A stretch of 43,452 nucleotides of DNA from Tissierellia bacterium (GTDB taxonomy: Bacteria; Bacillota; Clostridia; Tissierellales; Tepidimicrobiaceae). Position numbers and translations under genes: made by a program. The notes under the pieces were generated by a model. The model ran no database searches. It saw only the letters and a program-made list of their open reading frames with translations, and had not been told where the DNA came from. The stretch lies in the NCBI GenBank assembly GCA_012728365.1, contig JAAYFE010000026.1, positions 1 through 43,452 of the forward strand, given 5' to 3'. Of this stretch, positions 1 to 43,452 are shown in pieces; positions within the stretch are counted from its first letter, which is position 1; each line of letters starts with the position of its first letter.

Positions 1-231
1 CATATATACAATGAAGACAATATGCCTAAATTAAGTGATGGAGATATATTTATATACGGCCATACCCATATACCTAAGGCTGAAAAAAAAGACAATATAT
101 TTATAATAAATCCAGGAAGCATAACCCTTCCCAAGGAAAACAATCCCCATACCTATGGATTACTAGAGGGGGATGTATTTAAAATTAAGGATCTTGCTGG
201 CAATGTATTTAAGGAGATTAGTATTATGTGA
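1..231 (+). CDS. YfcE-family metallophosphoesterase, C-terminal part (5' truncated by window)
   Basis: The reading frame is open from base 1 and ends at TGA 229-231, so only the last 76 codons or so are present. Visible motifs are the late metal-binding motif GHTHIP and the following NPGSI, both characteristic of the calcineurin-like YfcE/MJ0936 phosphodiesterase family. In that family the GHTH histidines bind the dinuclear metal centre, and the enzymes hydrolyse phosphodiester substrates in the cytosol; the physiological substrate is usually unknown. The N-terminal metal ligands (DxH, GNCD) lie outside the window. The ATG at 22 is an internal methionine, not a start. Family assignment is strong; substrate is not inferable. 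Confidence 0.85.
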   Translation, partial: HIYNEDNMPKLSDGDIFIYGHTHIPKAEKKDNIFIINPGSITLPKENNPHTYGLLEGDVFKIKDLAGNVFKEISIM

Positions 232-257
232 TATATGTCTCTTAAGGAGGAAATAGT

Positions 258-492
258 TTGGAATCTATTAAAGAAAAGTATAAAATAAGAAAATATGGGA
301 CCAGGGCTTATAAACAGATAGAAATCTTATCTATGGTATGGTTTCCACCTATGATCTTGAATTGTGTAGCCAAGAAAAAGAAAATGAGAAGGTAGCCAAT
401 TATGATTTTCACCCGGTGCTTCCACCACAAGAAATGGGCTGTATATTATAAAATTGGCAGGAATTGAGGTTCGCGAAAATAATATTCAGTAA
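258..492 (+). pseudogene. Frameshifted remnant of a small unidentified gene
   Basis: A good ribosome site (AAGGAGG, 243-249) precedes TTG at 258. That frame gives about 45 codons and stops near 395. A second frame is coding-like from about 340 to 451 (reads GMVSTYDLELC then VANYDFHPVLPPQEMGC). A third frame reads KLAGIEVRENNIQ and stops at 490-492. Together they look like one protein of about 75 residues broken by two frameshifts. I do not recognise the family. It lies directly behind the YfcE-like gene and ends just before a strong terminator, so it was probably the last gene of that transcript. Sequencing errors could mimic this. Confidence 0.45.
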
Positions 493-502
493 GAATTATA
501 AA

Positions 503-546
503 TGCTTCTTCCTAGTGTAGGTAAAAACTAGGAAGAAGCATTTTTT
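503..546 (+). terminator. Rho-independent terminator between convergent genes
   Basis: A perfect 13-bp inverted repeat (503-515 with 528-540, arm TGCTTCTTCCTAG) with a 12-nt loop is followed by six T at 541-546. It ends the rightward transcript. The leftward trpP-like gene stops at 545-547, so the same hairpin may also serve it, although the leftward U-tract is poorer. Confidence 0.85.
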
Positions 547-1060
547 AACGATGGGTAAAATTTATTCTTTCCATGCTAATATTTATAACATTGTATAAAA
601 CTATTCCTACTATTGTATTTATCAAGGAAGCAGGTAAAACTATAAATGCAAATAATTCATGAAAGTTCCCTGGAAGACCTGCTATAAATGCTGCAGTTGA
701 CAGAAATACAGTTCCGCTAATTAGGGTTCCTATGGCCAAGAGAAGTATAACTAATATTTGTTTTTTCATGTATTTACTAAATATTCTTACAGCTAAAAAA
801 ATAAAAATAGTTGTAATTAGTTTATCAGCTACATTGGCTACTTGTCCCCCTGGAAAACCTGTAGTTAGAGCAGTAAATATTCCAGCTACCAAGCCAGCAG
901 CTAAACATTGCTTAAAGTCCTTGTTAAACAAGATTATTATAAAAAGCATTATTAATGAAAAATCAGGCTTCATTCCAAGAAAAAGAGGCGGAGTAATCTG
1001 ATGTAAAAGAACTCCAATTGCAAGTAAAAAAGAATTTAATACAAACTTTTTAAGATCCAT
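545..1060 (-). CDS. trpP: Tryptophan transporter, TrpP family
   Basis: A 171-residue, very hydrophobic protein with about five membrane segments. It carries the features expected of TrpP-type transporters: FLGMKPDFSL near the N terminus and TTGFPGGQVANVADK in the middle. TrpP imports tryptophan across the cytoplasmic membrane in Bacillus and relatives, and the length matches. ATG at 1058-1060 is chosen because AAGGAG sits 8 nt upstream; the earlier in-frame GTG at 1069 lies inside that ribosome site. The gene follows a Trp-specific T-box, which independently supports tryptophan as the substrate. The family call is from motif memory; specificity is inferred from the leader. Confidence 0.85.
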   Translation of the reverse strand: MDLKKFVLNSFLLAIGVLLHQITPPLFLGMKPDFSLIMLFIIILFNKDFKQCLAAGLVAGIFTALTTGFPGGQVANVADKLITTIFIFLAVRIFSKYMKKQILVILLLAIGTLISGTVFLSTAAFIAGLPGNFHELFAFIVLPASLINTIVGIVLYNVINISMERINFTHR

Positions 1061-1265
1061 GGCAAACACTCCTTTTAATTTGTTATTTGTATATCTTTTG
1101 ATTTTAAAATAAAAATGAAATTCTCTTCACATCATAATCACTCCTTTCCTTTGACCTACATCAGCTCACTTTGGTTGGTTGTGTTAGGTCACTATTTCCA
1201 ATCTTACATGGCCAATTTGTTTCCTCCCTAGGGTTATACAAATTGGGAGTTTCTTTTGTTAGGTA
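1061..1265 (-). other. Structured spacer between T-box terminator and trpP start
   Basis: About 200 nt of untranslated sequence separate the T-box terminator from the trpP start. It contains two inverted repeats: TGACCTA/TAGGTCA (1152-1158 with 1185-1191) and CCAATTTGT/ACAAATTGG (1212-1220 with 1238-1246). On the plus strand the second is followed by a T-rich stretch. No convincing ORF is present; the only RBS-led ATG on the minus strand, near 1135, stops at once. The function is unknown: it could be a second regulatory layer or a remnant. Confidence 0.4.
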
Positions 1266-1267
1266 AT

Positions 1268-1548
1268 AAAAAAATCCGTCCTAAATAATTAGGACGGATA
1301 TAATATCCGCGGTACCACCTAAATTGTGCAATGCACCACTCTTTCAGGTACTAACATACCCTATCCACTGTAACGTGTGGCTGACGGTAGTGCTACTCTG
1401 AAGGCATTTCACACTACTTCTCAAGGGCCCATTCATTGTACATTGTCGTACCAGTTTTCCACCCTCACCGGCTCTCTATAACTAAATGTACAACTACTTT
1501 TCCCTATCAAGGAAACTGGATATTTAATTATCCTAGCAAATCAAATTG
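1268..1548 (-). promoter_or_regulatory. T-box riboswitch, Trp specifier (TGG), controlling trpP
   Basis: Read leftward, the leader contains the Stem I motif AGAGAG, the specifier region GAATGGGCCCTTGAG with TGG (Trp) at 1431-1429, the conserved T-box core AGGTGGTACCGCGG at 1320-1307 and a terminator stem (1300-1274) followed by seven U to 1268. In the three other T-boxes of this window the specifier is likewise followed by nine bases ending in GAG, which fixes the codon phase. Uncharged tRNA-Trp would stabilise the antiterminator and switch on trpP. Confidence 0.93.
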
Positions 1549-1553
1549 ATAGT

Positions 1554-1582
1554 ATTTTATCACTAAATATAAAATTAGTCAA
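1554..1582 (-). promoter_or_regulatory. Sigma-A type promoter for the trpP leader
   Basis: On the minus strand TTGACT (1582-1577) and TAAAAT (1559-1554) are separated by 17 bp, which places the start near 1547, just before the T-box Stem I. Confidence 0.7.
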
Positions 1583-1699
1583 TAATTAATTAAAAGAAAA
1601 AATTAATTTATATTTACAGGGTAAAAGTGTCAAAAATAATGCTTTTAGACTCGAAATATAATATAATAAAAAAAAGACCACATATAAGGGGGTAATTTT

Positions 1700-3091
1700 T
1701 TGCTTAGTAAAAAGGTGATTGAAAATGTACTTTATGCTGCTCTTTCTACTGGAGGAGATTTTGCAGAAATCTTTGTTGAGGATAGGTATAATACAACTAT
1801 CAAAATGGTTGGAGGTTATATTGAAAACAGCATATCTGGTAGGGATTATGGAGTTGGTATAAGGGTATTTGATGGCTTAAATAGTGCTTATGGATATACA
1901 AATGATTCTTCAGAAGAAAATTTAATCAAGGTAGCCAAGGAAGTAGCACTGGCAGCTAAATCTAAAATAGAGGACCCAGTTTTAAACATGATGAAGGCAA
2001 TTATGCCAAATAGGCATGAGATAAAAATATTGCCAAATACAGTGGATAAGAAAAGGAAAGTGGAACTCCTAAAAAAAGGATATGAAAGTGCTAAAAATTA
2101 TGATCCGATTATTTCACAGGTTACTGCAAGGTATTTTGATGAGGAACAAAATGTACTTATAGCCAATACAGAAGGTTTAATTGTTGAGGATAAAAGGGTA
2201 AGAACCAGGTTTACTGTACAATCTATTGCCTCAAAGGATGGAGAAATGCAAGAAGGCTTTTATGGCCCTGGTGCTTCTATGGGTTTTGAATTTTTTGATA
2301 CCATAGATGTGGAAGAGGTAGGAAAGGAAGCATCAAGAATTGCTAAAACCATGATATTAGCTGATTATAGTCCAAGTGGGCTTATGCCCGTAGTAATTCA
2401 CAACGAGTTTGGAGGAGTACTATTCCATGAGGCCTGTGGCCATTCCTTGGAGGCAACTTTTGTAGCTAAAGGAAATTCAGTTTTTAGTGGAAAGTTAGGT
2501 GAAAGAATTGCATCTTCCTTAGTTACTGCCATAGATGATGGTACTGTACCCAATGGCTGGGGTTCTTCTAATGTAGACGATGAGGGAAGCCCAACCCAAA
2601 GGAATGTACTAATAGAAAATGGAATACTTAAGTCCTATTTAATAGATAAGCTAAATGGAAAACGAATGGGATTGAAATCAACAGGTTCTGCCAGAAGACA
2701 GTCCTATAAATTTCCCCCTACATCAAGGATGAACAATACCTTTATTGCCAATGGCAATTCCACCTTTGAAGAAATAATATCCAATACGGAAAAAGGATTG
2801 TTTGCTAGAAAACTAGGAGGTGGAAGTGTAAATCCTGCTACAGGAGATTTTAATTTTGCCGTAATGGAAGGCTATTTAATAGAAAATGGTAAAATTACGA
2901 AACCTGTAAGGGGTGCAACCTTAATAGGTACAGGAGCTAAAGTATTAGAAAATATAGATATGGTTGGAGACAATCAGACTTTTGGCCAAGGAATGTGTGG
3001 TTCCTTAAGTGGTTCTGTACCAGCAAATGTGGGGCAACCAACAATTAGGGTTAAGGCACTAACTGTTGGTGGAAGAAAGGGGGAAAAGTAA
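1700..3091 (+). CDS. tldD: TldD family metallopeptidase subunit
   Basis: A 463-residue protein with the TldD zinc motif HEACGH at residues 243-248 (the HExxxH metal ligands) and the family's C-terminal Gly-rich region ending VGQPTIRVKALTVGG. TldD pairs with TldE (PmbA) to form a heterodimeric Zn peptidase that digests unfolded peptides; in some enterobacteria it also trims microcin leaders and degrades CcdA. The start is TTG at 1700, with AAGGGGG 8 nt upstream and no better ATG nearby. AT-rich -10-like sequence (TATAATATAAT) lies at about 1661-1671. It is followed after 1 nt by tldE, so the two are translated as a pair. No peptide precursor gene is seen nearby. Confidence 0.92.
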   Translation: MLSKKVIENVLYAALSTGGDFAEIFVEDRYNTTIKMVGGYIENSISGRDYGVGIRVFDGLNSAYGYTNDSSEENLIKVAKEVALAAKSKIEDPVLNMMKAIMPNRHEIKILPNTVDKKRKVELLKKGYESAKNYDPIISQVTARYFDEEQNVLIANTEGLIVEDKRVRTRFTVQSIASKDGEMQEGFYGPGASMGFEFFDTIDVEEVGKEASRIAKTMILADYSPSGLMPVVIHNEFGGVLFHEACGHSLEATFVAKGNSVFSGKLGERIASSLVTAIDDGTVPNGWGSSNVDDEGSPTQRNVLIENGILKSYLIDKLNGKRMGLKSTGSARRQSYKFPPTSRMNNTFIANGNSTFEEIISNTEKGLFARKLGGGSVNPATGDFNFAVMEGYLIENGKITKPVRGATLIGTGAKVLENIDMVGDNQTFGQGMCGSLSGSVPANVGQPTIRVKALTVGGRKGEK

Positions 3092-3092
3092 T

Positions 3093-4433
3093 ATGACATA
3101 CAAGGAACTATCAGAAAAGATTTTTCAAGCAGGAAAAGGCATATTTGACAACATGGAAACTTATATAGAACAAGATAAGGAAATAGAAATTGCTGTATTT
3201 AATGGAGAAATTGATAGGTATAATATATCAGAAACTGAAGGCCTATCCTTAAGAGGTACCACAAATGGTAAGATGGGTTATTCTTACACTGAAAAATTAG
3301 ATGAATCCTCTATTGATATGTTAATTGAAGAGGCCCAAGAAAATGGAAAATATGTAGATACTATGGATAAGGAAATTATTTATGAAGGTTCAAGGGAGTA
3401 TAAAAAACTTAATAATTTTAACCCCAAACTTAAAGAAATACCCTTGGAAGATAAAATAGAATTTTTAAAGTCTTTAGAAAGGGAAGCCTATGGACTTGAT
3501 TCAAGGATTGTATCTGTCAGTTACTGTGTATACAATGAAATGGAAAATAGCAGGTATTTATATAATACCAAGGGATTAAGTTTAGAAGATAATAAGAACT
3601 TGGCATTTTCCTATTTACAGGTTGTAGCTAGGGAAGGGGAGGACACTAAAACTGGAATAAGCTATAGAATTATTAAGGATTTTTCTGAACTGGATTATAA
3701 AATTATGGCAAAGGAAGCAGTAGGTGAAGCCATATCCCGTTTAGGAGGGAAACCAGTTAAATCAGGAGACTATCCTGTAATAATAAGAAATGATGTTTTT
3801 GCAGAAATATTAAGTGCCTTTAGTTCAGTATTATATGCAGATAGTGTACAAAAAGGCCTATCACTATTGGAAGGTAAAATAAATGAAAAAATTGCAAATA
3901 GTAAATTTACGCTAATAGATGACCCATTTATAGAAGAAGGCTTTAATACATGTAGCTTTGATGGAGAAGGTACTGCAACTAAGGTGAAAAAAATAATTGA
4001 TAAGGGAATACTTAAAACTTATTTATATAACTGGAAGTCTGCCCTAAAAGATGGGGTAGAATCTACTGGCAATGGCTTTAGAAGTTCCTATAAATCTAGT
4101 GTGACTACTTCCACAATCAATCTGTATGTAGAAAAGGGAGAAAGATCCTTAGATGAATTAATGGAGATGCTAGGAAATGGACTTATGATTACGGAAGTTC
4201 AAGGCCTACATTCTGGTTTAAATCCAATATCTGGGGACTTTTCCCTATCGGCACAGGGATATCTAATAGAAAATGGTGAAATTTCAAGACCTGTGAATTT
4301 AATTACCATTGCTGGAAACTTTTTTGAAGCCTTGAAGGATATTGAGGAAATAGGAAATGACTTTAGATTTGCATCAAATGGAGTAGGCTCCCCATCTATA
4401 ATGATAAAAAAGCTATCTATAGCAGGAGAATAA
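3093..4433 (+). CDS. tldE: TldE/PmbA family partner subunit of TldD
   Basis: A 446-residue protein homologous in layout to TldD (shared QGYLIENGEISRPV-type segment and Gly-rich C terminus) but lacking an HExxxH motif, as expected for the non-metal-binding TldE/PmbA partner. It completes the heterodimer whose active site lies in TldD. ATG at 3093 is preferred: AAAGGGGG (3077-3083) is 9 nt upstream, and the stop of tldD ends 1 nt before. The longer frame back to 3066 would overlap tldD and has no ribosome site. Transcription ends at a bidirectional hairpin just after the stop. Confidence 0.9.
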   Translation: MTYKELSEKIFQAGKGIFDNMETYIEQDKEIEIAVFNGEIDRYNISETEGLSLRGTTNGKMGYSYTEKLDESSIDMLIEEAQENGKYVDTMDKEIIYEGSREYKKLNNFNPKLKEIPLEDKIEFLKSLEREAYGLDSRIVSVSYCVYNEMENSRYLYNTKGLSLEDNKNLAFSYLQVVAREGEDTKTGISYRIIKDFSELDYKIMAKEAVGEAISRLGGKPVKSGDYPVIIRNDVFAEILSAFSSVLYADSVQKGLSLLEGKINEKIANSKFTLIDDPFIEEGFNTCSFDGEGTATKVKKIIDKGILKTYLYNWKSALKDGVESTGNGFRSSYKSSVTTSTINLYVEKGERSLDELMEMLGNGLMITEVQGLHSGLNPISGDFSLSAQGYLIENGEISRPVNLITIAGNFFEALKDIEEIGNDFRFASNGVGSPSIMIKKLSIAGE

Positions 4434-4459
4434 AAAAGGGTAGGATAACCTACCCTTTT
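4434..4459. terminator. Bidirectional terminator between tldE and the CNNM gene
   Basis: A perfect 11-bp hairpin, AAAAGGGTAGG (4434-4444) with its complement at 4449-4459, has a 4-nt loop, with A and T tracts on the two sides. It serves the rightward tldE transcript and, overlapping its stop codon (4450-4452), the leftward CNNM gene. Confidence 0.85.
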
Positions 4460-5814
4460 CCATTTACAACTTTTAATTGGAGTTCTTCATTCTCTTCCTT
4501 TTCATTTATATATACAACAGCCCTTTCCATTCTATGGTCCTTTATGGATGTTACCTTAATATGAAGGTTTAAAACATCCAATTCAGGTGTACTTCCGTCG
4601 GCTGGTACTGTACCTAACATACCAAAGACAAATCCACCAAAGGTATCATATTCATCTATATCTGGAAGATCAATTCCTAGCTGCTCAGCTACCAATTCTA
4701 CAGGGGTATGGCCTTGAATTTTCCAAGTTTTTGAATCAATTCTTTCAATTAAAGGTGGTTCAACAGGTACAGTTGTATCGTCATCTAAATTTCCTACTAA
4801 TTGTTCTAGTAGGTCATTAATGGTTATGATGCCAGCCATTCCGCCATAATCATCTAGTACAACTGCAAAATGGTTTCGGCTTTGTTTCATATTGTTAAAA
4901 AGCACGTCTGTTCTTACTGTTTCAGGGACAAAGTAAGCAGGACGTACAGCTTTGTCTAAAACATTATCTTTAGATCTATCCTTTAATCTAAAATAATCCT
5001 TCGTATTTAAAACTCCAATTACATTATCTGTACTTTCATGGCATACAGGATAATAGGTATGCCTACTTTCATAAATAGTTTTTTCCCAATCTTCCTCGCT
5101 TTCCTCTAACCAAAGCAGGCTTACTTCAGTTCTATGGGTCATTACATCTTGGGCATATTTATTATCAAATTCAAATATATTGTGAATCATTTCGTGTTCA
5201 CTTTCATCGATGGAGCCTTTCTGGTGTCCCTGGTCCACCATCATACGGATATCTTCTTCAGTAACAATATCATCTAATTCATTAGGATCTATGCCGATTA
5301 AGTGTAAAATTACATTTGTTGATTTTGATAACAACCATACGAGTGGACTAAAAATTTTAGAAAGTAAGAATACAAGTCCTGATACCATTAATGAAATCTT
5401 TTCAGGATTTTTCATGGCAATTCTTTTAGGTACCAATTCTCCAAAAACTAAGGTGAAATAGGATAAAATAATGGTAATAAATATAACAGATAATGTATTT
5501 AGCGTAGCAGGATTTATATTAACTCCTACCCTTACTAAAAAGTCTACTAATGGATCGGAGAAATTATCCGCTGCAAAGGCACTAGCTAAGAAACCTGCTA
5601 AAGTAATACCTACTTGAATAGTAGATAGAAAACGGGAAGGTTCCTCAATTAGGTATAAAATCCTACTAGCTTTTTTATTACCATCTTTCTTCATAGCTTC
5701 TAATCTGTTTTCATTGGCAGATATTATTGCTATTTCAGCACATGCAAAAATTGCATTAGCAAAGATTAAAACAAGTAGCAGCAAAATCTGCCCCCCAATA
5801 GAAACATCTGACAA
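4450..5814 (-). CDS. CNNM/CBS-domain (hemolysin C/CorC-type) ion transporter
   Basis: A 454-residue protein. The N-terminal CNNM (DUF21) domain spans about residues 1-195 with four hydrophobic segments, followed by a CBS pair (about 210-335; MTHRTEVSLLW and DDYGGMAGIITINDLLEQLVG are typical) and a C-terminal CorC_HlyC domain (about 350-435). Relatives include Mg2+ exporters and Mg2+/Co2+ tolerance factors (MpfA, YhdP); the old hemolysin name is misleading. The start is TTG at 5814 with AGGAGG 10 nt upstream. The gene is preceded by its own promoter and an untranslated leader with a terminator-like hairpin, suggesting attenuation. Cation direction and specificity are not visible. Confidence 0.9.
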   Translation of the reverse strand: MSDVSIGGQILLLLVLIFANAIFACAEIAIISANENRLEAMKKDGNKKASRILYLIEEPSRFLSTIQVGITLAGFLASAFAADNFSDPLVDFLVRVGVNINPATLNTLSVIFITIILSYFTLVFGELVPKRIAMKNPEKISLMVSGLVFLLSKIFSPLVWLLSKSTNVILHLIGIDPNELDDIVTEEDIRMMVDQGHQKGSIDESEHEMIHNIFEFDNKYAQDVMTHRTEVSLLWLEESEEDWEKTIYESRHTYYPVCHESTDNVIGVLNTKDYFRLKDRSKDNVLDKAVRPAYFVPETVRTDVLFNNMKQSRNHFAVVLDDYGGMAGIITINDLLEQLVGNLDDDTTVPVEPPLIERIDSKTWKIQGHTPVELVAEQLGIDLPDIDEYDTFGGFVFGMLGTVPADGSTPELDVLNLHIKVTSIKDHRMERAVVYINEKEENEELQLKVVNGKG

Positions 5815-6013
5815 ATTAAACCAACCTCCTAATAAAAGTGATAATTTGGGTCAAAAAAAGGACACGCAAACAAAGGCAATCAAAAAATTGCCGTTGTTAC
5901 GTATCCTTCCTATTCAATTAAGTATGTTTTTAGGTGTTTTTTAAGAATTGCTATAGTATACAAATCAGGATAAGGTGAATCATCCACTTAAAGTCCACTC
6001 CTTTTCTAAGATG
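5815..6013 (-). promoter_or_regulatory. Candidate attenuator leader of the CNNM transporter gene
   Basis: The leader of about 190 nt contains a strong terminator on the minus strand: GGATACG (5906-5900) pairs with CGTGTCC (5866-5860), with inner pairs AACAA/TTGTT and GGCAA/TTGCC, followed by seven U (5859-5853). It sits 40 nt before the TTG start and no gene lies upstream within the transcript, so readthrough must be controlled or partial. A 10-codon ORF (ATG at 5983, stop at 5951) lies within it. It does not match the M-box layout as I know it. Confidence 0.6.
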
Positions 6014-6042
6014 ATAATAACATATAAAGCGGTATTAGTCAA
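6014..6042 (-). promoter_or_regulatory. Promoter for the CNNM leader
   Basis: On the minus strand TTGACT (6042-6037) and TATTAT (6019-6014) are separated by exactly 17 bp; the predicted start is about 6007. Confidence 0.7.
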
Positions 6043-6066
6043 TATAATTAATTTTCCAAACTTTTT

Positions 6067-6099
6067 AAAAAAACTACCTATGCCATAGGTAGTTTTTTT
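6067..6099. terminator. Terminator of the short-chain dehydrogenase gene
   Basis: CTACCTA (6074-6080) pairs with TAGGTAG (6086-6092), flanked by A7 and T7 tracts, so it can act in both directions. It directly follows the leftward dehydrogenase stop. Confidence 0.85.
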
Positions 6100-6115
6100 A
6101 AAAAGTTATACTTTA

Positions 6116-6856
6116 TTAAATATCTATACCTCCATCAACCCTTAACAATTGACCTGTAACGAAGGATGAATCTTCAGTGGCTAAGAATAGGGCAGCTGTT
6201 GCAATTTCTTCTGATTGACCAACTTTTTTAAGTGGAGAACCTTCCTTTAGATGTTTAACTGCTGCTTCTCCTCCTACACTATCAACCATAGCTGTCATAA
6301 TAGCTCCTGGCAATATAGCGTTTACACGGATTTCTGGACCAAGTTCCCAGGCCATTGACTTAGTTAATCCAGATAGGGCATGCTTTGATGCTACATAGGC
6401 TGCATATCCATGATGGGCATGAGCACCAGCTACGGAGCTTGTATTTATTATTACACCCTTTCCTTTCTCCTTCATCACTGGGGCAACTAGCTGGGCAAGT
6501 ATTAGCGGTGCTGTCACATTGACCCTAAAAACATTTTCCCATTCTACAAAGGATAGATCTAAAAGTGGAGTTACACTTAACATACCTGCATTGTTAAATA
6601 GTATATCAACAGTGCCATACTCTTCCATTGTACGAGTGAAAATGTTTTTAACATCATCTAGGTTAAGCATGTCTGCAATTACATAAATAGCTTCATTTCC
6701 CTCACTTCTAATTTGGTCAACTACTTCCTTTGCTCTTTTTTCATTTCTTCCAACAACCACAACTTTGGCACCTTCCCTGGCAAATAATATGGCTGTGGCT
6801 CTTCCCATGCCAGATGTGGAACCAGTAATAATGGCTACCTTATCCTTTAATCTCAT
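6116..6856 (-). CDS. Short-chain dehydrogenase/reductase (SDR)
   Basis: A 246-residue classical SDR. TGSTSGMG (residues 11-18) is the nucleotide-binding motif, NNAG is at 88-91, and the catalytic set is N113 region, S141, Y154 and K158 (YVASK). The C terminus, GQLLRVDGGIDI, is typical. Such enzymes are cytosolic NAD(P)H-dependent oxidoreductases acting on alcohols or ketones; FabG-, gluconate dehydrogenase- and steroid dehydrogenase-like members cannot be separated by eye. The second ATG (6854-6856) is chosen because AGGAGG lies 6 nt upstream; the first ATG (6862) abuts the ribosome site. It is monocistronic, bounded by its own terminator, and the neighbours give no substrate clue. Confidence 0.9.
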   Translation of the reverse strand: MRLKDKVAIITGSTSGMGRATAILFAREGAKVVVVGRNEKRAKEVVDQIRSEGNEAIYVIADMLNLDDVKNIFTRTMEEYGTVDILFNNAGMLSVTPLLDLSFVEWENVFRVNVTAPLILAQLVAPVMKEKGKGVIINTSSVAGAHAHHGYAAYVASKHALSGLTKSMAWELGPEIRVNAILPGAIMTAMVDSVGGEAAVKHLKEGSPLKKVGQSEEIATAALFLATEDSSFVTGQLLRVDGGIDI

Positions 6857-7193
6857 AGTCATCCTCCTTTATATAAATAATAATTTAGGGTCGAGGTTAT
6901 TATGGCAATACGTTAAAATATTAACTATCTATGAAAAGTATATAACAAACTTCCTTTTTTTACTATATACGAACATGTGTAATTTACAAAATCTACAATA
7001 TCAAAATTGTCAATAAATTTTAAATATTAATGATCATATAAAATTCAAATAAGAAATAGGCTTAATTTCATATGGCAAAGTATAGAAATGTGTTAATATA
7101 TACATACTTATTATGTGATATAATTTTTACAAAATAAGATAAAAAGTTATCAAATATAAAATTAGAATAACTCTTGAAGTTGGAGGGGTTAAG
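6857..7193. other. AT-rich divergent intergenic region
   Basis: It holds the ribosome site of the leftward dehydrogenase and a leftward -35-like TTGACA (7013-7008). On the plus strand a TATAAT (7119-7124) lies about 70 bp before the membrane-protein gene, without a convincing -35. No ORF, structured RNA or repeat was seen. Confidence 0.45.
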
Positions 7194-7901
7194 ATGAAAA
7201 AAATAAACTATGGCTTAATAATGAAGTATATACTAATATTGATCTCAATACTTTACTTAGTATTTTTATATATGGATATTAATAATAAATATACTGGAGT
7301 ATCAAAATATTTAAAGCTTATGTGCATACTACTATGCTTTTTTCTATCTTTATTATATGAACACAAGGCCTTTAGTATGTGTGATATAAGATTGTTACAA
7401 ATTGGTCTTTTCTTAACAGTATTTGCAGATTTTTTTCTTTTAATTTTAGATAATTATTATGAAATTGGTGTAGCCATCTTTATCCTGGTACAAATTATAT
7501 ATTCAATAAGATATAGGACAAAAAAAGAAAGAGGTAGTGTAAAAAAATATATTAGAATGGTAGGGGGTGTGTTTTTGATCTATATTGTAGTATATAATTT
7601 CAAAAAACTTCCCTTAATATTACTCCTTAGCTTAATTTATGGTATTTGTTTTATAATTAATCTTTATAGATCCATAATAGTTTATGCAGAAAATATTTAT
7701 CCTAAACTGAATAGTATAATGGTAGTTGTTGGTATGATTCTTTTTTTATTGTGTGATATAAATGTGGCTATTTTTAATATAATTAAAAATTCATATTTTC
7801 AATTTAATGGCTTATTGTATAAAATGTCCTACGTAGCCATGTGGTTTTTTTATGTACCTTCACAGGTGTTATTATCCTTAAGTGGATATAAATTTAAATA
7901 G
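7194..7901 (+). CDS. Multi-pass membrane protein, possibly YhhN (lysoplasmalogenase-like) family
   Basis: A 235-residue hydrophobic protein with about seven or eight membrane segments. The segments VFADFFLLILD and LLCDINVAIFNI, each with an acidic residue inside a hydrophobic helix, resemble the paired motifs of YhhN/TMEM86 proteins, some of which are lysoplasmalogenases in eukaryotes. The similarity is distant, so the function is tentative. ATG at 7194 follows GGAGGGG with good spacing. It lies upstream of the MarR gene, but that gene has its own promoter, so a shared role is uncertain. Confidence 0.55.
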   Translation: MKKINYGLIMKYILILISILYLVFLYMDINNKYTGVSKYLKLMCILLCFFLSLLYEHKAFSMCDIRLLQIGLFLTVFADFFLLILDNYYEIGVAIFILVQIIYSIRYRTKKERGSVKKYIRMVGGVFLIYIVVYNFKKLPLILLLSLIYGICFIINLYRSIIVYAENIYPKLNSIMVVVGMILFLLCDINVAIFNIIKNSYFQFNGLLYKMSYVAMWFFYVPSQVLLSLSGYKFK

Positions 7902-7911
7902 ATAAAATAAA

Positions 7912-7940
7912 TTGCGAAAGCAATTAAATTATGATATATT
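7912..7940 (+). promoter_or_regulatory. marR promoter with overlapping TTGC-N4-GCAA palindrome
   Basis: The palindrome TTGCGAAAGCAA (7912-7923) begins at the -35 hexamer TTGCGA, and TATATT (7935-7940) follows at a spacing of 17 bp. The same palindrome layout occurs at the suf promoter (8499-8527). It is a candidate autoregulatory operator of the MarR protein encoded 27 bp downstream. Confidence 0.6.
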
Positions 7941-7966
7941 AGATAAAAAAATAGGGGGAATTTACT

Positions 7967-8434
7967 TTGAGGAATTGTCCAGATGATTACATAAGCAGAT
8001 GGTTTTCAGTTTTTCATCGATTATATCTAAGCTTTGTATATGAAGGTCTTAAAGAATATAATATTGGCAGTGGCCAGATCATGTTTTTGCTGGAACTATA
8101 CTATTGTGATGGCGTAAGTCAGGAAGAGCTATCATCCTATTTAAGCATTGATGGGGCAAATACTACTAGGGCCATAAATAAGCTGGAAAAAGAAGGTTAT
8201 GTTATAAGAAAACAAGATGAGAAGGATAGAAGAGTAAAAAGAATTTATTTAACAAAAAAAGCTATGGATATAAAGCCAAAGGTATTAGGACTAATTAACC
8301 AATGGGAAAGTTTACTTTTAGAGAACTTAACAAAAGTTGAAAAACAGGTGCTAAATGATTTATTAAAGAAAATTGGACATGCTAGAGTTGAAAATAATAG
8401 ATGCCAAATATGTGAAAAAGATTGTAGTAAATAA
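7967..8434 (+). CDS. MarR-family transcriptional regulator with C-terminal cysteine cluster
   Basis: A 155-residue MarR protein. The winged helix-turn-helix spans about residues 48-98: VSQEELSSYLSIDGANTTRAINKLEKEGYV is the helix-turn-helix, DRRVKRIYLT the wing. Unusually, the C terminus ends CQICEKDC (C146, C149, C153), with further cysteines at 4 and 47; a CxxCxxxC tail could bind metal or an Fe-S cluster. The start is TTG at 7967 with AGGGGGA 7 nt upstream. It sits just before the sufCBDSU operon, and both promoters carry the same palindrome, so it is a plausible suf regulator. The ligand is inferred, not seen. Confidence 0.88.
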   Translation: MRNCPDDYISRWFSVFHRLYLSFVYEGLKEYNIGSGQIMFLLELYYCDGVSQEELSSYLSIDGANTTRAINKLEKEGYVIRKQDEKDRRVKRIYLTKKAMDIKPKVLGLINQWESLLLENLTKVEKQVLNDLLKKIGHARVENNRCQICEKDCSK

Positions 8435-8435
8435 G

Positions 8436-8473
8436 AGACATGTTGTTGGCAGACCAACAATATGTCTTTTTTT
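8436..8473 (+). terminator. marR terminator
   Basis: A long hairpin (8436-8449 with 8454-8467, one mismatch) with loop CAGA is followed by a T tract to 8473. It separates marR from the suf promoter, so the two are distinct transcripts. Confidence 0.88.
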
Positions 8474-8498
8474 GTATTAAAATAATTTTCAAAAATAG

Positions 8499-8527
8499 TT
8501 GCGTACGCAAATAATATATGGTATCCT
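8499..8527 (+). promoter_or_regulatory. suf operon promoter region with TTGC-N4-GCAA palindrome
   Basis: The perfect palindrome TTGCGTACGCAA (8499-8510) overlaps a -35-like TTGCGT; TATCCT (8522-8527) is 17 bp downstream. The phase is identical to that of the marR promoter. The -10 match is weak, so the promoter call is less sure than the palindrome. Confidence 0.55.
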
Positions 8528-8574
8528 TTAATGTATAGTAAAATAGTAGGAATTAAAGGATAAGGAGTATGATT

Positions 8575-9315
8575 ATGGGAGGAAAATTTTTATCAATTAA
8601 AAATTTACATGTTAAAGTTGGAGATAATGAGATTCTAAAGGGATTAAGTCTTGATATAAATAAGGGTGAAGTACATGTAATTATGGGCCCTAATGGGGCA
8701 GGAAAGTCAACTCTTGCCAATGTATTAATGGGCAATCCAAAGTATGAAATTACTGAAGGGGAAATTGAATTTGAAGGCCAAATAATCAATGATGCTAAGG
8801 TAGATGAAAGGGCAAAACTAGGAATATTTATGTCATTCCAATATCCAGAAGAGATTCCTGGTATAACTGTAGAAAACTTTTTGCGTTCAGCTAAAATGGC
8901 AATAGAAGACAAACCAATAAAGGTAATGGAGTTTAAAAAGACATTAAAGGAAAAAATGAAACTATTGGATATGAAGGAAGAATATGCTCAAAGATACTTA
9001 AATGAAGGATTTTCAGGTGGAGAAAAGAAAAAAAGTGAAATACTTCAACTTTTAATTTTAGAACCAAAACTTGCTATATTAGATGAAACAGATTCTGGCC
9101 TTGATGTAGATGCAGTTAGGGTTGTAGCCACTGGAGTAAAAGAATATAGATCAGATGAAAACTCCATTATTATAATAACCCACCACAACAATCTATTGGA
9201 GTATTTAAACCCTGATTATGTTCATTTCCTAATTGATGGAAAAATAGTAAAAAGTGGTGATATGAGCCTAATAGACATTATAGAAAAAGAAGGTTTTGAA
9301 GCCTTCAAAAACTAA
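8575..9315 (+). CDS. sufC: Fe-S cluster assembly ATPase SufC
   Basis: A 246-residue ABC-type ATPase. Walker A GPNGAGKS is at residues 38-45, the signature FSGGE at 146-150 and Walker B LAILDE at 166-171, with the SufC-typical Q-loop region FMSFQYPEEIPG. SufC forms the SufBC2D scaffold complex and powers its conformational change during Fe-S cluster assembly in the cytosol. The second ATG (8575) is chosen because AAGGAG is 7 nt upstream; the ATG at 8569 lies 1 nt from it. First gene of sufCBDSU. Confidence 0.95.
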   Translation: MGGKFLSIKNLHVKVGDNEILKGLSLDINKGEVHVIMGPNGAGKSTLANVLMGNPKYEITEGEIEFEGQIINDAKVDERAKLGIFMSFQYPEEIPGITVENFLRSAKMAIEDKPIKVMEFKKTLKEKMKLLDMKEEYAQRYLNEGFSGGEKKKSEILQLLILEPKLAILDETDSGLDVDAVRVVATGVKEYRSDENSIIIITHHNNLLEYLNPDYVHFLIDGKIVKSGDMSLIDIIEKEGFEAFKN

Positions 9316-9335
9316 AGGAACAGGGTGTGAGGCAT

Positions 9336-10745
9336 ATGGAAACAAGAAGAAAGACTTATGTGGAAGATATAGATCGTGGTATATATGACATAAAAAATGA
9401 ATTTAAATACGATTATATAACAGAAAAAGGATTAACTGAGGAAATAGTAAAGGATATTTCAAAAAAGAAAAATGAACCAAAGTGGATGACAGACTTCCGT
9501 TTAAAATCTTTAGAAATTTATAATAAACTAGACCTGCCAGTTTGGGGACCAAATCTTGATGAGCTGGATATAGATAATATTGTTACTTATGTAAAGCCTA
9601 AAACAGACATGAAATATAGTTGGGAGGATGTACCTGAAGATATAAAGGAGACCTTTGTAAGGCTTGGTATTCCAGAGGCAGAACACAAATCATTGGCAGG
9701 AGTAGGTGCCCAATACGATTCAGAAGTAGTATATCACAATCTTAAAGGATATCTTGCTCAAAAAGGTGTTGTATATACAGACATGGAAACAGCAGTTAGA
9801 GAATATGAGGATATTATAAGGGAACATTTTATGACTGTAGTGCCACCAAGTGACCATAAGTTTGCAGCCCTACATGGGGCAGCTTGGTCAGGAGGCTCCT
9901 TTGTATATATCCCAGCAGGTGTTCATGTAGACATACCTTTACAGTCCTATTTTAGGTTAAATGCACCTGGTGCAGGCCAGTTTGAACATACCTTAATTAT
10001 AGTAGAAAAGGGAGCCTTCCTCCATTTCATAGAAGGATGCTCTGCACCAAAATATTCTGTAAACAATCTTCATGCAGGTTGTGTAGAGCTAATAGTTAAG
10101 GAAGGGGCAAGACTAAGATATTCTACCATAGAAAATTGGTCAAAGAATATGTTTAACTTAAACACAAAAAGGGCCATAGTGGAAAAGGATGGGATAATTG
10201 AATGGATATCTGGTTCCTTTGGCTCAAAGGTATCTATGCTATATCCTATGAGTATTTTAAAGGGAGAGGGAGCCAGGGCAGAATTTACAAGTATAACCTT
10301 TGCCGGTAATGGTCAGTACCTTGATACTGGTGCTAAGGTAGTCCATGCTGCACCCTATACTACATCAAGTATTAATACCAAATCCATTTCAAAGGATGGG
10401 GGTGTGGCAGTATACAGAGGATCCCTGACCATTACAGAAAATGCCCACCACTGTAAATCTACCATATCCTGCGAATCATTAATGTTGGATAATAGATCAA
10501 GATCCGATACAATACCAGTTATGGATATTAGAAATGATGAAGTAGATATAGGCCATGAAGCAAAAATTGGTAGAATAAGTGATGAGGCTATATTCTATCT
10601 TATGAGTAGGGGAATTAGCGAAGAAGAAGCTAAGGCCATGATAGTTAGAGGTTTTGTTGAACCAATATCAAAGGAGTTGCCTCTTGAGTATGCCGTAGAG
10701 ATGAACAATCTAATTAATCTAGAGCTTGAAGGCACAATTGGTTAA
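9336..10745 (+). CDS. sufB: Fe-S cluster scaffold protein SufB
   Basis: A protein of about 469 residues with the full SufB architecture: an N-terminal helical region (EPKWMTDFRLKSLEIY), the right-handed beta-helix core (FAALHGAAWSGGSFVYIPAGV) and the C-terminal region ending EYAVEMNNLINLELEGTIG. SufB is the main scaffold on which the cluster is built, together with SufC and SufD. Cysteines in CKSTISCESL lie in the region that carries the essential cluster cysteine. ATG 9336 is used; an in-frame GTG at 9327, with AAAGGA 6 nt upstream, is an alternative adding three residues. The gene starts 20 nt after sufC. Confidence 0.95.
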   Translation: METRRKTYVEDIDRGIYDIKNEFKYDYITEKGLTEEIVKDISKKKNEPKWMTDFRLKSLEIYNKLDLPVWGPNLDELDIDNIVTYVKPKTDMKYSWEDVPEDIKETFVRLGIPEAEHKSLAGVGAQYDSEVVYHNLKGYLAQKGVVYTDMETAVREYEDIIREHFMTVVPPSDHKFAALHGAAWSGGSFVYIPAGVHVDIPLQSYFRLNAPGAGQFEHTLIIVEKGAFLHFIEGCSAPKYSVNNLHAGCVELIVKEGARLRYSTIENWSKNMFNLNTKRAIVEKDGIIEWISGSFGSKVSMLYPMSILKGEGARAEFTSITFAGNGQYLDTGAKVVHAAPYTTSSINTKSISKDGGVAVYRGSLTITENAHHCKSTISCESLMLDNRSRSDTIPVMDIRNDEVDIGHEAKIGRISDEAIFYLMSRGISEEEAKAMIVRGFVEPISKELPLEYAVEMNNLINLELEGTIG

Positions 10746-10756
10746 GGAGTGATTAA

Positions 10757-11881
10757 ATGATAGAAATTAAAGATGAACTAAACTCCATTCCTGTAAAAAC
10801 CTACAGATGGTTAAATGTAAATCATTTAAAAATAGATGAAGTTATTAGGAAGGATAAAAAGCCTTATAGTAAAAAATTTGTTGACTATATGGATGATGAA
10901 AATATTTCCATTGGAACTATAAGCAATATAGTTTCTATAAATCAGCATTTAAATAAAATTGATGATGAAAAATATGAATATGGTGTATCCAAGAAAATGG
11001 TAGAGTTAGCTGAAAACTCTTATAATGCAGGAGTTTATGCCTATATTAAGAGAGGGGCTAATATTGAAAAGCCTATTAGAATCCAGTATGCAATGGATAA
11101 GGAAAATGATCTGGTTATAGATAATAACATAATTGTAGCTTCAGAAAATAGTAGGGCTACCATAGTTATAGACTATTATACTCTTGATGATGTAGATGCC
11201 TTCCATAATGGAGCTTTAAAAATTTTTGCAAAGCCTGGGGCTAATATTACAGTTATAAAGATACAGAGAATGAATGACAATTCCTGCCACTTTGATTCAA
11301 ATCTTGCAATTGTAGAGCCTGGTGCAGAAGTAGATTTTATACAAGTAGAATTTGGAAGTAAAAGGACTGTTACAAACTATATCTCAAATATAAAGGAAGA
11401 AGGTAGGTCTTCTATAGATTCAATTTACTTAGGAGATAAGGATAGGGAATTAGACTTAAGTTATTATATGAACCATATTGGCAGAAGGAGTATTAGCAAT
11501 ATAGAAACAAGGGGAGCCCTAAAAGACAAAGCAAAGAAAATATTTAAGGGAACTATAGATTTTAAGAAAGGCTCTAGTAAATCCATAGGAAAAGAAGAAG
11601 AATCGGTAATTTTACTAGATAAAACTGTAATATCAAAACAAGTACCACTACTATTATGTACAGAAGATGATGTAATAGGAGAACATGCTGCCAGTTCAGG
11701 CAAGGTGGATGAGGATAAGCTCTTTTATATGATGAGCCGTGGTTTTTCAAAGAAAGAAGCTTTGAAGGCATTGGTTGAAGCTTCCTTTAACCCTATAATT
11801 GATAAAATTCCTATGGAGGATATAAAAAATATTGTTAAAGATGAACTAGCAAGAAAGCTTGTTATGGAGGATAGAAAATGA
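10757..11881 (+). CDS. sufD: Fe-S cluster assembly protein SufD
   Basis: A 374-residue SufB/SufD-family protein. The beta-helix core includes ENSRATIVIDYYT and the C terminus has the conserved EHAASSGKVDEDKLFYMMSRG, which matches SufD. SufD partners SufB and SufC and helps deliver iron during assembly. It is shorter and more diverged than SufB, as usual. ATG 10757 follows AAGGAG at good spacing, 11 nt after sufB. Its stop overlaps the sufS start (ATGA), implying translational coupling. Confidence 0.92.
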   Translation: MIEIKDELNSIPVKTYRWLNVNHLKIDEVIRKDKKPYSKKFVDYMDDENISIGTISNIVSINQHLNKIDDEKYEYGVSKKMVELAENSYNAGVYAYIKRGANIEKPIRIQYAMDKENDLVIDNNIIVASENSRATIVIDYYTLDDVDAFHNGALKIFAKPGANITVIKIQRMNDNSCHFDSNLAIVEPGAEVDFIQVEFGSKRTVTNYISNIKEEGRSSIDSIYLGDKDRELDLSYYMNHIGRRSISNIETRGALKDKAKKIFKGTIDFKKGSSKSIGKEEESVILLDKTVISKQVPLLLCTEDDVIGEHAASSGKVDEDKLFYMMSRGFSKKEALKALVEASFNPIIDKIPMEDIKNIVKDELARKLVMEDRK

Positions 11882-13116
11882 TAAGCTTTGATGTTGAAAG
11901 AATTAGAGAAGATTTTCCGACCTTAAATGAAAAAGTAAATGGAAGGACTCTTGTATATTTAGATAATGCAGCCACAACCCATAAACCAAAATATGTACTA
12001 GATGCTATAAAAGATTATTATGAAAGGTTTAATGCAAATCCTAATAGAGGAGCCCACTACCTTGGAGTTTCAGCAACTGAATTATATGAAGGAGCAAGGG
12101 AAAGGGTAAGACAGTTTATAAATGCTAGATCTACAAGGGAAATAATTTTTACTAGAAATGCAACGGAAGCTTTAAATTTAATAGCCTATTCCTATGGTTT
12201 GAAATATATAGACGAAGGGGACGAAATTGTAGTTTTAATTTCAGAACACCACAGTAATATTGTGCCCTGGCAAAAAATTGTTCAGACAAAAAAGGCTAAG
12301 TTAAAATATATATATTTAAATGAAGACTTTAGACTAGACATGGAAGAAGTAAGTATTAAAATTACAGACAAGACTAAAATAGTGTCCTTAGCACAAATGT
12401 CAAATGTTTTAGGCACCATATACCCAGTTAAGAAAATTGCAGAATATGCCCATTCTAAAGGAGCAATAGTAATAGTAGATGGTGCCCAAAGTGTCCCCCA
12501 TATGAAGGTTGATGTTTTAGACTTGGATGCTGATTTTCTTGTTTTTTCAGGCCATAAGATGCTAGGGCCAATGGGTATAGGGGTTTTATATGGCAAGGAA
12601 GAGTTTTTGGAAAAAATGCCCCCTTTCCTTATGGGAGGGGATATGATTGAATATGTGGAAGAGCAGTCAACTACCTTTGCAGAGCTTCCTAGGAAATTTG
12701 AAGCTGGTACCCCCAATGTAGAAGGAGCTGTAGGTCTTAAGGCAGCTATAGATTATATAGAAAAAATAGGTTTTGAAAATATACAAAGGCAGGAAGAAGA
12801 GTTAACAGCTTATGCCCTAGAAAGGTTAAAGGAAATGCCTTATGTTAAAATATACGGTCCCCTTGATATGGAAGATAGGGGTGCTGTAATTTCCTTTAGC
12901 CTTGAAGGTTGCCATCCCCATGATGTAGCCACTATAGTTGATACTTATGGGGTAGCCTTAAGGGCAGGCCACCACTGTGCTCAGCCTCTTATGAAATATT
13001 TAAAGGCCCCAGCAACTTCTAGGGTAAGCTTTTATTTTTACAATACAAAGGAAGAAGTAGATATATTTATAGATAGTCTAAGCAAGGTAAGGAAGTGGTT
13101 AGGTTATGGATCTTAA
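11878..13116 (+). CDS. sufS: Cysteine desulfurase SufS
   Basis: A 412-residue group II cysteine desulfurase. The PLP lysine is K227 in SGHK and the catalytic cysteine is C367 in RAGHHCAQP, the pattern specific to SufS/CsdA proteins. HH (125-126) and DGAQS (201-205) complete the PLP site. It removes sulfur from cysteine as a persulfide and passes it to SufU. ATG overlaps the sufD stop by 4 nt; a GGAGG lies 9 nt upstream within sufD. Confidence 0.96.
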   Translation: MISFDVERIREDFPTLNEKVNGRTLVYLDNAATTHKPKYVLDAIKDYYERFNANPNRGAHYLGVSATELYEGARERVRQFINARSTREIIFTRNATEALNLIAYSYGLKYIDEGDEIVVLISEHHSNIVPWQKIVQTKKAKLKYIYLNEDFRLDMEEVSIKITDKTKIVSLAQMSNVLGTIYPVKKIAEYAHSKGAIVIVDGAQSVPHMKVDVLDLDADFLVFSGHKMLGPMGIGVLYGKEEFLEKMPPFLMGGDMIEYVEEQSTTFAELPRKFEAGTPNVEGAVGLKAAIDYIEKIGFENIQRQEEELTAYALERLKEMPYVKIYGPLDMEDRGAVISFSLEGCHPHDVATIVDTYGVALRAGHHCAQPLMKYLKAPATSRVSFYFYNTKEEVDIFIDSLSKVRKWLGYGS

Positions 13117-13546
13117 TCAATTGTATACAGAACTAATACTTGAACACAGCCAAAGTGGCCACAACAAAAAACACCTAGAAGATGCCAATTGTATTGAAAG
13201 GGGCCACAACCCTAGTTGTGGTGACGATATAACATTAGAATTAGTTTGTACTGATGATGGAAAAATAAAAGATGCATCCTTTACAGGAGTTGGATGTGCT
13301 ATATCCCAGGCTTCTACTTCCATAATGATAGATCTTATAAAGGGGAAGACCAAGGAAGAGGCAGAAAAGTTAGCAGATATTTTTCTTTCCATGATAAAAA
13401 AGGAAATAACAGATGATGAAGAATTAGAGGTATTAGAGGATGCTATTGTATTTAAAAATATTTCAAATATGCCAGCTAGGGTAAAGTGTGCAGTTTTATC
13501 CTGGCATACCCTCAAGGAATCTATTAAAAAGAAAGACAGTAGGTAG
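13106..13546 (+). CDS. sufU: Sulfurtransferase/Zn-dependent relay protein SufU
   Basis: A 146-residue SufU with the conserved ligands C38, D40, C64 and C128 (NPSCGDD, GVGCAIS, ARVKCAVL). In Firmicutes, SufU binds zinc through these residues and accepts persulfide sulfur from SufS. The insertion after the second cysteine (residues about 80-120) separates it from IscU. It overlaps the sufS end by 11 nt. The stop codon lies in the loop of the operon terminator. Confidence 0.95.
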   Translation: MDLNQLYTELILEHSQSGHNKKHLEDANCIERGHNPSCGDDITLELVCTDDGKIKDASFTGVGCAISQASTSIMIDLIKGKTKEEAEKLADIFLSMIKKEITDDEELEVLEDAIVFKNISNMPARVKCAVLSWHTLKESIKKKDSR

Positions 13547-13562
13547 CTGTCTTTCTTTTTTG
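13527..13562 (+). terminator. suf operon terminator
   Basis: The hairpin AAAAGAAAGACAG (13527-13539) pairs with CTGTCTTTCTTTT (13547-13559) and is followed by more T. The sufU stop (13544-13546) lies in its loop, so the last codons of sufU form the stem. Confidence 0.88.
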
Positions 13563-13750
13563 TATAATAAATATAAAAATTTATTAATATTCAGTTTTTG
13601 AGCTTATTAGTTGGGTTTTAATATGATATAATTTAATTATTTAATAGTATCTAATCTTTTGGCATTTTTTCTATGTATTTTGTTGTAACACTTATTCTAC
13701 TTATATCAGAAGAACTAAAGTTTGTTTAAGGAAGGAAAGGAGGCGGAACC

Positions 13751-15247
13751 TTGAGTTTGTTAACAAGGAAATTCAAAGAAGTATCCATGTCTGTATTGCC
13801 CATAACCTTACTTGTAGTAATTTTAAGTCTTACTGTAGTTGATGTAAAAGCCCATATGTTAATTAGATTTATAACAGGTTCCCTTATAGTCATACTAGGT
13901 CTTGGCATATTTCTTTTTGGAGCAGAACTAGGAATTTCACCCATTGGTAATCTAATGGGAGAGTATATTGCAAGAAGTAACAAATTTATAGTAGTGTGTA
14001 TACTAGGTTTCATATTAGGATTTTTAATTACAGTTGCAGAACCAGATCTACATGTACTTGCAATCCAAGTTGATGAAGCCTCAGGAAGCAGACTACCTAG
14101 TACATTATTTTTACTTGTTGTATCCATAGGTGTAGGGATCTTGGTTTTTATAGGACTTTTGAGAATTGTGTATGAAAAGCCATTAAATAGGTTATACACT
14201 ATTATATATTTTATAATTTTCTTATTAGGGCTTAGGGTGCCTGAGGAAATTTTAGCTATTTCTATAGATGCTTCTGGAGCTACAACTGGGGCTATGACTA
14301 CACCCTTCATACTGGCTTTAGGCCTTGGGGTATCCCATTTAAAAGGCGGCAAAAGCTCAGAGGAGGATAGCTTTGGAATGGTAGGTATGGCATCTGCAGG
14401 ACCTATACTTGCTGTAATGCTTATGAGTGTCCTGGCAGGAGTCACAGATATTCAAGGGGAAGCGGTGGAATTTACCCACCATAGTGGTATATTGAAGCCT
14501 TATCTTGAAGAGTTTCCAGTTGTAATGAGGGACATTTTGATAACTTTAACACCCATTATTATATTATTTTTAGCCTTTAATAAAACTAAATTTAAACTTA
14601 GTAGAAAGAATAGGAATAAAATATTAAAGGGGCTTTTATATACCTATATTGGTTTTGTATTATTTATGACAGGAGTTAATGCTGGTTTTATGGAGGTTGG
14701 TAGATTAATAGGTTATACTATTGCATCTTTAGAGCATAAATGGATATTGCCAGCCATAGGATTTTTATTAGGTCTTGTGGTAGTTTTAGCGGAGCCAGCA
14801 GTACATGTTTTGACGGAACAGGTGGAGGATGTAACTGCAGGTTATATAAGGAAAAAGGCAATTTTAGCCACCTTATCCATTGGAATTGCCTTTGCAGTAA
14901 CTTCTTCCATGCTGAGGATCATGATACCAGGTTTAAAACTGTGGCATTTTCTATTGCCAGGATTTGCACTGGCAGCCTTTTTAAGCTATAAAGTTCCACC
15001 TATTTTTGTAGGTATAGCCTATGATTCTGGTGGTGTAGCATCAGGACCTATGACAGCCACCTTTGTACTAGCCTTTGCACAAGGGGCTGCTGAAGCAATA
15101 CCTACAGCCAATGTTTTAGAAGATGGCTTTGGTGTTATTGCCATGGTAGCTATGACCCCACTGGTAGCCATACAGATACTGGGCTATTTGTTTAAGCTAA
15201 AAGCTAAAAAGGAGGGGGTTCATATTGACCACAATTCAGGAAAATAA
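13751..15247 (+). CDS. Two-repeat DUF1538 membrane protein (UmpAB-like)
   Basis: A 498-residue, strongly hydrophobic protein built from two homologous halves about 252 residues apart. Repeat 1 carries AEPDLHVL (96-103), DASGATTGAMTTPF (173-186) and DSFG (206-209); repeat 2 carries AEPAVHVL (347-354), DSGGVASGPMTATF (425-438) and DGFG (458-461). This is the DUF1538 family. From memory, a two-gene DUF1538 pair called UmpA/UmpB was reported as a Na+(Li+,K+)/H+ antiporter in Halomonas; here both halves are one polypeptide. The start is TTG 13751 with AAAGGAGG 7 nt upstream. Its end overlaps the PII-like gene by 23 nt, implying a coupled partner. The transported ion is unproven. Confidence 0.88.
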   Translation: MSLLTRKFKEVSMSVLPITLLVVILSLTVVDVKAHMLIRFITGSLIVILGLGIFLFGAELGISPIGNLMGEYIARSNKFIVVCILGFILGFLITVAEPDLHVLAIQVDEASGSRLPSTLFLLVVSIGVGILVFIGLLRIVYEKPLNRLYTIIYFIIFLLGLRVPEEILAISIDASGATTGAMTTPFILALGLGVSHLKGGKSSEEDSFGMVGMASAGPILAVMLMSVLAGVTDIQGEAVEFTHHSGILKPYLEEFPVVMRDILITLTPIIILFLAFNKTKFKLSRKNRNKILKGLLYTYIGFVLFMTGVNAGFMEVGRLIGYTIASLEHKWILPAIGFLLGLVVVLAEPAVHVLTEQVEDVTAGYIRKKAILATLSIGIAFAVTSSMLRIMIPGLKLWHFLLPGFALAAFLSYKVPPIFVGIAYDSGGVASGPMTATFVLAFAQGAAEAIPTANVLEDGFGVIAMVAMTPLVAIQILGYLFKLKAKKEGVHIDHNSGK

Positions 15248-15893
15248 AAAATATAAATTATTCTGTATTATAGTAGATTTTGGTAAAGGTACTAAGGTTT
15301 TAAGGGAATCTAAAAAACTAGGAGTAACTGGGGGAACTTTCCTCTTAGGCATGGGGACAGTCAGAAGCAGCCTACTAAAACTATTAGGCTTAGATGAGTC
15401 CAGAAAAGAAATCCTATTGATGGTAATAGAGGAAGGGCTAGAAGCCATACTTCATAAAGAACTAACAAGGATATTCCATTTAGATAAGCCACATCATGTT
15501 ATTGCTTTTTCCATGCCTGTAGCTAATGTAGTTGGATTGCATCATAGTCAATATATACCAAAGGGTGAAAAGGAAGGTGGAGATAGGATGAAATATGAGG
15601 CCATAGTTACCATAGTTGATAGGGGCTTAGCAGATGATGTAATGGAAGCTGCCAAAGAGGCAGGTTCAACAGGGGGTACAATACTTCATGGTAGAGGTTC
15701 TGGAATTCATGAAAAAGAAAAACTTTTTAATATGGAAATAGAGCCTGAGAAGGACATTGTTTTAATATTATCAACCACTGATAAGACAGATCAGATTGTG
15801 GATTCCATTAGAGAAAAGCTTAATATAGATGAGCCAGGTGCAGGTATCATATTTGTGTTGGATGTAAGCAAAACATCAGGCCTTGTAAAGTAA
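15225..15893 (+). CDS. Tandem PII-like (GlnB superfamily) regulatory protein
   Basis: A 222-residue protein with two PII-like ferredoxin-fold repeats. Residues about 10-108 carry GVTGGTFLLGMG and residues about 122-222 carry GSTGGTILHGRGSG; each ends in a hydrophobic strand (VIAFSMPVANVVG and GIIFVLDVSKTSGL). Canonical PII proteins are trimers of single domains that sense nucleotides and 2-oxoglutarate and often gate membrane transporters. A duplicated chain adjoining a duplicated membrane partner suggests it gates the DUF1538 protein. TTG at 15225 has GGAGGGGG 6 nt upstream, inside the previous gene. The uridylylation-type T-loop is not recognisable. Confidence 0.85.
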   Translation: MTTIQENKKYKLFCIIVDFGKGTKVLRESKKLGVTGGTFLLGMGTVRSSLLKLLGLDESRKEILLMVIEEGLEAILHKELTRIFHLDKPHHVIAFSMPVANVVGLHHSQYIPKGEKEGGDRMKYEAIVTIVDRGLADDVMEAAKEAGSTGGTILHGRGSGIHEKEKLFNMEIEPEKDIVLILSTTDKTDQIVDSIREKLNIDEPGAGIIFVLDVSKTSGLVK

Positions 15894-15924
15894 AAGGGAA
15901 ATCCATAAGTTTGGATTTCCCTTT
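15893..15924. terminator. Terminator between the PII-like gene and DUF3343
   Basis: The 13-bp hairpin AAAGGGAAATCCA (15893-15905) with 15912-15924 directly follows the PII-like stop. A tracts and T tracts on both sides allow use from either direction. Confidence 0.8.
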
Positions 15925-15938
15925 ATTTATAAAATAGC

Positions 15939-16178
15939 CTATTCATTGCTATAAACCAGTTCATACTGACCATCTTTTATTAAAAATATCTTTTCAATTT
16001 CTTGATCTACTAAGTCAGTTATGTCCTTGTCAAATTTAAACTTGGCTCCTATTCCACAGTCGGAGCTAAGCTTTCTTGGTACAGGCATTAACTCACATTT
16101 AATATTATTAGACTTTGCCTTTCTATTAAATTTGATTGCTCCCGAATGGGTGTAAAAGGTTGCTATGTATTCCTTCAT
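15939..16178 (-). CDS. DUF3343 putative sulfur/selenium carrier-like protein
   Basis: A 79-residue protein matching DUF3343: an N-terminal strand plus THSGAIKFNRKAK, then MPVPRKLSSDCGIG with a single conserved cysteine at C41. DUF3343 proteins are described as putative Se/S carrier-like and are commonly found beside TusA-like and YedE-like genes. The likely role, inferred from context, is accepting or presenting a persulfide or selenide in the cytosol. It is the last gene of a leftward yedE-tusA-DUF3343 operon and starts 2 nt after the TusA stop codon; GAGGAAA upstream is a modest ribosome site. Confidence 0.85.
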   Translation of the reverse strand: MKEYIATFYTHSGAIKFNRKAKSNNIKCELMPVPRKLSSDCGIGAKFKFDKDITDLVDQEIEKIFLIKDGQYELVYSNE

Positions 16179-16180
16179 AA

Positions 16181-16387
16181 TTATTTCCTCGCCTTTATTA
16201 AAATGTCTTCTCCTTCATTTTCATATTCTAATTTATAGCCCTGGTTCTTTAAAAACCTGGAAACATTGTTTTTGGCAGTATTGTTATCCACTAAAATATC
16301 TATTCCCTCAGGACTTTTTTCAATTGCATTTTTAGCCATTAATACTGGTTGTGGACAGGATATACCCCTTGCATCTATTCTTTCCAT
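16181..16387 (-). CDS. TusA/SirA-like sulfurtransferase
   Basis: A 68-residue TusA-like protein with the defining CPQP motif at residues 11-14 (C11 carries the persulfide) and the family start MERIDARGISCPQP. TusA-like proteins relay sulfur from a cysteine desulfurase to tRNA thiolation, molybdenum cofactor or selenium pathways; a YedF-type role in selenium metabolism is suggested by the YedE neighbour. It differs from long YedF, which has an extra C-terminal domain; here that part may be supplied by the adjacent DUF3343 gene. GAGGGGAG lies upstream of the ATG. Confidence 0.9.
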   Translation of the reverse strand: MERIDARGISCPQPVLMAKNAIEKSPEGIDILVDNNTAKNNVSRFLKNQGYKLEYENEGEDILIKARK

Positions 16388-16405
16388 TTATTTCTCCCCT
16401 CTCAA

Positions 16406-17485
16406 TTAATTTTTAGCTTTCTCAAGGTTTTGTTCTTTTCCAAAGGCTTCAGAATTTGCAACTGATATAATAAGAACTACTGCTAAACAGATAAATGCTG
16501 CAATCTTTCCATTTGGAGAAGCGCCAGCTGTACTAGATGCCAATCCAAAATTGTGTGCAATGGCTGCACCTACTAGACATCCCATAACTGTTACTGCAGA
16601 ATCTGTATTACCCTCTCCAGCTAGTATCAGCTGTCTTAAAGGACATCCACCAAGTAGTACAGAGCCCCAGCCCGCAATAACCATGCCTAAGAAATTCCAC
16701 AAACCATCTGAGTGGGCTACAGGCTGTTCTGCAAAGCCTAGTTTAAAGTATCCTAAGGCTATATTACCTATTAAGGCAACAAGAAAAATTGCTAAGAATC
16801 CAGTTATCAGGTAGCTGTCTTTAAACATTATCATATCCCTGATACCACCAACGGTGCACATTCTAGTTCTTTGAGCAAGGGCCCCTACTACTAGCCCTGC
16901 AATTAGGGATACCCATATTGGGGCATGCATGGATCCAGGTCCTTCTTCACTAAAATGTAACATGCTAAATCCTGCTATTAATAATATGAATAATAAAAGG
17001 TTTACAAGCGGGAAAAGATAGCCTTCAAAGCTGGATAAGGTATAATTTCTCTTTAGTGTGAATCCTTTATTTAAGAATAAGATTCCTATGTAAATACCAA
17101 CTACAAAACCTACTAAACCTACAATGGCATTTAGGTCTCCTCCAGCAATTCTTAATACCATTCTTAAGGGACATCCTAAGAAGATTAAAGCGCCTATCAT
17201 TACTACCATACCTAGGATAAATCTAGTAAAGGGTGAAGAACCACCTTTAGCTTTAAATTCCTTGTTTACTAGGGAAACAAGGAAGGCCCCTAATACAAGC
17301 CCAATTACTTCAGGACGAACATATTGGACTATTGGTGCACTATGTAAACCAATACCCCCTGCAATATCTCTTATGAAGCAGGCAATACAAAAGCCCATAT
17401 TTTTAGGATTGCCTAAATGTACTAGTAATACTGAGATAAGTCCAATGATGGCTCCAGTTAAAATAATGCCTCTCTTTTCTTTCAT
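16406..17485 (-). CDS. yedE: YedE-family (YeeE/YedE) membrane transporter, selenium-metabolism-like
   Basis: A 359-residue polytopic membrane protein with roughly ten hydrophobic segments. Conserved cysteine motifs are FCIAC (C33, C36), GCPLR twice (C105, C281), RMCTVGG (C210) and C303; the duplicated GCPLR marks two homologous halves. YeeE/YedE proteins move thiosulfate or related sulfur anions, and the YedE clade is associated with selenium metabolism. Cysteines lining the pore are thought to bind the chalcogen transiently. It heads the yedE-tusA-DUF3343 operon (AAGGAGG before ATG 17485), divergent from a cysteine desulfurase. Substrate (S versus Se) cannot be decided here; no selD or selA is in the window. 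Confidence 0.88.
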   Translation of the reverse strand: MKEKRGIILTGAIIGLISVLLVHLGNPKNMGFCIACFIRDIAGGIGLHSAPIVQYVRPEVIGLVLGAFLVSLVNKEFKAKGGSSPFTRFILGMVVMIGALIFLGCPLRMVLRIAGGDLNAIVGLVGFVVGIYIGILFLNKGFTLKRNYTLSSFEGYLFPLVNLLLFILLIAGFSMLHFSEEGPGSMHAPIWVSLIAGLVVGALAQRTRMCTVGGIRDMIMFKDSYLITGFLAIFLVALIGNIALGYFKLGFAEQPVAHSDGLWNFLGMVIAGWGSVLLGGCPLRQLILAGEGNTDSAVTVMGCLVGAAIAHNFGLASSTAGASPNGKIAAFICLAVVLIISVANSEAFGKEQNLEKAKN

Positions 17486-17708
17486 TATATATACCTCCTT
17501 CTATAATAATGTTAAAATATACCTGTATCATTTAAATTTTAACAAGCTTTTTAGGGAAAGTATAATAGAAATACTAAATATTGCCATAGGCTTCTATAAA
17601 TTTTATCTATAATTAAAATAATTTTTTACAAAAGCTTGATTATTTATTTTCAAACAAATATGCTTAAGATGATTACCGAAGTTACCCTAAAAGTAGGAGG
17701 TGTAGAAT

Positions 17709-18863
17709 ATGAGGAGGGTGTATTTAGATAATGGAGCAACTTCTTTCCCTAAGGCCCCAGGAGTAGTAGAAAGCATGTCCACTTACCTTACCAGTGTAGG
17801 ATGTAATGTAAACAGGGGCAGCTATGATATATCCTTTGAGGCGGAAAATATAGTTTATGAAACTAGGGAATTAATTTGTGAATTATTTAACTTTCCTAAG
17901 GCAGAAAATGTTATATTTACAAAAAATATTACTGAAAGCTTAAATGTATTAATTAAAGGCTTATTAAAAGCAGGTGATCATGTAATAGTATCCTCCATGG
18001 AACATAATGCTGTTATGAGGCCCTTAAATAGTTTACAAAAGCATGGCATTGAGTATACAAGGGTCAAGTGCAATATATTGGGGGAATTAAACATAGAGGA
18101 TGTAGTTAGCAGTATAAAGCCAAATACCAAGGCTGTCATCATGCCCCAGGCCTCCAATGTTTGTGGGACTGTATTAGATTTAAAGGGAGTAGGAAGTATT
18201 TGTAAGGAAAAGGGTTTGTATTTTATTATTGATTCAGCTCAAACAGCAGGATTTCTAGACATTGATTATGAGGATTTAAATGCAGATGCCATAGCCTTTA
18301 CTGGCCACAAAAGCCTTTTAGGCCCCCAGGGAATAGGAGGCTTTGTAATTTCTGATAAACTGTCAGATGAGATTACCCCTTTCATTGAAGGAGGTACAGG
18401 CAGCTTATCTGATGAAGAAATACAACCTGAATATATGCCTGACAAATTTGAAGCTGGAACCTTGAATATTCCAGGTATATATGGATTAAATGCTTCCTTA
18501 AAATATATAATGAAGGAAAAGGTCAGCACCATAAGGGAAAAGGAGCTATATCTTTTAGAACATTTTCTAGAGGGCCTATTAAATATACCTAATGTCAATA
18601 TTGTAGGAAAGAAGGATCTGTCTCATAGAACAGCAGTGGTCTCTATAGATGTGCCAGGGAGGGATAATGCTGAAATATCTTATGAACTAAGTAGTAAATT
18701 TGGAATCATGACCAGATGCGGTCTTCATTGTGCTCCCTCGGCTCATAAGACCTTGAATACCTTTCCAAGGGGGACTATTAGGTTTAGCTTTAGCCATTTT
18801 AATACTATGGATGAAGTGGAATATACAATAGATGCAATACATAAGCTATTAAAGAAATCCTAA
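17709..18863 (+). CDS. Class V aminotransferase, cysteine desulfurase-like (YedE-associated)
   Basis: A 384-residue PLP enzyme. The PLP lysine is in FTGHKSLLGPQG, the catalytic cysteine in TRCGLHCAPSAHKTL, and DSAQTAG holds the cofactor aspartate. The HCAPSAH loop sets it apart from SufS (HHCAQP) and fits the EF2568-type family often linked with selenium-dependent hydroxylase clusters. It is expected to strip sulfur or selenium from cysteine or selenocysteine and charge a carrier such as the TusA/DUF3343 proteins encoded divergently. ATG follows GGAGGTG at good spacing. It is monocistronic, with its own terminator. Confidence 0.88.
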   Translation: MRRVYLDNGATSFPKAPGVVESMSTYLTSVGCNVNRGSYDISFEAENIVYETRELICELFNFPKAENVIFTKNITESLNVLIKGLLKAGDHVIVSSMEHNAVMRPLNSLQKHGIEYTRVKCNILGELNIEDVVSSIKPNTKAVIMPQASNVCGTVLDLKGVGSICKEKGLYFIIDSAQTAGFLDIDYEDLNADAIAFTGHKSLLGPQGIGGFVISDKLSDEITPFIEGGTGSLSDEEIQPEYMPDKFEAGTLNIPGIYGLNASLKYIMKEKVSTIREKELYLLEHFLEGLLNIPNVNIVGKKDLSHRTAVVSIDVPGRDNAEISYELSSKFGIMTRCGLHCAPSAHKTLNTFPRGTIRFSFSHFNTMDEVEYTIDAIHKLLKKS

Positions 18864-18881
18864 AAGGGATTTCTTTTTTTT
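18852..18881 (+). terminator. Terminator of the desulfurase gene
   Basis: The hairpin AAGAAATCC (18852-18860) with 18867-18875, overlapping the last codons, is followed by a T tract to 18881. Confidence 0.85.
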
Positions 18882-18986
18882 AGATTCAGAAGAAGGCTGT
18901 TTAAGTTAACCTATATATAATATTGAGTTAATTACTAAAAAATAGGGTATAGTTAAAAGTGAGTAAAAGACAAAGGGGGTAAGGAT

Positions 18987-20648
18987 ATGGACTACAGTCT
19001 TATAGTTGGAGGGGAAGCAGGCCAAGGTATGGATACCTTTGCCAGCCTGTTTGAAAAAGCAATAAAGCGTTGTGGATACAATGTATATGCCTATAGTGAT
19101 TATATGTCAAGAATAAGGGGAGGTCACAATTTTTTTAACATAAGATTTTCAAAGGATAATATATTGGCCATTAAAGACAGGATTGATATATTATTTGCTT
19201 TAAATGAAGAAAGTGTTGGAATACATAAGGAGAAAGTAAAGGAAACAGGTATTATAATTGCAGATGAAAAGGTGGCCAAGGAAGACAATTCCATAACCCA
19301 TTTAAAGCTATCAGAAATAGCTAGTAGTCTAAAGAATAAAAGAGTTGAAAATACTGTAGGCCTAGGAGCCATCTTAAATTATTTTGGAGTACCTATTCAT
19401 ATAGCCTCACAAGTTATAAGGGAAGAATTTAAGGAGGAGATAGCTGAAGTAAACTTAAGGGCCTTAGAAGAAGGATATAAGCTATTGGATACTAGGTATC
19501 CTTTACAAATCAGGGAGGATGACAAGATACTCATAAATGGTAATGAGGCAGTAGCTTTAGGTGCCATAGCAGCCGGTTGCAAATTTTATTGTGGTTATCC
19601 CATGACTCCATCAACAGGCGTATTAAATTATATTGCAAGGTATGCCAATGAATTCAATATTGTAGTAGATCAGGTGGAAGATGAGGTGGCAGCCCTTAAT
19701 ATGGCTTTAGGTGCTTCCTATGCAGGTGTTAGGGCCATGACAGGTTCCTCCGGTGGTGGATTTGCTTTAATGGTGGAAGCCTTAAGTCTTGCAGGAATTA
19801 TAGAAGTACCAGTAGTTCTCATAAATGTACAGAGGCCTGGACCAGCTACAGGTTTTCCAACAAGAACAGAACAGGCAGATTTAAGATTTATGATCCATGC
19901 AGGCCATGGAGAGTTTCCTAGAATGGTTATAGCCTTAAGGGATACGGAGGATGCCTTCTATCAAACTGTAAGGGCCTTTAATATAGCTGAAAAATACCAT
20001 ATACCAGTTCTTTTAATGAGTGATCAGCACCTAGCAGATGGTGTAACAACTAAAAAACCCTTTAATTTTAAAGATATAAAGATAGAAAGACACATAGAAA
20101 GTAATATTAAGGGAGAGTTTAAGACTTATGAGTTAACAGAAAGTGGTATTTCACCTAGAATAATCCCAGGCAAAATTGAAGGAACTACAGTTTTAGTAGA
20201 TAGTGATGAACATGATGAATATGGTCATATAACAGAAAGTGCAGAAATAAGGACTAAGATGGTGGATAAGAGGCTTAGGAAATTTGAACTTTTAAAAGAA
20301 GAAGTACAGGAACCTTGGCATATAGGGGACCAAGAGCCAGAAAATCTGGTGGTATGTTGGGGATCAACCTATGGAGCAGTAAAGGAAGCTGTGGAAAAGT
20401 TATTGAATGAAGGGGTATCCATTGCTGCTTTAGTCTTTGGGGATATATGGCCATTTCCAACTAATAAGCTACTCAACCTTAGCAGGAAGGCAAAGAAGAT
20501 AATAGATGTGGAACAAAATGCTATGGCCCAGCTTGATAGCCTTATAAGGGAAGTAGCCCTACTTAAGTCAGACCATAAAATACTAAAATATGATGGTAGG
20601 CCATTTACTACTGATGAAGTATATAGAAGAATAAAGGAGGTAATATAA
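18987..20648 (+). CDS. korA: 2-oxoacid:acceptor oxidoreductase, fused gamma-alpha subunit (copy 1)
   Basis: A 553-residue protein. Residues about 1-180 are the gamma domain (GGEAGQGMDTFASLF start, YMSRIRGGHNFFNIR), followed by the alpha/pyrimidine domain (FYCGYPMTPSTG; VDQVEDEVAALNMALGAS; SSGGGFALMVEAL; RTEQADLRF). This is the KorA-type large subunit of thiamine-diphosphate 2-oxoacid:ferredoxin oxidoreductases, which convert a 2-oxoacid plus CoA to acyl-CoA, CO2 and reduced ferredoxin. The substrate (2-oxoglutarate or another 2-oxoacid) is not decidable. ATG 18987 follows AAAGGGGG. Its stop overlaps the beta gene's ATG by 1 nt. A diverged second copy lies after beta. Confidence 0.92.
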   Translation: MDYSLIVGGEAGQGMDTFASLFEKAIKRCGYNVYAYSDYMSRIRGGHNFFNIRFSKDNILAIKDRIDILFALNEESVGIHKEKVKETGIIIADEKVAKEDNSITHLKLSEIASSLKNKRVENTVGLGAILNYFGVPIHIASQVIREEFKEEIAEVNLRALEEGYKLLDTRYPLQIREDDKILINGNEAVALGAIAAGCKFYCGYPMTPSTGVLNYIARYANEFNIVVDQVEDEVAALNMALGASYAGVRAMTGSSGGGFALMVEALSLAGIIEVPVVLINVQRPGPATGFPTRTEQADLRFMIHAGHGEFPRMVIALRDTEDAFYQTVRAFNIAEKYHIPVLLMSDQHLADGVTTKKPFNFKDIKIERHIESNIKGEFKTYELTESGISPRIIPGKIEGTTVLVDSDEHDEYGHITESAEIRTKMVDKRLRKFELLKEEVQEPWHIGDQEPENLVVCWGSTYGAVKEAVEKLLNEGVSIAALVFGDIWPFPTNKLLNLSRKAKKIIDVEQNAMAQLDSLIREVALLKSDHKILKYDGRPFTTDEVYRRIKEVI

Positions 20649-21496
20649 TGGCTGATAGGTATGAACTACATGAACCATCCTGGTGTCCGGGATGTGGAAA
20701 TTATATGATCAGGACTGCTTTAAAGATGGCATTGGAAGAGCTTAATATAAAACCCCATGAAGTAGTCATTGTATCAGGAATTGGTCAAGCAGCTAAAATG
20801 CCCCACTATATTAGTGTAAATGGTTTTAATGGACTTCATGGAAGGGCCATACCTCCAGCCATAGGCATAAAAATGGCCAATAAGGATCTTCATGTTATAG
20901 TAGAATCTGGCGATGGGGATACCTATGGTGAAGGAGGAAACCATTTTATCCATGGTATAAGGCGTAATATTGATATAGCCCATTTTGTCCACAATAACCA
21001 AATATATGGACTGACAAAAGGTCAGGCTTCACCAACAACAGCCATGGGGCAGATTACTACCCTTCAATTTGATGGAGTAAAGGTAGAACCCTTAAATCCA
21101 TTAGCCTTAGCCTTAACCATGGGGGCAGGCTTTGTAGCTAGGGGATTTTCAGGGGATATACCCCATTTAGTTGGTCTTATGAAGGAGGCAATAAAGTATA
21201 AGGGCTATGCCTTGGTAGATATACTACAGCCTTGTGTAGTATGGAATAGGGTAAATACTTTTTCCTGGTATAAAAATAGGGTATACCACCTGCCTGAGTC
21301 CTATGATTACACTAATAAAGAAGAAGCAATGAAAAAGGCCCTAGAATTTGGAGATAGGATTCCTATAGGTATACTGTACAAGGTGGAAAAGGAAACCTAT
21401 TTGGATAGATTTGATTTTATAAAGGAAGGCCCACCCCTTGTAGATGTGGAATTAAACCCATTAGATGCAGAAAGGCTAATGGAAGAGTTTAGATAA
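20648..21496 (+). CDS. korB: 2-oxoacid:acceptor oxidoreductase beta subunit
   Basis: A 282-residue KorB-type subunit. WCPGCG (C13, C16) and the later LQPCVVWN give three of the usual four Fe-S cysteines; GDGDTYGEGGNH (from 88) is the thiamine-diphosphate/Mg motif, and IYGLTKGQASPT is typical. In characterised two-subunit enzymes a further cysteine occurs in a GIGC motif, but here it reads GIGQ (residue 48), checked in the DNA (GGT CAA at about 20784). The beta subunit carries ThDP and the cluster that passes electrons to ferredoxin. The gene is sandwiched between two alpha paralogues and may serve both. Confidence 0.92.
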   Translation: MADRYELHEPSWCPGCGNYMIRTALKMALEELNIKPHEVVIVSGIGQAAKMPHYISVNGFNGLHGRAIPPAIGIKMANKDLHVIVESGDGDTYGEGGNHFIHGIRRNIDIAHFVHNNQIYGLTKGQASPTTAMGQITTLQFDGVKVEPLNPLALALTMGAGFVARGFSGDIPHLVGLMKEAIKYKGYALVDILQPCVVWNRVNTFSWYKNRVYHLPESYDYTNKEEAMKKALEFGDRIPIGILYKVEKETYLDRFDFIKEGPPLVDVELNPLDAERLMEEFR

Positions 21497-21518
21497 TTTT
21501 CGTAAAGGGGGAGGGAAA

Positions 21519-23177
21519 ATGGACTACAGCATTTTAGTAGGTGGGGCAGCAGGTCAGGGTCTTGATACCCTTGCTAATATACTGGAAAAAATATTAAAAA
21601 GATGCGGATTTTATGTATTTACCCATAGGGATTATATGTCCAGGGTAAGAGGTGGTCACAATTTTACCCAAATAAGATTTTCAGATAAAGAAGTTTATTC
21701 TTTTAAAGATCAGGTGGATCTTATATTGGCACTAAATAAGGAATCCTTTATACTTCATAAGGATAGACTAAAGGAAGATGGAATTATTATAAGCCATGAA
21801 GAATTGGAGGCAGATAACTTTATAAAATTACCTCTGAAGGAAATAAAGAATAAAATTAAGAACCCAAAGGTATTAAATATTGTTGGCATGGGGGCTATTT
21901 TAAAATACTTTGGTTTACCTCTAGATATAGGTAAGGAGGTTCTAGAAAGTAGTTTTAAGAAAAAATACCTTGAAGACAATATGTTAGCCCTTTTAGCAGG
22001 TTATGATCTAATTGAGGCTAAGTATAAGCTTCCTACTTTCAAGGATAAAAATATAATAATAAGTGGAAACAAGGCCTTGGCCTTAGGAGCCATAGCAGCA
22101 GGCTGTAAGTTTTACTGTGGATATCCTATGACTCCTTCTACCAGCATACTTACTTACATTTCATCTAAAGCTAATGAAATGGGAATAGTAGTTGATCAGG
22201 TGGAAGATGAGATTGCAGCTTTAAATATGGCCTTAGGAGCTTCCTTTGCAGGTGTAAGGGCTATGACAGCCTCCTCTGGTGGAGGATTTGCTTTAATGGT
22301 TGAGGCCTTAAGCTTTGCTGGCATATTGGAGGTGCCTGTGGTCATAGTAAATGCCCAAAGGGTAGGACCTGCCACTGGCATGGCAACAAGAACGGAGCAA
22401 AGTGATTTAAGATTTGTAATCCATGCAGGTCATGGAGAGTTTCCTCGTATGGTCATAGCCTTAAGGGATCCTGAAGATGCCTTCTATCAAACAGCTAGAG
22501 CCTTTAATATTTCAGATAAATACCAGATGCCCGTAATAATTTTAACAGACTTGTATCTAGCAGATTATTCTAAAACCATAAAGCCCTTTGATTTTAGCAG
22601 CATTAGCATAGAAAGATACATAGATAAGGAAGTAGGCGGAAGATACAAAAAATATGAAATAACAGAAAGTGGTATTTCAAGGAGGATAATACCAGGGAAA
22701 ATAGAAGGTCAAATTGTTTTAGGTGATAGCCATGAACACGATGAGTGTGGCCATATTACAGAAGATCCTGATTTAAGAACTAAAATGGTCTTAAAAAGAA
22801 TGAGAAAATTAGAAGCTTTAGAACAAGAAGTGGAAGAACCATGGCTTATAGGGAATGAGGAGGCTGAAAATTTAATAGTATGCTGGGGCTCCACCTATGG
22901 GGCTGTAAAAGAAGCAGTAGATAGATTAAATGAAGAAGGCCTATCTATTGGAGCCCTAGTATTTGGTGATATATGGCCCTTTCCAACTAATAAGTTAATG
23001 AAACTTGGAAAAAGGGCAAAAACAATTATAGATATAGAACAAAATGCCACAGGACAGTTAGATAGTATAATAAGGGAAAAAACACCCTTTGGGGCAGACT
23101 ATAAAATATTAAAATTTAATGGCAGGCCTTTTAGTGGAGATGAAGTTTATAGTAGGTTAAAATCCATTCTTGGCTAG
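21519..23177 (+). CDS. korA: 2-oxoacid:acceptor oxidoreductase, fused gamma-alpha subunit (copy 2)
   Basis: A 552-residue paralogue of the upstream alpha gene, colinear along its full length (GGAAGQGLDTLANIL, YMSRVRGGHNFTQIR, FYCGYPMTPSTS, RTEQSDLRF, WGSTYGAVKEAVDRL). It is clearly diverged, for example TGMATRT versus TGFPTRT in the substrate-pocket region and a different loop after TDLYLAD. All domains are intact, so this is not a decaying duplicate. ATG follows GGGGGAGGG. It starts 22 nt after korB and ends before a terminator, so alpha1-beta-alpha2 is one operon. A different substrate range with a shared beta subunit is the likely reading. Confidence 0.9.
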   Translation: MDYSILVGGAAGQGLDTLANILEKILKRCGFYVFTHRDYMSRVRGGHNFTQIRFSDKEVYSFKDQVDLILALNKESFILHKDRLKEDGIIISHEELEADNFIKLPLKEIKNKIKNPKVLNIVGMGAILKYFGLPLDIGKEVLESSFKKKYLEDNMLALLAGYDLIEAKYKLPTFKDKNIIISGNKALALGAIAAGCKFYCGYPMTPSTSILTYISSKANEMGIVVDQVEDEIAALNMALGASFAGVRAMTASSGGGFALMVEALSFAGILEVPVVIVNAQRVGPATGMATRTEQSDLRFVIHAGHGEFPRMVIALRDPEDAFYQTARAFNISDKYQMPVIILTDLYLADYSKTIKPFDFSSISIERYIDKEVGGRYKKYEITESGISRRIIPGKIEGQIVLGDSHEHDECGHITEDPDLRTKMVLKRMRKLEALEQEVEEPWLIGNEEAENLIVCWGSTYGAVKEAVDRLNEEGLSIGALVFGDIWPFPTNKLMKLGKRAKTIIDIEQNATGQLDSIIREKTPFGADYKILKFNGRPFSGDEVYSRLKSILG

Positions 23178-23192
23178 GAGAAATTATGTATG

Positions 23193-23247
23193 AAAAATAT
23201 CAATGGGTTAAGTTATAATAGCAATAATTTTCCCATTGATATTTTTT
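23193..23247 (+). terminator. Terminator of the kor operon
   Basis: A perfect 15-bp stem (23193-23207 with 23232-23246) with a 24-nt AT-rich loop is followed by T. Confidence 0.8.
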
Positions 23248-23343
23248 AATAGTTAGAAATGCTTTAGGAAAATATAGGGGGAATTATCGGTAATTCAATT
23301 GCCCAGTAGTTTACAAAATATTAATGAAAAATATAAAAAATAG

Positions 23344-23400
23344 TTGACCTGTTATAAAAATGTATTGTACTATATAAGGTAGTGACCGACCAGTCGGTCA
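23344..23400 (+). promoter_or_regulatory. Promoter and TetR operator for the RND-tetR operon
   Basis: TTGACC (23344-23349) and TACTAT (23368-23373) are 18 bp apart. The palindrome TGACCGACCAGTCGGTCA (23383-23400) starts about 10 bp past the -10, overlapping the expected transcription start. This GACCGAC/GTCGGTC type is a common TetR-family operator. It is most likely bound by the TetR protein at the end of the operon. Confidence 0.8.
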
Positions 23401-23424
23401 ACATAAAAAAGTAGGAGGGTGACT

Positions 23425-26400
23425 ATGCTTTCAAAATTTAGTGTCAAAAAACCATATACAGTTCTAGTTGGGGTTATACTAATAATCATACTGGGACTAG
23501 TATCATTTATGAATTTACAAACAGATTTGTTGCCCAGTGTGGATTTGCCCTATGTAGTTGTTATAACATCTTACCCTGGAGCAAGCCCTGAAGAAGTAGA
23601 AATGATTGTTACAAGACCCATTGAACAGGTGTTAGCAACTACTAGCAATATTAAAAATATAAGCTCCATATCTAGTGAAAATATATCTACGGTAATACTT
23701 GAATTTAACAACAAAGTAAATATGGATTCAGCCATAATTGAAATAAATAGTAACATTGACTTGATTAAGCCTAATTGGGATGACAATATAGGTACGCCCA
23801 TGATAATGAGACTAAATCCAGATATGCTGCCTATTATGGTGGCATCTGTTGATGTAAAAAATATGGATATTTCTGAAATTACAAAGCTCGTTAAAGAGGA
23901 TATAATTCCAGAACTTGAAAGTATAGAAGGGGTTGCGTCAGTAGAAGGAGTTGGATTAGTAGAAGAGAGAATAGAGATATTGATTAGCTCAGAAAAAATT
24001 GAATCCTTAAATAAAAAGATACTATCCTCTATAGATTCAGAGCTTTCTGAAGCAGAAGATAAGCTTAAAGAAGCAAGGAAACAGATAGAAGAAGGATTAG
24101 TGACACTTGATCAAAAATACAAGGAAGAAAGTATGAAATTAGCAGAAGGAGAAAGGGCCATAAAAGCAGGAAGGGAACAAATAGAGTCCTTGGAGTCTAC
24201 TCTAATAGCAGGAGAAGAAGAGCTCTTTAAGACTAAAGAGGAGCTTGAAAGCGCCTTAAATACAATAATGGAAAAAGAGGAAGAACTTCTTAAATCCAAA
24301 GCCCAGCTTGAAAGTCTTGGGGATAATTTAAGCCAAGAGCAAAGAGTGTATTTAAGGGAAATTAATGAGGGACTACAAGCTGTTAGTGTAAACAAGGCCC
24401 AAACTGAAGCTGGATTAGAAACAGTAAATAGTAAAATTGCTGAACTACAAGAACAAAAAACTAGTCTTGAGATGAAAAAGGCAGAGCTTAGTATGCAAGA
24501 AGAGCAGCTTAAAAAAGGAAGGACCCTTCTAGAGGCTGAAATTGGAAAAGCAAGAGAAGAGCTATTAAAAGGCCAACAAACATTAAATGAGCAGATGGAA
24601 GAATTTGAAAAGGCTAGAGAAGAGGCTTATAGAAAGGCTTCCTTAGATGGGGTTATAACTGAAGAGATGATTTCAGGTATTTTAGCAGCTCAGAATTTTT
24701 CAATGCCTGCAGGATATGTGTCAGAAGATGATGTGGATTATATAGTTAAAGTAGGAGATAAGATAAGGGATATTGATGAGTTAAGAAATTTATTGCTATT
24801 TGATACAGGCACAGAAGCAGTAGGTAAGATATACCTAAAGGATGTGGCAGATATTGAATATAAAGATAATTCTAAGGAAAATTATGCTAAGGTAAATGGA
24901 AATGATGCCATTATACTGACAATGCAAAAACAAAGTAACTTTTCAACAGCTGAAGTATCTGATAGCCTAGGTGAGAAGATAGAAGAATTAATTGAAAAAC
25001 ATGAGGGTTTAAATATAACCCCCTTAATGGACCAAGGCATGTATATAGATCTGGTTGTAGAATCAATTCTAAATAATTTAATTTATGGAGGCTTATTGGC
25101 AGTAATAATTCTTGTACTCTTCTTAAGGGATATGAAACCAACCTTTGTTATAGCCCTTTCTATACCTATAAGTATAGTGTTTGCTATAGCCATGATGTAC
25201 TTTACAGGTGTTACCATAAATATAATATCCCTTGGTGGCCTAGCAATGGGAGTAGGAATGCTGGTAGACAATTCAATAGTTGTACTTGAAAACATATATC
25301 GCTTAAGAAGTGAAGGTATGTCTGCCATAAAAGCATCAATCCAGGGAGCCAAGGAAGTTTCAGGAGCCTTATTGGGTTCTACGTTAACAACAGTAGTGGT
25401 ATTTTTACCCATTGTATTTACTGAGGGACTATCAAGGCAGCTTTTTTCAGATATGGGACTGACCATTGCTTATTCATTATTTGCTAGCTTAATAGTTGCT
25501 CTTACCCTGGTACCTGCAGTAACTTCAAATATGCTCAAAAGAACAAGGACAAAGGAGCATAAGCTATTTGATAGGCTCCTTAATAGATACGAGAAAGCTT
25601 TAAGGTGGTCCTTAAAACATAAGGCTATAGTGATAGTGTTTGTAGTAGTATTGTTTGCTATAAGTGCATATTTTGGAGTTACAATGGGAACATCCTTCAT
25701 ACCAGAAATGGATAGTCCTCAAATGTCTGTTGCAATAGAAATGCCAGAAGATAGTACTAAAGAGGACCTTTATACCATGGCTGATACAGTAATGGAAAGA
25801 ATTATGGATGTAGATGGAATAGAAACTGTGGGAGCATTTCAGGGGGGAGCCATGGGAGGCTTTATGTCACAAGATACAAAGGATAATACTATGAACCTAT
25901 ATGTGATAATAAAAGATGAAAGGGTAGGGGAAAACAGGGAAATTGAAAAACAAATTATAAAAGCTACAGAAGATCTTGATTGTAAAATTAGTGTTAACAC
26001 AACAGCTATGGATATGGCTACTATGATAGGTCCAGGAATTGAAGTTATAATTAAAGGAAGGGATATTGATACATTAAGACAAATATCTAAGGATATAGTA
26101 GAAATGCTGGAAGATACTGAAGGTACAGTGGAAGTTAATGATGGAATTGATGAAGAAGCAGTGGAAATGAGGGTTATAGTTAATAAGGAAAAGGCTATGG
26201 AAAAGGGCTTAACTGTAGCCCAAGTATATGCGGAAATAAACAACCAACTGTCTAAGGGGAAGACATCTACTACCTTAACTGTTGACAATAAGGAATTTCC
26301 AGTTATTGTAATAGATGGAGTAAAGCAAAATATAAGTAGATCAGATTTAAAAGATTTGATTATAAAGATAAATAAGGATGGTCAAGAAGATAATGTAAGC

Positions 26401-27144
26401 TTAGCAGATATTGCTGACATATCAGAAGGTTATGGACTTTCTTCCATAAGGAGGGATTCACAGGAACGATATATATCTGTTTCAGCTAACATACATAGGG
26501 ATCATAACATCGGTCTTGTAAGCAGAGAGTTTGAGAATAAACTTAAGGATTATGATATACCTGATGGATATAGAATAGAAATTTCAGGCGAAAGGGAGCT
26601 TATTAGAGAATCATTAACAGATCTGTCTTATATGCTAATATTAGCTATAGCCTTTATCTACTTAGTAATGGGAGCACAATTTCAATCCCTTTTATCACCC
26701 TTTATAGTAATGTTTACCATCCCCCTTGCATTTACAGGAGGCTTGTTAGCCTTAAGCCTTACTGGCTATGATATAAGTGTAATATCCATGCTTGGATTTT
26801 TAGTATTAAGTGGTGTAGTTGTGAACAATGGAATTGTCTTTATTGACTATGTGAATCAGCTAAGGGAGGCAGGAGTAAGCAAAAAAGAAGCTTTAGTACA
26901 GGCAGGAAAAACAAGAATGAGACCAATATTAATGACAGCCATAACAACTGTATTAGGTCTGTCAACCCTTTCCTTTGGAGTTGGAATGGGAGCAGAGGTA
27001 CTACAACCCTTAGCCATTGCTGCCATAGGAGGATTAAGTTATTCTACAATACTGACCTTGTTCTTCATACCAGCAATGTATGATTTACTCCATAAGGATA
27101 AGTTGCTAAAATCTATTGATCAGGGTGATGAACAAGATGGATAA
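23425..27144 (+). CDS. RND-family efflux transporter with long coiled-coil insertion
   Basis: A 1239-residue RND permease. The N terminus (FSVKKPYTVLVGVILIIILG), the first extracytoplasmic porter domain (TDLLPSVDLPYVVV, SYPGASPEEVE), a block of membrane helices near 545-700 and the second half (TSFIPEMDSPQMSV then helices from about 1060) are all present, including MGVGMLVDNSIVVLENI. Unusually, residues about 191-406 (nt 23995-24640) are a Glu/Lys/Leu-rich coiled coil inserted in the first porter domain, with a likely hairpin turn near GDNLSQEQ. No adaptor (MFP) gene is adjacent. ATG 23425 has AGGAGG 6 nt upstream; the GTG at 23419 lies in it. Substrate unknown; lipids, surfactants or drugs are possible. 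Confidence 0.9.
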   Translation: MLSKFSVKKPYTVLVGVILIIILGLVSFMNLQTDLLPSVDLPYVVVITSYPGASPEEVEMIVTRPIEQVLATTSNIKNISSISSENISTVILEFNNKVNMDSAIIEINSNIDLIKPNWDDNIGTPMIMRLNPDMLPIMVASVDVKNMDISEITKLVKEDIIPELESIEGVASVEGVGLVEERIEILISSEKIESLNKKILSSIDSELSEAEDKLKEARKQIEEGLVTLDQKYKEESMKLAEGERAIKAGREQIESLESTLIAGEEELFKTKEELESALNTIMEKEEELLKSKAQLESLGDNLSQEQRVYLREINEGLQAVSVNKAQTEAGLETVNSKIAELQEQKTSLEMKKAELSMQEEQLKKGRTLLEAEIGKAREELLKGQQTLNEQMEEFEKAREEAYRKASLDGVITEEMISGILAAQNFSMPAGYVSEDDVDYIVKVGDKIRDIDELRNLLLFDTGTEAVGKIYLKDVADIEYKDNSKENYAKVNGNDAIILTMQKQSNFSTAEVSDSLGEKIEELIEKHEGLNITPLMDQGMYIDLVVESILNNLIYGGLLAVIILVLFLRDMKPTFVIALSIPISIVFAIAMMYFTGVTINIISLGGLAMGVGMLVDNSIVVLENIYRLRSEGMSAIKASIQGAKEVSGALLGSTLTTVVVFLPIVFTEGLSRQLFSDMGLTIAYSLFASLIVALTLVPAVTSNMLKRTRTKEHKLFDRLLNRYEKALRWSLKHKAIVIVFVVVLFAISAYFGVTMGTSFIPEMDSPQMSVAIEMPEDSTKEDLYTMADTVMERIMDVDGIETVGAFQGGAMGGFMSQDTKDNTMNLYVIIKDERVGENREIEKQIIKATEDLDCKISVNTTAMDMATMIGPGIEVIIKGRDIDTLRQISKDIVEMLEDTEGTVEVNDGIDEEAVEMRVIVNKEKAMEKGLTVAQVYAEINNQLSKGKTSTTLTVDNKEFPVIVIDGVKQNISRSDLKDLIIKINKDGQEDNVSLADIADISEGYGLSSIRRDSQERYISVSANIHRDHNIGLVSREFENKLKDYDIPDGYRIEISGERELIRESLTDLSYMLILAIAFIYLVMGAQFQSLLSPFIVMFTIPLAFTGGLLALSLTGYDISVISMLGFLVLSGVVVNNGIVFIDYVNQLREAGVSKKEALVQAGKTRMRPILMTAITTVLGLSTLSFGVGMGAEVLQPLAIAAIGGLSYSTILTLFFIPAMYDLLHKDKLLKSIDQGDEQDG

Positions 27145-27745
27145 TAATACTTACACTGATAAAGAATTAGCCATATTTAATGGGGTCATAGACTTAATTA
27201 ATAGAGGAGCAAATATATATTCAGTAACAGTTTCTGAAATTGCTAAGGCATCAGGGGTTGGTAAAGGAACAATATATGAATATTTTAGTAGCAAGGAAGA
27301 AGTTATATCAAAGGCAATTTTATATAAGATGAGAAAAGAAACAGATTATGCCATAGCAAGAGTAGAGTCAAAGACTAATTTCAAAGACAAATACTATGAG
27401 GCTTTAAAAATAATTGTAGAAAACTTTGATAATAAGTTTTCTACAATTAATTTTCTCTTATCAACAGGTAGACTTGATAAATTATATGCATATCTGGTAG
27501 ATGAAGAAGAACTTATACCCTGCTATATCTCAAGAATAGAAAGCCTTATAGATAGGCTACTTTTAATGGGCTATGAAGAAGAGATAATCTCAATAGAAGA
27601 AAGCCAGTACTATAAAAGAATGGTGATTATCAGTTCAATAGCTGCTTTTCTAAACTATGTTAACAATAGGGAAGGTTATTGTGACATAGACACTGAAAAA
27701 GCTATGGATTACTGCTATAAAATGGTTGTTAAAGCCCTTAATTAA
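27137..27745 (+). CDS. TetR/AcrR-family transcriptional regulator
   Basis: About 202 residues. The N-terminal helix-turn-helix reads VSEIAKASGVGKGTIYEYFSS, the TetR signature, followed by a diverse all-helical ligand domain. It overlaps the RND gene's end by 8 nt if ATG 27137 is used (AGGGTG 9 nt upstream); ATG 27128 is also possible. Being in the same operon, downstream of a TetR-type palindrome at the promoter, it most likely represses the pump until a substrate binds. The ligand cannot be read from sequence. Confidence 0.9.
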   Translation: MDNNTYTDKELAIFNGVIDLINRGANIYSVTVSEIAKASGVGKGTIYEYFSSKEEVISKAILYKMRKETDYAIARVESKTNFKDKYYEALKIIVENFDNKFSTINFLLSTGRLDKLYAYLVDEEELIPCYISRIESLIDRLLLMGYEEEIISIEESQYYKRMVIISSIAAFLNYVNNREGYCDIDTEKAMDYCYKMVVKALN

Positions 27746-27746
27746 T

Positions 27747-27777
27747 AAAAAGCTATCAGTTTTCTGGTAGCTTTTTT
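27747..27777 (+). terminator. Terminator of the RND-tetR operon
   Basis: AAAAAGCTATCAG (27747-27759) pairs with CTGGTAGCTTTTT (27764-27776), including a G-T pair, with loop TTTT and a trailing T tract. Confidence 0.88.
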
Positions 27778-27850
27778 ATTATATTTTGCTAAATAAGTGC
27801 ATATACTTTGGGTATAATATGCAAAAAATAATGAAAAGGATAGTGGTGCT

Positions 27851-29620
27851 ATGAATAGATTGGCTCAAGAAAAGTCTCCATATTTATTGCAACATAAGGA
27901 TAATCCTGTTAATTGGTATCCTTGGGGGCAGGAGGCCTTACAAAAAGCAAAGAAAGAAGACAAACCCATATTCTTATCTATAGGTTACTCAACTTGTAGA
28001 TGGTGCCATAATATGAATAGGGAATCTTTTCAAGATGAAGAGGTTGCAGAAATACTTAATAAATATTTTGTTCCTATAAAGGTTGATAGGGAAGAAAGAC
28101 CGGATCTGGATAAGGTGTATATTACTTTTGCAGAAGCTTTAACAGGATATGCAGGATGGCCCTTAACAGTTTTTTTAACTCCTGATGAAAAACCCTTTTT
28201 TGCTGGTACTTATTTTACTAAAAGAAGCCAAAAAAATTCTATAGGACTTATAGAATTACTTAATAAAATCAAAGATTTGTGGCAGAAAAGGAAGGAAGAA
28301 ATAATTAAAGATTCAAATAACATATTAGAGGAAGTAGATAGAAAATTTAATAGGATAAGAAAAGGAAATATAGATGAAGATATATTTAATAAAACCTTAG
28401 AAGAACTAGAAAATTCTTTTGATGAAATTTATGGTGGCTTTACTAAAGCACCTAAATTTCCACTACCCCAGTATATCCTATTTTTATTAGTGTATGGATG
28501 GAACCTAAACCATGAAAAAGCATTAAGTATGGCTGAATTTACTTTAGAGAGTATGTATAAGGGTGGTTTATTTGACCATGTAGGATTTGGATTTTATAGG
28601 TATTCAACAGATGAAAAATGGCTAGTTCCCCATTTTGAAAAGATGTTGTATGACAATGCCCTTCTTGGAATTGTATATACTAAGGCCTATGAAATTACAG
28701 GCAAAGCTTTGTATAAAGAGATAGCAGAGAAAATATATAAGTTTGTCTTAGGGGAATTGACATCAGATGGAGGAGCTTTTTATTCAGCCTTAGATGCGGA
28801 AACTGAAGGGGAAGAAGGCAAATACTATCTATTCACCTATGATGAAATAATAGATCTATTAGGAGAAGAGTTAGGAGAATTTTATTGTAGATACTATAAT
28901 ATAAGCAAGGAAGGCAACTTTGAAGGTAAAAATATACCCAATTTAATTGGCAAAAAGCTTGAAGATATCAGCAGGCAAGACAAGGCAATACTTGATAGTT
29001 TAAGGGATATGATATTAACCTATAGAGAGGAAAGAATAAAACCCCATAGGGATGAAAAAATACTTATATCCTGGAATGGACTTATGATTGCTTCATTAGC
29101 TTATGGAGGAAGGATATTTAATAGGGACTTATTTATAAGAAAAGCAAGGGAAGCAGCAGAATTCATAATAGAAAATTCCATAGATCAAGATGGGAAATTA
29201 CTATCTATACACATAGATGGCGAAAGTTATAATTATGGTTTCCTGGAAGACTATGCTTATTTTACGTTGGGTCTTTTAACATTATATGATGTTGTGGGTG
29301 ATGAAAAGTACTTAAATATTGCCAAAAAACTTATCCATGACATGATAGACCTATTTTGGGATGAAAAGGATAAGGGTATGTTCTATTATAGTGACATATC
29401 AGAAAGGCTAATACTAAGGCCAAAGGATATATACGATGGGGCCACTCCTTCAGGAAATGCTATTGGGGCTATGGTTTTGAACAAATTATATAGAATTTTA
29501 AGGGATGAAAGTTTATATGAAAAATTTAGGGAGCTTTTAATGGCCTATGGAAAGGATTTAAGCGAAAATCCAACATCCCATATATACTCAATACTGGCTT
29601 TGATGAATTTTTCTTTATAA
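27851..29620 (+). CDS. DUF255 thioredoxin-fold protein (YyaL/spermatogenesis-associated 20-like)
   Basis: A 589-residue protein. The N-terminal DUF255 thioredoxin-like domain (1 to about 165) begins [13 protein letters not shown] and holds the CxxC motif CRWC (C49, C52; more often CHWC in relatives), followed by ESFQDEEVA and [12 protein letters not shown]. The rest is an alpha/alpha-barrel resembling six-hairpin glycosidase or epimerase folds ([49 protein letters not shown]). It is shorter than the roughly 680 residues common for the family. The biochemical role of the family is not established; redox or carbohydrate processing have been suggested. It is monocistronic and precedes the Cys T-box. 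Confidence 0.88.
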
Positions 29621-29663
29621 TTTTTCAAAAAAGATGTTTATATTTTTAAAATTTATGGTATAT

Positions 29664-29947
29664 TATAATGTGAAATAATCCATACTAAAGGCTAGGATAT
29701 GGTAAAGTAAAATATAGGAAGTATTACAGAGAGGATTCCATTGGTGAGAGGAATCTATACGGACTATATTTGAAGTGCGCCATTGAGCCTATGGTCGAAA
29801 TTATAGTAGACCATTACGGTGGCTCCCGTTACAGAGCTAGAGTATGTTAGTACTCGAAAGAGATGGGACTTTTATCCCAAGCAGAGTGGAACCGCGAAAG
29901 GTAACCTTTTGCCTCTGTATTTCATACAGTGGTAAAAGGTTTTTTTA
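29664..29947 (+). promoter_or_regulatory. T-box riboswitch, Cys specifier (TGC), controlling cysK-cysE
   Basis: After a TATAAT (29664-29669, with a weak -35), the leader shows AGAGAG Stem I, then GAAGTGCGCCATTGAG with the specifier TGC (Cys) at 29776-29778, the T-box core GAGTGGAACCGCG (about 29884-29896), and a terminator, AACCTTTTGCC (29903-29913) with GGTAAAAGGTT (29931-29941), ending in a U run to 29947. Uncharged tRNA-Cys should allow readthrough into cysK-cysE. Confidence 0.95.
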
Positions 29948-29981
29948 TTGTTAATATTAATAAAAATGGAGGGAATAAATT

Positions 29982-30896
29982 ATGAAATATAGTAGAATTC
30001 ATGAAACTATAGGTAAAACACCAATAGTAAAGTTAAATAGTATAGTAGATGAAAATATGGCAGATGTGTATGTGAAATTGGAGGCCTTTAATCCTGCTGG
30101 AAGCGTTAAGGATAGGCCAGCCTTATATATGATAAAAGATGCTTTAGAAAGAGAGGTCTTAAAAGTTGGAGGGACAATTATAGAGCCAACTAGTGGAAAT
30201 ACAGGTATAGCCTTGGCTATGATAGGAACTTCCTTAAATTTAAAGGTAATAATAGTAATGCCTGAGACAATGTCCTTGGAAAGAAGAAAGCTTATGAAGG
30301 CTTATGGTGCTGAGCTAATACTTACAGAAGGAAAGCTTGGAATGCAGGGAGCAGTAGATAAGGCAAAGGAATTGGCAGACAAAAATGGATATTTTATGCC
30401 AAATCAATTTGAAAATCCTGCAAATGTTAAAGCTCATTATGAGACTACAGCAGTAGAAATATTAGATGATATGGAAGTTGTAGATGCCTTTGTGGCAGGT
30501 ATAGGTACTGGAGGTACAATTTCAGGAGTTGGTAAAAGATTGAAAGAAGTAAATAAAGAGACTTTAATATATGCAGTGGAGCCTAAAAAGTCACCCTTGC
30601 TTAGTGAAGGAGTAGCAGGAAGCCATGGAATCCAAGGAATTGGTGCTAATTTCGTACCTAAAATTTTAAACAGGGATATAATAGATGAAATAATTACAGT
30701 AGATGATGAAGATGCATTGAAAACTTCCAGATTATTAGGTATAAAGGAAGGAATTTTTTGTGGAATATCTTCTGGTGCTAATGTATATGCAGCATTAAAG
30801 GTAGCAAAGAAATTAGGTCCAGGTAAGAGAGTAGTAACAGTTCTACCTGATACAGGAGAAAGATATCTTTCTACAGCATTATTTAAGGAAGAGTGA
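29982..30896 (+). CDS. cysK: Cysteine synthase A (O-acetylserine sulfhydrylase)
   Basis: A 304-residue PLP enzyme. The PLP lysine is K43 in SVKDR, TSGNTG (70-75) binds the substrate carboxylate, GTGGTISG binds the cofactor phosphate, and GISSGAN is near the C terminus. It makes cysteine from O-acetylserine and sulfide in the cytosol. ATG 29982 follows GGAGGG. It sits directly behind the Cys T-box and 4 nt before cysE, which makes its substrate. A C-terminal CysE peptide usually docks into CysK's active site; the CysE here ends in YVI, compatible with the classical terminal isoleucine. Confidence 0.95.
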
Positions 30897-30900
30897 TAGA

Positions 30901-31446
30901 ATGATTAAAATGATTTTAGAGGAAGCAAGAAATATATTAGAAAAGGATCCAGCTGCTAAAAATTTGCTTGAAGTTATACTTTGCTATCCTAGTCTAAAGG
31001 CAATAATATACCACAGAATCAGTCATAAACTATATAAGAAAGGAAAATTTACTTTAGCAAGAATTATATCCCAAAGAGCAAGGAGAAAAACGGGTATAGA
31101 AATACATCCAGGGGCCCAAATTGGCAAGAATTTTTTCATAGATCATGGTATGGGAGTAGTTATTGGAGAAACGGCTGAGGTAGGAAATAATGTTACCATA
31201 TACCATGGGGTAACCCTTGGAGGTGTTGGAGGAGATCCAAATTCTAAAAGACATCCTACAGTGGAAGATGATGTTATGATAGGTGCTGGAGCAAAGATAC
31301 TTGGACCAGTAACCATAGGTAAAGGGGCTAAAATAGGAGCAAATGCAGTAGTACTTGATGATATACCACCCTATGCTACTGCAGTTGGAATGCCAGCTAA
31401 GGTAGTAAAGGTAAATAAGCCTAATACTCTAAAGTATGTTATTTAA
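30901..31446 (+). CDS. cysE: Serine O-acetyltransferase
   Basis: A 181-residue short-form CysE. An N-terminal helical part (1 to about 65) is followed by the left-handed beta-helix of hexapeptide repeats ([58 protein letters not shown]). The HG and DH catalytic histidine/aspartate region (FIDHGMG) and the acetyl-CoA loop GGVGGD are present. It transfers acetyl from acetyl-CoA to serine, the committed step of cysteine synthesis. It is translated with cysK under the Cys T-box; the C-terminal isoleucine suggests formation of the CysK-CysE complex. Confidence 0.94.
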
Positions 31447-31451
31447 AAATG

Positions 31452-31480
31452 TTGACTTTTTTTGAATAAGTGCATATAAT
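31452..31480 (+). promoter_or_regulatory. Promoter for the trpS leader
   Basis: TTGACT (31452-31457), 17 bp, then TATAAT (31475-31480). It lies just past the cysE stop, so trpS is transcribed separately. Confidence 0.8.
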
Positions 31481-31486
31481 AAATAA

Positions 31487-31726
31487 ACAAAAGATACTAT
31501 AGGCTGTGACCAAGGCTAGTAGTCACAATAAAGGTCTAAAGCGAGTCAGGGATGGTGGAAGCCTGATGACACTATTGTGATGAATGGACTTGGGAGCTAA
31601 TACCTGAACTAGCAGTAGGGTATTTGGGTTAATCACCCTTATTGGATTAGAGCGGGCAGTATGCCAATAAGAGTGGCACCACGGAAGCAACCCTTTCGTC
31701 TCTTTTAAGGGATGGAAGGGTTTTTT
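31487..31726 (+). promoter_or_regulatory. T-box riboswitch, Trp specifier (TGG), controlling trpS
   Basis: The specifier region GATGAATGGACTTGGGAG has TGG at 31585-31587, in the same phase as the other leaders. The T-box core AGAGTGGCACCACGG is at 31670-31684. The terminator, AACCCTTTCGTC (31689-31700) with GGGATGGAAGGGTT (ending 31722), is followed by a U tract to 31726. Confidence 0.94.
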
Positions 31727-31805
31727 GATACTTAGAAGACAAGGGAGGGTTCTCTTGTCTTATTTAATATAAATAGGAAATCATCATAGCAAGGGAGGAA
31801 TAAAT

Positions 31806-32798
31806 ATGGAAAAAAAGGTTGTGTTTAGTGGTGTTCAACCTTCTGGAAGTTTGACCATTGGCAATTATATAGGGGCTATAAAAAATTGGGTATCCCTTCA
31901 GGATGAATATGAATGTTATTATTGTATTGTAGATTTACATTCAATTACAGTACCACAGGAGCCAAAAAATTTGAGAAAAAATACCCTAGAATTATTAGCA
32001 GTATATTTAGCTTGTGGGCTAGACCCAGAAAAGTGTACACTATTTATCCAGTCCCATGTATCAGCCCATGCTGAGCTTAGTTGGGTATTAAGTACTATGA
32101 GCTACATGGGACAGCTTAGCAGAATGACCCAATATAAGGAAAAATCCCAAAGAGTAGGCGAAAATGTAAATGCAGGCCTATTTACCTATCCAGTATTAAT
32201 GGCTGCAGATATATTACTGTACCAGGCAGATTTAGTTCCAGTAGGGGAGGATCAAAAACAACACTTAGAATTAGCAAGGGATTTGGCAGAAAGATTTAAT
32301 AACAGATATAGCCCAACCTTTAAAGTACCAGAGCCCTTAATAAAAAAAGAAGGGGCTAGAATTATGAGTCTTCAAAATCCACAAAAGAAAATGTCTAAAT
32401 CTGATGATAATGAGAATGGCTATATATTGATATTAGACAAACCTGAAGATATAAGAAGAAAGGTAAAAAGGGCAGTTACAGATTCCATAGGGGTAGTAAG
32501 GTATAGTGATGAGCAGCCAGGAATTAAGAATTTAATTGAAATTTATTCTGCCTTTAGTAAGGATTCCATAGAGGATATAGAGAAAAGATATGAAGGGATA
32601 GGGTATGGCAAATTTAAAGAAGATTTAGCTGAAGTAGTAATAGAAGGCTTAAGGCCAATACAGGAGAAATTTGATTCTTATATGAAAAATAAGGATTACC
32701 TAGAAAGTGTTTATAAGCAAGGGGCAGAAAAGGCAAGATATATATCCAACAAGACCTTGAGAAAGGTATATAGAAAGATAGGATTTATAGTTAATTGA
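31806..32798 (+). CDS. trpS: Tryptophanyl-tRNA synthetase
   Basis: A 330-residue class I synthetase. The HIGH-equivalent motif is TIGNY (17-21), GEDQKQHLELARDLAERFN is the TrpRS signature, and KMSKS is at 195-199. The length is normal for bacterial TrpRS. It charges tRNA-Trp in the cytosol. ATG 31806 follows GGAGG with 7 nt spacing. Expression is predicted to rise on tryptophan shortage through the preceding Trp T-box, in parallel with the trpP-like transporter at the left end of this window. Confidence 0.96.
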   Translation: MEKKVVFSGVQPSGSLTIGNYIGAIKNWVSLQDEYECYYCIVDLHSITVPQEPKNLRKNTLELLAVYLACGLDPEKCTLFIQSHVSAHAELSWVLSTMSYMGQLSRMTQYKEKSQRVGENVNAGLFTYPVLMAADILLYQADLVPVGEDQKQHLELARDLAERFNNRYSPTFKVPEPLIKKEGARIMSLQNPQKKMSKSDDNENGYILILDKPEDIRRKVKRAVTDSIGVVRYSDEQPGIKNLIEIYSAFSKDSIEDIEKRYEGIGYGKFKEDLAEVVIEGLRPIQEKFDSYMKNKDYLESVYKQGAEKARYISNKTLRKVYRKIGFIVN

Positions 32799-32839
32799 CA
32801 ATTATTAACCTTTCCATAGGGTCAATACACCAAAAAAAT

Positions 32840-32875
32840 AAGGGGAATATTGCTTATTTGTGGCAATATTCCCTT
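32840..32875. terminator. Terminator between trpS and the NlpC/P60 gene
   Basis: AAGGGGAATATTGC (32840-32853) pairs with GCAATATTCCCTT (32863-32875), with a 9-nt loop. A-rich and T-containing flanks make it usable from both convergent genes. Confidence 0.8.
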
Positions 32876-32890
32876 CTTTAATTATCACTG

Positions 32891-33865
32891 TTAATTGTTT
32901 AAGACTCTTCTTCCATATGAAAAATGCTTTCTATAATAGTTAGAGTTTAAATCTGATATAATTACTCCCTTTTTACTAGTGCTGGCATGTATAAATTTAT
33001 TATTTCCTAGATAGATGCCAGTGTGACTAGGACCTGATCTATATGTATTGCTAAAGACCACTATATCCCCAACCTGTAATTCATCTTTGCTTATCTTAGT
33101 TCCTACACCAGCTTGAGCAGAAGAGGAACGGGGTAGTTCAATTCCAAATTGACTATAAACATATTGTACAAATCCAGAACAATCAAAGGCATCAGGACCA
33201 TTTGCCCCATATCTGTATTTGGTACCTATATATTTTCTAGCTGTTTCTGCAATATTTTGTCTCAGATTATTTACAGAGGAACCAGACCTTGAAGACTTCA
33301 TTAATGGACTGTCTATTATATTTTTTAGTGCCATATTAATTGTTTTTATTGTTTCCGGCCCTGCCATTCCATCTACCTGTATACCATAATCCCTTTGGAA
33401 GTCAGCTACTGCTTTTTTGGTCATAGGACCATAATAATCTGTACATTCTTCAATGATTAAAAATCCAAGTACTTTTAATCTTTCTTGCAGTAATCTTACA
33501 TCTTCTCCAGACATGCCTTCTTTTAAAGGCCTTGTATATACCAAAGGTTCATATTTAGACACTACATTTACTAAGGCTTTATATGTTTCAGGTCCAAAGG
33601 AACCATCTCCTTCTAATCCTTGTGATTCTTGAAATTTAACTAAAGCTTTGTGAGTTTTCTCACAGAAATATGTACTAGTTTTTTCTAATTCTAAATATCC
33701 TAAATCAATAAGGTGTTCTTGTAGCACCTTAACATCTTCATGTTCTATCCCTAAGACTAATACTGTATCACCTAAATCAGCTTGTACAAAATTGGGACTA
33801 AAGAAAATTGCTCCAGCTATTGTTATTGCACAAAACCTACCCTTTAAACTTTTTAACTTTTTCAT
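32891..33865 (-). CDS. Secreted NlpC/P60 peptidoglycan hydrolase with two PG-binding domains
   Basis: A 324-residue exported protein. The signal peptide (about 1-29, cleavage after VQA) is followed by two PG_binding_1 repeats (about 40-100 and 115-178; DVKVLQEHLIDLGYL, DVRLLQERLKVLGFL), a Ser-rich linker, and a C-terminal NlpC/P60 domain (about 203-322) with catalytic C229 (DCSGF), H281 (PSHTGIYLG) and H293 (FIHAS). It would cleave stem peptides of the cell wall, probably D-gamma-Glu to diamino acid bonds. ATG has AAGGGG upstream. A perfect WalR-type direct repeat 77 bp before the start suggests control by the cell-wall two-component system. Confidence 0.93.
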   Translation of the reverse strand: MKKLKSLKGRFCAITIAGAIFFSPNFVQADLGDTVLVLGIEHEDVKVLQEHLIDLGYLELEKTSTYFCEKTHKALVKFQESQGLEGDGSFGPETYKALVNVVSKYEPLVYTRPLKEGMSGEDVRLLQERLKVLGFLIIEECTDYYGPMTKKAVADFQRDYGIQVDGMAGPETIKTINMALKNIIDSPLMKSSRSGSSVNNLRQNIAETARKYIGTKYRYGANGPDAFDCSGFVQYVYSQFGIELPRSSSAQAGVGTKISKDELQVGDIVVFSNTYRSGPSHTGIYLGNNKFIHASTSKKGVIISDLNSNYYRKHFSYGRRVLNN

Positions 33866-33941
33866 ATGTACAACCCCTTATGTCTTTAAATTTATATATG
33901 TATTAGTATATATTAAAAATAAAAAAAATTAAAGGGATATC

Positions 33942-33958
33942 TGTAACTAATTTGTAAC
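33942..33958 (+). promoter_or_regulatory. Candidate WalR (YycF) binding box
   Basis: TGTAAC-N5-TGTAAC matches the WalR consensus TGTWAH-N5-TGTWAH at every position. On the minus strand it lies 7 bp upstream of a poor -35 (TTTAAT), then 17 bp, then TATACT. That layout, a weak promoter with an adjacent activator site, fits WalR activation of wall-hydrolase genes. The box is in reverse orientation relative to the gene. Confidence 0.6.
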
Positions 33959-33991
33959 TTTTTTACTAAAGTTTCTTAACAATTTTTTAAT

Positions 33992-34023
33992 AATTAAGGG
34001 GAGATGTCTTTCTCCCCTTAATT
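33992..34023 (-). terminator. Hairpin after the substrate-binding lipoprotein gene
   Basis: A perfect 13-bp hairpin, AATTAAGGGGAGA (33992-34004) with 34011-34023, has a 6-nt loop and overlaps the leftward stop codon. The leftward U tract is poor, so termination may be leaky. Confidence 0.65.
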
Positions 34024-35039
34024 TAATCTAATTTAACATTTTTCATAGCTTCTTTAGCAAAGTCTGTATTTACTATATCATCATAATTTGCTCTTTTATC
34101 TAGTTCTCCAGCCAATTCCATAATATCCATTAAATGTTCAAATCCTTCTTCAGAAACAACAGGATCAGGCTTCCAGCTATCTTGATTCTTATATCTTTCT
34201 AAAAGCATTATGAGGACTTCGTCATCAATGTCTGGGAAGTATGGTTTAACAACTTCAGCGATTTCTTCTAAACTATGGCTTTGAACCCATAGCATACCTT
34301 TATATAGTGCATTTGTAAAGGCTTGAATCATTTCTGGATCCTTTTCAATGGTACTCTTTAAAGCTGTATAAACGGTATAGGGTATATATCCTCCTTCTTC
34401 ACCAATGGAGGCTACAACATAACCTTTACCTTCCTTTTCTAGACTTGATGCTACTGGTTCAAATAAAGTTACATAGTCTCCTTCTCCGCCTGTAAAGGCA
34501 CCTGCAAGTACATCAAACTGTACATCAGTTCTCAAGTTTACATCTTGGCCAGGAGTTAGACCGTTTTTCTTTACAACATATTCTAAAGTCATAAAAGGCA
34601 TTCCACCTTTTCTGCCTCCAAGAACCTCTTTACCTTTTAACTTATCCCAAGTAAAGTCTGGGTCTGGTTCTCTAGCTACTAAAAATTGTCCGTCTCTTTG
34701 GGTAAGCTGTGCAAAAACTATAGCATAATCTTCTCTTCCTTCGTTATATACATATACCGAGGCTTCAGTCCCCATAAAGCCTATGTCAGCATCCCCACTA
34801 AGTAATGCAGCCATAACTTTGTCTGCACCTTTTCCATCTATAAGTTCAATTTCAAGGCCTTCTTCTTCAAAGAAGCCAAGACTTAAGGCTACGTACTGTG
34901 GAGTATAAAACAAGGAGTGGGTAACTTCAAACAATGTAACTTTTTTCAAATCACTCTTTGGTTGGCATGCTGTCAGTAATAAAGCAGCTGTTAATGTCAA
35001 TAATAAAATTAAGCTAATTGTTTTAAAAACCTTTGACAT
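34023..35039 (-). CDS. NMT1/SsuA-type ABC substrate-binding lipoprotein
   Basis: A 338-residue lipoprotein. The signal ends in the lipobox LTAC with C25 as the lipidated cysteine. The mature part is a two-lobed periplasmic-binding fold of the NMT1/THI5 type: SLFYTPQYVALSLGFFEEEGLEIEL, LLSGDADIGFMG, LKGKEVLGGRKGGMP. Such proteins deliver sulfonates, nitrate/taurine-like anions, thiamine pyrimidines or similar ligands to an ABC importer; the ligand cannot be read here. Permease and ATPase genes are absent on both sides, so it is an orphan binding protein. GGGGGG upstream of ATG serves as ribosome site. Confidence 0.9.
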   Translation of the reverse strand: MSKVFKTISLILLLTLTAALLLTACQPKSDLKKVTLFEVTHSLFYTPQYVALSLGFFEEEGLEIELIDGKGADKVMAALLSGDADIGFMGTEASVYVYNEGREDYAIVFAQLTQRDGQFLVAREPDPDFTWDKLKGKEVLGGRKGGMPFMTLEYVVKKNGLTPGQDVNLRTDVQFDVLAGAFTGGEGDYVTLFEPVASSLEKEGKGYVVASIGEEGGYIPYTVYTALKSTIEKDPEMIQAFTNALYKGMLWVQSHSLEEIAEVVKPYFPDIDDEVLIMLLERYKNQDSWKPDPVVSEEGFEHLMDIMELAGELDKRANYDDIVNTDFAKEAMKNVKLD

Positions 35040-35150
35040 CTTATCCCCCCTATAATATCATAAAAATAATGGTAGTTATATTAAGCATTTTATTCTTAAA
35101 AATATATTTGGTTACAAAAATATATATAAAATAAAGAAAGAGGGTTGTAA

Positions 35151-35693
35151 GTGAATATACCTAACATATTAACAATTATCAGGATTCTATTGGTGCCATT
35201 GTATTTATTGGTTTTTTACACTGTAGAAAAAAACAAGATACTTTACGCTGGTACAATATATATATTAGCAGGACTAACAGATGTATTAGATGGGTACATA
35301 GCAAGAAAGTATAATATGATTTCAAAATTAGGTGCAGCTTTAGATCCTCTCGCAGACAAACTTATGACCTTTGCTGTTTTAATTAGCTTTACATCTGCTA
35401 ATCTAATACCACCATGGGTCCTATTAATCTTGGGAATGAAGGAGGTACTAATGATACTAGGAGGAATTATCCTATATTTATTTAAAGAAAAGAGGGTACT
35501 TCCTTCAAACAAGTATGGGAAAATAGCCACAGTTTCTTTCTATGCAGCAATATTATCTATAATCTTTAAGATACCATCTCCTACACTGATTAAATTATTA
35601 ATACTTACAACAGTCATTTTAAACCTATTGGCCTTTACAAATTATCTTAAAATATTTATATCTAGGAATAGGGAAAATGAATATATGAGATAA
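35151..35693 (+). CDS. pgsA: CDP-alcohol phosphatidyltransferase, probable phosphatidylglycerophosphate synthase
   Basis: A 180-residue membrane enzyme with about five membrane helices and the complete CDP-alcohol phosphotransferase signature: D44, D47, G48, A51, R52, G61, D65 and D69 in the exact DxxDGxxAR-x8-GxxxDxxxD spacing. The start MNIPNILTIIRILLVP is typical of PgsA, which joins CDP-diacylglycerol and glycerol 3-phosphate. The start is GTG 35151 with AGAGGG upstream. PgsA is favoured over cardiolipin or phosphatidylserine synthases by the N terminus and length, but this is by eye. It is followed directly by the valS promoter. Confidence 0.88.
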   Translation: MNIPNILTIIRILLVPLYLLVFYTVEKNKILYAGTIYILAGLTDVLDGYIARKYNMISKLGAALDPLADKLMTFAVLISFTSANLIPPWVLLILGMKEVLMILGGIILYLFKEKRVLPSNKYGKIATVSFYAAILSIIFKIPSPTLIKLLILTTVILNLLAFTNYLKIFISRNRENEYMR

Positions 35694-35695
35694 TG

Positions 35696-35724
35696 TTGAC
35701 AACAAAAGGGATTGACTATATAAT
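35696..35724 (+). promoter_or_regulatory. Consensus promoter for the valS leader
   Basis: TTGACA (35696-35701), exactly 17 bp, TATAAT (35719-35724): a perfect sigma-A consensus, suggesting strong initiation with control left to the T-box. Confidence 0.88.
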
Positions 35725-35730
35725 TATGAA

Positions 35731-35977
35731 TAACAATTTCATACTAGGCGATGAGGAAGAGGAGTAGGTAAATATCCTATAAAGAGAGGAAAACCCATGG
35801 GCTGAAAGGTTTTCTATAGGCAATGTTTACTGAAGGTAGCTTCTGAGCTTTTAGCTGAAAGAAGTAGGCTAATACGGTTTTACCGTTAAAATTCTAAAGC
35901 GCCATAGCCTAGCTATGGAATTAAGGTGGTACCGCGGATATATCCTTCGCCCTTTAGATTGGAGCGAAGGTTTTTTT
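35731..35977 (+). promoter_or_regulatory. T-box riboswitch, Val specifier (GTA), controlling valS
   Basis: The specifier region GAAGGTAGCTTCTGAG has GTA (Val) at 35836-35838. The conserved T-box core AAGGTGGTACCGCGG is at 35923-35937. The terminator, CCTTCGC (35944-35950) with GCGAAGG (35964-35970), is followed by seven U (35971-35977). Confidence 0.95.
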
Positions 35978-36023
35978 ATAGAGAGTTTGATTAGAACCAT
36001 CTATATTTAAGGAGGAAAATAAC

Positions 36024-38675
36024 ATGTTAAAGAATTTACCAAAGACCTATAACCCAAAGGATTTTGAAGATCGAATTTACAAATTTTGGAAAGAAAAGGG
36101 TTACTTTAAGGCAGAAGTAAATAGGGATAAAAAGCCCTATACTATAATGATGCCTCCACCAAATGTAACTGGAAATTTACACATGGGCCATGCATTAAAT
36201 AATACCATTCAAGATATATTAATAAGATGGAAGCGTATGGAAGGTTATGAAGCTTTATGGCAGCCTGGAACAGACCATGCCAGCATTTCCACAGAAGCTA
36301 AGGTAGTTGAAAAAATAAGGAAGGAAGGAAAAACTAAAGAACAGCTAGGCAGAGAAGGTTTTTTAGAAGAAGCTTGGGCATGGACCAGGAAATACGGAGG
36401 AAACATAAACAACCAGCTTGAAAAACTTGGAGTTTCCTGTGACTGGGACAGGGAAAGGTTTACTTTAGATGAGGGCCTTAGTAAGGCAGTTGAAGAGGTA
36501 TTTATAAGATTATATGAAAAAGGATTAATATATAGAGGGGATAGGATCATAAACTGGTGCCCAAATTGTAAAACAGCCATATCTGATGCAGAGGTAGAAC
36601 ATGAGGATAAACAGGGCCATCTATGGTATATTAGATATCCAATAAAGGGTGAGGATGCTTATATAACAATAGCTACTACAAGGCCTGAAACAATGTTAGG
36701 AGACTTGGCTGTAGCAGTAAATCCAGAAGATGAAAGGTATAAGGATTTTATTGGTAAAACTGCCATACTCCCGCTAGTTAATAGGGAAATTCCCATAATT
36801 GCAGATGAATATGTAGAAATGGAGTTTGGAACAGGGGCAGTAAAAATAACCCCATCCCATGATCCAAACGACTTTGAAGTAGGAGAAAGACATGGTCTAG
36901 GCCATTATGTAATATTAAATGGGGATGGCACCATAAATGAAAATGGTGGCAAATACAATGGACTGGACAGATATGAAGCAAGAAGGAAAATAGTAGAAGA
37001 CTTAGAGAAAGAAGGATATCTAGTTAAGATTAAAGAACATGACCACAGCGTTGGCCATTGTGAAAGATGTAAAACAACTGTTGAGCCTTTAATATCAAAA
37101 CAGTGGTTTGTAAAGATGGAGCCATTGGCAAAACCAGCCTTAGATGCCTATAAGGAAGGTAAGCTTAAATTTATTCCTGAAAGATTTGGGAAAATTTATG
37201 TCCACTGGCTTGAAAATATTAAGGACTGGTGCATATCTAGACAATTGTGGTGGGGACATAGGCTTCCAGTTTATTACTGTGAAGACTGTGGTGAAGTAAT
37301 GGTTTCAAGGGAGAGGCCAGAGAAATGTACTAAATGTAATAGCACCAATATCTATCAGGATCCAGACACTTTAGATACTTGGTTTTCATCAGCCCTATGG
37401 CCATTTTCAACCCTAGGCTGGCCAGAGGAGACAGAGGATTTAAAGTATTTCTTCCCAACAGATGTATTAGTAACAGGCTATGATATTATTTTCTTCTGGG
37501 TAGTGAGAATGGTATTTTCAAGTATAGAGCAGATGGGAGATATACCCTTTAGGGATGTATTTTTAACTGGCCTTGTAAGGGATGCCCAAGGAAGGAAGAT
37601 GAGTAAATCCCTTGGTAATGGTATAGACCCACTGGATGTAATAAGTGAATATGGTGCCGATGCCTTAAGATTTACCCTAGTTACTGGCAATAGTCCAGGA
37701 AATGATATGCGTTTTTACATGGAAAGGGTAGAGGCCAATAGAAATTTTGCAAATAAACTATGGAATGCCACTAGGTTTGTGCTCATGAATTTGGATGAAA
37801 GTATAATTTCTGAAAAAATAGATAAGGATATGCTAGAAGAAGAGGATAAGTGGATAATATCTAGAATAAATACAGTTATAGATGAAGTAACCAGAGCCTT
37901 AGAAAAATATGAAATAGGATTGGCTGCACAAAAAATCCACGATTTTATATGGGATGAATATTGTGATTGGTATATAGAAATGGTTAAACCAAGGCTATAT
38001 GGAGAAAATATAGAAAGCAAGAATACTGCACAAAAGGTATTATTACATGTACTAGAAAATATACTAAAACTACTCCATCCTTTTATGCCCTTTATAACTG
38101 AAGAAATTTGGCAGTACTTACCTAATAGAGAAGAACCACTTATTGTAAGCAATTGGCCAAAATATGAAGATAAGTATGAAAACAAAGATGCTGAAAAGAA
38201 GATGAGCTATATAATGACTGCCATTAAGTGTATAAGAAATGCTAGACAGGAAATGAATATTGCACCATCCAGAAAGGCCACTCTGATATTTGTAACAAAG
38301 GATGAAGACATTAAGGATATTATAGAATATGGAAGAAGGTATTTTACAAATTTAGCCAGTGCAGACAATATATTAATAAAAGATAATAAGGAAGATTTGG
38401 GGGACAATAATCTTTCTGTTGTACTTGACAGATGTGAAGTATTTATTCCATTAAAGGATCTAATAGATATAAATAAGGAAATAGAAAGGTTAGAAAAGGA
38501 AAAGGAAAAGATTGAAGGAGAATTAAAAAGGGTTAGAGGTAAACTTTCCAATGAAAGCTTTGTAACTAAAGCACCAGAAGCAATAGTAAATAAAGAAAGA
38601 GAAAAACTTGAAAAATATGAAAATATGATGGAAAAGGTAATGGAAAGACTAGAGAACTTAAAAAATAGCTTATAG
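36024..38675 (+). CDS. valS: Valyl-tRNA synthetase
   Basis: An 883-residue class I synthetase of normal length. HMGH at 53-56 is the HIGH motif and KMSKS is at 525-529. The CP1 editing domain (about 195-345, [10 protein letters not shown]) is present, as are two Cys-rich zinc-like pairs (CPNC near 178; CEDC and CTKC near 425-445), the anticodon-binding domain and a C-terminal coiled coil (about 820-880) typical of ValRS. It charges tRNA-Val and edits mischarged threonine. ATG has AAGGAGG with 8 nt spacing. It is preceded by the Val T-box and followed by folC at 44 nt, the same pairing as in Bacillus. Confidence 0.97.
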
Positions 38676-38719
38676 GGTGGTATATCCACCCTAAATTTAC
38701 CATGGATAGGGGGAGTAAA

Positions 38720-40015
38720 ATGAACTATACAGAAGCAATAAATTATATAAACGATAAAAATAAATATGGTTCTAGATTAGGATTAGATTGTATAAGCAAA
38801 CTTTTAGAACTTTTAGGCAACCCCCATTTAGACCTGAAATATATACATATTGCAGGTACAAATGGAAAAGGGTCTACAGCTTCATATATTTCCCATATGT
38901 TAAAGGAAGCAGGATATAAGGTAGGCCTTTTTACATCTCCTTATTTAGAAAGGTTTAATGAGCGTATATCCATTAATGGTGAAAATATCCCTGATGAAAG
39001 GCTGGCTGAAATAACTGAAAGGGTAAAAAATACCATAGAAATAATGCTAAAGGAAGGTTATGAGCATCCAACAACCTTTGAAATAGTCACAACTATAGCT
39101 TTTGTATACTTTAAAGAAGAAAATGTAGATTTTGTAGTTTTAGAGGTGGGATTAGGAGGCAGGCTTGATTCAACAAATGTAATTAAAGATTCCCTTATTT
39201 CAGTAATTACCACCATAGACTATGACCATATGGCTGAACTAGGAGATACACTTGGAAAGATTGCCTATGAGAAGGCAGGCATTATTAAGGATAGGGGCTT
39301 GGTCCTTTCCTATCCCCAAAGTGAAGAAGCCTTAGAGGTTATAAAAGAGGTAGCCAAGAGCAGAGCTGCTAGCCTTGAGGTATGTCCTATGGACAATGTA
39401 GAAATACTTAAACTTGATGAATTTGGAGGAGTATTTAATTATGAATATAATGATAAAGCTTATTCTAATTTAGAAATAAGCCTAATTGGCAAACATCAGG
39501 TGTATAATGCCACTTTAGCCCTTACTGCAATAATGATGTTAAAAGATAGGGGAATTGTTGAAATTTCAGAGGAAGCTTTAAGACAGGGTCTAAAAAATAC
39601 AAAATGGCCTGGTAGAATAGAAGTATTAAGAAGGGATCCAACTTTTGTAATAGATGGTGCTCATAATATGCAAGGAATAAAAACTTTAACTGAAAATATA
39701 AATAGGTTTAAATACAAAAGGCTTATACTGGGTATGGCAATTTTAAAGGATAAGGAAGTAGAGCCTATGGTAGAAGCCTTGACAAGTATAGCTGATGAGG
39801 TAGTGGTAACAGAAGCAAATATACACAGGAAGATGGATGCAGAAGACTTGGAAAAGATAGTTAAGAAATATAATAAGAATACCCATGTTAGGACAGATTT
39901 AAAAGAAGCAGTGTCAAAAGCTTACCAATTGGCAGATAAGGATGACCTAATTTTATTTGCAGGTTCCCTCTACTTAATAGGGGACATAAGAAAAATAGTT
40001 TTAGGAAATAATTAG
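38720..40015 (+). CDS. folC: Folylpolyglutamate synthase/dihydrofolate synthase
   Basis: A 431-residue Mur-ligase-family enzyme. The P-loop GTNGKGS is at 46-52, and the FolC-typical LFTSPYLERFNERISING and LEVGLGGRLDSTN follow, with the C-terminal domain containing FVIDGAHNMQG. It adds glutamates to folates, and possibly to dihydropteroate, using ATP. ATG 38720 is chosen because AGGGGGAG lies 4-11 nt upstream; an ATG at 38702 precedes that site. It lies 44 nt after valS and is probably cotranscribed. A strong terminator follows. Confidence 0.93.
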   Translation: MNYTEAINYINDKNKYGSRLGLDCISKLLELLGNPHLDLKYIHIAGTNGKGSTASYISHMLKEAGYKVGLFTSPYLERFNERISINGENIPDERLAEITERVKNTIEIMLKEGYEHPTTFEIVTTIAFVYFKEENVDFVVLEVGLGGRLDSTNVIKDSLISVITTIDYDHMAELGDTLGKIAYEKAGIIKDRGLVLSYPQSEEALEVIKEVAKSRAASLEVCPMDNVEILKLDEFGGVFNYEYNDKAYSNLEISLIGKHQVYNATLALTAIMMLKDRGIVEISEEALRQGLKNTKWPGRIEVLRRDPTFVIDGAHNMQGIKTLTENINRFKYKRLILGMAILKDKEVEPMVEALTSIADEVVVTEANIHRKMDAEDLEKIVKKYNKNTHVRTDLKEAVSKAYQLADKDDLILFAGSLYLIGDIRKIVLGNN

Positions 40016-40026
40016 TGATATATATT

Positions 40027-40073
40027 CCTCCTATAGAATATTAATTATTATAAGTTCTATAGGAGGGTTTTTT
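40027..40073 (+). terminator. folC terminator containing the next gene's ribosome site
   Basis: A perfect 12-bp stem, CCTCCTATAGAA (40027-40038) with 40055-40066, has a 16-nt loop and is followed by six T (40068-40073). The 3' arm contains AGGAGG, which is the ribosome site for the ORF starting at 40074. Confidence 0.9.
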
Positions 40074-40283
40074 ATGATTACTTTGGGTTCTTTATCAGAT
40101 AATGAACTGCTAAATTTGACCTATAAGCAGATGGAAAATTTAAATTTATTATCCAATAGTGGTGATTGTGAAAACATAAGGAAAGCAAAAGCAAAGCTAC
40201 ATATACTTATTAAGGAAATAAAAAGAAGAAATATAAAGCTTGATGAAAGCACTATAGCACAGCGAATATTAAAGGAATATTAA
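40074..40283 (+). CDS. Small hypothetical protein (69 residues)
   Basis: A 69-residue, charged, probably all-helical protein: an N-terminal part (LGSLSDNELLNLTYKQMENL) and a basic helix (KAKAKLHILIKEIKRRNIK). There are no membrane segments, signal peptide or metal motif. I do not recognise it; it superficially resembles small Spo0E-like helical hairpins but lacks the SQxLD motif. ATG 40074 has AGGAGG 7 nt upstream, located in the folC terminator stem, so translation from readthrough RNA would need that hairpin to be open. Real coding is likely but not certain. Confidence 0.55.
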   Translation: MITLGSLSDNELLNLTYKQMENLNLLSNSGDCENIRKAKAKLHILIKEIKRRNIKLDESTIAQRILKEY

Positions 40284-40347
40284 AATTTAATCACCAAAAT
40301 CCACTAATTTGCATAGATTGGCTTATATAGTGGATGGAGGTGGCAGG

Positions 40348-41286
40348 GTGAAAAATGGGAAGATAATAGTTGCAAATACTGGGGATGATTCCTTGACTAT
40401 CATTGACCTGGAAAATTGGACAAAAGTTGAAAAGTGGTGTTTAAAGGAATCTATTCTATTCAATAAGAACATAAATATGCAAAATATATATCTGGGGCCT
40501 TATGAGATGGAATTTGACATGGCTGGAAACTTGTACTGTGCAAATATATATGATAATTCTATCCTAAAGATCAATTTAGAAAAGAAAGAAATTGTGGATA
40601 TATTGGCTGTAGGCAAGTATCCCACATGTATTAAGTATTTTGAAAACAAACTATTTGTAATAAATAGTGATTCAAATTCTATTTCCATTGTAGATGCAGA
40701 AAATTTTACCCTGGAAGAAAACATACAGGTAGGAGAAAAGCCAATAGATCTTGAAATAGATAAAAAGGACAAAAAAATATATATTGCAAATTACTATGGC
40801 CAATGTATTGATGTGATAGATTTAAAAAATTATGGAAGGATTACAATAAAGCTTAAAAGCACTCCTGTAAAAATGACAATATATAATAATAAGCTCTTAG
40901 TGCTAACCAATATAAATAATGGCAACTTAAATGCAAGGAATATAAGTAATTTATGTATGATTGATTTAAAGAATTATGGAAAGAAAAATATACAAAATTT
41001 CTCAGGAATTTTAAACAATATACTAAAATTAGAGGGAAGGGAAATAGTCTTTGCCACCAATATGGATAGTGGCTATTTATATAAAATAGATATAAAAAGA
41101 GGAAATTTATTAAGCAAAACCTACTTATCAGGAATGCCTAATAAATTAAAATGGGATGGAGGAAGTCTACTATTTATTACTAATATATCAAAAAATTTAC
41201 TGACCCTGTTTGACATAAAATTAAACAAGGTAGTAGATAATATAGAAGTAGGAAAGGAGCCAAATAGCATACTCCTACTAAATTAA
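40348..41286 (+). CDS. YncE-like beta-propeller repeat protein
   Basis: A 312-residue protein made of repeated four-strand blades of the type LFVINSDSNSISIVDAENF ... VGEKPIDLEID, about six or seven times, ending VGKEPNSILLLN. This is the YncE/YVTN propeller pattern. No signal peptide or membrane segment is seen with the chosen start, so it is probably cytosolic. The start is GTG 40348, with GGAGG 7 nt upstream; a longer frame to 40309 has no ribosome site. Function is unknown; such propellers often bind proteins or ligands. Its stop overlaps the convergent DUF4364 stop by 3-4 nt. Confidence 0.75.
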   Translation: MKNGKIIVANTGDDSLTIIDLENWTKVEKWCLKESILFNKNINMQNIYLGPYEMEFDMAGNLYCANIYDNSILKINLEKKEIVDILAVGKYPTCIKYFENKLFVINSDSNSISIVDAENFTLEENIQVGEKPIDLEIDKKDKKIYIANYYGQCIDVIDLKNYGRITIKLKSTPVKMTIYNNKLLVLTNINNGNLNARNISNLCMIDLKNYGKKNIQNFSGILNNILKLEGREIVFATNMDSGYLYKIDIKRGNLLSKTYLSGMPNKLKWDGGSLLFITNISKNLLTLFDIKLNKVVDNIEVGKEPNSILLLN

Positions 41287-41825
41287 GTAATCTTATCATC
41301 TACTAACATATTTAATAAGTTCTTATAAATATATTCAGTTTTATTTTTCCAAACCTGGCATATGTGTTCCGCTTGTTCTTTTGTAGGAACACTTAGGTAT
41401 AAGCTAAAAAGGGTTTCACCCTTTTCTATTAGCTTTAGATTAACAGTATATTCATTGCTGGCATTTTTGTAGTACTCCCCAATTATATTAGTAGATTTAA
41501 TTACTTCTTCATTATTAGGGAAAATACTTAATATTTCTTCTTTAATTTCTTTAGGTATTCTACCTTCAAAATAGGATAAGGCAGCTTTTCCTTTTTCATG
41601 GATTATGTATACATTTTTATTTTTGTCCTTATTTTTTTTATATTCAACAAAGCCAGAATTTACTAACTCAGACAAATATTGCTGAACTAAAAAATAATTC
41701 ATATAGTTATTTTTTAGAACCAGCTCAGTAATTTCATTATTAGTTAAAGAACTATTAGATCTATCTATTATGTATAATAATAACAATTTATTTTGAGCTA
41801 ATTCTTCCGTATTTTCAAGAAACAT
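41283..41825 (-). CDS. DUF4364 winged-helix protein
   Basis: A 180-residue protein. An N-terminal winged helix-like domain spans about residues 8-75 (LLLLYIIDRSNSSLTNNEITELVL, FLVQQYLSELVNSGFVEY, VYIIHEKGKAALSYF), and a C-terminal alpha/beta part follows (VNLKLIEKGETLFSLYLSVPTKEQAEHICQVWKNK). This is the DUF4364 family found across Clostridia, presumed transcription regulators. ATG 41825 is preferred (AAAGAGG 8 nt upstream); GTG at 41834 overlaps that site. It is convergent with the propeller gene. Targets are unknown. Confidence 0.85.
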   Translation of the reverse strand: MFLENTEELAQNKLLLLYIIDRSNSSLTNNEITELVLKNNYMNYFLVQQYLSELVNSGFVEYKKNKDKNKNVYIIHEKGKAALSYFEGRIPKEIKEEILSIFPNNEEVIKSTNIIGEYYKNASNEYTVNLKLIEKGETLFSLYLSVPTKEQAEHICQVWKNKTEYIYKNLLNMLVDDKIT

Positions 41826-41897
41826 TTTAGACACCTCTTTATCCTGAACTTAATGAAAAATTTAAATAATAAGGTATATTATTTAAATTATATCATA

Positions 41898-41959
41898 ATA
41901 AAGAGGTAAGTGGGATACCTACTTACCTCTTTATCATAGTTTCTAATTTAGAAACCATG
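41898..41959. repeat. Two adjacent hairpins in the DUF4364-lacI intergenic region
   Basis: ATAAAGAGGTAAGT (41898-41911) has a perfect 14-bp complement at 41921-41934. Immediately after comes CATAGTTTCTAATTTAGAAACCATG (41935-41959 region), a near-palindrome with one mismatch. They lie between divergent promoters where a terminator is not needed. The rest of 41826-42168 is AT-rich, apart from the lacI promoter and operators. Confidence 0.6.
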
Positions 41960-42027
41960 ATTTATCTAAATAAAAGAAAAAATTAAAAAAATTATCTATA
42001 AAGTTAAGTTAAATTTGTAAAATTTTA

Positions 42028-42130
42028 TTGACAATAAGCTAATATATTGTTATTATACACATATATGATATGTAACAAGTTACATAAAGATATACTATAT
42101 TTTAATTGTACTATATGAAACATGTTACAT
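42028..42130 (+). promoter_or_regulatory. lacI promoter with two LacI-type operators
   Basis: TTGACA (42028-42033), 17 bp, TATTAT (42051-42056) gives a start near 42063. Two operator-like inverted repeats follow: ATGTAAC-AA-GTTACAT (42070-42085, perfect arms) and ATGAAAC-AT-GTTACAT (42115-42130, one mismatch). Their centres are 45 bp apart. Likely bound by the LacI-family protein encoded just downstream. Confidence 0.78.
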
Positions 42131-42168
42131 TATGCTAAAAAGTATAGCATAAAAAAGGGGAGTGTAAT

Positions 42169-43140
42169 ATGAGTAACATTAGAGAAATTGCAGAAAGAGC
42201 AGGAGTAAGCATTGCTACAGTGTCGAGATATTTAAATGGAAGTGGATATGTAAGTGAAAAAACTAAAATAAAAATACAAAAAGAAATTGAGAAAGCTGGA
42301 TACACTCCAAATGCATTAGCTAGAGCGATTTTTACTAAAAATTCAAGAACAATAGCCTTGATGATTCCAAATATAACTAATCCCTTTTTTAATCAAATGG
42401 TTACAGCTATAGAGGATTATGCTAACAAAATTGGATATTCCTTATTTTTGTACAATACTGGAGATAGTAGGGAAAAAGAAAAAGAGTGCCTAGAAGTAAT
42501 AAAGAGTTACAGGGTATCAGGCATTATAGCTTCAAGAAGCCAGTGCAAAGAGGAATATTCTGAAATTAATATTCCGGTAGTATCCTTTGAAAATCACATA
42601 TCGAGTTCTATCGCTACAGTTTCATCAGATAACTATAATGGTGGGAAAATGGCTTTTGACCACTTATATGATAGAGGTTGTAGGAATATGTTGCATATTA
42701 AAGGACCTCGTAACTTCGAAGCTACAGAGTTAAGGTGTAAAGGATTTGTAGATGCGGCTAATAAAAAAGGGATTAAGGTTGATATAGTAGAGTTTGAAAC
42801 TGACTTCCAAGTGCAGATTTTAGAGGAATATTTAAAGAGAATAGAAAACATTAAAAAATATGATGGAATATTTGTATTTAATGATATAGCTGCTGCAGTA
42901 GTAATGAAGCATTTGAAAGGGATAGGCATTAGTATTCCTCATCAAGTTCAGCTAATTGGTTTTGACGATAGCTTTATAGGGGAATTATTATACCCGTCTC
43001 TAACAACAATACGTCAGCCAATAAAAGAGATAGGAACTCTACTAATTGAATTATTAATAAAGCAAATAAACAGAGAGAAAGTAGAAATTAAGGATTATTT
43101 ACTAGAAACTAAGTTAATCAAAAGAGAAAGTACTTTATAA
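42169..43140 (+). CDS. LacI/RbsR-family transcriptional regulator
   Basis: A 323-residue regulator. The N-terminal helix-turn-helix (IREIAERAGVSIATVSRYLN) and hinge helix (PNALARAI) are canonical; the rest is a sugar-binding type fold (IALMIPNITNPFFNQMV, GIIASRS, GFDDSFIGELLYPSLTTIRQP). Such proteins repress sugar transport and catabolic operons until the sugar binds. ATG 42169 has GGGGAG upstream. The next gene begins as a ribose-type ABC ATPase, so a pentose or similar sugar is the likely effector, but that operon is interrupted here. Confidence 0.93.
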   Translation: MSNIREIAERAGVSIATVSRYLNGSGYVSEKTKIKIQKEIEKAGYTPNALARAIFTKNSRTIALMIPNITNPFFNQMVTAIEDYANKIGYSLFLYNTGDSREKEKECLEVIKSYRVSGIIASRSQCKEEYSEINIPVVSFENHISSSIATVSSDNYNGGKMAFDHLYDRGCRNMLHIKGPRNFEATELRCKGFVDAANKKGIKVDIVEFETDFQVQILEEYLKRIENIKKYDGIFVFNDIAAAVVMKHLKGIGISIPHQVQLIGFDDSFIGELLYPSLTTIRQPIKEIGTLLIELLIKQINREKVEIKDYLLETKLIKRESTL

Positions 43141-43202
43141 GGTTATGGTTTAGTTACCGAATACACAAATTTTTATACAAAAGATTTAGAGGGGGTACTT
43201 TT

Positions 43203-43287
43203 GTGAGTAATGTGAAATTAAGGGTCCATAATATAAGCAAATCTTTCCCTGGAGTACAAGCTTTAAACAAAGTAACTTTTGAAGTTA
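43203..43287 (+). pseudogene. Sugar ABC transporter ATP-binding protein (RbsA/MglA-like), cut after about 28 codons
   Basis: GTG at 43203, preceded by AGAGGGGG, begins a reading frame with LRVHNISKSFPGVQALNKVTFEV, which is the N terminus of RbsA/MglA-type ATPases just before the Walker A motif. Homology stops at 43287; the frame then runs on to 43406 in unrelated sequence. The break coincides with an insertion-sequence-like terminus. The rest of the gene may continue beyond the window on the far side of the element. Confidence 0.8.
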
Positions 43288-43452
43288 GGCTCTATGTCAA
43301 TATTTGGGGTGGGATTTTCTTAAATCCCGCTCCATTGCTATTTTTAGCCCTAATTTTGCAAATAGTTGAGATAGATAAAGCTATACATGTTATTGGGTGC
43401 ACTTAAATAAACCTAGCTAAAATGTAGGCTTCATATAGGTATTTACTTTTTA
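43288..43452. mobile_element. Left end of a probable ISL3-family insertion sequence (runs off the window)
   Basis: At 43288 the sequence switches to GGCTCTATGTCAATATTTGG, followed by GGTGGG, which resembles the GGCTCTTTGTCAA..TTGGGG terminal inverted repeats of ISL3-family elements. A short hairpin (GGGATTT/AAATCCC, about 43311-43328) follows. No transposase ORF is visible in the remaining 165 bases. The family call is from memory of the terminus only; the right end and target duplication lie outside. Confidence 0.6.

Follow-up and report, generated by a model that had tools for sequence, protein, structure and literature searches.

The locus analysed here lies in a window of 43,452 nucleotides, the whole stretch of DNA under study (contig JAAYFE010000026.1 of assembly GCA_012728365.1, from a Tissierellia bacterium of the order Tissierellales), and comprises a marR gene flanked by yhhN, which encodes a YhhN-family membrane protein, and by the iron-sulfur cluster assembly operon sufC-sufB-sufD-sufS-sufU (Table 1). 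The strong terminator after marR argues that suf has a promoter of its own. The marR promoter was read from the sequence and was also picked up by a separate promoter/terminator prediction, and the -10 element and spacing of the suf promoter are conserved in five genomes. An earlier note on this DNA had claimed that a TTGC-N4-GCAA palindrome starts at the -35 hexamer of each of the two promoters, with a -10 element exactly 17 bp further on, and this arrangement is indeed found at both, the two -10 elements being in addition TG-extended. Downstream of suf follow a gene for a DUF1538 membrane protein (13751-15247) and one for a P-II-domain protein (15225-15893). In loci L007, L008 and L009, a gene encoding 274-281 aa is located between yhhN and marR, which is missing there in genomes G000 and G001; in L007 this gene codes for a carbon-nitrogen hydrolase (PF00795), whose last codons are overlapped by the marR operator.

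Table 1. Genes and regulatory features of the marR-suf locus, in window coordinates
Feature	Positions	Strand	Details
marR operator AATTGC-GAAA-GCAATT	7910..7925	.	core TTGCGAAAGCAA (7912-7923); on -35 of marR; kept in orthologues
marR promoter	7912..7940	+	TTGCGA 7912-7917, 17 bp, TG-extended TATATT 7935-7940
marR	7967..8434	+	TTG start, 155 aa; PF01047 50.3 bits, cut-off 24.6
marR terminator, intrinsic	8433..8470	+	stem of 17 pairs and T run
suf operator TTGCGTACGCAA	8499..8510	.	on -35 of suf promoter
suf promoter	8499..8527	+	TTGCGT 8499-8504, 17 bp, TG-extended TATCCT 8522-8527
IscR-type box AATGTATAGTAAAATAGTAGGAATT, probable	8530..8554	.	over suf start region, just past -10
sufC	8569..9315	+	TIGR01978 355 bits, cut-off 212.8
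sufB	9327..10745	+	PF01458; place in operon
sufD	10757..11881	+	PF01458; place in operon
sufS, cysteine desulfurase	11878..13116	+	PF00266
sufU	13106..13546	+	PF01592

Within the window, TTGC-N4-GCAA is matched three times as compared to 0.63 expected, a count of at least three being reached in 3 of 100 shuffles, so that the palindromes of the window taken alone are no more than suggestive; the third match, at position 5751, falls within a reverse-strand gene (4450-5814). Four further genomes carry a marR orthologue (71-92% identity), in each case directly 5' of sufC; one belongs to the genus of the window's genome and the other three to different genera of the family. The MarR-bearing set comprises five genomes (G000, G001, G003, G006 and G009) of four genera in the family of Schnuerera, a genus classed in Tepidimicrobiaceae by NCBI; Schnuerera sp. 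xch1 is among the genomes of that family. The search for a cysteine-tailed marR beside sufC in other genomes, which the earlier note had put forward as a check, revealed conservation of palindromes and cysteines in every case, with paired sites at the marR and suf promoters of all five genomes. The suf site reads ATAGTTGCG[AT]ACGCAA throughout, and no other block of that promoter is as well conserved; the marR site fits TTGC-N4-GCAA in four genomes, that of G003 (TTGCGAAAACAA) being one mismatch off. Allowing up to one mismatch to RTTGCGNNCGCAAY, exactly two sites, those of marR and suf, were observed in the genome of the window and none with a reversed-pattern control. Genome-wide searches at one mismatch returned only the marR and suf sites in G000 and G001, and one or two extra sites in each of G003, G006 and G009; a wider regulon was rejected, since these extra sites fall within long open frames. 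Besides marR, the only target found for the operator is suf, the Fe-S assembly operon. Among the other suf loci found in the order, none has TTGC-N4-GCAA 5' of sufC or this marR gene beside it, the upstream region of G018 being off the contig. The paired operators are a real feature of these genomes, beyond chance.

The MarR protein ends in CxxCxxxC (C146, C149 and C153), as the earlier note had read and the translation confirms, and C4, which the note had missed, is equally invariant. An alignment of the five orthologues shows these four cysteines in each, with C47 not conserved, the tail otherwise variable and the codons of the conserved cysteines varying synonymously, a conservation that covers five sequences from one family. 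None of some 60 homologues, among them the top hits in 391 genomes of the class, has the four-cysteine set, and the other relatives that two peptide patterns, which divergent members can escape, picked out of 84,980 species showed no cysteine tail; a cysteine tail as a general MarR trait was rejected on these grounds. The AlphaFold2 model gives a confident MarR fold (mean pLDDT 89.6), with a short helix at 145-149 inside a low-confidence tail, and its fold matches are 3s2w, the nearest solved structure, and 3bpx. The protein scores 85.3 bits against the model of BilQ, the MarR of bilirubin utilisation, below the curated cut-off of 125; it has no match to the Rrf2 domain (PF02082), and no SufR family model appears among its NCBIfam matches at E 0.01. 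The N- and C-termini of MarR dimers lie within the dimerisation domain, which makes a shared site formed by the four cysteines structurally plausible. These residues could plausibly serve as an iron-sulfur, metal or thiol sensor.

The MarR proteins that come next in similarity share up to about 45% identity and are dispersed over Clostridia. TTG-N6-CAA is present within 150 bp 5' of 25 of 29 homologous marR genes, as compared to 1.4 expected from dinucleotide shuffles, which points to this palindrome as the subfamily's own operator. Its strict form precedes 10 of the 29 (0.07 expected), and spacers of 2, 3, 5 or 6 bases gave no matches before the same genes. In Clostridium bovifaecis (L043), the sequence that precedes marR is TTGCGTACGCAA, identical to the suf site. 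MATE efflux pumps are the neighbours of homologous marR genes in all ten cases tested; the marR gene of the window adjoins yhhN and sufC and no MATE pump gene. In the tree, the cysteine-tailed MarRs form a single clade (100/100) on a long stem inside the homologue set, where the surrounding forks are weakly supported. Taken together, the shared operator, the MATE neighbours and the absence of the cysteine set from homologues suggest that suf acquired its regulator from among the MATE-pump repressors; the operator would then be ancient, and both the link to suf and the cysteines would be later gains. Three Erysipelotrichaceae loci (L049 7929-9074, L050 7881-9050 and L051 7923-9050) encode proteins of 375-389 aa in which a MarR domain (PF01047 or PF12802) is fused to a radical SAM domain (PF04055), so that regulator and iron-sulfur enzyme domain share one polypeptide.

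SufB proteins of the five MarR genomes (L054-L058) constitute one clade (100/100), apart from the SufB of other family members, and a single SufB clade for the family is rejected by the AU test (p-AU about 5e-5). The iscR-iscS tree places the five genomes beside some of those same family members. From this conflict of SufB with the family relationships, a reasonable reading is that the suf operon was transferred, perhaps together with its MarR.

The contrast that the earlier note drew with suf operons under IscR or Fur control holds in part: the MarR operator is present, but the suf promoter also carries a probable IscR-type box, and Fur-family and Rrf2-family proteins are encoded in all five MarR genomes. 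That MarR was recruited because IscR or Fur had been lost was rejected, both families being present. With a matrix built from non-clade suf promoters only, this box is the top site in the 43-kb window (18.3 versus 10.8 for the next), and with a matrix built from iscR promoters it scores weakly, so that its assignment is probable, not certain. The non-clade suf matrix found no IscR-type box at the marR promoters tested. Part of one arm of the box is lost in the suf promoters of the five MarR genomes, which have at best a weak box of the Fur type. Many relatives without MarR have IscR-type boxes (near AATTCCTAGTAAATTAGTAGGAATT) at their suf promoters (sufC promoters L059-L081), and a Fur-box-like sequence, at a threshold of 11/14 that we set ourselves, is present in 13 of 22. 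An IscR-like gene with three cysteines, having a promoter box near AATACCAAGTAATTTAGTTGGAATT (iscR promoters L082-L101), is found in all 20 genomes of the family, with iscS 3' of it in the loci read (19 of 20) and iscU present where checked. It is probable from these comparisons that an IscR input at the suf promoter has been retained beside MarR.

That MarR controls marR and suf together, as the earlier note envisaged, is strongly supported by the conservation of the paired operators, their absence where MarR is lacking and the presence of the same operator at homologous marR genes. From the conserved sites, their position and the MarR family we infer DNA binding and repression, and consider the repression of both marR and sufCBDSU well supported. 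By binding TTGC-N4-GCAA at each of the two -35 elements, a MarR dimer would exclude RNA polymerase from both promoters. Its lineage would have kept the operator of a MATE repressor and gained C4 with C146-xx-C149-xxx-C153, and the four cysteines would most likely hold an iron-sulfur cluster. As long as clusters abound, the loaded MarR would repress; iron shortage or cluster damage would strip MarR of its cluster and make it release DNA, turning suf on. A second input would come from the probable box of IscR type that overlies the start of suf. Repression by the holo form is proposed by analogy with SufR and holo-RisR (PMC13421787, PMC9973013). Among precedents, ChlR is a [4Fe-4S] protein of the MarR family (PMC13421787, PMC4500134), RisR and SufR repress suf in their cluster-loaded form (PMC9973013, PMC13421787), and ArnR is a winged-helix repressor that carries a [4Fe-4S] cluster (PMC12343034). 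A dedicated repressor of marR and sufCBDSU, descended from MATE repressors, with four cysteines most likely holding an iron-sulfur cluster and with an IscR-type second input, is a reading to which we give an even chance of being correct. Slightly short of even is our confidence in the evolutionary course, whereby a MATE-efflux MarR, upon the gain of four cysteines, would have become a cluster-carrying suf repressor beside IscR, replacing the Fur-type box of relatives.

Two alternatives give the cysteines another role, and both are rather unlikely, to a similar degree. In the first, MarR still represses marR and suf through these operators, but the cysteines constitute a thiol or persulfide switch, which oxidants, reactive sulfur or electrophiles would modify or crosslink, releasing MarR. 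Oxidation of cysteines is a signal for many members of the MarR family (PMC5487221), this one has conserved cysteines near both termini, and SufS makes persulfide, hence sulfur status could be the signal; however, thiol switches of the family usually need only one or two cysteines, and a set of four, three of them as CxxCxxxC, would seem more ligand-like. The cysteines could instead hold zinc or another metal in a structural or sensory role, the signal being metal or a small molecule in the MarR pocket rather than iron-sulfur status. Zinc is often held by four cysteines, and the pairing of subfamily relatives with efflux pumps suggests that a small-molecule signal is ancestral, but a drug-like signal makes little sense where suf is the sole regulated operon found, and the cysteines are confined to suf-linked MarRs. 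Considerably less probable is that suf is controlled mainly by IscR at its box, with MarR minor or vestigial: the box, an iscR gene and the use of IscR-type and Fur-type boxes by relatives all speak for it, but it is the MarR operator that is the best-kept block of the suf promoter in the five genomes, and the IscR-type box that has partly lost one arm. That the palindromes are coincidental, as the modest excess in the window by itself would allow, is hardly credible and was rejected in view of their conservation at both promoters in five genomes, the missing suf site where there is no MarR, and the subfamily operator before homologous marR genes.

For the essential process of iron-sulfur assembly, regulators from a few families (Rrf2, SufR and Fur) have been identified. 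A cluster-carrying MarR in this role, if true, would mean that a handful of anaerobes run this pathway with a switch of a new type, made by remodelling the repressor of an efflux pump: its sensor would be different, its operator the old one. The occurrence of the same operator with and without the cysteines offers a natural comparison for how a new sensor arises. In annotation, a marR gene beside suf would otherwise pass as a drug-resistance regulator.

No MarR regulator of suf was found in the literature searched, in which subscription journals are thinly covered; iron-sulfur regulators of the MarR type are known (ChlR), as are suf repressors that carry an iron-sulfur cluster (SufR and RisR), and their combination was not met with in that literature. 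The cyanobacterial ChlR is likewise MarR-type and recognises a palindrome of similar geometry, TTMCC-N3/4-GGWAA, but it is an activator of tetrapyrrole genes and binds its cluster through two N-terminal cysteines, C18 and C25 (PMC13421787), whereas the cysteines of the window's MarR are C4, the non-conserved C47, C146, C149 and C153. SufR, a winged-helix suf repressor with a [4Fe-4S] cluster on C-terminal cysteines (PMC13421787, PMC12343034), belongs to a different protein family. RisR and IscR share the logic of a cluster-loaded repressor for suf, RisR covering both the -35 and the -10 of the suf promoter (PMC9973013). Unlike the window's MarR, these two have the Rrf2 fold, and a separate iscR is present in the same genome. 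Escherichia coli MarR has the fold in common, but it regulates mar and lacks the cysteine tail. Its operator half-sites are of the TTGCC type. The MATE-paired MarRs of Clostridia, such as that of C. bovifaecis, resemble the window's MarR in fold, with 30-45% identity, and in a TTGC-N4-GCAA-type operator at their own promoter, and they differ from it in adjoining MATE genes and in being without the four-cysteine set.
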